Assembly (NCBI GenBank): GCA_903895595.1
Contig: CAITUP010000016.1
Location: 1-64,000 of the forward strand
DNA from: an uncultured Acetobacteraceae bacterium
GTDB taxonomy: Bacteria; Pseudomonadota; Alphaproteobacteria; Acetobacterales; Acetobacteraceae
DNA: 64,000 nucleotides
Direction: 5' to 3'
Position numbers and translations under genes: made by a program. Shown here one piece after another: positions 1 through 64,000 of this stretch; within the stretch, counting starts at the first letter, position 1, and each line of letters begins with the position of its first letter. Below the pieces are notes generated by a model. That model was not told where the DNA came from. It did not search any database and saw nothing but the letters and a program-made list of their open reading frames with translations.

Positions 1-19
1 GCGGAAAACTGCGGCGAGA

Positions 20-95
20 TGGTGGAGCTGAGGGGAATCGAACCCCTGACCTCCTCATTGCGAACGAGGCGCTCTCCCAACTGAGCTACAGCCCC
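20..95 (-). tRNA. tRNA-Ala (anticodon CGC)
   Basis: Read on the minus strand this folds as a 76-nt cloverleaf. The acceptor arms GGGGCTG and CAGCTCC pair, the discriminator is A, and CCA is encoded. The D arm contains GCTCAGTTGGGAGAGC. The anticodon stem CCTCG/TGAGG encloses loop TTCGCAA, so the anticodon is CGC, which reads the alanine codon GCG. The T arm carries GGTTCGATTCC. It is transcribed away from the yggT-folD genes. Confidence 0.96.
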
Positions 96-264
96 ATCCC
101 GCGCGTTCAACGGCCCCCCGGCAGGGGCCGTCGCAGGGCGCGGACAATGCTCAGGACATCCCCGGAAGTCAAGCGCACCCGAGCGGAAATTTCGGGGAAA
201 TCGCATCAGCGATTGCCCGCACCTGGGCCGGCGGCTAGTTTCCCGACGGTTTCGGAGTCTCCGC

Positions 265-585
265 ATGATCACCATTTTGTTCAACCTGCTGTTTTTCGCG
301 ATCAATCTGTACACCTGGGCGCTGCTGCTGGCGGTGCTGTACAGCCTGTTGGGCAGCTTCGGGGTGTTGGACATGCGCAACCGCATGGTCTGGACCATCG
401 GCGACTTCCTGAACCGCGTCACCGAACCCGTCCTCCGCCCGGTCCGGCAGATACTACCCAGCTTCGGTTCCATCGACATCAGCCCGATGGTCGTCCTCGC
501 GCTCATCCAACTCGTGATCCTGCCGCTGCTCGGGCGTCTGCAACAGGCGATCGTGACGGGCCTATGGCAGTCGCTGCTGCTGTAG
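265..585 (+). CDS. YggT family membrane protein
   Basis: A 106-residue, very hydrophobic protein with two long hydrophobic stretches (about residues 3-32 and 75-104) around a short basic loop. This is the two-helix layout of the YggT family. The loop has the family-typical pattern of a Thr-Glu-Pro-rich segment followed by arginines and prolines ([13 protein letters not shown]). The family is inner-membrane and poorly understood; in other bacteria it lies beside yggS or DUF167 genes and is linked to osmotic or division functions. Here its end overlaps the DUF167 gene by 22 bases, so the two are probably co-transcribed. Family assignment is firm, function is not. Confidence 0.88.
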
Positions 586-884
586 CCGCGGCCTGGCGAC
601 CCATCGCGGGCGGGGTGTCGGTCGCGGTGAAGGTGCAGCCGAAGGCACGCCGAGCGGGGGTGCAGGGGGTGGCGATGTCGGCCGACGGACCGCGCTTGCG
701 AATTGCCGTCAACGAAGCCCCCGAGGACGGAAAAGCCAACCGAGCCGCCTGCCAAATTTTGGCGAAGGCGCTGGGCGTGGCGCAAAACACGGTGTCGGTT
801 GCGTCCGGCGCCACCAACAGAGAGAAGATCATGCACGTATCCGGCGACCCGGCCATCCTCGCGGCGAGGCTCGAAGCCCTGTGA
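564..884 (+). CDS. DUF167 (YggU-like) family protein
   Basis: A 106-residue protein of the DUF167/YggU family. The conserved core is visible: [12 protein letters not shown] near residue 23, [16 protein letters not shown] in the middle, and a Ser-Gly-Ala-(Thr/Ser)-xxxK segment ([14 protein letters not shown]) near the end. These are small alpha/beta proteins of unknown function. The ATG at 564 lies inside the yggT end; the reading frame stays open further upstream, but that would read antisense-like sequence through the tRNA flank and yggT and is not credible. Its TGA overlaps the GTG start of folD (GTGA), a sign of translational coupling. Confidence 0.85.
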
Positions 885-1732
885 CCGCGCGCATCATCGA
901 TGGAAAAGCCGTCGCCGCCAGCTTGCGTGCCGAACTGGCGACTCGGGTCGCGGGGCTGGGCTTCCGGCCGGGCCTGACGGTGATTTTGGTCGGCGACGAT
1001 CCCGCCAGCGCGGTCTACGTCCGCAGCAAAGACCGCGCCGCGAAGGAAGCGGGGATCGAGGCGACCACGATCCGCCTCCCGGCCGATACCGCCGAGCGGG
1101 CGTTGCTGGCCGAGATCGCGCGCCTGAATGCCGATCCGGCAGTGGATGGAATCCTGGTTCAGCTGCCGCTGCCGCCGCAGATCGATCCCAACCGCGTGAT
1201 CGCCGCCATCGATCCGGCGAAGGACGTCGACGGGTTCCATCCCGTGAATGTGGGCGCGCTGGCCAACGGGCAGCCGGGGCTGGTGCCCTGCACCCCGGCG
1301 GGGACGATGAAGCTGCTGGCGTATGCGGGTGTGAAACTGGCCGGCGCGCGAGCGATTGTCCTCGGGCGCTCGGCCATCGTCGGCCGGCCGGTGGCGGCGC
1401 TGCTGCTGGCGGCGGACGCGACGGTGACGATCGCCCACTCCCGCACCCGCGACCTGCCCGCCGAGTGCCGCCGCGCCGACGTGGTCATCGCCGCGGTCGG
1501 ACGGCCCGAGATGGTGCGCGGCGACTGGATCGCGCCCGGAGCCACGGTGATCGACGTCGGCATCAACCGCCTGCCGGACGGCCGGCTGGTGGGCGACGTG
1601 GCCTATGCCGAATGCCTGGCCCACGCGGGCGCCATCACCCCAGTACCCGGCGGCGTAGGCCCCATGACAATCGCCTGCCTGCTGGAGAATACCGTCGAGG
1701 CAGCGGTGCGCCGGCGCGGCGTAACCGGATAA
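881..1732 (+). CDS. folD: Bifunctional methylenetetrahydrofolate dehydrogenase / methenyl-THF cyclohydrolase
   Basis: FolD interconverts 5,10-methylene-, 5,10-methenyl- and 10-formyl-tetrahydrofolate in the cytoplasm, supplying one-carbon units for purines and initiator tRNA. At 283 residues it has the usual length. The N-terminal domain has the catalytic pair in YVRSK (Tyr46, Lys50), followed by the [11 protein letters not shown] and DVDGFHP signatures (about 88-121). The NAD(P)-binding part has GRSAIVGRP (about 162-170), and the C-terminal signature [11 protein letters not shown] is present. The GTG start overlaps the stop of the DUF167 gene. Folate synthesis is also represented by folK elsewhere in the window. 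Confidence 0.97.
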
Positions 1733-1796
1733 ACGCTTGCGGGGTACGCCGGGTGCTGCCAATCTTGGGGATATAAATAAGCCCTTGGGAGGCAAC

Positions 1797-2966
1797 ATGC
1801 GTAAAGGTTTGATCGCCGCCGCTTTGGCCGCGTGTATCGCGGCTCCGGCCATGGCGGCGGACGCCGTTCGTGGCGTGACGGACACCGAAGTCGTCATCGG
1901 CACCTACACCGATCTGTCCGGCGTCACCGCGATGTGGGGCGTCAACAACTCCAACGTCTGGCGCATGGTGTTCGACGAGACCAACGCCGCTGGCGGGATC
2001 GCCGGCCGCAAGATCAAATACATCGTCGAGGACAACCAGTACCAGATTCCCCGCTCCGTCCAGGCGGCGAACAAGCTGATCAACAAGGATAACGTGTTCA
2101 TGATGGTCGCCAACGGCGGCACACCGATGAACAACGCGACGATGCCCGACCAGCTCGCCAAGGGCGTGCCCAACATGTTCCCGCTGACCTCGGCGCGGTC
2201 GATGTATGAGCCGTTCCATCATCTGAAGTTCGGTCTCGCCGCTTCGTACTACGATCAGATGCGGTCGGGGGTGAAATACTTCGTCCAGCAGCGCGGTAAG
2301 AAGACCGTCTGCGGCATGTCGCAGGACAGCGATTTCGGCCGCGACGTCATGGACGGGGCGAAAGACCAGCTCAAAGCGATGAACATGTCGCTGGCGGCGG
2401 AGACTTTGCATAAAGCGACCGACACCGACTTCAGCGCCTCTGTCGCGCGCCTGCAGGAAGCCAAATGCGACCTGATCCTGCTGGGCACGATCACCCGCGA
2501 CACCATTCAGATCGTCTCCTCCGTCCGCAAGATCGGCTGGAATGTCGATATGCTCGGGCAGGCCGCCAGCTACGACGAAGCGGTGGCGGAAGTCCCCGGG
2601 GGCGTCACCGAGGGGTTCTATTCGATGGCCCCGACGATCTTCGTCGCCGCCACGGGTTCCAGCCCGGAGATGAAGGCCTTCGCGGAGAAATATAAGAAGC
2701 AGTTCGGCAAGGACCCCAACTTTGCCGCACAGTTCGGCTACATGGCCGCGAACCTCGTCGTGCAGGGACTGAAAAATGCCGGCAAAAACCTGACGACCGA
2801 CAGCTTCGTCGCCGGTATGGAGCAAATTAAGGACTGGCACGACATTTTCGGCTCCCCGGTGATGAACTTTAGCGCGACCAAGCATCAGGGATCGAGCGAT
2901 TCGTTCCTATGCGTCGTGAAGCACGGTCACTGGGAAGCGGTCAGCACGACGGCCGTGAGCTACTAA
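1797..2966 (+). CDS. ABC transporter substrate-binding protein, branched-chain amino acid (LivK) type
   Basis: A 389-residue periplasmic binding protein. It starts with a clear Sec signal peptide (MRKGLIAAALAACIAAPAMA, cleavage after about residue 20), followed by the type 1 periplasmic fold of the LivK family (TEVVIGTYTDLSG at the start of the mature part). The frame is open upstream, but the ATG at 1797 has a good ribosome site (GGGAGG, 5-6 bases away) and begins the signal peptide. No permease or ATPase genes accompany it, so it either works with a transporter encoded elsewhere or serves as a ligand sensor. The ligand cannot be read from sequence; relatives bind amino acids, amides, urea or aromatic acids. 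Confidence 0.9.
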   Translation: MRKGLIAAALAACIAAPAMAADAVRGVTDTEVVIGTYTDLSGVTAMWGVNNSNVWRMVFDETNAAGGIAGRKIKYIVEDNQYQIPRSVQAANKLINKDNVFMMVANGGTPMNNATMPDQLAKGVPNMFPLTSARSMYEPFHHLKFGLAASYYDQMRSGVKYFVQQRGKKTVCGMSQDSDFGRDVMDGAKDQLKAMNMSLAAETLHKATDTDFSASVARLQEAKCDLILLGTITRDTIQIVSSVRKIGWNVDMLGQAASYDEAVAEVPGGVTEGFYSMAPTIFVAATGSSPEMKAFAEKYKKQFGKDPNFAAQFGYMAANLVVQGLKNAGKNLTTDSFVAGMEQIKDWHDIFGSPVMNFSATKHQGSSDSFLCVVKHGHWEAVSTTAVSY

Positions 2967-2980
2967 GGGCCGGTGCAAGC

Positions 2981-3006
2981 CCGTCCTCGGTGAAAGCCGA
3001 GGACGG
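2981..3006. terminator. Bidirectional hairpin terminator between convergent genes
   Basis: A perfect 10-bp stem (CCGTCCTCGG / CCGAGGACGG) with a 6-base loop (TGAAAG) lies 14 bases after the binding-protein stop and just before the end of the convergent methyltransferase gene. There is no long T-run, so termination efficiency is uncertain, but position and symmetry fit a shared terminator. Confidence 0.7.
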
Positions 3007-3011
3007 ACGCC

Positions 3012-3752
3012 CTACTTGATGTCGCAATACGGCCTTTGGAAGTCGCGGATCGCCGCCGCTTCGTCCATGAATTTCACGTTGACCAATTGCACGGCCTTCT
3101 TGTCGCCGTTCACGCCCGCCCGGCCGAACGTGGTCAGGCAATCGATCGGGCCAACTCCGTCCCAGGTGATCCATTCCTGAATAACGACTTGGCCGCCGCT
3201 CTGGGCGATCAGGTTGCCGACCTCTCGTCCGGATACGGATCTCGCGCGTTCGTGATGGGGCGCGCTTTCGGGATTATCGAACCCTTTCAGGTTCGAATGA
3301 TGCAGAAAAGCCATGCCCGACGGTGCCAGCTTCCGCAACAGCTGCGGAATATAGGTCCGAAAAACGTCGATCTCGGCATGCACCAGGGAATCGAAGGAGA
3401 AGACGAAATCGATGCTCCCATCCGGGACCGCATCGAGGGAAAATCCATCGTTTTGGACAAACCGAGCATGGGAGGCTCTGGCAAATCGGGTGCGGCAGGC
3501 GTTGACGCAGGCGGCGGCGAGATCGACCCCCAAATAATCCGCACAGGCGGGGATCAGGAATTTCGTCCATCGCCCGAAACCGGGTGCGATCTCCAGGATG
3601 CGGCCAGCCGGCAACAGGCGATGCAGGCGGGGGTAGAGCGAGCCGAACCATTGGGCTTCGCTGCCGCCCCAGGGGGCGCTCCATTCCTCGCCGCCTTGCC
3701 GCCAATCGTAGTTGCCGTCGAATACGGCCTTGTTCCAGTCCAGCTCCGGCAT
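3012..3752 (-). CDS. Class I SAM-dependent methyltransferase
   Basis: A 246-residue Rossmann-fold methyltransferase. The SAM-binding motif I is LEIAPGFGRW (about residues 53-62), with a motif II acidic residue in DYLGVDLA about 20 residues later and a motif IV-like segment DGSIDFVFSFDSLVH. The N-terminus is rich in Trp and Tyr. The substrate is unknown. Similar proteins occur beside glycosyltransferase or polysaccharide genes, but here it sits just downstream of MTA phosphorylase (7 bases between them), which recycles a different SAM by-product. The two may share a transcript. Confidence 0.85.
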   Translation of the reverse strand: MPELDWNKAVFDGNYDWRQGGEEWSAPWGGSEAQWFGSLYPRLHRLLPAGRILEIAPGFGRWTKFLIPACADYLGVDLAAACVNACRTRFARASHARFVQNDGFSLDAVPDGSIDFVFSFDSLVHAEIDVFRTYIPQLLRKLAPSGMAFLHHSNLKGFDNPESAPHHERARSVSGREVGNLIAQSGGQVVIQEWITWDGVGPIDCLTTFGRAGVNGDKKAVQLVNVKFMDEAAAIRDFQRPYCDIK

Positions 3753-3759
3753 CTGCGTA

Positions 3760-4635
<876 letters not shown>

Positions 4636-4647
4636 GGGGAATCTCCT

Positions 4648-4718
4648 GAAAGAAAAAAGGGGAGGGAACGACCTGAGCCGTCCCCTCCCCCCTAACCCCC
4701 TCCCGCGAGGGAAGGGGG
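4648..4718 (-). terminator. Intrinsic terminator with T-tract and alternative pairing, between bc1 operon and mtnP
   Basis: On the minus strand a 10-bp stem (GGGGAGGGGA / TTCCCTCCCC, one G-T pair, bases 4659-4690) is followed immediately by TTTTTTCTTT (4649-4658), a textbook rho-independent terminator for the petA-petBC transcript. Just upstream is a second hairpin (4696-4718: CCCCC-TT-CCC with GGGAGGGGG). Because its C-rich arm could instead pair with the G-rich arm of the terminator, the region can be drawn as terminator or anti-terminator. The T-tract lies only 13-22 bases before the mtnP start, leaving no room for a promoter in between. Confidence 0.75.
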
Positions 4719-4730
4719 AGAAGAACGGTC

Positions 4731-6713
4731 TTAGTGAACCGCGGCCCAAACCTTCCGCTTCAGCGCGTACGTCACGCACGCCATGAAGCCGAGGTAGAGG
4801 ATGACCCGCACGCCAATCTGCTTGCGTTCGGTCTGTTCCGGATTCGCGGCCCAATACAGGAACGTCGCCACGTCCTTCGCTTCCTGCGCGATGTTGGAGG
4901 GCGAGCCGTCGGCGAAGGTCACCTGACCATCGTGCAGCGGCTGTGGCATGGCGATCTGGTGGCCGGGGAAGTACATGTTGAAGTTCATCCCGTCCTGCAT
5001 CTTCATGTCCTTCGGCGCATCGCCGAAGCCCACCATCAGGGCGTACAGGTAGTCCGCACCGCCCTCACGGGCGTTCACGATCAGCGACAGATCCGGCGGC
5101 AGCGCGCCGTTCATCGCGGCCCGTGCGGCCACGTCGTTCGGATACGGGGACCGGAACTGGCTGGCGGGCGTGCCCGGGCCAACCTTCGGTTCGCCGGCGT
5201 CGTTCAGGCCCAGCGGCACTTCCACCGACGCGGCGATGCCCTTGATCTGCTCCTCGCTCAGACCGATGCCGGCCAGATCGCGGTAGTGCAGGAACTTCAT
5301 CGAGTGGCAGGTCGAGCAGACTTCTTTATAGACCTGGAAGCCACGCTGCGCAGAGGCGCTGTCAACGGTGCCGAAGACGCCATCGAAGCTCCATTTCTGG
5401 GCGGGCAGCGGCGCTTCGGCCATGCCTTCCGCGTGCGCCGGTTGCAGCGACTGCACCGCGAACAGGCTGGCGATCAGCGCCACGATCGCGACGGAGCGGA
5501 CGACAACCGGGTTGCTGATGCTTTCCGGCAGCGGCAGCGGACGCTCGATCTTGCCGAGGATCGGCAGGATCACGAGCAGGTGCCCGAAGTAGTACAGGGC
5601 GGCGAGGCGGCTCAGGATAACCCAGATGCCTTCCGGTTTGTGCGCGCCGCAGACGCCAAGGACGATGAACGACAGCACCCACACGAATACCAGCTTGCGG
5701 AAGATCGGCCGGAAGCGCGCGCTGCGCACCTTGGACGTGTCCAGCCAGGGCAGCGCCAGCAGCACCAGCAGGGAGGCAAACATCATGCACACGCCCAGCA
5801 GCTTGTTCGGGACGCAGCGCAGGATGGCGTAGTACGGCAGGAAGTACCATTCCGGCACGATATCGGCGGGGGTTTGCAGCGGATTGGCCGGGATGAAGTT
5901 GTTGGGATCGCCGAGGTAGTTCGGCGCGAAGCACACGAACGCGGCCCAGATCATCAGGAACACGCAAATCCCGACGCTGTCCTTGATCGTGTAGAACGGG
6001 TGGAACGGCACCGTGTCCTGCGGGGACTTCACGTCGATGCCCAGCGGGTTGTTGGAACCCACGATGTGCAGCGCCGCGATGTGCAGGAAGATCACGCCCA
6101 CCAGCACGAACGGCAGTAAATAATGCAGCGCGAAGAACCGGTTCAGTGTCGGCTGATCGACCGAGAACCCGCCCCACAGCAGCGTGACGATGTATTTGCC
6201 CACGACCGGGAAGGCCGAGAACAGGTTGGTGATGACGGTGGCGCCCCAGTAGGACATCTGGCCCCAGGGCAGGACGTAGCCCATGAACGCGGTGGCCATC
6301 ATCAGCAGCAGGATGATCACGCCCAGCATCCACAGCAGCTCACGCGGGGCCTTGTATGACCCGTAGTAGATGCCGCGGAAGATGTGGATGTAGGTCACGA
6401 TGAAGAACATCGACGCGCCGTTCTGGTGAACGTAGCGGATCAGCCAGCCGTAGTTCACATCGCGCATGATGTGCTGGACGGACGCGAACGCCAGTTCGGT
6501 GTTCGGCTGGTAGTTCATCGCCAGGAAGATGCCGGTCAGGATCATGACCATGAGGCACACCATGGCGAGGGCGCCGAAGTTCCAGAAATAGTTGAAATTC
6601 TTCGGAGTCGGGAAAACCCCGTACTCCTTCTGCATCATCGTGAAGATGGGCAGGCGGGAATCAACCCAGTTGATCACCGGGTTGGCGAATTCGCTTTTGT
6701 GCAGGCCGGCCAT
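4731..6713 (-). CDS. fbcH: Fused cytochrome b / cytochrome c1 of the bc1 complex
   Basis: A single 660-residue frame encodes both cytochrome subunits of ubiquinol:cytochrome c reductase. Residues 1-400 are cytochrome b: heme ligands His96/His110 and His197/His211 with 14-residue spacing, the quinol-oxidation motif PEWY (287-290), and eight hydrophobic helices. Residues about 406-428 form a signal-peptide-like segment ending in PAHA, and the rest is cytochrome c1 with CSTCH (466-470), a probable axial Met588 in MPQP, and a C-terminal membrane anchor. The same organisation is known as FbcH in Bradyrhizobium, where the precursor is cut in two. The ATG at 6713 has AGGGA upstream and starts the conserved cytochrome b N-terminus. 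It follows petA by 32 bases. Confidence 0.95.
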
Positions 6714-6745
6714 ATCGGGTTCCCTTAGGGCACGCAGCGGCTGAA

Positions 6746-7324
6746 TCAGCCGATCTTGATCTTGCTGTCGGATTCGAACGCATAGGGCGGGACCGGCAGG
6801 TTCGTGGGTGCGGGCCCTTTCCGGATGCGGCCGGAGGTATCGTACTGGCTGCCGTGGCAGGGGCAGAAATAGCCGCCCCATTCGCCGCGCAGATCGGCCG
6901 GCTTGTTGCCGAGCGGGATGCAGCCCAGATGGGTGCAGATGCCGGTTAGAACGAGCCACTTCTCATGCCCGGCCTTCACGCGCGATGCGTCGGTCGCGGG
7001 ATCGTTCAGTTCGGACGGTTTGACGTCCTGAGCGGCCTTGATCTCCTCCTTCGTGCGGTGACGCACGAAGATCGGCTTGCCCTGCCATGACACGACGATG
7101 CCCTGGCCTTCCTGGATCGGGGCCAGATCGACCTCGACCGAGGACAGCGCGAGCACGTCCTTGGCGGGGTTCATCGAGCTCACGACGCTCCAGGCAATCC
7201 CGGCGCCGAAGATGGCGGCGCCCGCGCCGGCCATCAGCTCAAGCAAGTCTCGCTTGCTGGGGTCCGCGGGATGGCCGTGGTGGCCCCCATGGGAGTCAGC
7301 GGTGCTGGCGGTCGTATCAGCCAT
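6746..7324 (-). CDS. petA: Ubiquinol-cytochrome c reductase Rieske iron-sulfur subunit
   Basis: A 192-residue Rieske protein of the bc1 complex. The 2Fe-2S ligands are in CTHLGC (Cys130, His132, Cys135) and CPCHGS (Cys154, Cys156, His157). A single N-terminal membrane helix (about residues 28-50) follows a Tat-like leader in which the twin arginine is Lys-Arg (KRDLL). The first 20 residues are unusually His-rich (four His in HGGHHGH). First gene of the petA-fbcH operon; the divergent hemF lies 180 bases away, so both promoters must sit in that gap. Confidence 0.97.
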
Positions 7325-7505
7325 CTTCCCCTCATTGCTCCGCCTGGCAATCCAAGCGGTCTAAACCAGTTCGGGCTGGGCGCGGCGCGCGGCCAACCCC
7401 GGCCGGATGGGTGTGTTCTAACGGGCGCACGCGCGCCTCGCAACTCACCCCTCCCGTATTCCAAGCCCATGGGCTACCCTGCCTTAGCCCTTGGAACAAG
7501 CCTTC

Positions 7506-8405
7506 ATGACCCTGAAATCGACCGAAAACCCAACACCGACCGCTCATGTTGCATTGAAGGTTCACGCACGCGCCTGGTTCGAGGCCTTGCGCGACCGGCT
7601 TTGCGCCGCTTTCGAGGCGATCGAGGACGCCCAAACCGGGTCGGACCTGCCGCCCGGGCGTTTCTCCCGTTCGGCATGGAAACGCCCGACCGAAGACGGT
7701 TCGGACGGCGGCGGCGGGGTCATGAGCGTCATGAAAGGCCGCGTCTTCGAAAAGGTGGGCGTCAACGTGTCCACGGTGGAGGGCGAATTCAGCCCCGAAT
7801 TCCGCGCGCAAATCCCCGGCGCGGCGGAAGACCCGCGCTTTTGGGCGAGCGGCATCAGCCTCGTCGCGCATATGCGAAGCCCGCGCGTGCCGGCCGCGCA
7901 TTTCAACACGCGGATGCTGATCACCACCAAAGGCTGGTTCGGCGGCGGCGGCGACCTGACGCCCATGCGGCTGGACGCACCCGAGGCCGTCGAAGACGCC
8001 GCGTCCTTCCACGCCGCGTTCAAGGACGCCTGCGACCGGCACGATCCGGCATACTACCCGGAATACAAGGCCTGGTGCGACCGGTACTTCTTCCTGCCGC
8101 ACCGGAATGAGCCTCGGGGTGCCGGCGGCATCTTCTTCGACCGGCTGGATACCGGGGCGGCCGATCGCGATTTCGCGTTCGTCCGCGATGTGGGGGAGGC
8201 GTTTCTGGCGTCCTACCCCGCGATCATCCGCCGACGCATGCACGAAGCATGGACCGCCGAGGAGCGCGAACACCAGTTGTTGCGGCGCGGCCGCTACGTG
8301 GAGTTCAATCTGATCCACGACCGGGGCACGCTGTTCGGCCTGAAGACGGGCGGCAATGTCGAAGCGATTCTCATGAGCCTGCCGCCCGAGGTGAAGTGGG
8401 CCTGA
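7506..8405 (+). CDS. hemF: Oxygen-dependent coproporphyrinogen III oxidase
   Basis: Decarboxylates coproporphyrinogen III to protoporphyrinogen IX using O2, in cytoplasmic heme synthesis. At 299 residues it matches the family length. Recognisable stretches are [44 protein letters not shown] and [16 protein letters not shown], which include the conserved His/Arg/Asp residues of the active site. A TTG at 7491 would add five residues; I prefer the ATG at 7506. It is divergent from the bc1 operon, tying heme supply to the cytochromes encoded next door. Confidence 0.96.
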
Positions 8406-8411
8406 CCGCGC

Positions 8412-8439
8412 CGGCAGTGGCGGAATAATTCGCCTGCCG
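8412..8439 (+). terminator. Probable hemF terminator
   Basis: Six bases after the hemF stop there is a stem-loop with outer arms CGGCAG / CTGCCG and an inner imperfect stem (GCGGA / TTCGC) around ATAA, followed within 10 bases by TTGTTCTT. This is a plausible but imperfect intrinsic terminator. Confidence 0.45.
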
Positions 8440-8527
8440 ATGCGTTGTTCTTGCATCCCGACGGAGACACGATCCGGAGCGGGAGCATGGCACGACGGCA
8501 CGTCTCACCCCACTCAAGCAGACCGCG

Positions 8528-9193
8528 ATGAACCGTATTCCGACACCGAGCCTTATCGCTTATCTGATTGGGGTCGCCATTCTGTCCTGCCTGGGCACGC
8601 CGGCCGCGTTCGCCGCTACCGTCACGGCCACGATCACCGACGACGCCGGCCGGCCGCTGGCCGATGCGGTGGTCATGCTCGCGCCCGAACCGGGCACGCC
8701 CATGCCCGCACCCGAACGCAGCCGCATCGCGACGGCGACGATCGATCAGACCGATGAGGTCTTCGTGCCGCCTGTCGTCGTGATCCGGTCCGGGGGAACC
8801 GTGGTGTTCCGGAACAGCGACGGCATCCGGCACCATGTTTATTCGTTCGCGCCGGTCCGCCGGTTCGAAATGGTCCAGGCACCCGGCGAAACGTCGGAGC
8901 CGGTGCGCTTCGACAAACCGGGTGCGGTGGCGATCGGCTGCAACATCCACGACCACATGATCGCGCATGTCTTTGTCACCGACGCGCCGTGGGCCATCGT
9001 CACCGACGCGCAAGGCCGCGCGATTCTGCCGGAACTGCCGGCCGGCCAGTTCGTGGCGACGGTCTGGCATGCACGCCTGCGGCCCCGGTCGGAGCCCGTA
9101 ACGCGGCAAATCGCGCTCACCGCCGCCAACGCTTCGCTCGCCGTGTCGCTGTCCGTTCTGCCGCCGCGCCGGCCGCGCGGGCATGACTATTAG
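8528..9193 (+). CDS. Secreted cupredoxin-like protein (methylamine-utilization-like)
   Basis: A 221-residue protein with an N-terminal signal peptide (cleavage near AFA-A, residues 27-30), a short carboxypeptidase-regulatory-like strand segment (TITDDAGRPLADAVV), then a plastocyanin-type fold. A type 1 copper site can be proposed: His102 or His103 in IRHHVYSF, then Cys138, His141 (or His143) and Met144 in GCNIHDHM. The C-terminal part (about 156-205) is again a regulatory-like beta sandwich. Database relatives are often named methylamine utilization proteins, but no methylamine dehydrogenase genes are near. It is followed 9 bases later by the GGDEF/EAL gene, so it probably feeds a periplasmic signal to that membrane protein. 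Confidence 0.82.
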   Translation: MNRIPTPSLIAYLIGVAILSCLGTPAAFAATVTATITDDAGRPLADAVVMLAPEPGTPMPAPERSRIATATIDQTDEVFVPPVVVIRSGGTVVFRNSDGIRHHVYSFAPVRRFEMVQAPGETSEPVRFDKPGAVAIGCNIHDHMIAHVFVTDAPWAIVTDAQGRAILPELPAGQFVATVWHARLRPRSEPVTRQIALTAANASLAVSLSVLPPRRPRGHDY

Positions 9194-9202
9194 GCCGGCA
9201 CC

Positions 9203-11542
9203 GTGCGCTTCAGCGTCCGCCTGATCCTGTTCTTCGCCGTCACCCTGGTGGCGATCCAGGGCGCGACGATTCTGACGACTCAGGCAGTCCTGCGCCGGTC
9301 TGCCATCGCCGACGGCCAAACCCAGATTGTCGCCGCCCAAGCTCGGTTCTTTCGCCAACTGGCGGAACTCCAGGACCGTCTGGCCGAGGGCGTACGTCTG
9401 CTGACCCTGGACTTCGCGCTGCGCCAGGCGATCGCCGACGGGGATTCGGCGACCGTCGTCTCGGCCTTGCGAAACCACGGCCATCGCGTGGGCGCCAGCC
9501 GCATGATGCTGATCGCGGCCGACGGTACGGTCGAGGGCGACACCGCCACAAACAAAACGCATCCGTTTCCCTATCCCGCGATGCTGGATCGCGCGGCGGA
9601 GGAGGAACGGTTCGGCAGCGTCGCGATCATGGACGGCCGCCCGGTCTGGCTGGTCGTGGTGCCGGTGATGGCGCCCGATCTGATCGCCTTTGTCGCCGCC
9701 GCCCTGCCGCTGGACGACGCGGAGCTGCGCCGCATTCATGAGGTCGCGGGCGTCCCTGGCCGAATCGGCATTGCCGTCCAAGCCCCCCAAGCCTGGAAGC
9801 GCGCGGCCGGTGCCATCGATGCGGCCGTCGTCGCCAACCTCCCTGGGGATGGCGAACCGCGGGCGTTCACCGGGTCGGATGGCAATGAGGCACTGGCGAT
9901 CTCCCGCCCGCTGGCCACGCCGCCAGGCGACGCCGCGGTGCGGGTCATTCTGGACTACCCGCTGTCCGAAGCCCTGCGGCAATACCAATTCCTCAGCCTC
10001 GCGTTGCTGCCGGTGCTGGGCGTCGGACTGCTCGCGACCCTGGCCGGCGTGACGCTGATCGCCCGCGGGGTGTCCCGCCCGATCGAACTGCTGGCCCGCC
10101 AGACCCAGCGCATCGCCGCCGGGGATTACGGTGTCCAGCCGACCTTGCCGCGTCGGGATGAGCTCGGGCAGCTCAGCGTCGCGCTGGGGACCATGACCAG
10201 TGCCATCGCCGAACGCGAGCAGCGCATCCTGTTTCAGGCAACCCATGACAGTATCACCGGCCTCGCGAACCGCACCGCCATCGCCGCCGCCATCGACGTT
10301 CGGTTGGCGACGGGCCCCGCCACCCTGCTCGCGGTCGGGCTGATCCGATGGCGGGAGATCACCAGCACCGTCGGACGAGACGTCGGCGACCGGCTGTTGC
10401 GCGAGGCCGCCGCCCGCATCGTCGCCTACATGACCGGCGGGCAAGGTGCCGCCACCGTGGCTCGGATCGGCGAGAATACATTCGCGGTGTTGCTGCCCGG
10501 TGACGATCCCGCCGCGGCATCGGCAGCGGCGCTGCGGCTGATCGATGCGTTCGACCAGCCTTACCGCGAAGCCGAACTGACCATCGATACCCCGGTCGCG
10601 GTCGGGGTTGCCTCGGCTGCCGCGGGGGACACCGACGCGGCGCAGTTGCCGCGGCACGCGGAGATCGCTTTGGCGGAGGCCGTGCGTACCGAAACCCGTT
10701 TCGCGGTCTATCGCCATGACTCCGATCCGTATCGCCCCGAGCGGCTGTCGTTGATGGGGGAAATGCGGGCGGGGCTGACACGGGGGGAATTCTGGCTCGC
10801 CTATCAACCGCAGCTCGACCTGCGGCTGGGGAAAATCACCGGCGCGGAAGCTTTGATCCGCTGGAACCACCCCACGCGCGGCCCCGTCGCGCCCGACGAT
10901 TTCATCGGTCTGGCCGAAGAAACCGGCAATATTCAACAGCTGACCCGCTGGGCGTTGCGGGCCGGACTCACGGAGGCAAAGAACTGGCAGGACCGAGGCA
11001 TACCAATCCGGATTTCGGTCAACGTGTCGGTTCACGATCTAACCGACGAAAGCCTGCCGGACCGCATCGCCAAGTTGTTGCGCGAGAAGAAACTATCCGC
11101 CCGGTCGCTGGTCCTGGAAATCACCGAAAGCGCGATCATGCGGGAGCCAGAGGCGGCGATCGAGGTCTTGCGCAAGTTGGATGAAATGGGAATCGATCTG
11201 ATTATCGACGATTTCGGCGTGGGGCAGTCGTCATTGGCATATTTGCGGCGTTTGCCCGTACGCGAGATCAAATTCGACAAGTCGTTCATTTTGAATTTGC
11301 CAAAAAGCAACAACAACCGGAGCATCGTGCGGTCCGTGATCGAATTGGGGCACAATCTCGCGTTCCGCGTAACGGCGGAGGGAGTCGAGGACCTCGAGAC
11401 CCTTCTGATTCTGCACGAGTTCGGCTGCGACAAGGCGCAGGGCTATTTTATCGGCAAGCCGTTGCCGTCCGATGCCTTGCTGCGGCTTGCCGATGGCTGG
11501 CGCAATCCGTCCGTCATCCAGCCTCGTCCGGTAGTGCCATGA
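9203..11542 (+). CDS. Membrane protein with degenerate GGDEF and intact EAL domains
   Basis: A 779-residue protein with TM1 (about 7-27), a periplasmic sensor of about 230 residues, TM2 (about 264-288), a HAMP segment (289-340), a GGDEF-fold domain and an EAL domain. The cyclase signature is ruined: the GGDEF position reads GENTF (423-427), so diguanylate cyclase activity is unlikely. The EAL domain keeps E549-A-L, N607, E639, D669/D670, K690, E726 and Q746, as expected for a c-di-GMP phosphodiesterase. The degenerate GGDEF may bind GTP to tune it. The GTG start at 9203 is 9 bases after the cupredoxin stop, and the stop overlaps the barrel gene (ATGA). Confidence 0.92.
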   Translation: MRFSVRLILFFAVTLVAIQGATILTTQAVLRRSAIADGQTQIVAAQARFFRQLAELQDRLAEGVRLLTLDFALRQAIADGDSATVVSALRNHGHRVGASRMMLIAADGTVEGDTATNKTHPFPYPAMLDRAAEEERFGSVAIMDGRPVWLVVVPVMAPDLIAFVAAALPLDDAELRRIHEVAGVPGRIGIAVQAPQAWKRAAGAIDAAVVANLPGDGEPRAFTGSDGNEALAISRPLATPPGDAAVRVILDYPLSEALRQYQFLSLALLPVLGVGLLATLAGVTLIARGVSRPIELLARQTQRIAAGDYGVQPTLPRRDELGQLSVALGTMTSAIAEREQRILFQATHDSITGLANRTAIAAAIDVRLATGPATLLAVGLIRWREITSTVGRDVGDRLLREAAARIVAYMTGGQGAATVARIGENTFAVLLPGDDPAAASAAALRLIDAFDQPYREAELTIDTPVAVGVASAAAGDTDAAQLPRHAEIALAEAVRTETRFAVYRHDSDPYRPERLSLMGEMRAGLTRGEFWLAYQPQLDLRLGKITGAEALIRWNHPTRGPVAPDDFIGLAEETGNIQQLTRWALRAGLTEAKNWQDRGIPIRISVNVSVHDLTDESLPDRIAKLLREKKLSARSLVLEITESAIMREPEAAIEVLRKLDEMGIDLIIDDFGVGQSSLAYLRRLPVREIKFDKSFILNLPKSNNNRSIVRSVIELGHNLAFRVTAEGVEDLETLLILHEFGCDKAQGYFIGKPLPSDALLRLADGWRNPSVIQPRPVVP

Positions 11543-12738
11543 GGCGGATTTTCATTCTTCTGGCCGTCTTATGCGCGGCAGTTCGACCGGTCGCGGCGCA
11601 GGATATCACCATCAACGGGCTGGCGGATTTCCGGTTGATCGCCCCTCCGAGCGACACCAGCCATCTCGAGGGCGGTTACGGGAAGTTCCGCTGGGGCGAC
11701 GGGCGCGGGTCGCCGGTCATCCCCGATCTCGCGGCTTTGGCGCTGCGCGTTGCTGCCACCGTGACCCCCGATCTGCGGATCGTCGCGCAGTTTCGCTACG
11801 ATCCCAAGCAAAAGACCGCGCTGGACATGCTGGAGGCCTATGTCCGCTACCGGCCGGTGTCCACGTCCAACTGGCGGTGGTCGGTGCGTGGCGGCGCGTT
11901 CTTCCCACCGGTGTCGCTGGAAAACTCCGGCGTCGGGTGGACGCCGGAATGGACCTTGACGCCCTCGGCGATCAATTCATGGGTCGGCGAGGAACTGCGG
12001 GTCATCGGCGCCGAGGGCACGCTGGAATGGCGCGGCGAAGTGGACCGGTTCGAATTCGTCGCCGCGGCGTTCGGCGTCAACGATGGCGCCGGCGAAAGCA
12101 TCGACGATTACGGCTGGACACTGAACGACCGCGCGATCGGGTTGTTCGACCATATCCGGACCCCGAATCCCGGCGGCCCGCCTACCTATAACTATCAATT
12201 CCGGCAACTGGATCACGCGGTCGGATGGTATGCCGGGGTGAATTGGGAACGGCCGGACCTCGGCCGTATATCGTTCCTGCGGTACGACAATGGCGCCGAC
12301 CCATCGGCGCACGACGATTACGAGTTCGGGTGGCGGACATCGTTCTGGAGCCTGGGCTGGTCGACCGAAATAGGACCGGTGACCATCCTCGCCCAGGGAT
12401 TGACCGGTACGACCTCGATCGCGCCATCGCCGAGCTTCGTCAGCCGGACCGATTTCTGGTCCTACTTCGTCTTGGCGGGGATCGAACGGGGCACGTGGCG
12501 ATTCGCGGTGCGGTTCGACCAATTTGCCACCAGCGAAACCAGCCCGTCGCCGCCGCCGCGCAGCGATGAGCACGGTATTGCCGGCACGGCGGCCGCGACG
12601 TGGTCGCCGCTGAAATGGCTCAGCCTGACGGGGGAGGTCGCGGCCATCGACTCGGCCCGCAGTCAACGCGCCCTGATCGGCAAGGCGCCGCATACCACGG
12701 CGGTGCAGGCGCAGTTGGCGTTGCGGTTGCGGTTTTGA
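11539..12738 (+). CDS. Putative outer-membrane beta-barrel (porin-like) protein
   Basis: A 399-residue protein with a signal peptide (cleavage near VAAQ, residues 18-21) and alternating hydrophobic/aromatic strands through the mature part (for example FRWG, WRWSVRGGAFF, WSLGWSTEIG). It ends in LRLRF, a C-terminal Phe as recognised by the BAM machinery. No conserved porin signature was recognised. It overlaps the GGDEF/EAL gene by 4 bases, completing a three-gene operon of periplasmic, inner-membrane and outer-membrane proteins. A passive channel or a scaffold for the cupredoxin-like protein are both possible. Confidence 0.75.
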   Translation: MRRIFILLAVLCAAVRPVAAQDITINGLADFRLIAPPSDTSHLEGGYGKFRWGDGRGSPVIPDLAALALRVAATVTPDLRIVAQFRYDPKQKTALDMLEAYVRYRPVSTSNWRWSVRGGAFFPPVSLENSGVGWTPEWTLTPSAINSWVGEELRVIGAEGTLEWRGEVDRFEFVAAAFGVNDGAGESIDDYGWTLNDRAIGLFDHIRTPNPGGPPTYNYQFRQLDHAVGWYAGVNWERPDLGRISFLRYDNGADPSAHDDYEFGWRTSFWSLGWSTEIGPVTILAQGLTGTTSIAPSPSFVSRTDFWSYFVLAGIERGTWRFAVRFDQFATSETSPSPPPRSDEHGIAGTAAATWSPLKWLSLTGEVAAIDSARSQRALIGKAPHTTAVQAQLALRLRF

Positions 12739-12757
12739 CGGAGGCCGAAGCGCCCCG

Positions 12758-13201
12758 CTAATGATGCGGCGCCGGTTTCAGGTCGATCAGCGGGGTCCCG
12801 TCCACGCAATCCATCCCGCGCACCAGCACCGTCGTGCCCTCTATTCCCACCAGCTCGACCATCGATGACGCAATCGGGTTCGGTCGCAGCGGCGACCGTA
12901 ATGCAAACGTGCCGGCGATGACGGGGCGGCGGCGCGGCGCCTGGATCACGAGGTCCCGCCGAGCCTGATGCATCCAATAGAGGACCTGGACCTGGGTATG
13001 CGCCTCCAGCCCGCGCAGCGCTTCGCGCCAGCGGGGATCGATCTCAATTCGGCAGATGGGGCCGTCAGCCTCGCCTCGGCGGGGGCACTGGTCGCGCGTT
13101 GCCCAAGGGGTGCGGATAGTGCCGATGAAATAGACGCCGGCATCGGTATGGTCGGGCAGCGCCACCGCGATTTCGTTGGGGCGGATGTCGGATTCGGTCA
13201 T
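12758..13201 (-). CDS. trmO: tRNA (N6-threonylcarbamoyladenosine37-N6)-methyltransferase TrmO (TsaA/VirR family)
   Basis: A 147-residue protein of the TsaA-like family. It has the opening GVYFIGTIRTPWATRDQCPRRG and the C-terminal pattern FALRSPLRPNPIASSMVELVGIEG ... DGTPLIDLKP, both typical. In E. coli TrmO methylates t6A37 in ACY-decoding tRNA using SAM. The ATG at 13201 starts the recognisable protein; the open frame continues far upstream but only as antisense of the next genes. It converges with the barrel gene, 19 bases apart. Confidence 0.87.
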   Translation of the reverse strand: MTESDIRPNEIAVALPDHTDAGVYFIGTIRTPWATRDQCPRRGEADGPICRIEIDPRWREALRGLEAHTQVQVLYWMHQARRDLVIQAPRRRPVIAGTFALRSPLRPNPIASSMVELVGIEGTTVLVRGMDCVDGTPLIDLKPAPHH

Positions 13202-13324
13202 GACGCGGTCTTTCCCCCTGTGCCAGTCCGCCGTATCGGAGCATTTGGGGGCGCCTGAAGCAATGCGCCCTTGACCCCGCACGGGCACGATCCCCAAATC
13301 GCTGCCGTTGCATGCAAGGCGCCT

Positions 13325-13711
13325 ATGACCGACGACACACCGCTGATTCCCGTTTCCTGGGGCGAGCTGGCCGACAAGATCTCCATTCTGGAGATCAAGC
13401 GCGAACGCCTGCGCGCCCCGGACGCCGTGGCGAATGTCATGCGGGAACTCGCAGCCCTGATGCGGGTGCTGGAACCGGTCGGCCCCCGCATCGCGGCCGA
13501 ACGGGCGGCTTTGGCGGCGGTGAACACGCGGCTGTGGGAGATCGAGGACGCCATCCGCGAAAAAGAGGCCGCTCAGGACTTCGGACCGGACTTCGTGGCT
13601 CTGGCGCGTTCGGTGTACCGCGAAAACGACGCACGCGGCCGGGTCAAAGCTGCGATCAACCGGCGCCTGGGTTCGGCCTTGGTGGAGGAAAAACAATATG
13701 CGCAATATTGA
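13325..13711 (+). CDS. DUF6165 family protein
   Basis: A 128-residue, mostly helical, charged protein opening with PVSWGELADKISILEIKRERL, a segment I associate with the DUF6165 family found near glycosyltransferase and YggS-type genes in alphaproteobacteria. A KI-x-ILEIK core and a Glu/Arg-rich helical middle suggest a small coiled-coil protein. Function unknown. Its last 14 bases overlap the following PLP-binding-protein gene, so the two are translated together. Confidence 0.7.
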   Translation: MTDDTPLIPVSWGELADKISILEIKRERLRAPDAVANVMRELAALMRVLEPVGPRIAAERAALAAVNTRLWEIEDAIREKEAAQDFGPDFVALARSVYRENDARGRVKAAINRRLGSALVEEKQYAQY

Positions 13712-14369
13712 TGTCGAAATCGCCGAGAACCTGCGCCGCGTCCGCGACCGTATCGCCAACGCCGCCATCGTCGCCGGCCGCGCGCCCGACAGCGTGACGC
13801 TCGTGGCTGTGTCCAAAACCAAACCGGTCGAGGCCGTGCTTGCGGCGATGCGCGCCGGGCAGACGGTGTTCGGCGAGAACCGGGTGCAGGAAGCGGAATC
13901 GAAATTCCCCCCACTGCGGGCGGTTCGCCAGTTCGATCTGCACCTGATCGGCGGGTTGCAAACCAACAAGGCGCGCGATGCCGTGCGGCTGGCGGACGTC
14001 ATCGAAACCCTGGATCGGCCGCGTCTCGCAGATGCGCTGGCGGCGGCGATGGAAAAGGAAGCGCGCCGGCCGAAACTGCTGATCGAAGTCAATACGGGCG
14101 CGGAACCCCAGAAATCCGGCATTGCTCGGAACGATGCGGATGCATTCATTGCCGATTGCATGGGCCGGTTCGGTGCGCAGCTGGTTGGATTGATGTGCGT
14201 GCCGCCGCATGGCGAGGACCCTCGGCCGCATTTCGATTGGCTCGCGAATTGCGCGGCGAAACATGGACTGGCGACGCTGTCGATGGGAATGTCGGCGGAT
14301 TTCGAAATCGCGATTGCCGCCGGGGCGACATGGGTCCGCGTCGGGAGCGCGATTTTCGGATCGCGGTGA
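13698..14369 (+). CDS. YggS family pyridoxal-phosphate homeostasis protein
   Basis: A 223-residue TIM-barrel PLP-binding protein (PLPBP/YggS). The PLP lysine is Lys40 in LVAVSKTKP. Further family marks are FGENRVQEAESK, LHLIGGLQTNKAR, LLIEVNTGAEPQKSG, and the phosphate-binding end SMGMSADFEIAIAAGATWVRVGSAIFG. It controls vitamin B6 and amino/keto acid balance rather than having known enzyme activity. It is separated from yggT, its common partner, by 13 kb here. It ends in a shared terminator. Confidence 0.95.
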   Translation: MRNIDVEIAENLRRVRDRIANAAIVAGRAPDSVTLVAVSKTKPVEAVLAAMRAGQTVFGENRVQEAESKFPPLRAVRQFDLHLIGGLQTNKARDAVRLADVIETLDRPRLADALAAAMEKEARRPKLLIEVNTGAEPQKSGIARNDADAFIADCMGRFGAQLVGLMCVPPHGEDPRPHFDWLANCAAKHGLATLSMGMSADFEIAIAAGATWVRVGSAIFGSR

Positions 14370-14401
14370 CATCGTGCCGAGGCGCACCTCGGCACGATGT
14401 C
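14368..14401. terminator. Bidirectional terminator, perfect 14-bp stem
   Basis: GACATCGTGCCGAG pairs perfectly with CTCGGCACGATGTC across the loop GCGCAC. It begins within the yggS stop codon and lies 10 bases from the end of the convergent NIPSNAP gene, so it can serve both. No T-tract follows. Confidence 0.75.
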
Positions 14402-14410
14402 GATGCGGTT

Positions 14411-14734
14411 TTAGCGAACGATCGGCGCGAACGGCACGTCGTTCATCAGGTTGTTGCGCTGGGCAATCAGGAAGCCCGCTTCGGCGTTTTTCTGCATGAA
14501 GGTCTGCCATTCCGGGTCCGCCTGCATCGCGGCGCGCTTGGTCGCTCGGTCGGCGGCGTCTTTGTAGACCCAGATGTGGATGTAGGTGTTCACTTCGCCG
14601 GATTCGGTGATGAGGTACGCCAGCGGTTGACCCAGATGACGGGTCTGCGCCTTCAGGCCGTATTCCTGATACAGCGCCATCTGCTTGGCCATGGTGCCGG
14701 GGCGGACGGTGTAGGTGCGGTGGTCGACGAGCAT
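14411..14734 (-). CDS. NIPSNAP family protein
   Basis: A 107-residue ferredoxin-like-fold protein. It opens with MLVDHRTYTVRPGTMAKQMALYQEYG and contains GEVNTYIHIWVYKDAADRATKRAAM, the typical NIPSNAP pattern (E/D-x-R-T-Y-x-x-x-P-G, then a conserved Trp and a basic segment). Such proteins are small dimers of unclear role, often near catabolic genes. Upstream on the same strand are the methionine-sulfoxide reductase and a MarR gene, which could form one transcript (41- and 4-base gaps). The ATG at 14734 has AGGGAGA upstream. Confidence 0.82.
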   Translation of the reverse strand: MLVDHRTYTVRPGTMAKQMALYQEYGLKAQTRHLGQPLAYLITESGEVNTYIHIWVYKDAADRATKRAAMQADPEWQTFMQKNAEAGFLIAQRNNLMNDVPFAPIVR

Positions 14735-14775
14735 GGTGGTTCTCCCTTGAAACGCGCCGCGTGTCGGCGGCGCGC

Positions 14776-15300
14776 CTAGGTAAGCACGGATCGGCGCAAA
14801 TGCCGAACCACGATCGCCGCCAGGGCCTCGCACCCTTTCCGGTCGGTTTCGTCGAACCGGGCGAGATGCGGGCTGTCCATGTCCAGGACGCCCAGCAGCC
14901 GGTCCCCGTCCAGCAACGGCACGACCAGTTCGGAGCGAGACGCGGAATCGCAGGCGATGTGGCCGGGAAAGGCGTCGACGTCCGGCACGAGGATGGATTT
15001 TCCGGTTTCCGCCGATGTGCCGCAGACGCCCTTGCCGAGCGGAATGCGGACACAGGCGGGCTTGCCCTGGAAGGGACCGAGAACCAGTTCGCCGTCCCGC
15101 AGCAGGTAGAACCCGGCCCAATTGAGGCCGGGCAGGCTGTGATAAATCGCGGCGGCGGCGTTGGCCGCGTTGGCGGTTGGGTCGGATTCGTCGCTCAGCA
15201 GCGCGTCGAGCTCCGCCGCCAGGTCGGTGTACAGCGTTACCTTGTCGACCGGCGTGTGATCGCCAGCCGTCCAAGGGGCGGTATGGGTCGCGTCGTGCAT
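14776..15300 (-). CDS. msrC: Free methionine-(R)-sulfoxide reductase (GAF-domain)
   Basis: A 174-residue GAF-domain enzyme that reduces free methionine-R-sulfoxide. The three redox cysteines are all present with family spacing: Cys83 (GKPAC), Cys93 (GKGVCG) and Cys117 (HIACD). Surrounding blocks NWAGFYLL, LVLGPFQGKPAC and FPGHIACDSASRSELVVP match the family closely. It acts in cytoplasmic oxidative-damage repair, probably with thioredoxin. The MarR-type regulator directly upstream (4-base gap) may control it, possibly in response to oxidants. Confidence 0.93.
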   Translation of the reverse strand: MHDATHTAPWTAGDHTPVDKVTLYTDLAAELDALLSDESDPTANAANAAAAIYHSLPGLNWAGFYLLRDGELVLGPFQGKPACVRIPLGKGVCGTSAETGKSILVPDVDAFPGHIACDSASRSELVVPLLDGDRLLGVLDMDSPHLARFDETDRKGCEALAAIVVRHLRRSVLT

Positions 15301-15304
15301 CCGA

Positions 15305-15697
15305 TCAGCGAGCCGACCGAGCGCCCTTCTTGCGGCCGCCGGCTTCGGCGACCGGTTTCAGCTTGGCGGCTTCTTTCATGATGCCGCGGAGATCGCGCAT
15401 GAAGGCGGTGCCCTTCGGGGTCCGCTGCACCAGCACGCTGCGCCGGTCCGCCGGATCGGTCTTGCGCCGGACCAAATCGAACTCGGCCAACCGGTCCAGC
15501 GCACGGGTGATCGCCGGCTTGGAAACATCCAGGGTCGCGGCGAGGCCACGCACGGTCTGAGCGTCCGATTCCATGTAGCATGTCAGCAGGACCGCCAATT
15601 GGCGGGCGGACAGATCGGGACCATCGCGGCGAACGAGCGCGACGACGGTGCCGCGGAGAATGCCGATCGGATTTTCGGTTTCGTCTGTGCCACTCAT
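15305..15697 (-). CDS. MarR family transcriptional regulator
   Basis: A 130-residue winged-helix protein. The recognition helix region is VRGLAATLDVSKPAITRALDRLAEFDLVRRKTDPADRRSVLVQRTPKG, with the Asp-Arg-Arg wing motif of MarR proteins. The ATG at 15697 has AAAGG at 11 bases; the open frame runs 36 codons further upstream but without similarity. The C-terminus is lysine/arginine-rich. It is transcribed with msrC and is divergent from the 49-residue membrane protein gene, so the 319-base gap holds both promoters. The ligand is unknown. Confidence 0.88.
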   Translation of the reverse strand: MSGTDETENPIGILRGTVVALVRRDGPDLSARQLAVLLTCYMESDAQTVRGLAATLDVSKPAITRALDRLAEFDLVRRKTDPADRRSVLVQRTPKGTAFMRDLRGIMKEAAKLKPVAEAGGRKKGARSAR

Positions 15698-16016
15698 GTT
15701 ATTTGGACCTTTCGTTGCCGGTGGGCGGTGCATTTTGCGCCAGCCGGGCGGGGTTCCCAACCCCTGCATACCCCCGATCCTGTCGCGGAACGAAGCGGCG
15801 ATCAACTAAATTCGTCTTCATGTCAGAAGAAAAATTCACGTTTCCGCGAGCGAGCGCCAATTCGGTGCGTGTCGGGGGACGATTTCGATTGCATCAAGAT
15901 ACGGTTCGGGGCTGCCGCGGTCTTCTACGGGCCGGACCCAAATCATTTGATCTGGGTCAATGGCGCGCATGGCCCGGGTTGGTACGGTCAGCGTGCTTCA
16001 ACAGCGGAGAAAACCG
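15698..16016. other. 319-base divergent intergenic region
   Basis: Region between the MarR gene (minus) and the 49-codon membrane-protein gene (plus). Apart from the FNR/FixK-type box and its promoter geometry (separate entry) I see no gene. It holds a few moderately AT-rich runs near 15785-15850 that could hold the MarR-side promoter. Frames crossing it do not resemble proteins. Confidence 0.5.
15935..15988 (+). promoter_or_regulatory. FNR/FixK-type promoter: box TTGATCTGGGTCAA and -10 element
   Basis: TTGAT-CTGG-GTCAA at 15947-15960 differs in one position from the TTGAT-N4-ATCAA consensus of FNR/FixK-family activators. It is embedded in a longer palindrome (GACCCAAATC / GATCTGGGTC, one mismatch, 15935-15958). 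A TACGGT hexamer at 15983-15988 would be the -10 element. This places the box centre at -41.5 from a start site near 15995, exactly the class II activator geometry, with a 22-base leader to the ATG at 16017. Confidence 0.68.
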
Positions 16017-16166
16017 ATGACAACAGCAGTTCTGCCGGAACGCACACATCCCACGATCGAGGTCACGGAGCCATCGAACGGCCATGTCATGCCGTTCCTG
16101 GTCGCCGCCGTATTGTTCCTGGCCGGTTGCGTCGCGACGGTGCTGATCGCCGGCCCGCCGCTCTGA
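16017..16166 (+). CDS. Small single-pass membrane protein, 49 aa, unknown function
   Basis: A 49-residue protein: a polar N-terminal 27 residues rich in Thr, Pro and Glu, then one hydrophobic helix (about 28-45, MPFLVAAVLFLAGCVATVLIAG). It has a GGAG ribosome site 9 bases before the ATG and a convincing FNR/FixK-type promoter upstream. No family recognised. Small oxygen-regulated membrane proteins often assist terminal oxidases or nitrogen-oxide enzymes, but that is only inference. It converges with kup, 16 bases apart. Confidence 0.6.
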   Translation: MTTAVLPERTHPTIEVTEPSNGHVMPFLVAAVLFLAGCVATVLIAGPPL

Positions 16167-16182
16167 CGACGCGGGGATTGAG

Positions 16183-18072
16183 CTAAATCGCGATCCTTAC
16201 CCCCAGTTCGACCACACGGTCGCTGGGGATGCGGAAGAACTCCGTGGCTGGCACCGCGTTGCGGGCCATGACTAGGAACAGCCACAGGCGCCACCAGGAC
16301 ATCTTGGGCGCCATCGCGGGCACCAGAAGCTCCCGCCCCAGGAAATAGCTGGCCTGCATCGCGTCGAAATCGATGGCGCTGCCGAGTTCCTCCAGCTCCC
16401 GCGGGATGTTCGGGCTTTCCATGAAACCGTACCGCAGCACCACCCGATTCACGCCGGGCGCCAGTTGGGAAACGGTCGCTCGGCGGGCCGGCGCGATCTC
16501 CGGCACGTCGTCGTTCTGCACGGTCACGAACAGGACGTGTTCGTGCAGTACCTTGTTGTGCTTGAGGTTATGCAGCAGCGATGTCGGCACGTAATCCGGG
16601 TTGCCGGTCAGGAAGACCGCGAGGCCCGGGACGCGCACGGTACGGGACTGCGGCAAGCGGGCGAGGAATGGGGCCAGCGGCATGCTGTCCTGCTGCCAGC
16701 GGGCCAGCAGCAGATCGCGGCCGCGCTTCCACGACGTCATCAGCACGGTCAGGAAGATGCCAAGCGCCAGGGGCACCCAGCCGCCTTCCACCACTTTCAG
16801 GGTGTTGGCGGAGAAGAAGACCCCATCGATCACGAAGAACGATCCGAACACCGCGACCGACGCGAGCCGCGACCAATGGAATTGGCGGCGGAACACCACC
16901 ATCGCCAGGACGGCCGTGCAGATGAACGTGCCAGTGACCGCGATGCCATACGCGGCAGCGAGCGCGTCCGACGTCTTGAACGCCAGCACCAGGATCAGCA
17001 CGCCGACCAGCAGCGCGGTGTTGACCTGCGGGACGTAGATCTGCCCCTCCTCGGTATTGGAGGTATGCCGTACCGTCATGCGCGGGAGAAAGCCCAGCTG
17101 CATGCATTGCCGGGTCATGGAATAGGCGCCGGATATGACGGCCTGGCTGGCGATGACGGTCGCCACGGTGGCCAGCGCGACCATCGGAAAGCGCGACCAC
17201 TCGGGGCCGAGCAGGAAGAACGGGTTCTCGATTGCGGCGGGGTCGTGCAGCACGAGGGCGCCCTGGCCAAAATAGTTCAGGACCAGGCAGGGCAATACGA
17301 AACCCGTCCATGCGACTCGAATCGGCCGCGCGCCGAAATGGCCCATGTCGGCGTAGAGCGCCTCGGCCCCGGTCACGCACAGCACCACCGCCCCCAGCAC
17401 GACGAAGGCCAGGGCTTCATGGTGCGTGCAGAGTGCGAACGCGTAGGTGGGCAGGATCGCCAGCAGCACCATCGGATGTTGCACGATTTCCACCAGGCCC
17501 ATGCCGCCGATGATCAGGAACCAGACGGCCATCACCGGTCCGAACACCCGTCCGACCGAGTGCGTGCCGCGGTATTGCATCGCGAACAGCAGGAAGATGA
17601 TGACGACGCAGATCGGCAGCACGATTTCCTTGAGGTTGGGGGCGGACACCTCCAGCCCCTCGACCGCTGACAGGACGGAAATCGCCGGCGTGATAATGCC
17701 GTCGCCGAAGAACAGGCAGGCGCCGGCGATTCCGATCAGGGAGAGCGTGTTGCGCATCGCGCTGCCGGTCGATACCCGCTGGGCCAGCGCCATAAGCGCC
17801 AGAATGCCGCCTTCGCCGCGGTTGTCGGCGTGCATGATCAGCAGCACGTATTTGATGGTCACGATCAGCACCAGCGACCAGAAGATCAACGACAGGATGC
17901 CGTAAACCTCCAGTGTGCCGATGGGGATGCCTTTGAACAGGTCCAAACTGGCCTTGAAGGCGTAAAGCGGGCTGGTGCCGATATCGCCGTATACGACCCC
18001 GAGAACCCCAAGGACGGTGCCGGCTGTCAGTTTACCTCGGCTATGGGTGCTGGCAGGTACGGAGTCGGTCAC
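16183..18072 (-). CDS. kup: Kup family low-affinity potassium uptake protein
   Basis: A 629-residue K+/H+ symporter. The N-terminal signature [19 protein letters not shown] (about residues 26-44) is diagnostic. About 12 hydrophobic helices follow up to residue 450, including [19 protein letters not shown], then a hydrophilic cytoplasmic C-terminal domain. Start is a GTG at 18072. Length is normal for Kup. The gene stands alone between a convergent small ORF and gcrA, 135 bases from the latter. Confidence 0.96.
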
Positions 18073-18207
18073 GACCGCACCTGGGCGCCGAACCCCTGGA
18101 CAACATCAACCATGAAGTCTCCTATGCGCCACCACCTTTGGGCGATGGCGGCGGACGCATACGCTTGGCCGAAGTCCGGAACAAGATGGCGCGTAGGACC
18201 GACGGTG

Positions 18208-18795
18208 CTAGGCTGCGTCTTCCCGCCTGTCGCGCACCTTTACGTAGGCAAGCTTGGCATGATCCTCGCAATAGGGTTTGCCCGGCTCAGAACGGTCGTC
18301 GCAAAAGCGGAAGGTCTTGGTGCCGGGTTCGCCGATGGGCCAGCAGCAGGTCACGATCCGGCCATAAGGCCGTGCCGCGACGGGTTGGAGCCGTGGCGAT
18401 GCAACCTGCACGGGGCGAGGAGGGGGCACAGCAATCTTCAGCACCGCCGGCGCAACAGGCTCGGGTGCTGGGGCCCGCGCGATGACCGGTTCGATGACGG
18501 GTTCGGCGATGTTGGCCGGTTCCGCGACGATGGCCTCCGGCATGGCCCGCACTTCCGTGCTGGCCAACGGCGGCAACGTCGGGCCTTCCACACGGCGTGG
18601 CACCGCTCGGCGCTCCGGCGCGGGGCCGCTGCCTTCCCGCCGGATCGGCGACGGCCGAGCAGGCAGGTCGAGGCGGTGGGCTTTGCCAACAATGGCGTTT
18701 TTGGATACGCCCAACCGGCGACCGATTTCGGCGGTGGAATGTCCTTCCGCCCAGAGGTCCCGCAGGCGGCCGATGACGTCGTCGTTCCACTCCAT
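18208..18795 (-). CDS. gcrA: GcrA family cell cycle regulator
   Basis: A 195-residue GcrA protein. The N-terminal helix-turn-helix begins MEWNDDVIGRLRDLWAEGHSTAEIGRRLGVSKNAIVGKAHRL. A long Pro/Ala/Glu-rich linker (about 47-140) leads to the C-terminal zinc-ribbon-like domain CCWPIGEPGTKTFRFCDD ... GKPYCEDHAKLAY, which in Caulobacter contacts sigma-70 region 2. GcrA co-activates promoters carrying CcrM-methylated GANTC sites and is essentially restricted to alphaproteobacteria, so it is a good taxonomic marker. The linker is longer than in many homologues. A GACTC site lies 56 bases upstream of its start. Confidence 0.95.
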   Translation of the reverse strand: MEWNDDVIGRLRDLWAEGHSTAEIGRRLGVSKNAIVGKAHRLDLPARPSPIRREGSGPAPERRAVPRRVEGPTLPPLASTEVRAMPEAIVAEPANIAEPVIEPVIARAPAPEPVAPAVLKIAVPPPRPVQVASPRLQPVAARPYGRIVTCCWPIGEPGTKTFRFCDDRSEPGKPYCEDHAKLAYVKVRDRREDAA

Positions 18796-18850
18796 TGGTG
18801 GGTCCCTTCGCTCTCTTAACCACTAGATATGGTATAGAGGCGAGGACGGG

Positions 18851-18855
18851 GACTC
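18851..18855. promoter_or_regulatory. GANTC (CcrM-type) site upstream of gcrA
   Basis: GACTC fits GANTC, the methylation target used by GcrA-dependent promoters. It lies 56 bases upstream of the gcrA start within its promoter region. A single 5-base site could be chance; the placement is what makes it worth listing. Confidence 0.35.
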
Positions 18856-18916
18856 AATGATGGATTTGGCGTCTGCTACAAAAAGTTGTGGACAACTTCC
18901 TGGGAGACCACAAGCC

Positions 18917-19867
18917 CTAGATAAGAAGGCCTTTCCGCAGCATGCCATGCACGCCTTTTTCGCCATTCACGGTTTGCGTGACGTGGAAGTCCACCGCGAG
19001 GGAGCAGAATTGATAGGCTTGCTCGCGCGACAGGTTGGTGCGGCCGGCGATGAAGGCGATCATCTGGCGCAGCGCCTGTTTCATCGCCTGATCCAGATCC
19101 TCGTGCATACCCATGCTGATATAGTGGGTCGGTGTTTCCGCGCGGGGATAGCTCAGCAGCGGCGTGCCGGCCGCTTTGTGCAGCGTGAAGGTGAATGTGC
19201 CGGTCAGGCATATCTCCAACGCATTGATGCAGACCTCTCCGTCGCCCTGCACGCCGTGGCCGTCGCCGGCGGAGAACAGGGCGCCCGGCGCCCAAACCGG
19301 AAGGAACAGGGTCGCGCCTTCGCCCAGTTCCTTATTATCGAGATTGCCGCCGTGTTCGCGGGGCTGAATGGTGGAGATGGTGCCGTAGGCCGGCGGCGGA
19401 GCCACGCCCATCACGCCGAAGAACGGCGCCAGCGCCAGTTCGGTGCCCCACGGCAAATGGCAAACCCGCCGCTCGCGGTCCACGGGAATGTGGCTGAGGT
19501 ATTGTTGCGGAAAGTCTTCCGGAAGCGTGCCCACCAGAGGACGGAACCCGCAATAGCCCCAATCGGCGCCGAGCTCGATCTTGTCGATGTGCACTTCCAG
19601 CATATCGCCCGGCATGGCGCCGGCGATCGCGATCGGGCCGGTCAGGATGTGGCCGGGTCCGCGCGGCGGTTTGGCGGCATGCAAAGCGGCCAGCGCCGGC
19701 GGGATGGTCAAGCCCGATCCCGCTGGCGGCATGACCTCCGGCCCGCCGGAGACGCATTCCAGCACGACCGTATCGCCCGAGTTCACCGTGACCAACGGCT
19801 TGTAATCGGCGGAGAAAGTACCCCAACGGATTGTCTCGGCGGTCGCGGGGACGCTGTGCGTGGCCAT
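18917..19867 (-). CDS. Acetamidase/formamidase family protein
   Basis: A 316-residue protein of the FmdA/AmdA family, which hydrolyse short-chain amides to acid and ammonia. Family marks are the opening beta-rich segment (VNSGDTVVLECVSGG), GHILTGPIAIAGAMPGDMLEVHI, GALFSAGDGHGVQGDGEVC near residue 213, and a final helical segment SREQAYQFCSLAVDFHVTQTVN. GDGHAxQGDGE-type residues are thought to be part of the metal/active site. It is separated from tatA by only 15 bases, so both may be co-transcribed. The exact amide is not predictable. Confidence 0.9.
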   Translation of the reverse strand: MATHSVPATAETIRWGTFSADYKPLVTVNSGDTVVLECVSGGPEVMPPAGSGLTIPPALAALHAAKPPRGPGHILTGPIAIAGAMPGDMLEVHIDKIELGADWGYCGFRPLVGTLPEDFPQQYLSHIPVDRERRVCHLPWGTELALAPFFGVMGVAPPPAYGTISTIQPREHGGNLDNKELGEGATLFLPVWAPGALFSAGDGHGVQGDGEVCINALEICLTGTFTFTLHKAAGTPLLSYPRAETPTHYISMGMHEDLDQAMKQALRQMIAFIAGRTNLSREQAYQFCSLAVDFHVTQTVNGEKGVHGMLRKGLLI

Positions 19868-19882
19868 GCCGGCCTCCGTCGG

Positions 19883-20122
19883 TTAGCGGGTGGTGGTCTC
19901 GTGCTTGGTGTTGGCGGCCTGTGCGCCGGGTCCCGCGATCGTGCCGCCGGGCTTGTCCGCGCTGGCTTCCATCGAGGCGTCGTCCGGTTCGGCCATGTTT
20001 TTCTTGAAGGATTTGATGCCCTTCGCGAAATCGCCCATCAGGCTGCTGACCTTGCCGCCGCCGAACAGCAGCATGACGACCAGCAGCACGACCAACCAGT
20101 GCCAAATGCTGAAACTACCCAT
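19883..20122 (-). CDS. tatA: Twin-arginine translocase subunit TatA/TatE family
   Basis: A 79-residue TatA-type protein: [41 protein letters not shown], i.e. a short periplasmic N-terminus, one helix, the FG(G) hinge and an amphipathic helix with lysines. It forms the pore for folded proteins with RR leaders. TatB and TatC are not next to it in this window. The start at 20122 begins the conserved N-terminus; extra codons upstream have no similarity. Possible Tat clients in the window are the Rieske protein and the LodA-like protein. Confidence 0.92.
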
Positions 20123-20441
20123 GAAACCTCCATAGCGGGCCGGAGCCGGCATGCTCCCGCGTGACGGCAAGTCGCCCGTACGGCGCACTCTATAGGCGCC
20201 CCGGGCGGGGCTGCCAACGGATTGTATGGAATCTCGGCTTGTATGCGGGATTTCGTTGCGGGGGGCCGGGCGAGGTCTTATCGTTCGTGGTGCCGGCGAA
20301 CCTGGACGACATCAACGATGTCCGGGACGTGGCAATCGAGGGAGGGCGTGACGGCGTCGAACCGCGCGCCCCTGTTGTTCAACAGGGCACCGCACCGGGC
20401 AATGGACCGGTACGGCGCGAAGACAGAAAGGCGACAGGCCG
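20123..20441 (+). other. Intergenic region and probable cold-shock leader
   Basis: A 319-base gene-free stretch between tatA (minus) and the cold-shock gene (plus). It contains two short hairpins in the plus direction: GACAT-CAACG-ATGTC at 20308-20322 and CCCTGTTG-TT-CAACAGGG at 20370-20387, the latter 54 bases before the csp start. Long structured leaders are common for cold-shock genes and can act as temperature-dependent switches. No -10/-35 pair is convincing to me. Confidence 0.4.
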
Positions 20442-20651
20442 ATGCCCCAGGGCACCGTGAAATGGTTCAATCCGACCAAAGGTTATGGGTTCGTCGCGCC
20501 GGACACGGGCGGCAAGGATGTCTTCGTTCATATCAGCGCGGTCCAGAAAGCCGGCCTGCGGAGTTTGAACGAAGGCCAGAAACTCGAATTCGAAATCGAG
20601 CAGCAGCAGAACGGCCGCGCGGCGGCGGTTAACCTCGTTCCGTCGCACTGA
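20442..20651 (+). CDS. Cold-shock protein (CspA family)
   Basis: A 69-residue single cold-shock domain. Both RNA-binding motifs are intact: KGYGFV (RNP1, residues 13-18) and VFVHI (RNP2, 27-31). It opens with [17 protein letters not shown], standard for the family. It acts as an RNA chaperone in the cytoplasm. A strong GC-rich hairpin terminator follows 25 bases after the stop. The long upstream leader with hairpins may regulate it. Confidence 0.97.
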
Positions 20652-20676
20652 CCGGGTTTCCGGGTGTTGCTTTCGG

Positions 20677-20702
20677 GCACCGCGCCGGTTGGCGCGGTGT
20701 GC
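20677..20702 (+). terminator. Terminator of the cold-shock gene
   Basis: GCACCGCGCC pairs with GGCGCGGTGT across GGTT (10 pairs, one G-T). There is no T-tract, as is common in GC-rich genomes. It separates csp from pmtA. Confidence 0.6.
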
Positions 20703-20773
20703 CGAGCGGCCGTGCGCCCTTGCGCGACGCGGCGCCGTCCTTTAGGCAGGTGTAACCTAACCGACATGAGCGC

Positions 20774-21454
20774 ATGAACCATATTGTGGACAATCGGCGT
20801 GCTCGGGCAGCGGGGCCTGGAATCGCGCCACTGTCTTCGCTCGATACCGCCTCCATCCAAGAGGCGTACCGGCGTTGGGCTGGCGTATACGATACGGCGT
20901 TCGGTCTGATTTCGGCGGCCGCGCGGCGGCGGGCCCTGGCAGTTGTGAACCAAATGCCCGGCCGGAGCGTGCTGGAAGTGGGTGTCGGCACCGGCCTCGC
21001 TTTGCCGCATTACAACGCCGACAAGCGCGTGACCGGCATCGATCTGTCGACTGACATGCTGAATCAGGCCCGCCGACGGGTAGCGCGTCTGGGGCTGCAC
21101 ACCGTGCAGGCGCTTCAGGAAATGGACGCGGAAGCGACCGAATTCCCCGATGCCAGCTTCGATACCGCGGTGGCGATGTTTGTCGCCTCGGTCGTGCCGA
21201 ATCCCCGCCGGCTGCTGGCGGAGATGCGCCGTGTCGTGAAGCCGGGCGGCAATATCCTGTTCGTCAACCACTTCGCCGCGCCGCGCGGACCGCGCTGGTG
21301 GATCGAACGGGCGATGGCACCTGCGTCCCGGGCGCTGGGCTGGCATCCGGATTTCGCGGTCGAAGCGCTGTTCGTGCCGGAGGACCTCGCGCGGGTGACC
21401 TTCACGTCCGTGCCGCCATTCGGCATTTTCACGCTTGCCCGGCTGGCGAACTGA
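20774..21454 (+). CDS. pmtA: Phosphatidylethanolamine N-methyltransferase-like SAM methyltransferase
   Basis: A 226-residue class I methyltransferase. The N-terminal AYRRWAGVYDTAFGLI and motif I SVLEVGVGTGLALPHY (about residues 63-79) match the Rhodobacter-type PmtA subgroup, as do GIDLSTDMLNQARRR and the late motif VKPGGNILFVNHF. PmtA methylates phosphatidylethanolamine three times to phosphatidylcholine at the membrane surface. The subgroup also contains other small-molecule methyltransferases, so the lipid role is likely but not proven. It precedes the oxidase operon and ends at a weak hairpin. Confidence 0.8.
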   Translation: MNHIVDNRRARAAGPGIAPLSSLDTASIQEAYRRWAGVYDTAFGLISAAARRRALAVVNQMPGRSVLEVGVGTGLALPHYNADKRVTGIDLSTDMLNQARRRVARLGLHTVQALQEMDAEATEFPDASFDTAVAMFVASVVPNPRRLLAEMRRVVKPGGNILFVNHFAAPRGPRWWIERAMAPASRALGWHPDFAVEALFVPEDLARVTFTSVPPFGIFTLARLAN

Positions 21455-21456
21455 TC

Positions 21457-21476
21457 GCCCGCCCTGGCGCGCGGGC
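21457..21476 (+). terminator. Weak hairpin after pmtA
   Basis: GCCCGC and GCGGGC pair across an 8-base loop (CCTGGCGC), three bases after the pmtA stop. Short and without T-tract; it could partially separate pmtA from the oxidase operon. Confidence 0.3.
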
Positions 21477-21626
21477 AACGCTCGCCTGGAAAAATACCTT
21501 TATTCGGGCGCGGGTCCCGCTGGCATCTTGATCTCGGGGCGTCTGTCCGGTACGCGGTGACGCATGAGCATGTCCGACCGGCGCGATGCTGGGCGGCGGC
21601 CGAATACGGAACGGGTGGGTAGGCTG

Positions 21627-22466
21627 ATGCAGCTTCTTCGACGGCTATGTGCCGCGCTGACACTAATCATGATGGCACCGCTGGTCATGCCGGGCGGTGG
21701 CGGGGCCTTCGCGCAAGCGCCGAAGCCCTGGGAAATGGCGATGCAGCCGGCCGCCAATGAGATCAAGCGGCGGATCATCGATCTGCACGATCTTGTGCTG
21801 GTTATCATCACGGTCACCACGATCTTCGTCGGCGCACTGCTGGTGATCGTGATGGTCAAGTTCAACGCCAAGGCCAATCCGGTCCCGAGCAAAACCAGCC
21901 ATCATACCGGGCTGGAAATCGCGTGGACGGTGATCCCGGTACTGCTGCTGGTGATCATGTCGATCCCGTCGTTCCGCCTGATCTATTATCAGGATCGTAC
22001 CCCCAATCCGGACCTGACGATCAAGGTGATCGCGCATCAGTGGTTCTGGGAATACGGCTACCCCGATAACGGCGACTTCTCGATCGAAAGCCGGCTGGTG
22101 CGCGATGAGGACCTGAAAAAGGGTCAGCTGCGGCTGCTGGATGTCGATAATCAGATGGTCGTGCCGGTTGGCAAGAACATCCGCATCCTGACCAGCTCCC
22201 CCGAGGTCATCCACAGCTTCTTCATCCCCTCCCTCGGCGTGCAGCGCTATGCGATCCCGGGGCGGACGATCGAGACGTGGTTCTCGGTCGACAAGCCGGG
22301 CGTATACTACGGGCAGTGCAACCAGATCTGCGGCGCGGACCACAGCAAGATGCCGATCGCGGTGCACGCGGTGTCCGAACAGGAGTTCAAGGCCTGGGCC
22401 GAGCAGACGAAAAAATCGGCGAATGCGGAAACGCGGCCTTCGCCGGTGTCCGTGGCCGCTCGATAA
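21627..22466 (+). CDS. coxB: Cytochrome c oxidase subunit II
   Basis: A 279-residue subunit II of aa3-type oxidase. A signal peptide (1-30, ending GAFAQ) is followed by two helices (about 54-78 and 97-117), the aromatic electron-entry segment [10 protein letters not shown], and the CuA domain. CuA ligands are His196, Cys231, Cys235, His239 and Met242. The residue between the cysteines that is usually Glu is Gln233 (CNQIC). The start at 21627 begins the signal peptide; an ATG at 21564 would add 21 polar residues. It is first in the coxBA-ctaB-ctaG-coxC run. Confidence 0.95.
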
Positions 22467-22509
22467 GATTCAGTGCCGGCCAGCGGCCGGCACGCGCAGG
22501 AGACAGACG

Positions 22510-24126
22510 ATGGCAGATACGACCCACGGTCATGCGCATGGGCACGATGATGCCCACGGCCACGATCACCATGACCACAAGCCCGGCTTCGTGGCGCGTT
22601 GGTTTTTCAGCACCAACCACAAAGACATCGGCACGCTTTACCTGATCTTCGCCGTCGTCGGCGGGCTGGTCGGTGGCGTGCTGTCCGAGATCATGCGCGC
22701 GCAGCTGCAGTTCCCGAACAACCACATCGTCACCGATGGGCAGCAGTGGAACACGATCATCACGACCCACGGGCTGCTGATGATCTTCTTCTCGGTCATG
22801 CCAGCGCTGATCGGCGGCTTCGGCAACTGGTTCATCCCGCTGATGATCGGCGCGCCGGACATGGCGTTCCCGCGGCTGAACAACATCAGCTTCTGGCTGC
22901 TGCCGCCGGCCTTCGTGCTGATCTGCATCGGGCTGTTCATGGGCGAATCAGGCTCCGGCTGGACGCTGTATCCGCCGCTGTCCAATGCGACATACGAGCA
23001 TGGGATGGGCATGGACTGCACGCTGTTCGCGTTGCACCTCGCCGGTGCCAGCTCGCTGCTGGGTGCGATGAACTTCATCACGACCATCTTCAACATGCGT
23101 GCCCCCGGCATGACCATGCACAAGCTGCCGCTGTTCATCTGGGCGGAGCTGGTGACGGCGTGGCTGCTGGTGCTGTCGGTACCGGTGCTGGCAGGCGCGA
23201 TCACCATGCTGATTTGCGACCGCAATTTCGGCACGGCGTTCTTCGATCCGCAGGGCGGCGGCGATCCGGTGCTGTTCCAGCATCTGTTCTGGTTCTTCGG
23301 CCACCCCGAAGTGTACATCATGATCCTGCCGGGCTTCGGCATCATCAGCCACGTGATCTCCACCTTCAGCAAGAAGCCCATCTTCGGCTATCTGGGCATG
23401 GTCTACGCCATGGTGGGCATCGGCGTGGTCGGCTTCGTCGTGTGGGCGCACCACATGTATCTGTCCGGTATGGACGTCGACACCCGCGCCTACTTCATGG
23501 GCGCCACGATGGTGATCGCGGTGCCGACCGGCGTGAAAATCTTCTCCTGGATCGCCACGATGTGGGGCGGCTCCATCGAGTTCAAAACCCCGATGCTTTG
23601 GGCGATCGGCTTCCTGTTCGTGTTCACCATCGGCGGCGTGACCGGTGTGGTCTGCGCGAATGCCGGCATCGATGAGTCCATCCACAACACGTACTACGTG
23701 ATCGCGCACTTCCACTACGTGCTGTCGCTGGGTGCGGTGTTCTCGATCTTCTGCGGGTTCTACTACTGGATCGGCAAGATGTCGGGCCGTCAGTACCCGG
23801 AATTCTGGGGCCGGGTACACTTCTGGCTGTTCTTCCTGGGCGTGAACCTGACCTTCTTCCCGCAGCACTTCCTGGGCCTGTCGGGCATGCCGCGTCGCTA
23901 CCCGGACTATCCAGATGCCTTCGCCGGCTGGAACTACGTGTCGTCGGTCGGTGCCTACATCTCCGGCGTTTCGACCCTGGTGTTCCTGTATGTCTGCTTC
24001 AAGACCTTCACCTCGAAGGCCCCCGTCGCGGACAACTACTGGGGTGAGGGTGCGACGACGCTGGAGTGGACGCAGACCTCTCCGCCGGCGTTCCACACCT
24101 ACTCGGAACTGCCGCGGATACTGTGA
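22510..24126 (+). CDS. coxA: Cytochrome c oxidase subunit I
   Basis: A 538-residue heme-copper oxidase core subunit of the type A (aa3) family. It has the D-channel entry [22 protein letters not shown], the CuB/cross-link motif HPEVYI, the His-His pair in [11 protein letters not shown], and HFHYVLS carrying the heme a and a3 histidines. Twelve helices are apparent. The N-terminal 24 residues are extraordinarily His-rich (nine His between residues 6 and 23), just before the conserved [15 protein letters not shown]. Ribosome site GGAGACAGACG precedes the ATG at 22510. Confidence 0.98.
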
Positions 24127-24130
24127 TCCC

Positions 24131-25093
24131 TTGAGCGACCTCACTTTACCGCCGAACGAATCCGACAGGGGGGAGCAATCCCCCCTGTCTTCGCACGCGG
24201 TCGCTACCGAAGACGATGTGCGCGACTGGATCGCGCTGCTGAAACCGCGGGTCATGAGCCTTGTCGTGTTCACAGGCCTGATCGGCGTGCTGGTGGCGCC
24301 GGGACATCTGCATCCCGTGCTGGCGTTCACCGCCGTGCTGTGCATCGCGGTGGCTGCGGGGGCCTGCGGGGCCATCAACATGTGGTACGACCGCGACATC
24401 GATGCGGTGATGCGCCGCACCGCCAACCGGCCGATTCCAGGCGGACGAATCGAGGCTGGTGGCGCGCTTGGCTTCGGCATCGTGCTGGCGGCGGGTTCGG
24501 TACTGGTGATGGGGCTGATGATCAACCTCGTCGCGGGCGCCGTTCTGGCGCTGTCGATCGGGTTCTACGTTTTCATCTATACGATGTGGCTGAAACGCCG
24601 GACGCCGCAGAACATTGTCATCGGGGGCGCGGCCGGGGCTTTCCCGCCGGTCATCGGGTGGGCGGCCGTGACCGGGTCCGTGGACCTGATCCCGCTGATC
24701 CTGTTCGCCATCGTGTTCATCTGGACGCCGCCGCATTTTTGGTCGCTGGCGCTGTGGGCGAATGACGATTACCGCCGTGCCGGTGTGCCCATGCTGCCGG
24801 TCGTGGCGGGGGCCAAGGAAACGCGGAAACAGATTGTGTTGTATTCGCTGGTTCTGGTGCCGTTGACGCTGGTGCCCTGGTATCTGGGATTCTCCCACAC
24901 CATTTACGGGGTGTCCGCCGTCGTGCTGGGTCTGGGTTTTCTGGCCTGCGTCTGGCGGGTGTTCACCGATAAACAGGATCCCACCGGGGTCAGCCTCACG
25001 AACGACGCCCCCGCTCGGGCGGCTTTCAAGTACTCCATCCTGTATCTGTTCGTTCTCTTCGCTGCTTTGGCCGTCGACCGGCTGATGGGTTGA
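24131..25093 (+). CDS. ctaB: Protoheme IX farnesyltransferase (heme O synthase)
   Basis: A 320-residue UbiA-superfamily prenyltransferase that converts heme b to heme o for the oxidase. The Asp-rich prenyl-diphosphate site [21 protein letters not shown] and the second loop [17 protein letters not shown] are present, with about nine helices. The TTG at 24131 is 4 bases after coxA; a GTG inside DDVRDW about 30 codons later is an alternative, since the first 30 residues are variable. It belongs to the oxidase operon. Confidence 0.94.
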
Positions 25094-25098
25094 ACGCC

Positions 25099-25248
25099 AT
25101 GCCTGAATTCCCGCCTCGCCCCACGGAAACGGAGGCCGACGCCCTGCGCCGCCGCCGTCGTGGCCGCAATCTTGCGCTTATTCTGACGCTGGTGGGGCTT
25201 GCGGTGCTGTTCTACGCCATCACCGTCGTGAAGATGATGAAGCCCTGA
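25099..25248 (+). CDS. Small CoxF-like membrane protein of the oxidase operon, 49 aa
   Basis: A 49-residue protein: MPEFPPRPTETEADALRRRR opens a polar basic N-terminus with five consecutive arginines near residue 18, then one helix (about 25-43, LALILTLVGLAVLFYAITVV), ending KMMKP. Alphaproteobacterial oxidase clusters usually carry such a small ORF between ctaB and ctaG (CoxF or CtaG-associated), thought to help assembly. It starts 5 bases after ctaB and its stop is followed directly by the ctaG ATG. Confidence 0.8.
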   Translation: MPEFPPRPTETEADALRRRRRGRNLALILTLVGLAVLFYAITVVKMMKP

Positions 25249-25249
25249 C

Positions 25250-25846
25250 ATGCGCAACCCCGGTGCGGCGAATCGGATCACCGGCATCGCGGTCGTCGCG
25301 ATTATCGCCGGCATGGTCGGGCTGTCGTTCGCCGCGATCCCGCTGTACCGAGCGTTCTGTGCCGCGACGGGATATGGGGGGACACCGAAGATCGGTGTCG
25401 CGACGGCTCCGGGCGGGGATGGACGCACCATCCGAGTCCGGTTCAACGCCGACGTGAATCCCGGACTACCCTGGACCTTCGCTCCCGATATCGTGGAGGT
25501 GACGGTGCCTCTGGGGGAGGACAATCTGGCTTCCTACCACGCGCACAATAAGTCTAGCCGGCCGGTGACGGGCGTGGCGCTGTACAACATCACGCCCGAA
25601 AGAGCCGCGAAATATTTCCACAAGACGGCGTGTTTCTGCTTCAACGAGCAAACGCTGGAGCCGGGGCAGGACATGAGCTTCCCGCTGAGCTTCTGGGTGG
25701 ACCCGGAAATCGCCCGCGATCCGAACACGGCGAATGTCGGCTCGATCACGCTGTCCTACGTATTTTACACGGCGTTGGACGACGCGGCGAAATCCGGGGC
25801 GTTGGCGAAGGCCGGGCCGCATGTCGGGGCAAAGATTACGAATTGA
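25250..25846 (+). CDS. ctaG: Cytochrome c oxidase assembly protein CtaG (Cox11)
   Basis: A 198-residue Cox11-family copper chaperone that builds the CuB site in subunit I. One N-terminal helix (about 8-30) anchors a periplasmic immunoglobulin-like domain with the copper-binding CFCF (in FHKTACFCFNEQTLEPG) and the family segment MSFPLSFWVDPEI. The conserved LYRAFCAATGYGGT after the helix holds a further Cys. It lies in the oxidase operon, with its start touching the stop of the small ORF. Confidence 0.96.
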   Translation: MRNPGAANRITGIAVVAIIAGMVGLSFAAIPLYRAFCAATGYGGTPKIGVATAPGGDGRTIRVRFNADVNPGLPWTFAPDIVEVTVPLGEDNLASYHAHNKSSRPVTGVALYNITPERAAKYFHKTACFCFNEQTLEPGQDMSFPLSFWVDPEIARDPNTANVGSITLSYVFYTALDDAAKSGALAKAGPHVGAKITN

Positions 25847-25956
25847 GCCGACGCGTTTTCCATCCCCCGGCCCCTTGAACTCACGCGGAAAATCGCCATG
25901 ATGCGGCCAAGCCGTGCCGGGGCGGTTTCCCCCGGCCGAGTTGTAATGGATTCGGT

Positions 25957-26805
25957 ATGAGCAGCGACACCCACGGCGCCCCGGCGCCAGCCGGTCACGG
26001 CCTGAAATCACCCTACCACGTTCCCGATCCCAGCCCGTGGCCGATCGTCGGGTCTCTCGGCGGCTTCCTGACCGTGTTCGGTATCGTGATCGCCGCCCAC
26101 TACGGCAACTACATGGTGCTGATCGCCGGCGCGCTGGTCGTCATCACCACGATGGCCGGTTGGTGGCGCGATGTCGTCAAGGAAGCTCGGACCCCAGGCC
26201 TGCACAGCAAGATCACCCAGCTCGGCCTGCGCTACGGGATGCTGCTGTTCATCTCGTCCGAGGTGATGTTCTTCGTCGGCTTCTTCTGGTCCTACTTCAA
26301 CTTCCTGCTGTTCCCGGAAACTCAGGGTAACGGGCAGACGGTGTGGCCGCCGACCAACGTTCTGACCTTCGACCCGTTCCATCTGCCGCTGCTGAACACC
26401 ATGATCCTGCTGCTGTCCGGCACCACGGTCACCTGGGCGCATCATGCGCTGCTGGAAGGCAACCGCCGCGACCTGCTGCGTGGATTGGGGCTGACCGTCG
26501 TCCTGGGCGTGCTGTTCACCTGCTGCCAAGCCATCGAATACTCGCACGCACCGTTCAAGTTCTATGGCGGCGGCGTCTATTCGTCGGTGTTCTTCCTGGC
26601 GACCGGCTTCCACGGGTTCCACGTCATCGTCGGCACGACCTTCCTGGCAGTCTGCTGGTTCCGAGCGAAGGCGAACCACTTCACGCCGGAACGGCATTTC
26701 GGCTTCGAAGCCGCCGCTTGGTACTGGCACTTCGTCGACGTGGTGTGGCTGTTCCTGTTCGCTTGCATCTACTGGTATGGGGCCGGCCAGATCGCCGTCG
26801 AGTAA
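25957..26805 (+). CDS. coxC: Cytochrome c oxidase subunit III
   Basis: A 282-residue seven-helix subunit III. Marks are HPYHVPDPSPWP near the start, LRYGMLLFISSEVMFFVGFFWSYF with the conserved Glu, TVTWAHHALLEGNR, and FHGFHVIVGT plus WYWHFVDVVWLFLF at the end. It stabilises the D-channel of subunit I. It is followed at once by the DUF983 gene (its stop TAA is adjacent to the GTG). Confidence 0.97.
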   Translation: MSSDTHGAPAPAGHGLKSPYHVPDPSPWPIVGSLGGFLTVFGIVIAAHYGNYMVLIAGALVVITTMAGWWRDVVKEARTPGLHSKITQLGLRYGMLLFISSEVMFFVGFFWSYFNFLLFPETQGNGQTVWPPTNVLTFDPFHLPLLNTMILLLSGTTVTWAHHALLEGNRRDLLRGLGLTVVLGVLFTCCQAIEYSHAPFKFYGGGVYSSVFFLATGFHGFHVIVGTTFLAVCWFRAKANHFTPERHFGFEAAAWYWHFVDVVWLFLFACIYWYGAGQIAVE

Positions 26806-27165
26806 GTGAGCGATCAACCAGTCTCACTGCCGCAAGCCATTTTGAGTTGCCGCTGCCCGCGATGCGGGCGCGGCAAACTCTTTAAGGGGCTGCTCGCGGT
26901 CTCCGACACCTGTTCGATTTGCGGATTGGACCTGCGGCGAGGCGATACCGGCGATGCGGGCGCCGTGCCGATCATTATCTTTCTTGGCGTGATCGTCGGC
27001 GGGCTGGCGATCTGGACCGAGTTTCGGTTCTCTCCGCCGATTTGGGTGCATGTCCTGTTGTGGCCGGTTGTCGCGACCCCCGCCGCCATAGTCCTGATGC
27101 GGCTCGCCAAATCCCTGATGATCGCGATGCAATACCGCCACCGCTCGACCGAGATGGGGTTGTGA
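26806..27165 (+). CDS. DUF983 family protein of the oxidase cluster
   Basis: A 119-residue protein with an N-terminal zinc-ribbon-like double cysteine motif (CRCPRCGRGKLFKGL ... CSICGLDLR) followed by two hydrophobic helices (about 52-72 and 78-98). This is the DUF983 family, regularly found between coxC and surf1 in alphaproteobacteria and presumed to take part in oxidase assembly. GTG start; its TGA overlaps the GTG of surf1. Confidence 0.88.
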   Translation: MSDQPVSLPQAILSCRCPRCGRGKLFKGLLAVSDTCSICGLDLRRGDTGDAGAVPIIIFLGVIVGGLAIWTEFRFSPPIWVHVLLWPVVATPAAIVLMRLAKSLMIAMQYRHRSTEMGL

Positions 27166-27857
27166 CGACAGCGGTGCGCCGGCTCCTTGGGCCGGCGGTT
27201 ATGACTTGTGTCATGCTGATCGCACTGATCGGCCTTGGCACGTGGCAGGTCCAGCGGCTGCGGTGGAAAACGGATGTCATCGAGCACATTACGCGGGCCG
27301 AACGCGATCCGCCGATAGCGTTGACCGCGGACCCGATGCCTTACGCCAAGGTCGTGGCAGAGGGGCACTTGCGCGGCGATCTGGCGGCTCTGTATGGCGC
27401 TGAAGTCCGGGAAACCCCGGCGGGCCCGAAGATGGGCGCGCATCTAATCGTGCCGCTAGAGCGCGATGGTATGCCGCCGCTGCTGGTCGATCGTGGCTGG
27501 GTGCCCTTGGCGCCGACCAAGCCGCTCGATCTGCCGGCCGGCCCTGTCAGCGTCACCGGCTTCGTCCATCCGCCCGAGTTCGCGGGTTCGTTCAGTGCCA
27601 CCGACAACTTGGCCGAACGCCATTTTTACACGCTGAATCCCACGGCGATCGCGACGGCGCTGCGGCTGCCGGTGGCCGAACCGTTCGTGCTGGTGGCCCT
27701 CGGTCCGGCGCCGGCTTCGTTGTGGCCGGAGCCGGCGCATCGTCTGCCGCACCCCCCCAACAACCACTTGGCCTATGTCGTCACGTGGTATGGCCTGGCG
27801 GCCACGCTCCTGGTGATATTCGTGGTATATGCACGCAAAGGCACCCGAAATGCGTAA
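27162..27857 (+). CDS. SURF1 family oxidase assembly protein
   Basis: A 231-residue SURF1/Shy1 protein. One helix at each end (about 8-25 and 205-225) flanks a periplasmic domain. Typical features are LGTWQVQRLRWKTDVIE after the first helix, PLLVDRGWVPL, and the terminal NNHLAYVVTWYGLAATLLVIF. It delivers or holds heme a for subunit I. GTG start overlapping the DUF983 stop; its last 8 bases overlap the carboxypeptidase gene. Confidence 0.93.
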   Translation: MTTAVRRLLGPAVMTCVMLIALIGLGTWQVQRLRWKTDVIEHITRAERDPPIALTADPMPYAKVVAEGHLRGDLAALYGAEVRETPAGPKMGAHLIVPLERDGMPPLLVDRGWVPLAPTKPLDLPAGPVSVTGFVHPPEFAGSFSATDNLAERHFYTLNPTAIATALRLPVAEPFVLVALGPAPASLWPEPAHRLPHPPNNHLAYVVTWYGLAATLLVIFVVYARKGTRNA

Positions 27858-29340
27858 CACCTCCGCCTACGAACGGCTTGTCGATCGTTTCAGCCGCCTC
27901 GCGACCATCGGCGAGTGCGCGTCCATGCTGGGCTGGGATGCCGCCGCGATGATGCCGGAGGGCGGAGGCGCCGCGCGCGGGGATCAACTCGCGGTGCTTG
28001 CGGGTTTGGCGCACGCGCAGCTGACGGCGACAGAAACGGCCAACGAATTGGCGGCGGCGGAGGCCGAGGGCGATCCCTGGAAGGAAGCCAACCTGTCCCT
28101 GATGCGGCAGGCCTATGTCCGAGCGACGGCTTTGCCCGCGGATTTGGTGGAAGCGCAGGCCCGGGCGAACTCGGCCTGCGAGAAAGTGTGGCGGGAGGCT
28201 CGGAAAGCCTCGGATTTCGCGATGGTCCGGCCGCATCTGGAGGAAGTCGTGCGCCTGGTGCGGCAATCCGCCGATGCTTTGGCGCCGGCCTTGGGGCTGA
28301 GCCCGTACGATGCCCTGATGGACGGTAACCAGCGCGGCGTGCGGGCGGCCGATGTCGCGCCGGTGTTCGCGGCTTACGAGGCGTTCCTGGCCAAGGCTTT
28401 ACCGGAAGCGGAAGAGCGGCAGGCCCGCAATCCGGCTCCGGTCAGGCCATCCGGGCCGTTCCCGGTCGAGGCGCAGGAGGCGTTGTGCCGGCGTCTGTCC
28501 GAACGCCTCGGCCTGGATTTCGCCCATGCCCGTTTGGACCGGTCGGCGCATCCGTTCTCCGGCGGGACGCCGACGGACGTTCGGATCACCACGCGCTACG
28601 TCGAGTCGGACTTCACCCAAGCGGTCCTGGCCGTGGTGCATGAGACCGGCCACGCGCTGTACGAACGCGGATTGCCCGCGGCTTACGCGCGTCAGCCAGT
28701 TGGGGAGGCCGCGGGTATGGGAATCCACGAAAGCCAATCGCTGATCGTGGAGATGCAGGCCTGCCGGTCGGATGCGTTCCTGTCCTGGCTCGGGCCTGAA
28801 CTGCACGCGACGTTCGGTGGCGATCCGGCTCCCTACGAACCGGCGAACCTCGGCCGTCTGTGGCGCCGGGTGGAGCGGAGCTTTATCCGCGTCGATGCCG
28901 ATGAGATGACCTATCCCGCGCATGTGATCCTGCGGTTTCGGTTGGAGCAGGCGCTGGTTTCCGGCGATCTGGCGGTGGCGGATTTGCCAGGGGCTTGGAA
29001 CGATGGGTTGAAAGCGCTGCTGGGGATCGTGCCGCCGGACGATGCGCGGGGGTGTTTGCAGGATATCCACTGGTACGACGGCGCGTTCGGCTACTTCCCG
29101 TCCTATACGCTGGGCGCCATGGCGGCGGCGCAACTGATGAAAGCGGCGCGCTTGGCGGTTCCGACGTTGGATACGGCACTGGCACGGGGCGATCTGTCGC
29201 CGCTGTTGGGTTGGCTGCGGGCGAACGTGCACGGCCAAGGCAGCCGACTCGGGTTCAACGACCTGTTGCGCGCGGCGACGGGTAAATCGTTGGATCCCGT
29301 AGATTTCCAGGGCCATCTGACCGCACGCTATTTATCATGA
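27850..29340 (+). CDS. M32 family metallocarboxypeptidase
   Basis: A 496-residue cytoplasmic Zn carboxypeptidase (thermostable carboxypeptidase 1 family), mostly helical. The zinc motif HETGH occurs in VVHETGHALYERG and the third ligand Glu in GMGIHESQS. The DVRITTRY and HVILRFRLEQAL blocks are also typical. The ATG at 27850 has AAAGG at 12 bases; one at 27829 is possible. It overlaps surf1 by 8 bases and so may be transcribed with the oxidase operon, without an obvious functional link. Confidence 0.94.
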   Translation: MRNTSAYERLVDRFSRLATIGECASMLGWDAAAMMPEGGGAARGDQLAVLAGLAHAQLTATETANELAAAEAEGDPWKEANLSLMRQAYVRATALPADLVEAQARANSACEKVWREARKASDFAMVRPHLEEVVRLVRQSADALAPALGLSPYDALMDGNQRGVRAADVAPVFAAYEAFLAKALPEAEERQARNPAPVRPSGPFPVEAQEALCRRLSERLGLDFAHARLDRSAHPFSGGTPTDVRITTRYVESDFTQAVLAVVHETGHALYERGLPAAYARQPVGEAAGMGIHESQSLIVEMQACRSDAFLSWLGPELHATFGGDPAPYEPANLGRLWRRVERSFIRVDADEMTYPAHVILRFRLEQALVSGDLAVADLPGAWNDGLKALLGIVPPDDARGCLQDIHWYDGAFGYFPSYTLGAMAAAQLMKAARLAVPTLDTALARGDLSPLLGWLRANVHGQGSRLGFNDLLRAATGKSLDPVDFQGHLTARYLS

Positions 29341-29412
29341 AACCGGCGACATCCGGCACGGATCGGATTATAAAAACCTCCATTGTGAGCAAGCGCAGGA
29401 GGGTGCCGGACG

Positions 29413-29604
29413 ATGCTCGATATGTTTGGGATCATGTTCAGCACGATCATGATGCTTGTCGTTATCGCGCGGGCGGCGCAGTTGGATAGCCAGTCCCCGT
29501 GGTTCGAGGCGCCGGCCGACAAGACTGCGCCACTGACCGGACTGGAAAAAGCTCGAGCGAACGCCGCTCATATGATCCCGACTTGGAGAAAGTCGCGGAA
29601 ATGA
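29413..29604 (+). CDS. Small membrane protein, 63 aa, unknown function
   Basis: A 63-residue protein with an N-terminal hydrophobic helix (MLDMFGIMFSTIMMLVVIARAAQ), followed by an acidic then basic polar tail ending PTWRKSRK. A strong ribosome site (AGGAGGG, 8 bases) precedes the ATG. The next gene, an O-antigen-ligase-like protein, starts 14 bases after it, so it is probably its operon partner. No family recognised. Confidence 0.55.
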   Translation: MLDMFGIMFSTIMMLVVIARAAQLDSQSPWFEAPADKTAPLTGLEKARANAAHMIPTWRKSRK

Positions 29605-29618
29605 TCGGTTAGCCTGAC

Positions 29619-30992
29619 ATGCTCCGCAGCGTCTGGCTGTTGTTCGTCTATGTGTCGTTCCTCGGGCTCGGCGCTACCGTGCCGTTCATCCTGGCGCTTG
29701 GCTATATCTGGGTGGACACGTTCCGGCCGCAGGAAGTGGCCTATATCATTCTGGATCAGCTGCCGGTCGCGATGATCATCGGAGCGGCCGCGGTTGGCGG
29801 TTACTTGGTGTTCGACCGTCGCGACCCGCCGCGGTTGACACTGATCGGGATGACCCCCGCGCTGATGGCGGTCTGGTGCACGTTGACCATGGTATGGGCA
29901 GTCGTTCCCGAGTACGGCTGGACCAAATGGGACTGGGCGTTCAAGACGCTGATTTTCGCGGCATTTTTGCCATACATCATCCGGTCGCGCGTGCAGATCG
30001 AGGCGATGGCGCAAGTCTACCTGTTCGCGCTGGCGGGGAACTTCGTGCCGTTCGGTATCAAGACCATGATCAGCGGCGGCGGTTACGGGATGAATCTCGG
30101 GTTGGGGTCCGGCAATTCCGGGCTGGCCGAGGGCGGGCAGCTGTCGACGTTTTGCCTGATGGCGGTGCCGATCGCCTACTTCCTGATGAACTATGGGCAG
30201 CTAATTCCAAGAAATATCCTCACGCGCGGCGCGTATTTGATGATTATCGTGCTGTCGATCGTCACCGCGATCGGGACCTATGAGCGCAGCGCGCTGCTGG
30301 GTTTGGGCGTGTTGGGCATCTACATGTTCATGCGGTCGAAGCAGAAGGTGCTGTTCGGGATGGTTTTGGCCATCGGTACGGCGGTACTGGTGTATTCGGC
30401 GTCGGATCGCTTCGCGCAGCGCATGAACACGATCGGCACATACCATGCCGACAGTTCGGCCCAAGTCCGGTTGCTGGTCTGGAAATGGACCTTGGAATTT
30501 TCGCTCACGCATCCGCTCGGCGGCGGGTTCAACGCGTTCGCGGTGAACGTGATCGAAGTGCCGGGCGATGAGACCAATCCGGGCGGTGAGACGCAGCATG
30601 GGCGCGCCTTTCACAGCATCTATTTCGAAGTGCTGGGAGAGCAAGGCTGGCCCGGTATGGCTCTGTTCGGTATCGCTGGGATCGGGTCCATCGTTCAGCT
30701 GCGACGGCTGGCCAAACGTATTCGAAATAAGCCGCATTTGGCTTGGTGCGTCGGGATGTCCGATGCGTTGCAAAGCGGCCTGATGGTCTTCCTGACGGCC
30801 GGCACGTTCGTGGGTATCGCGTTTCAGCCCATTTTTTGGTATTTTGTCGTGATGGGTGTGAGTTTGCGGGAGTACGCCCGGCGGGTCGACGCTTTGGAAA
30901 ATCCCAGGCAACTCTCGGGGTGGCGCAACGCGGCTTCGGCGCGGGCAACGGCGGGCAGGAAGCCGGTCCCAGCCGGTGGACAACAGATCTGA
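29619..30992 (+). CDS. O-antigen-ligase-like (Wzy/WaaL) membrane protein, exosortase-associated O-glycosylation ligase type
   Basis: A 457-residue protein with about ten hydrophobic helices and the large periplasmic loop of the Wzy/WaaL superfamily. The loop carries the typical RxxLWxxTL-like segment (VRLLVWKWTLEFSLTHPLGGGFNAF) and a conserved His in HSIYFEVLGEQGWPG. This version, with the RPQEVAY N-terminus and the sequence order seen, matches the ligase group named for exosortase A systems (TIGR03097-like). No exosortase or glycosyltransferase gene is in the window, so it may act on a polysaccharide or glycoprotein made elsewhere. Confidence 0.8.
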   Translation: MLRSVWLLFVYVSFLGLGATVPFILALGYIWVDTFRPQEVAYIILDQLPVAMIIGAAAVGGYLVFDRRDPPRLTLIGMTPALMAVWCTLTMVWAVVPEYGWTKWDWAFKTLIFAAFLPYIIRSRVQIEAMAQVYLFALAGNFVPFGIKTMISGGGYGMNLGLGSGNSGLAEGGQLSTFCLMAVPIAYFLMNYGQLIPRNILTRGAYLMIIVLSIVTAIGTYERSALLGLGVLGIYMFMRSKQKVLFGMVLAIGTAVLVYSASDRFAQRMNTIGTYHADSSAQVRLLVWKWTLEFSLTHPLGGGFNAFAVNVIEVPGDETNPGGETQHGRAFHSIYFEVLGEQGWPGMALFGIAGIGSIVQLRRLAKRIRNKPHLAWCVGMSDALQSGLMVFLTAGTFVGIAFQPIFWYFVVMGVSLREYARRVDALENPRQLSGWRNAASARATAGRKPVPAGGQQI

Positions 30993-30998
30993 CCGGTT

Positions 30999-31028
30999 GC
31001 CGGCCGAGGGAACGACCCCTCGGCCGGC
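30999..31028. terminator. Bidirectional terminator, perfect 12-bp stem
   Basis: GCCGGCCGAGGG pairs with CCCTCGGCCGGC across AACGAC, between the convergent ligase and dienelactone-hydrolase genes. CTTTA follows on the plus side. Position and symmetry make a shared terminator likely. Confidence 0.75.
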
Positions 31029-31037
31029 GCCTTTATC

Positions 31038-31703
31038 TTAGCCCAGATGCTTGGCGAAGAATTCGACCGTGCGGGTCTGCGCCAGCTCATAATCCGGCGC
31101 GCTGAAGCTGCCACGCTCATCGCAACCGAAACCGTGCTGCGCGCCCATGTAGACGTAAACGTCCACTTTCGGCTGCGCCGCGCGCACCGCGTCCACGTCG
31201 GACATCGGGATGGAGGCATCCTTCTCCCCGAAATGCATCTGCACCGCGCAGGATGCGCTTTCGTTCTTTGTGCCGGGAATGCCGCCGCCGTACCAGCAGG
31301 ACGCCGCCGCGAAGCTGGTGCTGCGGGTCGAACCCCACCAGGACACGGTGCCGCCGAAGCAATAGCCGACGATGCCCAGCTTCTTGCCGGACAGGTGCTT
31401 GGCGGCGGCTTCGATGTCCACCATCACCTGCGCGTCGGACAGCTTCATGCGGTAGTCGCGGCCCTTGGACACGTCGTCGGCGGTGTAGCCCAGTTCCACG
31501 CCGCGTTCGGTGCGGTCGAACAGCGCCGGCGCCACGACGGCATATCCCAGCGCCGCGAAACGGTCCGCCATGTCGCGGATGTGGTGGTTCACGCCGAAGA
31601 TTTCCTGCACGACGACGATGCCGGCTTTGGCATCGCTGGGACCGGCGGTGTAGGCCGAGAACGTGTGGCCGTCGGCGGCCGTCAATGTGATGGTCGTACC
31701 CAT
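31038..31703 (-). CDS. Dienelactone hydrolase family protein
   Basis: A 221-residue alpha/beta hydrolase. The catalytic Cys is in GYCFGG, the Asp in HFGEKDASIP and the His in GAQHGFG, the Cys-Asp-His triad of dienelactone hydrolases. The N-terminal AGIVVVQEIFGVNHHIRDMADRFAALGY is the family signature. Dienelactone hydrolase opens lactones in chlorocatechol breakdown, but many relatives act on other esters. It stands alone, 64 bases downstream of rppH's end. Confidence 0.93.
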   Translation of the reverse strand: MGTTITLTAADGHTFSAYTAGPSDAKAGIVVVQEIFGVNHHIRDMADRFAALGYAVVAPALFDRTERGVELGYTADDVSKGRDYRMKLSDAQVMVDIEAAAKHLSGKKLGIVGYCFGGTVSWWGSTRSTSFAAASCWYGGGIPGTKNESASCAVQMHFGEKDASIPMSDVDAVRAAQPKVDVYVYMGAQHGFGCDERGSFSAPDYELAQTRTVEFFAKHLG

Positions 31704-31766
31704 GGTATCCTCCGAATAGGGACTGCGGTTTCGCGGGCGGGATAGACGCCGCGAAACCGGGGTCCG

Positions 31767-32267
31767 TCAACCTCCGGTCGGTGACGCCACGGCGAAACGG
31801 GCGAACGAAACCGCCAGGATGTCGTAGATTGGCCGCTTGAAATCGACCGCCAGGGACGGGAGTTCGGACAACGGAGCCCAGCGCCAGGCGTCGAACTCCG
31901 GATGTGGGTCGAGGTCCAGGCGGATGTCGGCATCCACCCCGGTGAAGCGCAACGCGAACCAGCGTTGACGCTGCCCCCGCCAGCGCCCGTGCAGCGCCTT
32001 GCCGATCAGCTCCACCGGCAGATCGTATGTCAGCCAGTCCGGGTGTTCGCCGATCACCTCGGCTCGGTTGCTGCCGATCTCTTCCTCCAGTTCGCGCAGC
32101 ACCGCGGTTCTTGGGTCCTCATCGGCGTCGATGCCGCCCTGCGGTAGTTGCCATCCGCCCGCCGCGCCTTCCGCGTTGGGGAAGTTGGCACGCCGAGCAA
32201 CAAAGATTAGGCCGGCGCGATTGAACAGTGCGGCGCCGACGTTCGGACGATAGGGGAGATCGGTCAT
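31767..32267 (-). CDS. rppH: RNA pyrophosphohydrolase (Nudix)
   Basis: A 166-residue Nudix protein of the RppH/NudH type, which removes pyrophosphate from mRNA 5' ends to trigger decay. It has YRPNVGAALFNRAGLIFVARR at the start, WQLPQGGIDADEDPRTAVLRELEEEIG (Nudix box, Gx5Ex7REUXEEXGU, about residues 37-63) and the RppH-type QRWFALRF. Its ATG overlaps the stop of the YibQ-like gene (ATGA), so it is translationally coupled to envelope genes, the arrangement seen in many alphaproteobacteria. Confidence 0.95.
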   Translation of the reverse strand: MTDLPYRPNVGAALFNRAGLIFVARRANFPNAEGAAGGWQLPQGGIDADEDPRTAVLRELEEEIGSNRAEVIGEHPDWLTYDLPVELIGKALHGRWRGQRQRWFALRFTGVDADIRLDLDPHPEFDAWRWAPLSELPSLAVDFKRPIYDILAVSFARFAVASPTGG

Positions 32268-33331
32268 CGCGGTGTGTCCTGTTCCTTGGCCGGCGGCCGC
32301 ATCAAAGCGGACACGGGCGCCAATGCGAGGCCGCGCCCGAGCAGGCCCGTGGTCCAGGCGGCGATACGGGCGACGGTGACGGGGCGCGGTGCGACCGCGA
32401 GGCCAAGCGCCGAACCGCGATCTCGGGCGAGGGTTTCCAGCGCTGCCAGCTGCGCATCGATGGCAGCGGCCGTCGTGGGTTCGTCGACGATCAGATCGAC
32501 CGTCCGGTTCCAGACATGCAGAACCGGTGCCGGCTGGCTGGGGGGGCCGACATACAGCAACCCACGCCGGGCAAACTCCGCGAGGACGGGGTTCATCTGT
32601 TCGGGCACGTCGATGAGCCGTTCGCCCCGGAGCTCGCCCAGGATCGATGTCGCGCCGACATAGCCTTTCGACCGTGCCATCGCCCACAACAGCTTCGTCA
32701 TGTTGTCGGGCGGCGGCAGCGTCGTCATCAAAGCGTTGGGTCCGGGGTCGCTGAGCGGAAAGCGCAGCGGCTCCATGGGAATCGACAGCAGATACTCATG
32801 GCCGGCGAGCCGTGCGAGGGACAACAAAACCTCGGCGTTCGCGGCGTAGGGGGAGACGGCGAAGGTGATCTCTCCCGGCAGGTCGGTGATGGCTTTTCGG
32901 CTGTCGGCGGACCCCAGGGCCATCCCGGCGATCATCAATCCGACACGAGGCCGCAAGGTCGTCGGGTCGAAGCCCGATGCGTAGTACTGCATCGATTGCC
33001 GCCCGTCGGGGGAAATGCGCGGCAACACGTCGGCCGGCGATCCGTGGACGGGTTCGAGCAAGGCCGGATCGGGATCGTTGACCGGACCCGGCGTATCGCG
33101 ACCCGGCCGGCCGGCGGCCGGAGCGGCTGCGGGCGTCTGATGGACGACCGCCGGTTCATGAACAGCCGGAGGATGTTCCACGGGTTTGGCGGCGACAACG
33201 ACCGGCGAACGGGGCCGCGGCGGGCCCGCCAATTGCAGTGCGCCCGCGGTAGTCAGCACGGCCAGCAGCACGATGGCCCAGAACCGGCGGAGGCCCCTCC
33301 AGCCACCGAACATCGCCGCGAGCCCCCTCAT
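32264..33331 (-). CDS. Divergent polysaccharide deacetylase (YibQ/DUF610) family protein
   Basis: A 355-residue envelope protein: an N-terminal helix (about 17-35), a Pro/Ala-rich linker (40-90), then a deacetylase-like barrel. The family's features are RVGLMIAGMALGSADSRKAITDLPGEITFAVSPYA, GHEYLLSIPMEP, and GATSILGEL. The usual metal His/Asp set of active deacetylases is not evident; the family is called divergent for this reason. It lies in the order gpmI-envC-ctpA-yibQ-rppH, conserved in alphaproteobacteria, which suggests peptidoglycan or envelope work. Confidence 0.88.
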   Translation of the reverse strand: MRGLAAMFGGWRGLRRFWAIVLLAVLTTAGALQLAGPPRPRSPVVVAAKPVEHPPAVHEPAVVHQTPAAAPAAGRPGRDTPGPVNDPDPALLEPVHGSPADVLPRISPDGRQSMQYYASGFDPTTLRPRVGLMIAGMALGSADSRKAITDLPGEITFAVSPYAANAEVLLSLARLAGHEYLLSIPMEPLRFPLSDPGPNALMTTLPPPDNMTKLLWAMARSKGYVGATSILGELRGERLIDVPEQMNPVLAEFARRGLLYVGPPSQPAPVLHVWNRTVDLIVDEPTTAAAIDAQLAALETLARDRGSALGLAVAPRPVTVARIAAWTTGLLGRGLALAPVSALMRPPAKEQDTPR

Positions 33332-33351
33332 TTGCCCGGCCTGGGCCGTGG

Positions 33352-34731
33352 TCAGTTCGCGGACGCGCTCTTACGCGCGGCCATGGCCTTCGCCAGCACG
33401 AGGCCCTGCTGAAGCTGAAAGTCTGTCTCCGACGGTTTCAGCGGATCGAACTTCGGGAAGCCCTCGGGCGGCTTTTTAGGAATTTCCGACACGATCGGCG
33501 GCAGATCGTCGCGCGGGGCGATCGTGTCGGGCGCGGTGCCGCCCTGGTTGCTGATGATCTTGTTCAGATCGGCTTCCCGGTCGCCGCCGAAGCTGGCGAC
33601 TTCTTCCCGCGTTTCCGCGACGACGACTTCCGGCTCGATGCCCAGACCTTGGATGGAACGTCCCGATGGCGTGTAATACCGCGCCGTGGTCAGCCGCATC
33701 GCGCCGCTGCCCGGCAACGGAATCACCGTCTGCACCGACCCCTTACCGAAACTCCGCGTGCCCAGCAGGATCGCTCGGCGATGATCCTGCAGCGCGCCAG
33801 CGACGATTTCGGACGCCGAGGCGGACCCGCCATTGATCAACACGACCAGCGGCAGGCCGTTGAGCTGATCTTCGCCCTTGGCGTTCCAGCGGTTGCTGTC
33901 TTCCGGGTGGCGGGCGCGTGTGGAAACGATCTCGCCCTTCGAGATGAAGTCGGACGAGACAGCGACGGCCTGATCCAGCAATCCACCCGGATCGTTGCGC
34001 AGATCCAGGATCAGCGCCCGCATCTTGCCGCCCGACTTCTCGCGGAGGGATTTGATCGCCGCGCGCACGCCGGGGTCGGCCTGTTCCGTAAACTGCGACA
34101 GGCGGATGTAGCCGATATTGTCGGCTTCCAGCCGCGACTTGATCACCTGAATGCGGATGGTTTCCCGGATCAGCGGCACTTCCAACGGCTTATCCAGGCC
34201 GGCGCGCTTGATGGTCAGCACGATCTTGGCGTTCGGCGGGCCGCGCATCTTGTCTACCGCGTCGTTCAGCGACAGGCCTTGCACGGTCTTGCCGTCCAGC
34301 GCGGTGATGATGTCGCCCGGTTTGATTCCGGCGCGGTAGGCAGGGGTGTCGTCGATCGGGGAGACGACTTTGATGAACCCGTTGTCCTGCGTGACCTCGA
34401 TCCCCAGGCCACCGAACTCGCCCTTGGTCTGGATCTGCATGTCCTTGTACGCTTTCGCGTTCATGTAGGAGCTATGCGCATCCAACCCGGTCAGCATGCC
34501 GTTGATGGCGTTTTCCACCAGCTCGCGGTCGTTCGGCGCCTGCACGTAGTCGGCGCGCACCCGCTCCACCACGTCTCCGAATTCCTTCAGGAGGGTGTAC
34601 ATCTGCGCGTTGCCGGTGCTTTCGGCCACGGCGCGACCGAGCGCCCCGGTCGCTGGGGCCAGGGCAACGCCGGCCAGGAAGGCCGTCCCGAGCATCAGGG
34701 CGCCCCGAAGGTGCCGCTGGCGGAAATCCAT
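33352..34731 (-). CDS. ctpA: S41 family carboxyl-terminal processing protease
   Basis: A 459-residue periplasmic protease. An N-terminal signal/anchor helix (about 8-28) is followed by a helical segment, a PDZ domain (about 85-165, with GLGIEVTQDNGFIKVVSPIDDTPAYRAGIKPGD), and the S41 core with the catalytic Ser in GGSASASEIVAG and Lys in SFGKGSVQ. It trims proteins at their C-termini and in other bacteria removes peptidoglycan hydrolases. The ATG at 34731 with AGAAGGA upstream gives a proper leader; it follows envC after a 155-base gap, so may have its own promoter. Confidence 0.95.
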   Translation of the reverse strand: MDFRQRHLRGALMLGTAFLAGVALAPATGALGRAVAESTGNAQMYTLLKEFGDVVERVRADYVQAPNDRELVENAINGMLTGLDAHSSYMNAKAYKDMQIQTKGEFGGLGIEVTQDNGFIKVVSPIDDTPAYRAGIKPGDIITALDGKTVQGLSLNDAVDKMRGPPNAKIVLTIKRAGLDKPLEVPLIRETIRIQVIKSRLEADNIGYIRLSQFTEQADPGVRAAIKSLREKSGGKMRALILDLRNDPGGLLDQAVAVSSDFISKGEIVSTRARHPEDSNRWNAKGEDQLNGLPLVVLINGGSASASEIVAGALQDHRRAILLGTRSFGKGSVQTVIPLPGSGAMRLTTARYYTPSGRSIQGLGIEPEVVVAETREEVASFGGDREADLNKIISNQGGTAPDTIAPRDDLPPIVSEIPKKPPEGFPKFDPLKPSETDFQLQQGLVLAKAMAARKSASAN

Positions 34732-34886
34732 GGTGTTATCCTTCTGTCGCCGTTCGATTGGGCTCACGCGTGTAACCCCACCGCGAGGGCCGGCTACCTA
34801 TACACTATGATACCTGGGGTCGCGCCAGTGGCATGCGGCCGTGCGGCGCCTTTGGGATATAATCTTTCGGTAAGAATTGGGTCACA

Positions 34887-36146
34887 TCACCCGTGCGCGC
34901 GCAACCAAGGTGCCGGATTGACCGGTTGCCCGTCGTGCCGGAGTTCGATGTACAGCGACGGACGGCGTGCCGTGCCCCCCGGTTCCCAGGTCGGCATCGC
35001 ACCCACCGGCTCCCCCGCCTGAATCCCCTGGCCGACTTTGGCGTCCAGGCGTTCGAGGCCGGACAAAACCGCGTGATACCCCCCGCCGCAGTCGATGATG
35101 ACCAGCTGCCCATAGGTGCGGAACCGGTCGGCGAAGGCCACGCGGCCGGCACAGGGAGCGGTCACGCGGGCATTGGGGGCAGCCTGATAGGACAGGCCGG
35201 TCGCCGGGCCGGCATCAGTCGGGTCGCCGAACGCGCGGATCACCTTGCCGGCGACGGGCGCGGCCAATTGACCCTTGGCCTGCCCGCTTTGGCTCAAGCT
35301 GCCGGTTGGGCGTGCCAAGGCGGCTTCGCGCTGACGGGCGGCGGCGGCTTCGGCGTCGTGCTTTTGCCGTTCGGCCTGGAGGACTTCGGCGTGCGCCCGA
35401 GCGGCCTCGGCCTTGCGTTCGGCTTCCAGCATTGCCAAGGCCGAGCGAAGGGTTTCCGCTCGGGAAGCCGCGTCGGCGGCACGTTGGGCGGCGGCTCCGG
35501 CCTCGGTTTCGGCTTTCAGCCGGCGGTCCTGGGCGTCTGCCAACAATCGGTCCAGCTCGGCGGCCCGGGTTGCCTGGGCTGTGAGCGCCTCATTCAGACG
35601 GGGCGTTTCGGTGGCGACGGCGGCGGTCGCGGCGTCCAGGTCGGCCTGCGCCAGCCGCAGCGCTTTCGCGCCGGCTTCCAGGTGGCGGGACAAGTCGCGC
35701 AGGATCAGCAGGCCGCGCAACCGGTCTTCGGGTGGGCCAGGCACCGCCAACAGCGTTTCGGCGGGATACAGAGCCAAGCGTGTGATCATCGGCAGCAGCG
35801 GCTGCATGGCGTCGGCCTGTCGCAGCATTTGCGCCGCGGCGGCACGGCGGCGTTCGCCGAGGTCGTCCATCCGCGCGGCGGCCTCGGCGGTCGCGGCCTC
35901 GGCGTCCCGCTGGCGCGCGGCGGCCGCGATCCGTTCTTCCGTCAGGCGTTGCTCATCGGCGATCGCCTTGGCTGCCCGAGCCGCCGCATCCTTTTGGACG
36001 GCGAGGTCGGCTGCTCGGGCCCGTTCTGCCGCGCGGACATCGCGGGACGTCGCCCCCGGTTTTGGCGTGGGTTCGGCCAGCGCGCCAACCGGCAGAAGCA
36101 GCACTGCCAGCAGTGCGAACAGGCTACTCCGCGGCGCGCGCCGCAT
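34887..36146 (-). CDS. envC: EnvC-like murein hydrolase activator (coiled coil + degenerate LytM domain)
   Basis: A 419-residue secreted protein with a signal peptide (1-24), a long alanine-, arginine- and glutamate-rich coiled coil (about 35-280), and a C-terminal M23/LytM domain. The zinc site is incomplete: the first His/Asp of active M23 peptidases (HxxxD) is replaced in GLSYQAAPNARV, while LYIELRHDGQPVNP keeps the last His. This is the pattern of EnvC, which activates amidases at the division septum rather than cutting peptidoglycan itself. Its start overlaps the gpmI end by 23 bases. Confidence 0.87.
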   Translation of the reverse strand: MRRAPRSSLFALLAVLLLPVGALAEPTPKPGATSRDVRAAERARAADLAVQKDAAARAAKAIADEQRLTEERIAAAARQRDAEAATAEAAARMDDLGERRRAAAAQMLRQADAMQPLLPMITRLALYPAETLLAVPGPPEDRLRGLLILRDLSRHLEAGAKALRLAQADLDAATAAVATETPRLNEALTAQATRAAELDRLLADAQDRRLKAETEAGAAAQRAADAASRAETLRSALAMLEAERKAEAARAHAEVLQAERQKHDAEAAAARQREAALARPTGSLSQSGQAKGQLAAPVAGKVIRAFGDPTDAGPATGLSYQAAPNARVTAPCAGRVAFADRFRTYGQLVIIDCGGGYHAVLSGLERLDAKVGQGIQAGEPVGAMPTWEPGGTARRPSLYIELRHDGQPVNPAPWLRAHG

Positions 36147-37671
36147 CGGGGCGGGTCAGGTTCTGGCCGGTCATTTCCCGGGGTTGCGGCAGTCCCATCA
36201 GTGCCAACAGCGTCGGCGCGACATCGGCCAACCGTCCGTGCTGCAACGTCGCGGCGTGGCCGCCCATAAGCACGACGGGCACCGGGTTGGTGGTGTGGGA
36301 GGTGTGCGGCCCGTTCGTCACCGGATCGCGCATCATCTCCGCGTTCCCATGATCGGCCGTAACCAGCAACGCGCCGCCCTGAGCCTGAATGGCCGCGGCG
36401 ATGCGGCCGAGGCCGGTATCCACCGCCTCCACGGCCGTAATCGCGGCCGGGAGGGAGCCGGTGTGTCCCACCATGTCCGTATTGGCATAGTTCAACACGA
36501 TCAGATCGTATTTTCGTCCATTGATCGCCTCCACGGCGCGGTCGGTCAGTTCGACGGCGGACATGGCCGGTTGCAGGTCGTATGTCGCGACTTTGGGGGA
36601 CGGGACCATGATGCGGTCCTCGCCAGCATAGGGCGTTTCCCGCTCGCCGTTCAGGAAGAAGGTGACATGCGGGAACTTCTCGGTTTCCGCCATGCGCACC
36701 TGGGTGCGGCCAGCATCGGCCACCACCTGCCCCAGCACGTTGTTCGGCGCGGCGCGTTGGAACAAGACATCCACGAACGGCGCCAGCGCGTCGGAGTAGT
36801 GCGTCATTCCGGCGGCGGCAGCGAAGCGAATGATCCGAGCGCGCGGGAAACCGTCGAACGCCGGATCCAAAAACGCCGCCAGAATCTCCCGGACCCGGTC
36901 CGCTCGGAAGTTGAAACACAGGATGGCATCGCCGTCCTTCATGCCCTGGTAGTCGCCGATGACCGAGGCCGGGACGAATTCATCGAATTTGCCATCGGCA
37001 TAGGCCGCCTGGATCGCGGCGTCGGCGGTGGCGAAGCGCGGCCCGGCGGCATGGGCCATCGTAGCGTAGGCTTGGCTGACGCGTTCCCAGCGCTTGTCGC
37101 GATCGAGGGCGAAGTAGCGGCCAATCACCGTTGCGATGGGCACATCCGCCGGCAAATCGGCGCGCAGCTTACGCAGATCGTCGCCCGCCGATTGCGGCGG
37201 CGTGTCGCGCCCGTCGGTGAACGCATGCACCGCGGCCGGCACCCCGGCGGCGCGCAGCCCGCGCGCGAGGGCAACCGCGATATCCTGATGCGAATGGACG
37301 CCGCCCGGCGAGGCCAACCCCATCAGATGGCAAGTGCCTCCGGTCGCTTTCAGCGCCGAAACCAGCTTCTTGAACGCCGGCAGTTCGGCCATCGAGCCGT
37401 CCTCGGCCGCGTCGGTGATCAGGCCCAGCCATTGCGGCACGATACGCCCCGCTCCGATGTTTTGGTGGCCGGTTTCGGAATTCCCCATCTGGCCGGCGGG
37501 CAGGCCGACATCGCGGCCGGATGTGTCGAGTAGCGCGTGCGGGCAGGTGTCCCAGAGGCGGGTGAAATTGGGCGTCTTGGCCAAGCGTACGGCGTTGTCG
37601 GCGGAATCCTCCCGCCAGCCGAAACCATCCAGTACCACGAGCATCACCGGACGGGTCTGCTGTGCCGCCAT
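36124..37671 (-). CDS. gpmI: 2,3-bisphosphoglycerate-independent phosphoglycerate mutase
   Basis: A 515-residue, two-domain, Mn-dependent mutase converting 3- to 2-phosphoglycerate in glycolysis. The phosphoryl-acceptor Ser65 is in QMGNSETGHQNIGAGR, the first metal Asp in VVLDGFGWRED, and the second metal set in YDLIVLNYANTDMVGHTG and LLVTADHGNAEMM. It leads the gpmI-envC-ctpA-yibQ-rppH run on the minus strand, a common alphaproteobacterial order that pairs a glycolytic enzyme with envelope genes. Confidence 0.97.
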   Translation of the reverse strand: MAAQQTRPVMLVVLDGFGWREDSADNAVRLAKTPNFTRLWDTCPHALLDTSGRDVGLPAGQMGNSETGHQNIGAGRIVPQWLGLITDAAEDGSMAELPAFKKLVSALKATGGTCHLMGLASPGGVHSHQDIAVALARGLRAAGVPAAVHAFTDGRDTPPQSAGDDLRKLRADLPADVPIATVIGRYFALDRDKRWERVSQAYATMAHAAGPRFATADAAIQAAYADGKFDEFVPASVIGDYQGMKDGDAILCFNFRADRVREILAAFLDPAFDGFPRARIIRFAAAAGMTHYSDALAPFVDVLFQRAAPNNVLGQVVADAGRTQVRMAETEKFPHVTFFLNGERETPYAGEDRIMVPSPKVATYDLQPAMSAVELTDRAVEAINGRKYDLIVLNYANTDMVGHTGSLPAAITAVEAVDTGLGRIAAAIQAQGGALLVTADHGNAEMMRDPVTNGPHTSHTTNPVPVVLMGGHAATLQHGRLADVAPTLLALMGLPQPREMTGQNLTRPDAARAAE

Positions 37672-37734
37672 CGCCGCAATCTCCTGAAATAGGAACCCGG
37701 ACGCCGTGTAGCGTCCGGGTATCGGGGTAGCAAA

Positions 37735-38295
37735 CTATTTGCCGGTAATCGCCGACAGGCCGGCATTGCAGGTCACGGCATCCTGGCTGGACAAGCCGCC
37801 GCTGCACCCGATCGCGCCGATCAATTTGCCGTCAACAACGATCGGGAACCCGCCTTCCGACGCCGCGCCCTGGGTCAAAGCCAGTAGGCTGAGCACCGAC
37901 GGCCGGCCGCCGCCGTTGATCGCGTCCTCGAGCGCTTTGCTGGGACGGCGATACTGTGCGGCGGTGTGCGCCTTGCCTTGGGAAATGGCGACCGAGGCAT
38001 ATTGCGTGCCGTCCATGGTGGCATGGGCGACCAGATTGCCGGCGGGATCGACGACGCTGATGGACATTTTCCAGTTGTGCTTCTTGGCTTCGGCTGCGGC
38101 GGCGATGATGCCTTTATGCGCCAGATCGAGGCCGATGGGCGTGCCGTAGGGAATATCGAACGGCATGACTTCCGGCACAGCGGGGGCTGCCGGAGCAGCC
38201 GGTGCGGCGGGGGCCGCCGGGGCCTGGGCTTGCGCCAGCGGCGCCGACAGGACGGTCGCGGCGACGGCCGCCAAGATGAAACGAGCTTTCGACAT
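37735..38295 (-). CDS. Secreted GlcG/HbpS family protein
   Basis: A 186-residue protein with a signal peptide (1-23, ending AQAQ), an Ala-Pro repeat spacer (about 24-40), and a GlcG/HbpS domain (about 50-186) with LDLAHKGIIAAAAEAKKHNWKMSISVVDPAGNLVAHATMDG and FPIVVDGKLIGAIGCSGG. HbpS of Streptomyces binds heme and stress-sensor kinases; GlcG lies in glycolate operons. Two cysteines near the end (CSGG, CNAG) could form a disulfide. Function here unknown. Confidence 0.85.
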   Translation of the reverse strand: MSKARFILAAVAATVLSAPLAQAQAPAAPAAPAAPAAPAVPEVMPFDIPYGTPIGLDLAHKGIIAAAAEAKKHNWKMSISVVDPAGNLVAHATMDGTQYASVAISQGKAHTAAQYRRPSKALEDAINGGGRPSVLSLLALTQGAASEGGFPIVVDGKLIGAIGCSGGLSSQDAVTCNAGLSAITGK

Positions 38296-38349
38296 GATAT
38301 GTGGACTCCCTTGTTTGGCTTTCGCACCGCCTGCGTAGAACGCGGTGGG

Positions 38350-39537
38350 TTACCGGGCAAGGCGTCGCAGGATGACAAGTCCTGTCAGCGTCACCACCGC
38401 CAAATGGCCGAAGCCAAGCCCCCACCCCAGCGCATTATCGCCCGCGAGGTCCAGCATCAGACCGACGCCGAGCGGCCCGAGGAAGCCGCCGGTGTATCCG
38501 GCCATACTATGAAGACCCATGGTCGCGCCGCGTAAGCCAGGCTCCGCCGCCTGCACCGTGCCGGCGGTAAGCGCCGAACTGTCCAGGTAGATCGCGGCGT
38601 TCCACAGCAGCACCAGCGCCGTCGCCAGTATTAACGACACCGACGTCGTCCAGCCGGCGAGTACCGAAAGCCCCGCCGCCGCCGTCATCGCCCACAACAC
38701 CACACGCGCCCGTCCGTGCTTTTGCGCGGTCTCGTTGCCGGTGACGGAGACCACGATGCCCACGAACCCGGCGGCGGTGAACAGCACCGTCGCCCCCGGC
38801 ATCCAGGTCGGCGCGCCGAGGCGGGCGGCGGTCGCGGTCAGGAACGTCACGCCCCAGGCGCGCAATGCTGCGAGTTCCCAGGTGTGCACGGTGTAGCCGG
38901 CGATCCACGCCATGGCTGCGCGGTTGCGGAAGACCGGGCGGAAATCGAGTAGCGCGTGGGTGTCTTTGCGCGGCGGCGAGGTCGCCGGCATGACGGTCCA
39001 GGCGATGGCCAAAGCCGCCAGCGCCGCGATGCCGCCAAACAGGAAGGCGGCGCGGGGGCCGGATACGGCCTCCAGCAGGCCTGCCACGACGAAGGAACTG
39101 GCACCCGCGATGCCGACTCCTGCGGCGTGCCAAGAGACGGCGCGGGATTGGGTCGTGCCCTCCAACCGGTCAGCGATGACTTTCAGGCCGGGCATGTAAG
39201 CGCCCGCCCAGCCGACGCCGGCGACGGCCCGGAGCAAAAGACCGGACCAGAACCCATCGGCGAACAACGCGAACCCGAGGTGAGACAGCGCGGTCAGTGC
39301 GGCGCCGGTCGCATAGACCCGACGAGCGGGGATGCGGTCGGTGAGTGCGACAAGCACGGGGACGGCGGCGACGTAGGCGGCGAAGAAGATGCCGATCAGC
39401 CAGCCGGCCTCGATTTTGGTCAGATGCCAGCGGTCGATATACCCGGGCAGCAAGGCGGGCAGCGCGAAAGCGCCGATCTGCACCAGCACCTGCGCCGCGA
39501 CGACCGAGGCGACAAACGGTCTCGGGTCCGAGCTCAC
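38350..39537 (-). CDS. MFS transporter
   Basis: A 395-residue major facilitator protein with 12 apparent helices. The conserved loop 2-3 motif appears as ALTDRIPARRVYATGAAL. No specific transport subfamily can be named with confidence. It overlaps the upstream TauD/TfdA dioxygenase by 4 bases (ATGA), so it likely carries the substrate or product of that oxygenase, for example a sulfonate or a phenoxyacetate-like acid. Confidence 0.88.
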   Translation of the reverse strand: MSSDPRPFVASVVAAQVLVQIGAFALPALLPGYIDRWHLTKIEAGWLIGIFFAAYVAAVPVLVALTDRIPARRVYATGAALTALSHLGFALFADGFWSGLLLRAVAGVGWAGAYMPGLKVIADRLEGTTQSRAVSWHAAGVGIAGASSFVVAGLLEAVSGPRAAFLFGGIAALAALAIAWTVMPATSPPRKDTHALLDFRPVFRNRAAMAWIAGYTVHTWELAALRAWGVTFLTATAARLGAPTWMPGATVLFTAAGFVGIVVSVTGNETAQKHGRARVVLWAMTAAAGLSVLAGWTTSVSLILATALVLLWNAAIYLDSSALTAGTVQAAEPGLRGATMGLHSMAGYTGGFLGPLGVGLMLDLAGDNALGWGLGFGHLAVVTLTGLVILRRLAR

Positions 39538-40409
39538 GCCACCATGGCGGGGTAATCGAGCGATGCCAGCACCTGCACGCGGCGCATGTAGCGGGGGTTG
39601 TCGCCGTAATCCGCCACCGCGTTATGGGTGGTACCGATGTCGTCCCACATCAGGACATCGCCCTCGGTCCAGCGATGCGCATACAAATACTTCTCCTGGT
39701 CCTGATGCCGCCACAGAAAGTCCAGCAGCTCGGCGCTCTCCTTGGCCGGCATGCCGTCGATGTGGGTGACGTAGCCGATGGTGCAATACAGCACCTTTTT
39801 GCCGGTGACCGGGTGGGTGTAGGCGATGGGGTGGGACACCGGCGGTTTTTTCGCGCGTTGAGCGGCCGTGAGAGGCGGGCGGGTGTTGCCGGGGCGGGCG
39901 CGCATCATCTCCCAGAACTTATCGAAGTCATGGGTCGCGGTGCGGCCCTCGATGGCGGCTTTCACGTCCGCCGGCAGGTCGTCGTATGCGGTGTGCATAT
40001 CGCGGAACTCGGTATTGCCGAGAGGAACACCGTTTTGGAGCGGCACTTTCTGGGCGTGGAGGATGGTCGTCAGCGCGATGAGCTCGCTGTAGGACATGTC
40101 TGTATGCCAGCCCTGGCCGGCGTCGCCGAGGCCGATCTGTTTCCCGTCCTTCTTGATGTTGGACAGGATCATGACCTCGGGGTGATTGGGTTCGTGGAAC
40201 ATGTTGGCGACGTTGATCTCCAACCCGCCGAAGCATTGTCCGAAGGCAGCGAACGCATCCACATCCAAGGTCTGGCGAGGAAAACACAGCACGCCATGCC
40301 GGCCCAGCGCGATCAGGATCGTCTTGATATCGGCCGGGGTTAAAGCCTGTTGCAGGTCGATGCCTTCGATACGGGCACAGAGGATGTCGCCGCTGGGAAT
40401 GATGTGCAT
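39534..40409 (-). CDS. TauD/TfdA family Fe(II)/2-oxoglutarate dioxygenase
   Basis: A 291-residue nonheme iron oxygenase. Iron ligands are His102 and Asp104 (WHTDMSY) and His262 (GTTHNA), with the 2-oxoglutarate arginine in MRRVQV shortly after. The family hydroxylates taurine, sulfonates, herbicide acids and other small acids. Translational coupling with the MFS gene points to uptake plus breakdown of one compound. The insert VTGKKVLYCTIGYVTHIDGMPAKES is typical of the larger bacterial TauD group. Confidence 0.93.
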   Translation of the reverse strand: MHIIPSGDILCARIEGIDLQQALTPADIKTILIALGRHGVLCFPRQTLDVDAFAAFGQCFGGLEINVANMFHEPNHPEVMILSNIKKDGKQIGLGDAGQGWHTDMSYSELIALTTILHAQKVPLQNGVPLGNTEFRDMHTAYDDLPADVKAAIEGRTATHDFDKFWEMMRARPGNTRPPLTAAQRAKKPPVSHPIAYTHPVTGKKVLYCTIGYVTHIDGMPAKESAELLDFLWRHQDQEKYLYAHRWTEGDVLMWDDIGTTHNAVADYGDNPRYMRRVQVLASLDYPAMVA

Positions 40410-40639
40410 GGCGGAAGGCTCCGGAAGGCTACTGGTCAGTAGATTTTATGGGTTATGGCCCGAAAGCGCGGTGCGACGCAACAACGCGGATCGCGAGGGG
40501 CGGGCGCCTGCCACGACGGAAGAGGGCGCCAGTAAGTAATTTCCGATCCGTTTCGGCCATGGGGACGCGTGATATCGGCTTACGGGTGGCGTCCTTCCTC
40601 GCACCGGCTGTCCGGTGCTGGCGGCACAAGGAATTCCTC

Positions 40640-42901
40640 ATGCGCCGCCATCCGACGTTCCGTTCGGCCATTGCCGTGTCCCTCGCCTTGGTCATCGTTT
40701 TCGACAGCGGCGCCCGCGCCCAGACCGACGGCAACACCGTGGTCGATCCGCCATCGCGTGTCGGCCGGATGGCTCGCCTGTTGGGCACGGTGTCGTTCCA
40801 CGCCATCGGGGAGACGGAGTGGCGGCCGGCGGCGATGAATTACCCCGTCACCTCCGGCGATGCATTCTGGACGCAGCCGAGTTCGGCGTCGGACATCGAC
40901 TTGGGGCAGGCGTATCTCGCGCTCGACCAATCCACCGAATTCGACGTCGATGTGCTGGACGACCGCAGCGTGCAGGCGACGCAGCCGCAGGGCGCGATCT
41001 TCCTGCGGGTGCGTGCGATGGCGGCCGACGATGTCTACCGCATCGCGACGCCGCGTGGGGCGGTGGCGATCATTGCGCCCGGTGCCTACGAAATCGTGGC
41101 CGGCGATGCCGATCATCCGACGACCGTGACGGTCGTGGAGGGTGCGGCCCGCATCGACAGCACCAACGCGTCGTTGACGCTCGCGGCCATGCAGACCGGG
41201 CGGATCGAAGGGGCCAGCAATTTCGCGGTCAGCGTCGTGCCGGCGCTGACCGACCCGTTCCTGGCCGCGCGTCTGGCCGATGAGCGCCGCGTGGCGCGCC
41301 CAGCTCAGGCCACACGCATGGCACCGCCCGCGGTGGTGGCGGCGATGACCGGCGGGAACGAGCTGTCGGCGGTGGGCGATTGGTCGGACAGCCCACAATA
41401 CGGTGCGATCTGGTATCCGCCGGTCGCGAAGACCTGGGTGCCGTACCGCAACGGGCATTGGGGCTATGTCGCGCCGTGGGGTTGGACCTGGATCGACGAT
41501 GCTTCCTGGGGGTTCGCGCCATCGCATTATGGGCGCTGGGTGCAGGAAGGACCGCGCTGGGGCTGGATTCCGTCCGAACGGGAAACCCGGGATCGGCCGC
41601 GCGAGCGACCGGTTTATGCGCCGGCGCTGGTGAGTTTCATCAGCATCGGCGTCGGTGTCGCGATTGGGACAGGCCGGGGCGAGGGGCCGGATCGAGCGCA
41701 CGGTTCGGTGGGTTGGGTGCCGCTGGGGCCGCGCGAGACTTACCTCCCTCCCTACAAAACCAGCGACCGCTATGCGCGGGCAGCTAATGTCGGTAACGTT
41801 ACAACCGTCAACAATGTCACCAACATCACCACCGTGAATAATCTTATGAACCGGGGCGCGGCGACGGTGGTGCCGGTCGCGGCGATGACCGGATCTCAGC
41901 CGGTGGCGGCGCGGGCGGAGGTCGTCACACCGCAAACCTTGGCTGGGGCGCACCGCGAACGCGGCAACGCGGTGCAGCCGACACGAGCGACATCCGGTGT
42001 GACTCCGGTCGTGGCGAGAACCCTGGAATTGGCCGCACCGGCTACCCCCGTACCTGTCCGGCCCGCGGCGCCGGGTCCGGTGGTCGTACCGGTGGCTTCC
42101 ATGCCGCCGACGACGGTGCAGAGCCCGGTGGCGAAACACGCCGATCCCGTTCCGGGTACGGCGGCGGTCCCGGTGGCCGTTGCATTGCCGGTCTTGCGTC
42201 CTCCGGTTTCCGCCGCGCCGCCACATCCGAGGGCCGGTGGCACAGCCGTTGGTGCCACACCCGCCGCGCTGCCCGTTGGCACGCCGGCAATTCCGGCGCC
42301 CGGACCGGTAGTGGCGCCCGTGCCTGGACGCGGCATGCCCGCTCTACCCAAAGCGGTCGTTACACCCGCCCCTTTGGGCAAACCTGCTGAGCCGGCGAAG
42401 CCGCCCGGACCGGCTCCGTCCATGCCGGTCCCTGCCAGACCCGTCATTTCCGCCGCGCCGCATACAACGGCCCCGGCGCCCCCGGCGGTTGTCATGCCTG
42501 CCCCTGCGATCAAGCCCGCTGAAGCGCCAGCTCCTGGCAAACCGCCGAGTGCTGCCTTGCCGCATATAACGGCCCCGGTGCCCCCGGCCGTCGTCGTGCC
42601 CGATCCTGTGGTGAAACCCGCCGAACGGGCTCAGCCAGCACGGCCGCCTGAGCCGCTACAGCCCCCGCACGCACCCACCCCGCCGCCGCCGGTCATGGCC
42701 CCACACGCTGCCAGGCCCGAAACGCCGCACCCGGTGACGCCCGCCGAGCCACCCCCGGCGCCACACCCGCAACCCGTTGCTCGGCCACCGGTGCCGGAGC
42801 CACCCAAGCCGGCCGCGACGGCACCCGTTCCGGGGCATGTCGCCGAAGCGCCGAAACCGCACGGACCGGACGCGAAAGACACCCCCGCGACGAAGCCGTG
42901 A
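40640..42901 (+). CDS. Secreted FecR-domain / DUF6600 protein with long Pro-Ala-rich tail
   Basis: A 753-residue protein. A signal peptide (about 1-28) is followed by a FecR-like beta domain (about 45-190, APRGAVAIIAPGAYEIVAGDADHPTTVTVVEGAARI), then a Trp/Tyr-rich DUF6600-type region (about 235-330, WYPPVAKTWVPYRNGHWGYV ... WIDDASWGFAPSHYGRW). From about residue 390 on it is almost only Pro, Ala, Val and Thr, including a 34-residue tandem repeat. DUF6600 proteins are envelope-associated and of unknown role; the tail could span peptidoglycan. Alternative start upstream at 40448 has no leader. Ribosome site AAGGAA is 7 bases from the ATG. Confidence 0.8.
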   Translation: MRRHPTFRSAIAVSLALVIVFDSGARAQTDGNTVVDPPSRVGRMARLLGTVSFHAIGETEWRPAAMNYPVTSGDAFWTQPSSASDIDLGQAYLALDQSTEFDVDVLDDRSVQATQPQGAIFLRVRAMAADDVYRIATPRGAVAIIAPGAYEIVAGDADHPTTVTVVEGAARIDSTNASLTLAAMQTGRIEGASNFAVSVVPALTDPFLAARLADERRVARPAQATRMAPPAVVAAMTGGNELSAVGDWSDSPQYGAIWYPPVAKTWVPYRNGHWGYVAPWGWTWIDDASWGFAPSHYGRWVQEGPRWGWIPSERETRDRPRERPVYAPALVSFISIGVGVAIGTGRGEGPDRAHGSVGWVPLGPRETYLPPYKTSDRYARAANVGNVTTVNNVTNITTVNNLMNRGAATVVPVAAMTGSQPVAARAEVVTPQTLAGAHRERGNAVQPTRATSGVTPVVARTLELAAPATPVPVRPAAPGPVVVPVASMPPTTVQSPVAKHADPVPGTAAVPVAVALPVLRPPVSAAPPHPRAGGTAVGATPAALPVGTPAIPAPGPVVAPVPGRGMPALPKAVVTPAPLGKPAEPAKPPGPAPSMPVPARPVISAAPHTTAPAPPAVVMPAPAIKPAEAPAPGKPPSAALPHITAPVPPAVVVPDPVVKPAERAQPARPPEPLQPPHAPTPPPPVMAPHAARPETPHPVTPAEPPPAPHPQPVARPPVPEPPKPAATAPVPGHVAEAPKPHGPDAKDTPATKP
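42458..42661 (+). repeat. 102-base imperfect tandem repeat in the Pro-rich tail gene
   Basis: Two copies start at 42458 and 42560, each beginning CCGCATA-AACGGCCCC and encoding 34 residues. The copies match in about 19 of 34 residues, including P-H-x-T-A-P-x-P-P-A-V-V, then KPAE and a PP near the end. The repeat probably reflects slippage or duplication in this low-complexity region. Confidence 0.75.
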
Positions 42902-42937
42902 CGGCATGCCGTCGCGTCGATGTGCGCCTGGCGGGAC

Positions 42938-43657
42938 CTAACCGCGTCCCACCAGCCGCCGCACACCCAGAAGACGAGCCAACGTGCCCGCGTCGGCCTG
43001 CCCCGTGACAGCCTCCGGCCGCCAGTGCCGCTGAAACGCACGCAGGACCAGGGATAGCGCGGGATCGAGCGGACCCTCCGGTGTCACGTCGTAACCGATC
43101 TCGGTCAGCGCCAGCCGCACGTCGCGCAGGCTGGCGGCATCGCGCACGGGCGCGCCAGTGCCGAGGTCGGGGATACAATCCGGCCACAGGCCGACGCCGT
43201 TGCGTGCCAGATCCTCCCACCCGAACTTCTCGCCCGGATCCTGCTTACGGTCCGGCGCCACGTCGCTGTGGCCGATCACGTTGCGAGCCGGGATGGCGTG
43301 GCGCGCCAGAATGCCCAGCGACAGGTCGCACACCGCCGCCATCTGCAGCACCGGGAAATCCCGGTAGCCCCATTCGTGGCCGGGATTGACGATCTCTATC
43401 CCGATGGAACGCGCGTTCAGCGCCGTGTGGCCGCGCCAATAGGAAACGCCGGCATGCCACGCGCGGCGATCTTCCGGCACCAGCCGAAAGATCGCGCCGT
43501 CCTCGTCCACCACGTAATGAGCGGACACCTGCGCTTCGGGATCGCGCAGCCGCTCGATCGCGTCCTGGGCCGAGCGCATGCCGGTGTAATGCAGGATCAG
43601 CATGTCGACGGGGACGCCGCGCTCGTCGTGGTTGGGGCTGGGACGGTCGACGATCAC
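42938..43657 (-). CDS. N-acetylmuramoyl-L-alanine amidase (AmpD-like, Amidase_2 with peptidoglycan-binding domain)
   Basis: A 239-residue amidase. Zinc ligands are His23 (LILHYTG), His130 (IGHSDVAP) and Asp140 (KQDPG), the spacing of AmpD-type enzymes, with the catalytic Glu in IGIEIVNPG. A C-terminal peptidoglycan-binding helical domain (about 165-235) is present. No signal peptide follows the GTG start at 43657, so it should be cytoplasmic and recycle anhydro-muropeptides, as AmpD does. The GTG overlaps the DjlA-like stop (GTGA). Confidence 0.93.
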   Translation of the reverse strand: MIVDRPSPNHDERGVPVDMLILHYTGMRSAQDAIERLRDPEAQVSAHYVVDEDGAIFRLVPEDRRAWHAGVSYWRGHTALNARSIGIEIVNPGHEWGYRDFPVLQMAAVCDLSLGILARHAIPARNVIGHSDVAPDRKQDPGEKFGWEDLARNGVGLWPDCIPDLGTGAPVRDAASLRDVRLALTEIGYDVTPEGPLDPALSLVLRAFQRHWRPEAVTGQADAGTLARLLGVRRLVGRG

Positions 43658-44430
43658 AGGCCACGCTCCCGCTTGATGCGATCCCAGGCGGCGTTGATGC
43701 GCGCGACCTTGTCGCTGGCGCTGGCGATAAAGGCGTCGGATTTGCCGCGCGCGGCCAGGGAGTCCGGATGGTTCTCCCGCATCAGCTGGCGCCACGTGTT
43801 CCGCAGTTCCTTGTCGTCCGCGTCGGGCGACACGCCCAGGATCGTGTAAGGGTCGGGTTCCGCCGAATTGGCCTGAGGCATGGCGCCGCGCGCGCGATCC
43901 CAGGCGACTCCATCCAACCCGAACGCCCGATGCACCCCCACCAGAAACGCCTCTTCCGCTCGGTTCAACGCGCCGTCGGCCCGGGCGATGGCGAAGAACC
44001 CGTGCAACGCGGATTCCAGCATGCCGCGGTTGTCGGCGAAGGCCGTCCCGAGCTGTTCGGCATAGGTGAGATATTGGTCGGGCTTGTCGCGCGCCTGATC
44101 GAACAGCCGGCCGACATCGCGGGCGGAGTCCGGCGGTATACGGAACTGCTGCTTGAAGGCGTCGATCTCCGCCCGTTTCACCGGGCCGTCGCAGCGCGCC
44201 AGCTTGGCGGCGAGCACCACGACGTTGATCGCGAACAGCTGATCCTTCCGGCCGAACATGGCGGCGACACGGGCGGGGCTGAGCGCCGGGTCGGGTCCGA
44301 ACGGCAGGCGCGGCATCTTCATCCCGCCGGAATCGGCAGCATGGCCAAGCGCGGCGCCGAACAGAAGTCCGGGCGGGCCGCCGAGAGCGAACCCCGCCGC
44401 GCCGCCGATGATTTTACCCCAATAGCCCAT
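43654..44430 (-). CDS. DjlA-like co-chaperone (TerB + DnaJ domains)
   Basis: A 258-residue protein: an N-terminal glycine-rich hydrophobic segment (about 1-30), a TerB-like helical domain (about 60-180, ADGALNRAEEAFLVGVHRAFGL), then a C-terminal J domain with the HPD motif in MRENHPDS (about residue 225). This is the DjlA architecture, an inner-membrane DnaJ partner. The ATG at 44430 starts the MGYWGKIIGG segment usual in the family. Translated with the AmpD-like amidase (GTGA overlap). Confidence 0.9.
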   Translation of the reverse strand: MGYWGKIIGGAAGFALGGPPGLLFGAALGHAADSGGMKMPRLPFGPDPALSPARVAAMFGRKDQLFAINVVVLAAKLARCDGPVKRAEIDAFKQQFRIPPDSARDVGRLFDQARDKPDQYLTYAEQLGTAFADNRGMLESALHGFFAIARADGALNRAEEAFLVGVHRAFGLDGVAWDRARGAMPQANSAEPDPYTILGVSPDADDKELRNTWRQLMRENHPDSLAARGKSDAFIASASDKVARINAAWDRIKRERGL

Positions 44431-44481
44431 GGGCGCCTCTACCACGCCCGGTCCGGCGAGAGCAAAACAAGAACAGCGTGA

Positions 44482-45054
44482 CTACCTGTCCAACGCCGAA
44501 CGGTCGCGGAGCGTGGTGTCCTGGCCGACGACGGGGTCGGCGATCGCGGCTTCCAGGCTGGTGACGGCTTTCCATTCCGACGCGGGACGAGCGATACCCT
44601 CCGACCCGACCTGATCGATGTCCCAGTAGATCTCCAGACGGTGATTGTCGGGGTCGCGGAATTCCACCACCAGTTGAGACCCGGCGCCGCGCCGCCCGTC
44701 CAGATCGATCGGCACCTGATGCTGGCGGAGGTGTTCGCGCACGCGGGTCAGTTCCTCCAGCGTGTGCACCTCCATCGCGATATGGTGCAGGCTGCCGCCC
44801 GGCTTGTTTTCCGTGGTGGCGGGGAACAGGGCGATGGCGTGGTGATCGGTGTTGCAGCGCAGGAACACCGCGCCGCCGGGCAGCCCTTTGTCCTCCGGCG
44901 GGATCACGTCGGTCACCTGGAAGCCCAGAACTTCCGTATAGAACCGAGCCGAACGCTCCAGGTCTTTGGCGTAGACGGCGACATGGCCGATTTTGCCGAT
45001 GCGGAAGGGCAGGCCGGCGGGGCGCTTCAGGGCGGCGACGGTATCGGGGTTCAT
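44482..45054 (-). CDS. VOC family (extradiol-dioxygenase-like) protein
   Basis: A 190-residue vicinal-oxygen-chelate protein. The first metal His is in IGHVAVYAKDL, the second in LHHIAMEV, and the Glu in RLEIYWDID, the ligand set of type I extradiol dioxygenases. The final 30 residues are an Arg/Ala-rich tail beyond the fold. Could be a ring-cleavage enzyme, a lyase or a resistance protein; the substrate is unknown. Its 5' end is 16 bases from a small ORF. Confidence 0.85.
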   Translation of the reverse strand: MNPDTVAALKRPAGLPFRIGKIGHVAVYAKDLERSARFYTEVLGFQVTDVIPPEDKGLPGGAVFLRCNTDHHAIALFPATTENKPGGSLHHIAMEVHTLEELTRVREHLRQHQVPIDLDGRRGAGSQLVVEFRDPDNHRLEIYWDIDQVGSEGIARPASEWKAVTSLEAAIADPVVGQDTTLRDRSALDR

Positions 45055-45070
45055 GGCGGGTCCTTTACGG

Positions 45071-45262
45071 TCAGACGTCGTCGGGGCTGAGGGTCTGGAT
45101 CAGCTGGGCGGATGCGGTGTGGACCTCGGCCTCCCGCTCCAGGTTTTTAGGAAAGCGGGACCGGCGGGACAGGACCAGCGCCTGCTTGGCTTTGGATTCA
45201 TGCCAATCCCTGGCAGCGGCGAGCGCCGCATCCCACCCACGCTGAAATTCGGTATCGGCCAT
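45071..45262 (-). CDS. Small hypothetical protein, 63 aa
   Basis: A 63-residue charged protein opening MADTEFQRGWDAALAAARDWHESKAKQ and ending LIQTLSPDDV; mostly amphipathic helix. The W-D-A-A-L-x-x-A-R pattern resembles short helical proteins seen near tRNA genes, but no family is recognised. It lies between tRNA-Gly and the VOC gene on the same strand, and a GGAAAT near 45268 is a weak ribosome site. Its reality rests mainly on position. Confidence 0.45.
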   Translation of the reverse strand: MADTEFQRGWDAALAAARDWHESKAKQALVLSRRSRFPKNLEREAEVHTASAQLIQTLSPDDV

Positions 45263-45275
45263 GAAGGGAAATCCT

Positions 45276-45349
45276 TGGAGCGGGTGACGGGAATCGAACC
45301 CGCACAGCCAGCTTGGAAGGCTGGGACTCTACCATTGAGCTACACCCGC
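45276..45349 (-). tRNA. tRNA-Gly (anticodon TCC)
   Basis: On the minus strand a 74-nt cloverleaf: acceptor GCGGGTG / CACCCGC, discriminator T, encoded CCA. The D arm is GCTCAATGGTAGAGT. The anticodon stem CCAGC / GCTGG encloses CTTCCAA, anticodon TCC, reading GGA. The T arm holds GGTTCGATTCC. The lower-GC AAA+ gene lies 297 bases away on the 5' side of the tRNA. Confidence 0.96.
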
Positions 45350-45453
45350 GTTGGGTTTCGTTTACCGGCTTCGCGACGGCGACGCAATTCTTATGCGCTA
45401 CCAGATTGGGGCGGGTGTATGGTACGCTACAGCACGCCATCAATGGCCATGAA

Positions 45454-45639
45454 TTGGCCAACTAACCGGATGACTTGGTAAAGTTAGGCTGCAAGTTGGT
45501 TTTCAGATGCCTATTTACGGGCTGCGCCGCGGCGACAAAATGAGCTGGCGCCGGGCGCATGTGTGTCGTTAGCCAATTTATCGCCCTTGAGTTGCCCAAC
45601 TCCCTATGCTAGTTGATCAATTATTCATGCTAGTTGGAG
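45454..45639. promoter_or_regulatory. Cluster of AGTTG/CAACT motifs upstream of the AAA+ gene
   Basis: Within the 296-base gap between tRNA-Gly and the AAA+ gene, AGTTG or its complement occurs six times: 45459, 45494, 45590, 45597, 45611 and 45632. They include a palindrome (GAGTTG-CC-CAACTC, 45589-45602) and two exact ATGCTAGTTG copies 21 bases apart (45606, 45627), i.e. two helix turns. The last copy runs into the ribosome site GGAG. TATGCT at 45605-45610 could be a -10 element. The rest of the gap shows nothing else. Confidence 0.5.
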
Positions 45640-45645
45640 TTTTGT

Positions 45646-46911
45646 GTGACCAAGAAGCTGCTGCCGAAGGAAGAGGCATTAGCGAAGCGCTTTGAAGCGA
45701 ACCAGCTATTTACGCCCTCCGCGCCGATCGCGGTGGCGGAGATGTTTGCTGGGCGACAGGCGCAGGCCGGCAAGATCGTCGACGCGATCGGCGAGCGCGG
45801 TCGCCACATCATCCTGTTTGGCGAGCGAGGCGTCGGCAAATCGTCGATGGCACAGATCATTCGCTTTTTTATCCCCGCTACGCCTCGGCAGGTGCGGCAC
45901 ATTCGGGTGCAGGCATTTCCAAACGACACCTTCTCGACGCTTGCGAAACGCATCTTCTCCGAAATTCACTTCGATGCGGACTACGGAGAAGGTAAGCGCG
46001 GATACACCGTCAGTGAGTTTTACCCCAACGAGGTGACAATCGACAATTTCCTGGCGGAGATGCGGCAATTCGGTGAATCCGAAATACCCCTGATCATCGT
46101 CGATGAATTCAACGAATTGTCCGATCCTGATGCTTCGATTGCGTTTTCGAACGTTATCAAGGCGTTATCCGACACCGGGAATCACGTCACCATGTTTCTG
46201 GTTGGCGTTGCCGACAATGTGACAGATTTGATGGAACGGCATGAATCGATTGCGCGATGCACCGAGCAAATTCTGATGCCGCGCATGTCGGTACCCGAGC
46301 GACGAGAAGTTCTCGAGAAGCGTTTGTCGCAGCTGAATATGACGATCGACACAGATGGAAAATGGAAGATTATCAATCTGTCGAAGGGGCTGCCCGCGTA
46401 CGTTCATGCGCTGGGAAAATTTGCAGCCTTCAGCGCCCTAAGCGAAGGCCGGCTCCATATCTTCGAACAAGATGTCGATCGAGCCATCGATGATGTGATC
46501 AGCGCCTCGCAGCAGACATTAAAAGACGACTACGAAACAGCGGTGCGGAGCAATAATTCCCGAGCACTTTTCCGGCAAATACTCGCTGCGTGTGCGTTGG
46601 CGAAAGTCGACGATGCCGGTTTTTTTGTCCCGGCCGCGGTGCGCGAGCCCTTGGCCAGCATTTTGCGAAGAAAGGTCGAAATCGCTAATTTCCAGGACAC
46701 ATTAAAGGCGTTTGCCGAGAGCCGCGGCCAAATTCTAGACCGTGCGGGCACGGAGCGAATTTATCGCTTTCGCTTCGCAAATCCGGCAATGCAGCCATAT
46801 GTTATCATGCGCGGCATTGGCGAAGGAATTATCGACGAGGCAGCACGACAGGCGTTGTCTTCGCCCGAGCAGCCGGACTTGTTCGCGGTCACCCCATTGC
46901 CGCGAGCCTGA
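45646..46911 (+). CDS. Orphan AAA+ ATPase, ORC/STAND-like
   Basis: A 421-residue AAA+ protein. Walker A is GERGVGKS (59-66) and Walker B LIIVDEFNEL (149-158, Asp153/Glu154). A sensor-1-like segment (VTMFLVGVADNVTDLMERH) and a lid with an Arg-rich patch (PRMSVPERREVLEKRL) follow, then a C-terminal half with possible winged-helix character. The architecture resembles Orc1/Cdc6-like or AAA_16-type proteins rather than a known replication initiator. The GTG at 45646 has GGAG 6 bases upstream. Base composition is visibly lower in GC than neighbours, suggesting transfer. No partner gene is adjacent. Confidence 0.82.
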   Translation: MTKKLLPKEEALAKRFEANQLFTPSAPIAVAEMFAGRQAQAGKIVDAIGERGRHIILFGERGVGKSSMAQIIRFFIPATPRQVRHIRVQAFPNDTFSTLAKRIFSEIHFDADYGEGKRGYTVSEFYPNEVTIDNFLAEMRQFGESEIPLIIVDEFNELSDPDASIAFSNVIKALSDTGNHVTMFLVGVADNVTDLMERHESIARCTEQILMPRMSVPERREVLEKRLSQLNMTIDTDGKWKIINLSKGLPAYVHALGKFAAFSALSEGRLHIFEQDVDRAIDDVISASQQTLKDDYETAVRSNNSRALFRQILAACALAKVDDAGFFVPAAVREPLASILRRKVEIANFQDTLKAFAESRGQILDRAGTERIYRFRFANPAMQPYVIMRGIGEGIIDEAARQALSSPEQPDLFAVTPLPRA

Positions 46912-47024
46912 CAATACCTCCCGGAACCCCGTATGGGCGCGCATGGACTGCCGGCGAACTTCCGTTTGATCGTCTGCGTCCCAACGATTAGGGTCCGTTC
47001 CGACGCATCCTAAGGCAGTACCCC

Positions 47025-48380
47025 ATGAACGACGTATCCCCGATCTCTCTGCGCGATGCCGATATGCGGCATCTGATCCACCCGCTCCACCATCCCAAGG
47101 ACCACGCCTCGGCGAAGATCTTCGCCAGCGGCTCCGGCGCGATGCTGAAGACCGAGGACGGCACCGAGTACATCGACGGTCTTTCCTGCCTGTGGAACGT
47201 CAACATCGGGCACGGGCGCAAGGAACTCGCGCAAGCCGCGGCGACGCAGATGGAGAAGCTGGCCTATGCGTCCGCCTATGCCGGGTTTTCGAACGAACCC
47301 GCCATTCGGCTGGCCGAGCGGATCGTCGGGCTGGCCTACAGCAACATGGCGGCGGCCTACTTCACCACCGGCGGCGCTGAGTCCAACGAAAGCGCCTTCA
47401 AGTTCGCCCGCTACTACTGGAAGCGCATGGGCAAGCCGGAGAAGGTCAAAATCATCTCCCGCAGCTACGGCTACCACGGCGTCACCATGGCGGCGATGAG
47501 CGCCACCAGCCTGCCCGGCTACCAGAAGATGTTCGGGCCGATGGTGCCGAATTTCCATCAGGTGGTGCCGCCCTATCCGTATCGCTGGCCGGGCAACGGC
47601 GATGCCGGCATCGGCGCGGCGGACGCGGCCGAGGAAGCCATTCTCGCCCTCGGCGCCGACACGGTCGCGGCGATCATCTGCGAGCCGGTGATGGGCGCCG
47701 GCGGCGTGATCGTGCCTCCCGCCACCTATTTCCCCCGTTTGCGCGAAATCTGCGACCGCCACGGCGTGCTGCTGATCGCCGATGAGGTCATCACCGGCTT
47801 CGGACGCACCGGCAAATGGTTCGCGCTGGATCATTGGGGCGTGCAACCCGACCTGATGTCCTTCGCCAAAGGCGTGACCTCCGGCTACCTGCCGCTGGGC
47901 GGCGTGCTCGTGTCCAAGCGTATCCACGCGGCGATCGAGGACGCGCCGATGGACGAGAAGTTCATGCACGCGGCGACCTACTCCGGCCACCCGGCGTGCT
48001 GCGCCGTGGGGCTCGCGAACATCGACATCATCGAGAAGGAAGGCCTCGTCGAACGCGCCGCCGTCATGGGCGCTCGCTTACAGGCCGGCCTGCAAACCCT
48101 GCGCGCGCATCCTTCCGTCGGCGACGTCCGCGGCATCGGGATGCTCGGCGGCGTCGAACTGGTCGAAGACCAAGGCACCCGCAAGCCCGCGCTCGGCCTC
48201 GGTGCGCGTGTGGTGGCGGAGGCCGGCAAGCGCGGACTGATCCTGCGCCAGCGCGGCGGTGGCGACGGGCCGCCGCCGAGCGGCGATACGCTGTGCATTG
48301 CGCCGCCGTTGATGACGCCAGAGGCGACGCTGGACCGGATCGTACAAATTGTGGGGGACTCGATTGCCGCCGCCGCTTGA
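47025..48380 (+). CDS. Class III PLP-dependent aminotransferase (omega-aminotransferase type)
   Basis: A 451-residue fold-type I aminotransferase. The PLP region has FTTGGAESNESAFKFARYYW, the aspartate motif in LLIADEVITGFGRTGKW, and the Schiff-base lysine in DLMSFAKGVTSGYLPLGG (about residue 285). Related enzymes transfer amino groups between pyruvate and beta-alanine, putrescine or taurine; the exact donor cannot be assigned. It stands alone, followed 114 bases later by a VOC gene on the same strand. Confidence 0.93.
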   Translation: MNDVSPISLRDADMRHLIHPLHHPKDHASAKIFASGSGAMLKTEDGTEYIDGLSCLWNVNIGHGRKELAQAAATQMEKLAYASAYAGFSNEPAIRLAERIVGLAYSNMAAAYFTTGGAESNESAFKFARYYWKRMGKPEKVKIISRSYGYHGVTMAAMSATSLPGYQKMFGPMVPNFHQVVPPYPYRWPGNGDAGIGAADAAEEAILALGADTVAAIICEPVMGAGGVIVPPATYFPRLREICDRHGVLLIADEVITGFGRTGKWFALDHWGVQPDLMSFAKGVTSGYLPLGGVLVSKRIHAAIEDAPMDEKFMHAATYSGHPACCAVGLANIDIIEKEGLVERAAVMGARLQAGLQTLRAHPSVGDVRGIGMLGGVELVEDQGTRKPALGLGARVVAEAGKRGLILRQRGGGDGPPPSGDTLCIAPPLMTPEATLDRIVQIVGDSIAAAA

Positions 48381-48494
48381 AATCCGGCCGCGACGCACAA
48401 TCTGAGTCTCGGTGGTGCACAGCGCCACAGACGTTTCCCCCCGAACTTGGCGGTGCCCACACTGGACACCGCCATTTTTCGTCAGGAGCCTGCG

Positions 48495-49337
48495 ATGACC
48501 CTTCCGATGCCGACACTGGATCACGTCGTTGTGAATGTGCGCGATCGGATCGACGCGGGGGCCGAGACCTACCGGCGGCTCGGGTTCACCCTGACGCCGC
48601 GCGGCTATCACACGTTGGGGTCGATGAACCATCTGGCGATGTTCGGGACCGATTATCTGGAGTTGATCGCGGCGCCGCCCGGCGATACGCGCCGGCCGGA
48701 TGTGCTGGGCACGCCGTTCGGGTTGAATGGGCTGGTGTTCGGGACGGAGGACTCGGCGTCGGTGCATGCGGCGCTGGCCGAGGCCGGGGTGCCGAGCGGC
48801 CCGCCGCTGGAGTTTTCTCGGCCGGTGACGCTGGACGATGGCAGCAGCGGCGACGCGACGTTTCGCACGGTGACGCTGACGCCGGGTACCATTCCGGCCG
48901 GGCGGATCTATTTCTGCCACCATTTCACCCGCCAACTGGTGTGGCGGGATGAGTGGCGGCATCACGCGAATGGCGTGATCGGGGTGGCGCGGGCGGTGAT
49001 CGCGTCGCGGACGCCTGGTGCGTCCGGGGCGGTCTTCGCCCGCATGTTCGGGCATGACGCGGTTCGGGCAATCCCGGGCGGATGTTCCTTGGCGGTGGGG
49101 TTGTCGCGGTTCGATCTGGTGACGCCTGATGGTCTGGCCGAACAGTTCGGCGACGCGGCCCCGGATGGGGACGGGCGGGATGAGTTCATGGCGGCGCTGA
49201 CGTTTCGGACCCGGTCGCTGGACCTCGCCGCGGCAGCTTTGGCTTTGGGGCAGGTGCCGGGGGTACGGGGGGAGGCTGGGCGGATCGTCGTGCCGGCGGA
49301 TCAGGCGTTTGGGTGTGCGATCGAATTCGTGGGGTAA
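48495..49337 (+). CDS. VOC superfamily, glyoxalase-like domain protein
   Basis: A 280-residue protein with a glyoxalase-like domain (Glyoxalase_3 type): TLDHVVVNVRDRIDAGAETYRRLGFTLTPRGYHTLGSMNHLAMFGTDYLELI is typical of this group, with His in LDHVVV, NHLAMF and Glu in YLELI as candidate metal ligands. The fold appears again in the C-terminal half. The ATG at 48495 has AGGAG nine bases before. Function unknown. Confidence 0.83.
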   Translation: MTLPMPTLDHVVVNVRDRIDAGAETYRRLGFTLTPRGYHTLGSMNHLAMFGTDYLELIAAPPGDTRRPDVLGTPFGLNGLVFGTEDSASVHAALAEAGVPSGPPLEFSRPVTLDDGSSGDATFRTVTLTPGTIPAGRIYFCHHFTRQLVWRDEWRHHANGVIGVARAVIASRTPGASGAVFARMFGHDAVRAIPGGCSLAVGLSRFDLVTPDGLAEQFGDAAPDGDGRDEFMAALTFRTRSLDLAAAALALGQVPGVRGEAGRIVVPADQAFGCAIEFVG

Positions 49338-49398
49338 ATCAATCACTAAGAAGGACGTGTTGCGGTAAGCCGCGATAGGTGGTTTATAGGATTTATTC

Positions 49399-49614
49399 GT
49401 GAAATGGACAGGATATAGCAACGTGACACGACGGTCGAAATTCTGGGCTGCGTTCTGGGTCGGGTTGGCTGCGCCAGTTAGCCTCTATGGGCCCGTTATT
49501 CCCTATCCGACGACAATTCGTAAGAGGACCGTACCGCAAAGCTTTGTCGCTGCCGGATACTTCCTTAATCGCGCCATTGGGCACACGGTCGATGCCGGAC
49601 AAATCGCTCACTAG
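49399..49614 (+). CDS. Small hypothetical membrane protein, 71 aa
   Basis: A 71-residue frame with a hydrophobic stretch (about 16-36, FWAAFWVGLAAPVSLYGPVI) after a basic start, GTG start at 49399, or GTG at 49423 giving 63 residues. No convincing ribosome site for either. It overlaps the DUF2335 start by 23 bases, on a stretch less GC-rich than the surroundings. Could be a real small gene or chance; I favour a real but poorly supported one. Confidence 0.35.
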   Translation: MKWTGYSNVTRRSKFWAAFWVGLAAPVSLYGPVIPYPTTIRKRTVPQSFVAAGYFLNRAIGHTVDAGQIAH

Positions 49615-50125
49615 TACTGAACCGAGGTCGGATTCTGTCTCAGCCGGGTCATCGGGTGACGCTCCAGCTGAGGTTGGTTCGTCTATTGTCGCGCAACATG
49701 TCCAAAACTCCGTTGTTCACGTCTGGCAGGGACAGTTTCCTCCACCTGAGGCGCTCGAAAGATACGAAGCGATTTTGCCTGGTTCGTTCGAGCGCATCCT
49801 TGCAATGGCTGAGAGATTGCAAGAAGCGGGCATCACTGAGGCATGGGGGGCGCAGTACAATCTGCGTACGGATGTCAAGCGCGGTCATTGGCTGGGCTTC
49901 GGCACCACGATGGTGGCAATTCTGGGTGCGGTCGTTTGCGTGATCATCGGCACGATCGGCCATGGAGAGGGGCCGTTTTGGGTTGCTGGCCTCCTGGTTA
50001 GCGTCCCGGTCATGGCTGTCGCGAAGGCGCTTGTAGAAAGTGCCAGATCGATTTGGCCAGGGACCGATGATGAGTCACAGGGAAGCGAGCCACGGTTGCG
50101 CAACCCTCCATCGCCTACCGATTGA
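49592..50125 (+). CDS. DUF2335 family membrane protein
   Basis: A 177-residue protein. A variable Ser/Glu-rich N-terminus precedes the family core, FPPPEALERYEAILPGSFERILAMAERLQEAGITE, then two close hydrophobic helices (about 103-123 and 127-148) and a polar tail. The Pro-Pro-Pro-Glu-x-Leu-x-x-Tyr pattern is characteristic of DUF2335. The function is unknown; such genes occur patchily, often in accessory regions, which fits the lower GC here. The ATG at 49592 was chosen over upstream starts because those residues have no similarity. Confidence 0.75.
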   Translation: MPDKSLTSTEPRSDSVSAGSSGDAPAEVGSSIVAQHVQNSVVHVWQGQFPPPEALERYEAILPGSFERILAMAERLQEAGITEAWGAQYNLRTDVKRGHWLGFGTTMVAILGAVVCVIIGTIGHGEGPFWVAGLLVSVPVMAVAKALVESARSIWPGTDDESQGSEPRLRNPPSPTD

Positions 50126-50185
50126 TCGATATCAACGCGGAACCGCCCGCGATCCGGCAAGGTGCCTCACACCCCGGAGGTTCCC

Positions 50186-50650
50186 ATGGTCCAACAGCGC
50201 GTTCCCTGCTTCGTCATCGCCGATGGCGGTCACGCCCGTTTCGTCTATCCCGCCGAGGACAACGCGCTGCACACGCGGCAGCATTTCGATTCCTCGCATG
50301 TGCATGACAAATCCCACGACCTCGGCAGCGACCGGCCGGGGCGAAGCTTCGAGAGTTCCGGCGTATCCCGCCATGCCATCGCGCCGAAGCACGATCCGCA
50401 CGAGATGGCGAAAACCAAATTCGAACATTTCGTGGCCGGCAAAGTCTGCGACGCGTTCGAGGCGCACGAATTCAACGAGCTGATCCTGGTCGCTCCGTCG
50501 CATGTCTTGCAGACGCTAAAGGACGGGCTAAACGGCCCGACCGCCGCGAAGCTGGTCGGGACCTTGCAGAAGGATCTGACCAAGGTCCCGGACGGTGAGC
50601 TATATCCGCATCTGAAGGAATGGGTGCGTCCCACCCACCGGGCGGCCTAG
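50186..50650 (+). CDS. Host attachment family protein (HAT/PF10116-like)
   Basis: A 154-residue cytosolic protein with the family pattern: CFVIADGGHARFVYPAED at the start, then DKSHDLGSDRPGRSFES, ... HDPHEMAKTKFEHFVAGKVCDAFEAHEFNELILVAPSHVLQTL, and LKEWV near the end. The family was named for a gene needed for Agrobacterium-type attachment to plant cells, but the mechanism is not known. GGAGG precedes the ATG at 50186. Its end overlaps the convergent MFS gene by 4 bases. Confidence 0.88.
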   Translation: MVQQRVPCFVIADGGHARFVYPAEDNALHTRQHFDSSHVHDKSHDLGSDRPGRSFESSGVSRHAIAPKHDPHEMAKTKFEHFVAGKVCDAFEAHEFNELILVAPSHVLQTLKDGLNGPTAAKLVGTLQKDLTKVPDGELYPHLKEWVRPTHRAA

Positions 50651-51870
50651 CCCGTCGCCAGCGCTGGCCCCGCGTTGCGTTTGGTCCTCGGGGGGCCGCC
50701 GAACATGATTTGGACGATGCCGGCCGTCACGCCGATCACGACTCCGATGCGCCACGCCAGATCGTAGGACCCGAAGGCGTCGAAGATCATGCCGCCGCCC
50801 CAGGCGCCGATCACCGATCCGGCCTGATGGATCACGAACGAAAGGCCCAGAATCGTGGCCATGTAGCGGGTGCCGAACAGCTCCGCCACATAGCCCGACA
50901 CCAGCGGGATCACGCCCAGCCACAGCATCCCCATGGCGCCAGCGAAGATCAGGGTGGAGGTCGGCGTCGGCGGGAACATGAAGTAGCAGGTCAACACCGT
51001 GGATCGGCCGAGATAGGTCAGCCCCAGCAGGAAATACTTGGGGAATTTACTGCCGAGCCAGCCGGCGGTCCAGGAGCCGAAGATGTTGACGCCGCCGATG
51101 ATCGCCAGGGCCTCGGCGCTGAGCATCGGGTCCTGACCGCAGAGTGCCAGATAGTTCGGCAGATGCGTGTTGATGAAGATCAGTTGCAGGCCGCAAACGA
51201 AGTAAGTGCAGCAGAGCACCACGAACCGCCGGTTGCCGAGGGCGATGCCGACGACCTCCCGCATGCTCGCGCGCTTCTGGATGGGTTGCGGAATGCGGTC
51301 CACCGACCCGGCCATGAACGCTGCTGGTAGCATGGCCGCGGCCAGGATGACGAACAGCCCGACTCCGACGCGCCAGTCCCAGTGGGCCAGCATGACTTCC
51401 AGCAGCGGCGCGATGATCAGCGTGCCGACCGATGAGAACGCCCCGACCATGCCCAGCATCACGCTGCGCCGCTCGGGGGAGACAGCCCGAGCGGTGGCGG
51501 TCATGGCGAGCGACGATCCGGTGCAGGCGATGGCGATACCGATCATGACGCCGGACAGGACCAGCATCGGCACGCCATGCGCCATGATCATGACCAGCAT
51601 CGCACAGACATACAGCACCGCGCCGGATAACAGCACCGGCTTCAGGCCGACGCGGTCCGCGACGGCGCCGAGCGGCGCTTGCGCGAGACCCCAGGCGATG
51701 TTTTGGATGGCGATGGCGAAGGTGAAGTCGGATGCTGTCAGCCCAAGGCTATGCGTGATGGGCGGCAGAAACAGGCCGAGGCATTGGCGCATGCCCATGG
51801 CAAGGCTCATCATCACCGACGCGCCGATGAGGATCAGAACCGGATTTGGGAGCCGGGCTGTTTGGGGCAC
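50647..51870 (-). CDS. MFS transporter (oxalate/formate-antiporter-like group)
   Basis: A 407-residue major facilitator protein with 12 helices. It opens VPQTARLPNPVLILIGASVMMSLAMGMRQCLGLFLPPI and contains AQAPLGAVADRVGLKPVLLSGAVL (loop 2-3 motif) and GLGNRRFV-like inter-domain positions. This pattern is typical of the oxalate/formate antiporter/MCT-like group. The GTG at 51870 has AGGAG upstream; the frame continues upstream through the tRNA-Tyr flank without similarity. Substrate unknown, likely an organic acid. Confidence 0.87.
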   Translation of the reverse strand: MPQTARLPNPVLILIGASVMMSLAMGMRQCLGLFLPPITHSLGLTASDFTFAIAIQNIAWGLAQAPLGAVADRVGLKPVLLSGAVLYVCAMLVMIMAHGVPMLVLSGVMIGIAIACTGSSLAMTATARAVSPERRSVMLGMVGAFSSVGTLIIAPLLEVMLAHWDWRVGVGLFVILAAAMLPAAFMAGSVDRIPQPIQKRASMREVVGIALGNRRFVVLCCTYFVCGLQLIFINTHLPNYLALCGQDPMLSAEALAIIGGVNIFGSWTAGWLGSKFPKYFLLGLTYLGRSTVLTCYFMFPPTPTSTLIFAGAMGMLWLGVIPLVSGYVAELFGTRYMATILGLSFVIHQAGSVIGAWGGGMIFDAFGSYDLAWRIGVVIGVTAGIVQIMFGGPPRTKRNAGPALATG

Positions 51871-52077
51871 TTGGGTCTCACTCCTGATTTTGGGAGGGAT
51901 GCTGCCTGGATTGGGGTGGGTGGGCAAGGGTTTGAGTTGCGGCCCAGCTGTTCCAAATGCGAGCGAGTCGCGTCCGTGATGCGAGTCCGATTTGTCATGA
52001 TCGGCAAGGCATGCCTGCGCGTAAGGCTTGTAATGAATAATACGGCAAATTTGGGCGCCCACGTGTGCGCGGAAATT

Positions 52078-52163
52078 TGGTGGAGGGGGTTGGATTCGAA
52101 CCAACGTAGGCGTACGCCAGCGGATTTACAGTCCGCCCCCTTTAGCCACTCGGGCACCCCTCC
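52078..52163 (-). tRNA. tRNA-Tyr (anticodon GTA)
   Basis: An 86-nt class II tRNA on the minus strand. Acceptor GGAGGGG / CCCCTCC, discriminator A, encoded CCA. Anticodon stem GCGGA / TCCGC with loop CTGTAAA, anticodon GTA. A long variable arm (GGCGTACGCC) separates it from the T arm GGTTCGAATCC. All features are consistent with tRNA-Tyr. Confidence 0.96.
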
Positions 52164-52280
52164 GAACGCAGAGCCGGCCCATTAAAGCCAGCCCCCTGCC
52201 TTGTCAACGAAGCACTGGCGAAAACTGCCATGCGCCGTCATGGTAGCGCGAACATCGACGAAAGCGCCCACATACCGACC

Positions 52281-53480
52281 ATGAGCGCCTCCTCCCCCCA
52301 CGCCCCCACGCCCATCCCCAACTGGCTCCCCCGTCTGCTCGGCTTCTTCATCGCCGTGGGGCCGGCCGCGACCGACATGTACCTGCCTGCCTTCCCGGCG
52401 GTGGAGGCCACGTTCGGCACCGCCTCCGGCACCGCCCAGCTGACGCTCGCCGCCTGGTTCGCCGGCCTCGGCATCGGGCAGATTACCCAGGGCACCCTGT
52501 CCGACCGCTTCGGCCGCCGCCGCCCATTGATGGTGGGCACCGCGATCTTCGCCCTCGCGACCCTCGGCTGCGCCTTGACCCCGAGCCTCGGCTGGCTGGC
52601 GGTGTTCCGAGCGGTCGCGGCGTTCGGTGCTTCGGCCGGCATGGTGATCGCGCGGGCGATGGTGCGGGATTTGGCCGAGGGGCAACGGGCGGCGATCATT
52701 ATGTCTCGGCTGATGCTCGTCATGGGCGTGGCGCCGATCCTGGCGCCATCCCTCGGCGGCCTGATCCTGATCGTCGCCCATTGGCGGGTGATTTTCGTGA
52801 TCCTCGCGGTCTACGGCGCCGTTTGTTCGCTGCTGGCGTGGAAGGTCCTGCCGGAGACCTTGCCGCCGGAAAAACGCGTGCACCTTACGCTCCGAGGCCA
52901 ATTCGACCGCTACGCGCTGATCCTAAAGGAACGCACCTTCATCACCCACGCCGCGATGGGCGGGGCGGGCAGTTTCTGCATGTTCGCCTATCTGGCGGGC
53001 TCGTCGCCGGTGTTCATTCAGGGGTACGGCATGTCGCCGTCGGGCTTCGCTGGCATTTTCGGCCTGTGCTCCTGCGGCCTCATCGCCGGCTCCCAAATCA
53101 ACGCCCGCCTGCTCCCCCGGCTCGGCCTGTCGCGGATGTTAACGATCGTCTCTCGCGTTTCGCTGACGGCAACGACGTCGCTGGCGGTGTTGGCATTCTC
53201 CGGCGTGCACAGCCTGCCGCTGACCGTGGCGCCGCTGGTGCTGGCCTTGAGTTGCCAGGGGTTCAGCAACGGCAACACCTCGGTCGGCGCACTGTCGCGG
53301 CACGGGGCGCACGCCGGCAGCGCCTCGGCCCTGATGGGGCTGTTCCAGTTCTCCCTCGGCGCCACCAGCGGCCTATTCGTGGGTCTGCTGACCGACGGCA
53401 CGCCCCGCGGCATGGCGGCGCTGATGATGTGCGGCTCGCTGTGCGCGGTGATTGCGGATCGCTGCCGGCCCCGGTCATAA
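52281..53480 (+). CDS. Bcr/CflA family multidrug efflux MFS transporter
   Basis: A 399-residue MFS protein with 12 helices. The signature AVGPAATDMYLPAFPAVEATFGTASGTAQLTLAAWFAGLGIGQITQGTLSDRFGRRRPLMVG is the drug-resistance Bcr/CflA hallmark. Transport is from cytoplasm to periplasm using the proton gradient; substrates are not predictable. The ATG at 52281 gives a normal length; upstream codons are within the tRNA-Tyr flank. Confidence 0.93.
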   Translation: MSASSPHAPTPIPNWLPRLLGFFIAVGPAATDMYLPAFPAVEATFGTASGTAQLTLAAWFAGLGIGQITQGTLSDRFGRRRPLMVGTAIFALATLGCALTPSLGWLAVFRAVAAFGASAGMVIARAMVRDLAEGQRAAIIMSRLMLVMGVAPILAPSLGGLILIVAHWRVIFVILAVYGAVCSLLAWKVLPETLPPEKRVHLTLRGQFDRYALILKERTFITHAAMGGAGSFCMFAYLAGSSPVFIQGYGMSPSGFAGIFGLCSCGLIAGSQINARLLPRLGLSRMLTIVSRVSLTATTSLAVLAFSGVHSLPLTVAPLVLALSCQGFSNGNTSVGALSRHGAHAGSASALMGLFQFSLGATSGLFVGLLTDGTPRGMAALMMCGSLCAVIADRCRPRS

Positions 53481-53508
53481 TGCCGTCACCGAACGGAGTA
53501 TCCCGCCC

Positions 53509-54252
53509 ATGACACTGGTCGTCGGCATCCCCGCCTGCGCCAAAATCCTCGATGAGCGCGAGCAACACCAAACCCCGGCCCGCTACGCGGACGCCGTCGT
53601 GCACGGCATGGACGCCCTGCCGATCATGATCCCCCCGATGGGGGAGGTGCAGCTGGGTCTGCTCGACCATATCGATGGCCTGCTGGTCCCCGGCAGCCCG
53701 AGCAACGTGCATCCCAACCACTACGCCGGCGGCGAAAGCCAAACGCCCGACAAGCACGACCCGAAACGCGACGCGACTTCCCTGCCGCTTATTCGGGCGG
53801 CTATCGCGCGCGGGATTCCGGTGCTGGCGATCTGCCGCGGAATACAGGAGCTGAACGTTGCCCTCGGCGGCACCCTGATCCAGCAGGTACACGAACTGCC
53901 GGGGAAGCTCGATCATCGCGGCGGACCGGGCACGCTGGACCAGAAATACGGGCCGAAGCATAAGATCGCCGTGACCGGGCAACTCGCCCGTATCGTCGGA
54001 GCGACGGAGATCGTGGTGAACTCCCTCCACGGGCAGGCGATCGACCGCCCCGCCCCCGGGCTGGTGGTGGAAGCGCTCGCCCCCGACGGCACGATCGAAG
54101 CGGTCTCCTACCCCGGCGCGCCGGGATTTGTGCTCGGGCTGCAATGGCACCCGGAATGGCGCTTTTCGGAAAATCCGGACAGCGTCGCCATCTTCCGCGC
54201 GTTCGGCGAGGCTTGCCGAACACGCAAAAACGTAACCAGAAAGGCTGCATGA
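53509..54252 (+). CDS. Class I glutamine amidotransferase-like hydrolase (PuuD type)
   Basis: A 247-residue class I GATase fold. The nucleophile Cys is in VLAICRGIQELNVALGGTL, and the His/Glu in VLGLQWHPEWRF. LVPGSPSNVHPNHYAGGE and DHRGGPGTLDQKY are typical of the gamma-glutamyl-gamma-aminobutyrate hydrolase group. Possible roles are putrescine breakdown or other gamma-glutamyl cleavage. ATG at 53509; it begins 28 bases after the efflux gene and is followed by the SDR gene one base after its stop. Confidence 0.9.
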   Translation: MTLVVGIPACAKILDEREQHQTPARYADAVVHGMDALPIMIPPMGEVQLGLLDHIDGLLVPGSPSNVHPNHYAGGESQTPDKHDPKRDATSLPLIRAAIARGIPVLAICRGIQELNVALGGTLIQQVHELPGKLDHRGGPGTLDQKYGPKHKIAVTGQLARIVGATEIVVNSLHGQAIDRPAPGLVVEALAPDGTIEAVSYPGAPGFVLGLQWHPEWRFSENPDSVAIFRAFGEACRTRKNVTRKAA

Positions 54253-54253
54253 C

Positions 54254-55015
54254 ATGGATTTGAAACTCGCGGGCAAGACGGCGCTGATCACCGGCGGATC
54301 GAAGGGCATCGGGCGGGCCACCGCCGACGTGCTGGCCGCGGAAGGGTGCAACGTCATCCTCGTGGCGCGCGACAAGGCGCAGCTGGAAGAAGCGGCGGCC
54401 AGTATCCGCGGCTCCCGTCAGGTGAACGTGCGCATCATCGCCGCCGACCTGTCGAACGACGCCGCCGTCCGCAAGGTCGCGGCCGAAGCCGGGGAGATCG
54501 ACATCCTGGTGAACAACGCCGGCGCCATCCCGCCCGGCACCGTATCGTCCATCGACGACACGCGCTGGCGCGAGGCTTGGGACCTGAAGGTGTTCGGTTA
54601 CATTTCCTTCTGCCGCGTGGTCTACGACCAGATGAAGGCCCGTAAGGCCGGCGTGATCATCAATGTGATCGGTGCGGCAGGCGAAAGCTTCCCCACCGGC
54701 TACATCGCGGGTGCCGCCGGCAACGCGGCCCTGATGGCGTTCACCCGCGCGCTCGGTAAAGGCGCGCCGGCCGATGGCCTTCGCGTCGTGGCGATCAACC
54801 CCGGCCCGGTGGAAACCGATCGCCTGATCATGCTGCGCAAGGCCGAAGCAGTAGAGAAATGGGGCGATGAGTCGCGCTGGCGCGAACTGTCGGCCTCGAT
54901 GCCGTTCGGCCGCGCCGCGTCTCCGGCGGAAATCGGCAACGCGGTGGCGTTCCTCGCCAGCCCGGCGTCCGGTTACACCACCGGCACGGTGCTGACGATC
55001 AACGGCGGCGGCTAG
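54254..55015 (+). CDS. Short-chain dehydrogenase/reductase with non-canonical active site
   Basis: A 253-residue Rossmann-fold protein. The nucleotide motif GGSKGIGRA (14-22) and NNAG (87-90) are intact. At the active site Tyr150 is present in TGYIAGAAGNAAL, but the usual lysine four residues later is missing: the position reads Ala154 and the segment resembles an insertion ending in Asn157-Ala-Ala-Leu, where KxAL normally stands. The strand with the usual catalytic Ser is INVIGAAGES. This pattern occurs in a recognised SDR subgroup, so it is probably functional but by a different mechanism. It starts one base after the GATase stop. Confidence 0.88.
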   Translation: MDLKLAGKTALITGGSKGIGRATADVLAAEGCNVILVARDKAQLEEAAASIRGSRQVNVRIIAADLSNDAAVRKVAAEAGEIDILVNNAGAIPPGTVSSIDDTRWREAWDLKVFGYISFCRVVYDQMKARKAGVIINVIGAAGESFPTGYIAGAAGNAALMAFTRALGKGAPADGLRVVAINPGPVETDRLIMLRKAEAVEKWGDESRWRELSASMPFGRAASPAEIGNAVAFLASPASGYTTGTVLTINGGG

Positions 55016-55118
55016 AGCGCTTTCAGGCTGACCGTAAACGGTCAGCGCGCTCTATGTCTGTGTTTGGTCGCATGATTCACGCCTTCGAGTGATTCCACTC
55101 ACGGCGATCATGCTCTAA
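55014..55118. repeat. Two-hairpin intergenic element, candidate dispersed repeat
   Basis: Immediately after the SDR stop there are two composite hairpins. The first: AGAGCGC ... GCGCTCT outer arms (55014-55020 and 55047-55053) with GCTGACCGT-AA-ACGGTCAGC inside (55027-55046). The second: GCATGAT / ATCATGC outer arms with CGCC / GGCG and GAGTG-ATTC-CACTC inside (55070-55113). It ends CTCTAA. The design resembles dispersed AGAGC...GCTCT elements of alphaproteobacteria; a genome search would confirm. Either hairpin may also act as terminator for the SDR gene. Confidence 0.6.
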
Positions 55119-55137
55119 TCGGGAAAAGGAGACCCCC

Positions 55138-55488
55138 ATGCGTATTCATAATCTGTATGAGGACGCGGACGGGGTCTCCCACTTCCGCGAGATCGAAATC
55201 GAGTGGACGGACAAACGCGGGGCCAACGCGTTCTCCGACTGTCTGCCCGCCAGCGGCATCTATTTCCGCGAGACGACGCAGGATTACACCGTCGATTGGC
55301 ACCCCGCGCCGCGTCGGCAATATGTCATTAATCTGGACGCCGAGGCGCATATCACCGCCGGAGACGGGGAAACCCGTTACATCGGACCGGGCGAGGTCAT
55401 GCTGGTGGAGGATACGACCGGCAAAGGCCACATCTCCCGCTTCGTCGGCGGCGCCATGCGGCGTTCGGTTTGGGTCGCGGCGGATTGA
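55138..55488 (+). CDS. Cupin-like small protein
   Basis: A 116-residue beta-rich protein. YVINLDAEAHITAGDGETRYIGPGEVMLVEDTTGKGHISR is a cupin-like pattern with alternating strands and glycine/proline turns, and a conserved His in KGHISR as a possible metal residue. No family name is certain. Ribosome site AAGGAG is at 8-13 bases. It lies 6 bases before a secreted hydrolase gene, so the two may form an operon. Confidence 0.65.
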   Translation: MRIHNLYEDADGVSHFREIEIEWTDKRGANAFSDCLPASGIYFRETTQDYTVDWHPAPRRQYVINLDAEAHITAGDGETRYIGPGEVMLVEDTTGKGHISRFVGGAMRRSVWVAAD

Positions 55489-55493
55489 CGGCG

Positions 55494-56510
55494 ATGCGGG
55501 CAATCCTCGCACTGCTGCTTTTGACCCTTTGCGGCACCGTCGGAGCCGCCGAACCGGCAATCCTGAACACCGCCGCCATTCCCAACGCCGATGCCGGCGG
55601 CCGCGCGCAGTACGCCCGTTTCCTGCTGGCAAACCTGCCGCGCGCCTTCGCGCTGTCCACCAACGGGAAAATCGGTTGGTTCGGCGGCGGCGGCACGCTG
55701 GAGGATGCGCGTGCCAAAGCTATTGCGTGGTGTACTGAAAAAGGTGGCACGGGTTGCGCCGTCTACGCGGAAAACCTGCGCATCGTATGGCCCGGCCGCG
55801 AAACTCCGGAACTCCCCACGCCGCCCGGTCCGCTGATCCAAACCACCGACTACGCGTTCGTGCCCGATCCCCGCTTCATCTGGCACGGCCCGCAAACCGC
55901 CGCTGGCCTTTACGTCTGGGGCCACGGCCAGTTCAACGGTGTCGACTCACGTGGCCAACAGCCGCAGGCGTACGTCCGAGCCTTCAACAACGCCGGGTTC
56001 GATGTCGTGCGGTTCGACCGCGATCCTTTTCACGACTACCGCGACGATGCTGCCGAATGGTTGCGGGATGGCTTGAGGGCGCTGCGCCAGCGCGGCTGGA
56101 AGAAGATCGTTGCGGGCGGGCAATCGCGCGGGGGCTGGACCAGCCTGCAAATGCTTTCCGCAGGCGGTCTCGCGGATGCCGTGATCGCCGTCTCGCCGGC
56201 CTATTTTAGCGGTGGCACCGATAATTCCGCGGCCATGTACCGAGCGATCCAATCGGTCCGTTCCCCCGCGACCCGTGTAGCGATCGTGCACTTCACCGGG
56301 GATGCTTATGTCAAGGACATGGACCGCCGGGTCGGGATGTATCGCGATGACCTGCCGTCGCGTGTCGCGGCGCTGCTCATGATCGATCGTCCCGACGGTA
56401 TCGCGGGGCATGGCGGCGGCAGCACGTCGGCCTTCGCTCAGGGGTATGCCGCCTGCCTCTTGCGGTTCGTCATGGACCCCGTGCCACCCACCGCGTGCCC
56501 GGCACCGTGA
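55494..56510 (+). CDS. Secreted alpha/beta hydrolase with DUF4189-like N-terminal segment
   Basis: A 338-residue secreted protein. The signal peptide (about 1-19, cleavage near GAAEP) is followed by a short DUF4189-like segment (about 57-92, IGWFGGGGTLEDARAKAIAWC) and an alpha/beta-hydrolase region. The nucleophile is Ser211 in AGGQSRGGW (GxSxG), with the Asp probably in HFTGDAYVKD and the His in GIAGHGGG. The N-terminal addition is unusual for hydrolases. Function unknown; a periplasmic esterase is the simplest guess. Confidence 0.75.
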   Translation: MRAILALLLLTLCGTVGAAEPAILNTAAIPNADAGGRAQYARFLLANLPRAFALSTNGKIGWFGGGGTLEDARAKAIAWCTEKGGTGCAVYAENLRIVWPGRETPELPTPPGPLIQTTDYAFVPDPRFIWHGPQTAAGLYVWGHGQFNGVDSRGQQPQAYVRAFNNAGFDVVRFDRDPFHDYRDDAAEWLRDGLRALRQRGWKKIVAGGQSRGGWTSLQMLSAGGLADAVIAVSPAYFSGGTDNSAAMYRAIQSVRSPATRVAIVHFTGDAYVKDMDRRVGMYRDDLPSRVAALLMIDRPDGIAGHGGGSTSAFAQGYAACLLRFVMDPVPPTACPAP

Positions 56511-56529
56511 GGAAGCCTCGCAAGGGGCT

Positions 56530-56559
56530 GGCCGGTCCGCATAGCCGAACGGACTGGCC
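56530..56559 (+). terminator. Terminator after the secreted hydrolase
   Basis: GGCCGGTCCG and CGGACTGGCC pair (one G-T) across a 10-base loop, 20 bases after the stop. No T-tract. The remaining 217 bases to the oxyR start hold only a short hairpin (CGGCCGG / CCGGCCG, 56661-56688 region) and a GGTTTACAAACC palindrome at 56709-56720. Confidence 0.55.
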
Positions 56560-56776
56560 CTGCCCTAATTAGGACCGATATCGATATTGACCCGAAGGCC
56601 CAAAATCGCTATCGGAACAAGCAGGAAGACGCGATGTTGTAGCGTCGCGAACTTCTTGCTAACGGCCGGTCGGAGGATTCCGCCGGCCGTAAATGCGTAC
56701 AGCGTGAAGGTTTACAAACCGTTAACGCAGCGCGCTTTTCTCGAGCCTGACCGGACACATCCGCTATCCGCATCGC

Positions 56777-57697
56777 ATGACCATCCTCCCGAGTCCGCAG
56801 CAGCTGCGCTACCTCGTCGCTCTGGCCGAAACGCGCCATTTCGGGCGTGCGGCTTTGGCATGCGCAGTGACCCAATCCACGCTCTCCGCCGGGTTACTGG
56901 CGCTGGAGCGCCAGCTCGATGCCCCGATCCTGGACCGAGCGGCCGGGCGGCATGTGGTGTTCACGCCGCTGGGGCTGGAACTGGTGGATCGCGCCCGCAC
57001 CGCCCTCGCGGCCTTGGAAGCGGTCAGCGAAGCCGCCGCCGCCGCCCGCGAACCGCTCTCCGGTCCGCTGCGATTCGGTGTCATCCCCACCATTGGGCCG
57101 TTCCTGCTGCCCCGGCTGATGCCCGCACTTCGGGCCGCCTTTCCCCGTCTGCGGTTGTATCTAAGAGAGGACACCACCGCCCGTCTCGTCGACCGGCTCG
57201 CCGCCAACCGCCTCGATCTGCTGCTGCTGGCGCTGCCCTGCGACTGCGGTGGCGCTGACGCGCTCCAAGTGGCCCGAGACAATTTCGTCGTCGCCCTGCC
57301 CCCGGACCACCGACTCGCGCGTGACGAAACCGTGCCGGTCAGCGCTCTGTCCAGCGAACGGCTGCTGCTGCTCGAGGACGGGCATTGCCTGCGCGATCAG
57401 GCGCTCGCGGTCTGCGGACTCTTGGCGGGCGAACGCGGCGACCAGGACGGGTTCGCCGCCACCAGCCTGCACACGCTGGTGCAGATGGTCGCGGGCGGGC
57501 TGGGCGTGACGCTGTTGCCGCGCCTCGCGGTCGCCGCCGGCATCGCCGAGGGCAGCGGCGTCGTCCTCCGCCCCCTGGAAGCGGCCGGGGCTTGGCGCAC
57601 GCTGGGTTTGGCATGGCGCCCCAACGCCCCCCGCGCCGCGGATTATCGAGCGCTGGCCGGGCGGCTGTCGGATGTGTGCCGGGACATGCTGGGCTGA
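56777..57697 (+). CDS. oxyR: LysR-type hydrogen peroxide regulator OxyR
   Basis: A 306-residue LysR regulator. The N-terminal helix-turn-helix (about 20-45, ACAVTQSTLSAGLLALERQL) is standard. The redox pair is Cys204 and Cys213 in DGHCLRDQALAVC, the exact spacing and context of E. coli Cys199/Cys208. It should form a disulfide on H2O2 exposure and activate defence genes. No catalase or peroxiredoxin gene is nearby in this window. It converges with the acyl-CoA synthetase, 4 bases apart. Confidence 0.93.
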   Translation: MTILPSPQQLRYLVALAETRHFGRAALACAVTQSTLSAGLLALERQLDAPILDRAAGRHVVFTPLGLELVDRARTALAALEAVSEAAAAAREPLSGPLRFGVIPTIGPFLLPRLMPALRAAFPRLRLYLREDTTARLVDRLAANRLDLLLLALPCDCGGADALQVARDNFVVALPPDHRLARDETVPVSALSSERLLLLEDGHCLRDQALAVCGLLAGERGDQDGFAATSLHTLVQMVAGGLGVTLLPRLAVAAGIAEGSGVVLRPLEAAGAWRTLGLAWRPNAPRAADYRALAGRLSDVCRDMLG

Positions 57698-57701
57698 TCG
57701 G

Positions 57702-59264
57702 TCAGTTGACCCGCCGGTCGCGCCCTTCCCAATAGGGCTTGCGCAGTTCGGATTTCAGGATTTTCCCGGCGCCGGACAACGGCAGCGGTTCCTCCTGGAT
57801 CATAATGCTGCGCGGGCATTTGTAGTTGGCGATGCGGGCGTGACAGGCGGCGATCAGATCGGCCTCGGTCGCGGTGGTATCGGGTTTCAGGCGCACGATC
57901 GCGTGTACCCGTTCGCCCCAGGTATCGTCCGGCACCCCGATGACGGCGCATTCCGCGACCGAGGGATGCTCGTACAGCGCGGTTTCGACCTCCACCGAGT
58001 AGACATTCTCCCCGCCGCTGACGATCATGTCCTTCACGCGATCGACCAGGAACACGAACCCGTCCTCGTCCATGTAGCCGCCGTCGCCGGTGTGCAGCCA
58101 ACCGTTGCGCAACGTGTGCGCCGTCAGCTCCGGTTGCTTCCAATAGCCCAGCATCACGGTCAGGCCGCGGCCGCAGACCTCGCCGACGACACCGCGCGGC
58201 ACTTCGTTGTCGTGTTCGTCGAGAATGCGGATCTCGCAATCCAGCACGCCGCGTCCGGCGGATTTGATCTTCCCGGCCAAGGGACCCTCGAAGCAATGAT
58301 ATTCCGGCGGCATCAGCGTCATCAGCGGCGCGGCCTCCGACTGGCCGTAGGCCTGGGTGAAACGCGTCTGCGGCATCACCTGCATCGCGCGCCTTATCAC
58401 CGCCTCCGGCATGGGGGAGGCGCCGTAGATCAGCCCTTTGAAGCTGGACAGATCGTATTTTCCGATATCGGGATGGTGCACCAGCATGTTGACCATCGTG
58501 GGCACGATCAGGGCGGTGGTCACACGCTGCGTCTCGACCAGCTGCATGAACGCGACGGGATCGTAGCGCGGCAGGAAGACGTGCTTGCCGCCGTAGCCCG
58601 TGACCAGGAATGTCATCGCACCATCGGCGAGATGGAACATTGGTGCGGCGTGGATGTAGCAGGTGTCGGCATTAAACGGCGTCGCCGGATACATGTTCTG
58701 GGCGTTGGACATGAAATTCGTGTGGCTCAGCATCACGCCCTTGGACCGGCCGGTGGTGCCGCCCGTGTAGAATATCCCCGCCATGTCGTTGTCTTTGCGC
58801 CCGGCATCCGCCGCCGGTTCCGCTGCCGCGATCAGCGCCTCATAGGACAGCTGCCCGTCCGGCGTCGGGCCTTCGCCGATATGTACGATGTGCCGGATAT
58901 CGGGCGTTTCCGGCAACACCTTCGGCAGCACCGGCACGAAGGCATCGTCGACCATCAAACCCGAGCACCCGGAGTCCGAGAGCCAAAACACGATCTCCGG
59001 CGGTGCGAGGCGGGTGTTGATCGGCACGAACACGATCCCCGCCCAGGCGAGACCGAAGAAGCATTCCAAATACCGATCGCAGTTCAGGGACAGGATGCCG
59101 ACGCGGTCGCCCGGCTTGTACCCCAGCCCGATCATCGCCCCCGCCAGACGCGCGACACGCGCCTCGAATGCGCGCCAGGTTTGGGTCCGCTCCCCGCACA
59201 CCGTCGCGACTCCATTTCCATTCACCTGCGCGGCGCGGCGTACGAACGACGTGATTTGAGGCAT
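57702..59264 (-). CDS. Acyl-CoA synthetase (AMP-binding, class I adenylate-forming)
   Basis: A 520-residue adenylate-forming enzyme. The P-loop IFYTGGTTGRSKGVMLSHTN, the A5 motif TQAYGQSEAA, the A7/A8 region GWLHTGDGGYMDEDGFVFLVDRVKDMIVSGGENVYS and the A10 lysine in LPLSGAGKILK are all present. It makes acyl-CoA via acyl-AMP; the chain-length specificity is unclear. It stands alone, 38 bases downstream of the folK end. Confidence 0.95.
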   Translation of the reverse strand: MPQITSFVRRAAQVNGNGVATVCGERTQTWRAFEARVARLAGAMIGLGYKPGDRVGILSLNCDRYLECFFGLAWAGIVFVPINTRLAPPEIVFWLSDSGCSGLMVDDAFVPVLPKVLPETPDIRHIVHIGEGPTPDGQLSYEALIAAAEPAADAGRKDNDMAGIFYTGGTTGRSKGVMLSHTNFMSNAQNMYPATPFNADTCYIHAAPMFHLADGAMTFLVTGYGGKHVFLPRYDPVAFMQLVETQRVTTALIVPTMVNMLVHHPDIGKYDLSSFKGLIYGASPMPEAVIRRAMQVMPQTRFTQAYGQSEAAPLMTLMPPEYHCFEGPLAGKIKSAGRGVLDCEIRILDEHDNEVPRGVVGEVCGRGLTVMLGYWKQPELTAHTLRNGWLHTGDGGYMDEDGFVFLVDRVKDMIVSGGENVYSVEVETALYEHPSVAECAVIGVPDDTWGERVHAIVRLKPDTTATEADLIAACHARIANYKCPRSIMIQEEPLPLSGAGKILKSELRKPYWEGRDRRVN

Positions 59265-59302
59265 GGGTTCCCCCGTTGGATAGCTTGGACGTTAAACCCA
59301 GC

Positions 59303-59812
59303 TTAACCCGACTCGCCCCGCTCGGCGATACGGATTCCCGCCAACCCGACGCTGTCCAACATCGCCGCCGCCGTCTGGCCGGTGAGCGGATGCACCCAGG
59401 ACGGTGCGACATCCGCCAGCGGCGCCAGCACGAACGCTCGCAGATGCGCACGCGGATGCGGCAGGATCGGGTCGGGCGCCGTCCGAACCAGATCGTCGAT
59501 CGCCACGATATCCAGATCGAGCGTGCGGGCCGCGTTCGGCTCACTGCGCACGCGGCCGAAGTCGTTTTCGATGGCTTGCAGAGCGGCCAGTAAAGCGGCC
59601 GGATCCGCGACGGGTCCCGTCAGTAATGCCACGCCGTTGACGTAAGGCGGTTGGCCGGAGGGCGGGACAGGGTCCGTCTCATACCACCGGGACAATCCTT
59701 TCAACGTCAGTACTGGCAACCGGTCCAGCGCCACGGCCGCGCGCCGGCATGTTTCCAGCGCCGAGGCCCCGTCCGGCCCTGGCAGATTGGCACCGATCGC
59801 CACCAGTATCAT
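59303..59812 (-). CDS. folK: 2-amino-4-hydroxy-6-hydroxymethyldihydropteridine pyrophosphokinase
   Basis: A 169-residue HPPK. Marks are ILVAIGANLPGP at the start, YETDPVPPSGQPPYVNGVALL, and RTLDLDIVAIDD with the metal-binding aspartates. It transfers pyrophosphate from ATP to the pterin in folate synthesis. Divergent from the NYN-domain gene, 83 bases apart, so promoters of both share that gap. Confidence 0.96.
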   Translation of the reverse strand: MILVAIGANLPGPDGASALETCRRAAVALDRLPVLTLKGLSRWYETDPVPPSGQPPYVNGVALLTGPVADPAALLAALQAIENDFGRVRSEPNAARTLDLDIVAIDDLVRTAPDPILPHPRAHLRAFVLAPLADVAPSWVHPLTGQTAAAMLDSVGLAGIRIAERGESG

Positions 59813-59895
59813 GTGTATCGCCCCGTCTTTCCCGGACCCCGCCGGACCTGCTATATCGGAGCAGTTCTTGCTCCCATTTGCCGAAGGTGGCCATC

Positions 59896-60501
59896 ATGCA
59901 TTTCCTGCCGAATGAGCGCGTTGCACTGTTTATCGACGGGGCCAATCTGTATTCCGCGTCCAGAAATCTTGGGTTCGACGTGGATTACCGCAACCTTTTG
60001 GCGTATTTCCAAAAACGTGCACACACCATACGTGCATATTACTACTCTGCGGTGCTGGAAACCGAGGAATACTCACCCTTGAAGCCGCTCACCGACTGGC
60101 TGGCCTATAACGGCTACAGCCTGGTCACCAAGCCGGCGAAGGAATTCACCGACGCGACAGGCCGCCGCCGCGTGAAGGGCAACATGGACATCGAAATCGC
60201 GGTGGACATGCTGGAGCTGGCGCCGAAGCTGGATCACGTCGTGCTGTTCAGCGGCGATTCCGATTTCCGCCGGCTGGTGGAGGCGGTGCAGCGCATGGGT
60301 GTGCGGGTTTCGGTCGTGTCGTCGATCCGCACCAGCCCGCCGATGGTCGCCGATGAGCTGCGCCGGCAGGCGGATCAGTTCGTCGAGCTGTCCGACATTG
60401 CCCCCGAGTTTACCCGCAGGCAGACCGAACCGCGGCCGCGGCCCACGATGGCACGCAGCACACCGGCCGATCCGTTCGTCGACCCCCTCGATCAAGCGTG
60501 A
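59896..60501 (+). CDS. NYN-domain (LabA/DUF88) ribonuclease-like protein
   Basis: A 201-residue PIN-like NYN domain protein. The acidic active-site residues are in VALFIDGANLYSA (Asp14), NMDIEIAVDM, and VLFSGDSDFRRL, the three-cluster pattern of the LabA/DUF88 group. These are predicted RNases. The last 30 residues are a Pro/Arg-rich tail. Ribosome site AAGGTGG precedes the ATG. Its stop overlaps the GTG of the uracil-DNA glycosylase gene, linking an RNA-type nuclease with a DNA repair enzyme. Confidence 0.92.
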   Translation: MHFLPNERVALFIDGANLYSASRNLGFDVDYRNLLAYFQKRAHTIRAYYYSAVLETEEYSPLKPLTDWLAYNGYSLVTKPAKEFTDATGRRRVKGNMDIEIAVDMLELAPKLDHVVLFSGDSDFRRLVEAVQRMGVRVSVVSSIRTSPPMVADELRRQADQFVELSDIAPEFTRRQTEPRPRPTMARSTPADPFVDPLDQA

Positions 60502-61139
60502 GCCACGCCGAACCCGGCCGCGACTGCGCGCTGTGCCCGCGGCTGGTCGCCTACCGGCAGGCCAACCGCACCGCGAACCCCGATTGGTTCAATGGACCGG
60601 TCCCGAGTTTCGGGGCTTTGGACTCGCGCCTGCTGGTCGTGGGGTTGGCGCCGGGCGTGCGCGGGGCCAACCGCACAGGACGGCCGTTCACCGGCGATTT
60701 CGCGGGCGTTCTGCTCTATCAGACGCTGCTGAAATTCGGGCTGGCGACCGGTGCCTACGGCGCCAACGCGGCCGACGGCATGGGCTTGCACAATACCCGC
60801 GTCACCAACGCCGTGCGCTGCGTGCCGCCGGGCAACCTGCCGGTCCCGTTAGAGATCACCGCCTGCAATCCGTTTCTGGTCGCCGAACTGGCCGCCATGC
60901 CATCCGTTCGCGGCGTGCTGGCGCTGGGCGGCGTATCGCATAAGGCCGTGCTCCGTGCCCGAAGCCTGAAGGCCAGCCATGTGCCGTTCCAGCACGGCGT
61001 GCTGCACGAACTGCCGGATGGGTTTTTGCTCGCCGACAGCTACCACGTGTCGCGGCTGAACACGAACACCGGCCGCCTGACGACCCCGATGTTCGAGGCC
61101 GTGGTCGAAGCGTTGATCGCGCGTTTGGGGCTGCGTTAA
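60498..61139 (+). CDS. Family 5 (UDGb-type) uracil-DNA glycosylase
   Basis: A 213-residue iron-sulfur uracil-DNA glycosylase. Motif A is GLAPGVRGANRTGRPFTGD, motif B TNAVRCVPPGNLPVP, motif C DSYHVSRLNTNTGRLT, all of the family 5 (UDGb) type. Four cysteines (CALC at the N-terminus, RC in motif B, ITACNP) are placed for a 4Fe-4S cluster. UDGb removes uracil and other deaminated bases, helped by its lack of the usual polar catalytic Asn. GTG start overlaps the NYN stop. Confidence 0.92.
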   Translation: MSHAEPGRDCALCPRLVAYRQANRTANPDWFNGPVPSFGALDSRLLVVGLAPGVRGANRTGRPFTGDFAGVLLYQTLLKFGLATGAYGANAADGMGLHNTRVTNAVRCVPPGNLPVPLEITACNPFLVAELAAMPSVRGVLALGGVSHKAVLRARSLKASHVPFQHGVLHELPDGFLLADSYHVSRLNTNTGRLTTPMFEAVVEALIARLGLR

Positions 61140-61196
61140 ACCGATTGCTTCAAGTCACCACTGGTTTCATACTCCGTAACGGTAACGGAGGGGACC

Positions 61197-63200
61197 ATGA
61201 CCGATTCCAAACACGTGAAACGACGCGATTTCCTGGCTGGAATGTCGCTGGCGCCCTTGGTCACGCCATGGATCGCACGCGCGGCCTACGCCCAAGACGC
61301 CAGGGCCACCGCACCCACCGATACCGCCATCGCTCGGCTCGCGGTCTATCCGCCTTTGGGCATCAGCCGGGTCGGAAACAGCGCGGAATGGTTCCTCGCC
61401 CCCGAAATTCCCGGCCTGCCGGCGGTGCGCGACGGCCGTTACAAGGACGGGTTGCAGCGCGTCAAAAAGCAGGTGCAACGGTTCCGCGTCTATGCCTTCA
61501 ACAAGGCGGGCGAGGTCATCCGCGAAATCACCGCCATGGACGCCAAGATCGAATGGACGGTGCATGTCGCCAATACCAAGGCGGCGTGGTACGGCTTCAA
61601 CAACCCCCTGGATAACGCCGACGTCGCACCCGGCCTGCCCGGTCAGAGGCGTAATCAGGCCGTGGTCGGGACGGACACGCGCGCCAAACAGCTCGTCATC
61701 GACCCCGGCCCCAAATCGGTCACGGGCACCGGCTTGAACCCCCACGGCAACGATCCCGCGTACGCCATGACCGGCAAATTCTGGCACAAGCTGGACGTGA
61801 CGCTGGGACATCTCGGCACCGACGATGCCGGACGCCTGCTGGTATTCCCCGGCAACGGCGTGTCGCGGTCGGCGGTGGACGACAACCCGATCACCAATTT
61901 CTCCGACAACGACGGCTGGCAGGACGATTGGTGCGACGGCGTCGTGCAGGCCAAGGTCACCCTGAACGGCGGTGCGGCGATGACCGCCGACAACGGCTGG
62001 GTCGCCTGTTGCGGACCGCATTTCGCGCCTGAGATTTATCCGTTCGTGTCGCTATACGAAGTCCTGACCGATGTCGCGATCGACGCGAACTGGATCGCCG
62101 CGCCGACGACGCCGTTGTCGTTCAGGAAATATATCTACCCGTTCTTCCGCCGCTTGGCGCTGATGGATTGGGTCGCCGCGGCGCAGAACCTCAGCGCCGG
62201 GTGGATCGGCGTCGGCAGTTTCGGCGATCCCGCCTTCATGGCCCGTCTGGCGGACCCGAGGCCGGAGAACAAACCGTTCCGGGAGCAGATTTTCGCGCTG
62301 TTCCGCAACCCGAACTCCAACGATCTGCAGCAGTTCAAACTGCCGTACATGTTGGGGGACGGCATCAATTACAGCGACTCCCCGGTACGCTGGTACCGTA
62401 TCGCGAAACAGCAATATCAGGTGCTGACTCAGTGGGCCGATGGCGCCTTCGTCAACGACCTCGGGGATGGTAGCCAGCCGGAGATTCCGGATTTCGGCAA
62501 AATCCCGATTGCGGAACAGCCGGATGCCCTGACACGGGCGGCGCTGGAACCCTGTTCCGGCGGCGCGTTCCACCCGGGCGTCGAGCTGACTTGGCCGTTA
62601 CGACATAAGGAGCTTTACAGCGGTCCCTACCGCATCGCGCTGTCGGACAAGCGATCCTCCGACCTGATCCAGGATTTGGGTCTGTTGCTGACGCCGGAAC
62701 GGGCGTTCGCCGGCACCGCAACGACGCCTCCCGCCATCGCGCCGCAAATGCCGGGCGATTTGACTCGCTGGATGGGGCTGCCCTGGCAATGCGATGCGTT
62801 CAGCTGTCAGCAGGTGGTGTTCTCCAACGATTTCCCCAACGCCACCTGGTGGCCGGCGTCGTTGCCGATCGATATTCTGCCCGAAGCGTTTTACAAGGTC
62901 GTGATGGACCCGGCTCAACCGGCCGACCAACGGGTGAAATTCTTCCAAAACCGCGTCGCATGGTCGCGCGGCGTCGCCGGCATCGGCTATCACGCCGAAG
63001 CCAGCTACAACGACGGTCTGAACCAGATGATCTACCTCTGGGATCGCATGGGCTTCGTCGTGCGCCGCCCAGGACCGACCGACCCGGACCGTCCGCCATC
63101 GGTTCCGAAGGAGATGTTCGTGGAGGTCGATCGCGGCTCGATGGATCTATCCTCCGGTCCCGTCGTGCCTAAGCCGCCGCCGCACAAAGTCATCCGCTAA
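61197..63200 (+). CDS. LodA-like CTQ-dependent amino-acid oxidase with Tat leader
   Basis: A 667-residue LodA/GoxA-family protein. Residues 1-33 form a twin-arginine leader (KRRDFLAGMSLAP ... AYAQD). The rest matches the family: AVYPPLGISRVGNS, WFLAPEIPG, the C-terminal block DLTRWMGLPWQCDAFSCQ (522-538), FPNATWWPASLP. Cys453 in EPCSGGAFHPGVE and a tryptophan near 525-530 are candidates for the cysteine-tryptophylquinone cross-link by analogy with LodA Cys516/Trp581. The family oxidises lysine, glycine or other amino acids to aldehyde, ammonia and H2O2. The next gene encodes the flavoprotein needed to make the cofactor. Confidence 0.87.
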   Translation: MTDSKHVKRRDFLAGMSLAPLVTPWIARAAYAQDARATAPTDTAIARLAVYPPLGISRVGNSAEWFLAPEIPGLPAVRDGRYKDGLQRVKKQVQRFRVYAFNKAGEVIREITAMDAKIEWTVHVANTKAAWYGFNNPLDNADVAPGLPGQRRNQAVVGTDTRAKQLVIDPGPKSVTGTGLNPHGNDPAYAMTGKFWHKLDVTLGHLGTDDAGRLLVFPGNGVSRSAVDDNPITNFSDNDGWQDDWCDGVVQAKVTLNGGAAMTADNGWVACCGPHFAPEIYPFVSLYEVLTDVAIDANWIAAPTTPLSFRKYIYPFFRRLALMDWVAAAQNLSAGWIGVGSFGDPAFMARLADPRPENKPFREQIFALFRNPNSNDLQQFKLPYMLGDGINYSDSPVRWYRIAKQQYQVLTQWADGAFVNDLGDGSQPEIPDFGKIPIAEQPDALTRAALEPCSGGAFHPGVELTWPLRHKELYSGPYRIALSDKRSSDLIQDLGLLLTPERAFAGTATTPPAIAPQMPGDLTRWMGLPWQCDAFSCQQVVFSNDFPNATWWPASLPIDILPEAFYKVVMDPAQPADQRVKFFQNRVAWSRGVAGIGYHAEASYNDGLNQMIYLWDRMGFVVRRPGPTDPDRPPSVPKEMFVEVDRGSMDLSSGPVVPKPPPHKVIR

Positions 63201-63203
63201 GCG

Positions 63204-64000
63204 GTGGCGGCGACCGCCGATATCGCGATAATCGGGGCCGGCATCGCGGGATGCGCCGCCGCGTTAACTCTTGCCAACAGCGGTTTGTCGGTCGCCATGA
63301 TCGCACCGCCGCCGGACGGTCGCGACAGGATCGGCGAATTCCTGTCGCCGGCCGGTAATGCGATTCTGCGGGACCTCGGTCTGGCCGAGGCCTTCGCCGC
63401 CGGCCCGCACCGGGAGGCCAATGCCACCTTTGCGTCCTGGGGCAGCGAATTGCTGGCCCCGCGCAATGCCATCGTGCATGTGGAAGGGCCAGGCCACGTG
63501 CTGGACCGTCCGGCGTTCGAGCGCATGTTGCGGGACGCGGTGGAATGTTCGGTTGTCGCCGCCACCGTCGATGACGCCGCGTTCGAAGACGGGCGATGGT
63601 CGTTACGACTTTCGGACGGCACGTCTTTAACAGCCCGTTTCGTTCTGGATTGTTCGGGCAGGGCCGGTGTGCTCGGCAAGCGGCGGCGGGTCGACCGGCT
63701 GGTTGCAGCCTACGGGTTCCTGCACCAATACAATGACGACGTGGAACCGACGCCCGCGACGCTGATCGAAGCGGTTGCCTCGGGCTGGTGGTATGCGAGC
63801 CTGTTGCCGGACCGGCGCCTGTCCCTCGCCTTTTTCGCCGATCCCGACACCATGCCGCGCCGTATCTCCCACGATACCGGGATATGGCTGGGGCATATCG
63901 AGCAAACGCGATTCATCCGGCAATGGCTGGAAAGCGCCTGTTACCGGGTCGGTGCGCCACCGGTCCTGACAAGTGCCGGAACGACCTGGCTGGACCCGCC
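63204..64000 (+). CDS. LodB-like FAD-dependent oxidoreductase (partial, runs off window end)
   Basis: An open frame with GTG start 3 bases after the LodA-like stop, reaching the window end without stop (265 codons). It begins ADIAIIGAGIAGCAAALTLANSG, the FAD Rossmann motif, and contains GEFLSPAGNAILRDLGL, VLDRPAFERMLRDA and a second conserved FVLDCSGRAG, as in LodB and tryptophan-halogenase-like flavoproteins. LodB-type proteins are needed for CTQ formation in their partner LodA. The gene continues beyond the window, so its end is unknown. Confidence 0.85.
   Translation, partial: MAATADIAIIGAGIAGCAAALTLANSGLSVAMIAPPPDGRDRIGEFLSPAGNAILRDLGLAEAFAAGPHREANATFASWGSELLAPRNAIVHVEGPGHVLDRPAFERMLRDAVECSVVAATVDDAAFEDGRWSLRLSDGTSLTARFVLDCSGRAGVLGKRRRVDRLVAAYGFLHQYNDDVEPTPATLIEAVASGWWYASLLPDRRLSLAFFADPDTMPRRISHDTGIWLGHIEQTRFIRQWLESACYRVGAPPVLTSAGTTWLDP

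Follow-up and report, generated by a model that had tools for sequence, protein, structure and literature searches.

The last two genes of the window, by which we mean the whole stretch of 64,000 nucleotides analyzed here (part of contig C16 in a genome of 5.46 Mb and 170 contigs), very probably form a goxA–goxB operon, in which GoxB assists formation of the cysteine tryptophylquinone (CTQ) cofactor of GoxA, folded GoxA is exported by the twin-arginine translocation (Tat) pathway and glycine is oxidized outside the cytoplasm. The gene pair, its membership of curated models, the cofactor and active-site residues, the conserved RR leader and the TatC gene were all computed here. The pair is an ordinary member of the named GoxA–GoxB family, with published leader and partner, and the described family gains by it one further predicted exported glycine oxidase plus maturase.

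Identity of the gene pair and its predicted substrate

The oxidase gene, goxA, is an ATG-started open reading frame at 61,197–63,200 on the forward strand and encodes a CTQ-dependent glycine oxidase precursor of 667 residues. The flavoprotein gene, goxB, begins on the same strand with a GTG at 63,204, 3 bases past the oxidase stop, a spacing which the first-pass annotation of this DNA had reported and which the reading frame coordinates bear out. The goxB frame is still open at the window end, so that 63,204–64,000 holds the first 265 of its 358 residues; the search beyond position 64,000 which that annotation had proposed placed the end of the flavoprotein at contig position 64,280 (L003:5205-6281). 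Upstream of goxA, and in the same orientation, lies a uracil-DNA glycosylase gene (60,498–61,139), and downstream a frame which by eye is metallophosphoesterase-like overlaps the end of goxB on the opposite strand (L003:6260-6859). With these neighbors, the downstream one being on the other strand, the operon probably consists of goxA and goxB alone.

The oxidase was matched by the Pfam domains LodA_N (3.4e-67) and LodA_C (1e-35), in agreement with the original family call of a LodA-like quinoprotein. When analyzed with the NCBIfam equivalog models it scored 1044.8 bits against GoxA (NF038173), above the cut-off of 750, and the full flavoprotein scored 458.9 bits against GoxB (NF038174), above the cut-off of 400, which upholds the earlier description of the partner as a LodB-like flavoprotein. 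The full flavoprotein fell below the cut-offs for both LodB (186.9 versus 400 bits) and QhpG (174.8 versus 240 bits). Among its best PDB matches were flavin-dependent halogenases (top match 3e-12), with the peptidyl tryptophan dihydroxylase 7ctq in fourth place (5.1e-10), which we take to be a CTQ maturase of the QhpG type. This type of maturase has been described (PMC7876137).

It was suggested by the title of the first-pass annotation that the oxidase could be a LodA-type lysine epsilon-oxidase. We consider this extremely improbable, for although the LodA_N and LodA_C domains are held in common, the oxidase reached only 203.4 bits against the LodA equivalog model with its cut-off of 600, a result that rules out LodA as the specific identity, and the LodB score of the partner points the same way. 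With respect to solved structures, GoxA chains were matched at 9.6e-72 (6byw) to 4.3e-69, and LodA at 1.2e-31 and 2.4e-31. Compared with Marinomonas mediterranea LodA (2ymw and 3weu, presumably both from that organism), the window protein shares the two Pfam domains and the predicted CTQ chemistry but lies far under the LodA equivalog cut-off. The substrate had earlier been left open; from the over-cut-off membership of the two proteins in the GoxA and GoxB equivalog families, glycine is the predicted substrate of the window oxidase.

Cofactor site and relatives

The oxidase was aligned with GoxA chain 6byw, presumably from Pseudoalteromonas luteoviolacea. In the PDB alignment the window motif WQCDAFSCQQVVFSNDFPNATWW lay on WQSDAASCQAVYTPEDFPIPSWW of the solved chain, and by counting from the printed alignment Asp533 (62,793–62,795), Cys537 (62,805–62,807) and Trp552 (62,850–62,852) fall on residues 678, 682 and 697 of the chain, the latter two of which we take to be the CTQ pair of solved GoxA. 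Alignment to a solved GoxA was the check that had been proposed for placing this pair, and both residues are present, with Cys537 as the predicted CTQ cysteine and Trp552 as the predicted CTQ tryptophan. The residues named at first as candidates, Cys453 and Trp525 or Trp530, do exist, but as a CTQ pair they are ruled out by this alignment. In a 29-row alignment Cys453 was replaced by Leu in two members of the clade, L027 and L032, and Trp525 and Trp530 were both conserved across the GoxA-clade rows with letters at those positions. Cys537, Trp552 and Asp533 were invariant in 26 of the 29 rows, which are all those with letters there, the other three (L033, L035 and L038) being cut or broken at the cofactor positions.

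His459 (62,571–62,573) aligned with chain residue 583 and His599 (62,991–62,993) with the histidine of the GYHAE motif in solved GoxA, so that the active-site Cys, Trp, Asp and two His of the P. luteoviolacea enzyme (6byw and its variants) are all kept in the window protein. Among the PDB sequences matched, some are unlike others at one of three positions, the Asp and the two His, as would be expected for deposited active-site mutants. Asp678 is discussed in the literature, in a passage according to which its mutation leaves CTQ formation in GoxA not abolished (PMC7876137).

Genomes were scanned with two peptide patterns taken from the GoxA clade, a procedure which favors close kin and whose counts are no census. 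At least 26 loci were recovered, at least 23 of the GoxA clade with 51–72% identity and at least 3 actinobacterial with 33–34%. Among the matches listed, a GoxB-like frame followed goxA on the same strand at 21 of 23 GoxA-clade loci, and the two loci that had no such frame (L033 and L035) end inside goxA. The partner frame was short in L028 (185 residues) and L038 (291 residues). The goxA frames of L034 and L038, from two metagenome-assembled genomes (MAGs), were interrupted, by decay or assembly error. The actinobacterial loci L036, L037 and L040 hold LodA-like frames of 983–1067 residues with a LodB-like gene on the opposite strand; an opposite orientation has been reported in Actinoplanes globisporus (PMC4417212).

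Within the same class the GoxA model was matched at E 0.001 or better in 13 of 385 genomes and its cut-off was passed in four of the 385, and among 59 related genomes eight had a LodA_C match, the window's own genome being included in the last two counts. LodA-like genes have been reported in 3.00% of alphaproteobacterial genomes (PMC4417212). Contig C76 of the genome studied here carries another LodA-like pair, a more distant one (L004:5411-8424). Its oxidase reached 393.5 bits against the GoxA model, for which the cut-off is 750, and its partner 231.5 bits against the GoxB model, for which it is 400. In the 29-row alignment this oxidase keeps the CTQ Cys and Trp positions. The GoxA-model match at this locus starts 33 bases before the open frame and crosses one TAA.

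In a 27-row tree, midpoint-rooted for display, the window protein fell in a 21-row group with 100/100 support. Proteins of named alphaproteobacteria also fall there, those of Thalassobaculum litoreum and T. fulvum among them, together with one from an uncultured Marinomonas. The rows exclude characterized LodA or GoxA, the cut or broken sequences (L033, L034, L035 and L038) and five of the 10 LodA_C places found in related genomes (L005, L006, L008, L011 and L014), and long branches meeting at the paralogue were flagged by the tool. Within the large group the window protein clustered with L015, L016, L017 and L031 (97/94). L016, whose GoxA shows 65% identity, comes from a bog MAG that carries the label Candidatus Eremiobacterota. 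Its contig measures 397 kb, and the placement reflects either cross-phylum gene transfer or a binning error.

The separate five-row subgroup bears on whether glycine is the substrate, as a GoxA-like branch with the same cofactor and export could have changed its specificity to another primary amine or amino acid. We know of no assayed enzyme in this subgroup, and the GoxA score of the window protein is lower than that of the uncultured Marinomonas relative (L022, 1218.2 bits), so that drift in substrate is possible; a difference in activity between groups of LodA-like proteins has also been put forward as possible (PMC4417212). Against this, the window protein passes the glycine oxidase equivalog cut-off by about 295 bits, and His459, Asp533 and His599 are the same as in solved GoxA. 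A changed specificity is, on this evidence, rather unlikely, and glycine remains the preferred prediction.

Leader, maturation and export

The oxidase begins with the leader MTDSKHVKRRDFLAGMSLAPLVTPWIARAAYAQ (residues 1–33, 61,197–61,295 on the forward strand, with the end set by eye), which was called as Tat-type by its motif. It holds KRRDFL at residues 8–13, after which come a stretch of moderate hydrophobicity and alanine-rich cleavage-like sites. The pattern [STK].?RR.F[LIV] occurred within the first 40 residues in 0.05% of 20,000 whole-protein shuffles. Among the matches listed in the genome scan, RRDFL was found near the N-terminus at 23 of 23 GoxA-clade loci (in 22 the script detected it, and in L034 it was read from the raw frame), and it was also present in L012. 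The RR leader singled out in the first-pass annotation is thus real and is kept among GoxA-clade relatives. The script did not find the RR motif in actinobacterial L036 and L037; for L040, whose start is uncertain, the first 60 residues of the open frame were scanned. RRDFL was likewise absent from the same-genome paralogue (L004:5411-7333), the open frame of which begins merely five codons earlier. One TatC match was found in the genome, at 240.3 bits.

The novelty that had been suggested for this leader does not hold, as a Tat leader was reported for M. mediterranea GoxA in 2013 (PMC3948610) and for the LodA-like proteins of groups IIA and IIB in 2015 (Campillo-Brocal et al. 2015, PMC4417212). 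The M. mediterranea pair, Marme_1655/Marme_1654, resembles the window pair in having both the Tat leader and a LodB-like gene directly downstream, and its GoxA, an oxidase of the LodA family, acts on glycine (PMC3948610), whereas the activity of the window pair is predicted from sequence. The Marinomonas entry in our alignments is the uncultured relative (L022, 53% identity) and not M. mediterranea itself. In group II the motif is described as missing from three unclustered proteins and present in all others (PMC4417212). Its KRRDFL gives the window protein this group II trait, and we saw no difference between it and the group IIA and IIB proteins, as far as the published account of them goes (PMC4417212). 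Members of groups IIA and IIB named there include T. salexigens and M. mediterranea (PMC4417212), of genera that are also represented in our tree group, the sequences of that paper lying outside the tree. In contrast to the window protein, the crystallized P. luteoviolacea chain has no room for a leader, its alignment starting at residue 6 of 816.

For the cofactor chemistry, the glycine substrate, the export route and maturation before export, the proposed mechanism draws on the known family. GoxA would be translated in the cytoplasm with its twin-arginine leader, and Cys537 and Trp552 would be converted to cysteine tryptophylquinone, a maturation for which the flavoprotein GoxB, itself without evident leader, would be needed. 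The Tat pathway would then export the folded enzyme. Once in the periplasm or outside the cell, GoxA would oxidize glycine, yielding glyoxylate, ammonia and hydrogen peroxide.

Because GoxA has a Tat-type leader and GoxB has none that is evident, cytoplasmic maturation ahead of export, as proposed in the first-pass annotation, remains the most reasonable order of events. An RR leader was not found in the GoxB sequence. The hydrophobic stretch that GoxB does have (peak mean Kyte-Doolittle value of 1.86, for a 19-residue span that starts at residue 7) is taken to be the strand that opens the FAD fold, with GAGIAG, and not a leader. Tat transports folded proteins, which together with the leaderless GoxB argues against export first and completion of the cofactor outside the cytoplasm. 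That order does have parallels, as the TTQ of methylamine dehydrogenase is formed after export, and the last CTQ oxidation in another CTQ enzyme, QHNDH, is suggested to follow export; the related maturase QhpG, however, acts in the cytoplasm (PMC7876137). By analogy alone either order may hold in GoxA, and part of its maturation could follow export since the last oxidation of QHNDH may do so. As regards the Trp of LodA and GoxA, the view reported is that its first hydroxyl arises by autocatalysis and its second in the maturase step (PMC7876137). Taking these points together we regard export before cofactor completion as improbable, and maturation in the cytoplasm is the preferred reading. The pair offers a clean test of whether or not CTQ is formed before Tat export.

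Genes near the pair in the window and in relatives

The first-pass annotation had linked an extracellular peroxide-producing amino-acid oxidase to antibacterial or biofilm roles, and had added that OxyR and a methionine sulfoxide reductase are also encoded in the window. The gene concerned at 56,777–57,697 is of the LysR type and has OxyR as its best model, but at 247.4 bits it falls below the cut-off of 329; it lies about 3.5 kb upstream of goxA, with other genes between. To this extent the mention of OxyR is fair. The one sulfoxide reductase candidate that was examined, picked by eye (14,776–15,300), which lies about 46 kb from goxA–goxB, matched no NCBIfam family. Both genes are kilobases away and outside the operon, and the genes adjacent to the pair are others, so that a functional unit with OxyR or methionine sulfoxide reductase is unsupported. 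An antibacterial or biofilm role is plausible in view of what is published on the family and has no local support.

To compare neighbors, the flanks of 26 loci (the window and L015–L039) were analyzed using frames of at least 90 residues and a threshold of E 1e-8. Under these settings no flank gene was common to the window locus and the other loci. Beyond shadow frames or close kin there were four three-locus sets, which reduce to two. In one of these a RidA-family gene (PF01042) lies directly behind goxB, at L021:7189-7641, L025:7151-7612 and L026:7229-7690, the loci being from Devosia, Roseibium and Lamprobacter. By eye the RidA-family products start with an export-like leader, and the GoxA proteins of these three loci form one group (100/100) spanning alpha- and gammaproteobacteria. 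RidA proteins hydrolyze imines, which amino-acid oxidases are expected to produce, and an exported oxidase and an exported imine hydrolase may thus cooperate. The occurrence of RidA together with GoxA was not found in the literature, among the matches listed.

A further suggestion, which we offer tentatively and consider possible but doubtful, is that Tat serves as a cofactor checkpoint through which only folded, quinone-bearing GoxA is exported, with the operon of the sister branch adding an exported RidA-family protein that would act on the imine formed by the oxidase. If this were true, the peroxide source would stay inactive until it is outside the cell.

An epoxide-hydrolase-like frame (by eye), together with nearby frames, was observed near goxAB at L019:3534-4742, L027:2818-3753 and L032:2942-3724, the hosts being a Salinarimonas MAG and two Thalassobaculaceae. 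Another flank set was common to L028, L030 and L038. Sets found at two loci include, by eye, a LysR-type gene (L022 and L029) and a transporter-like gene (L021 and L035). Long shared stretches were seen between the close kin L017 and L031, L027 and L032, and L028 and L038.
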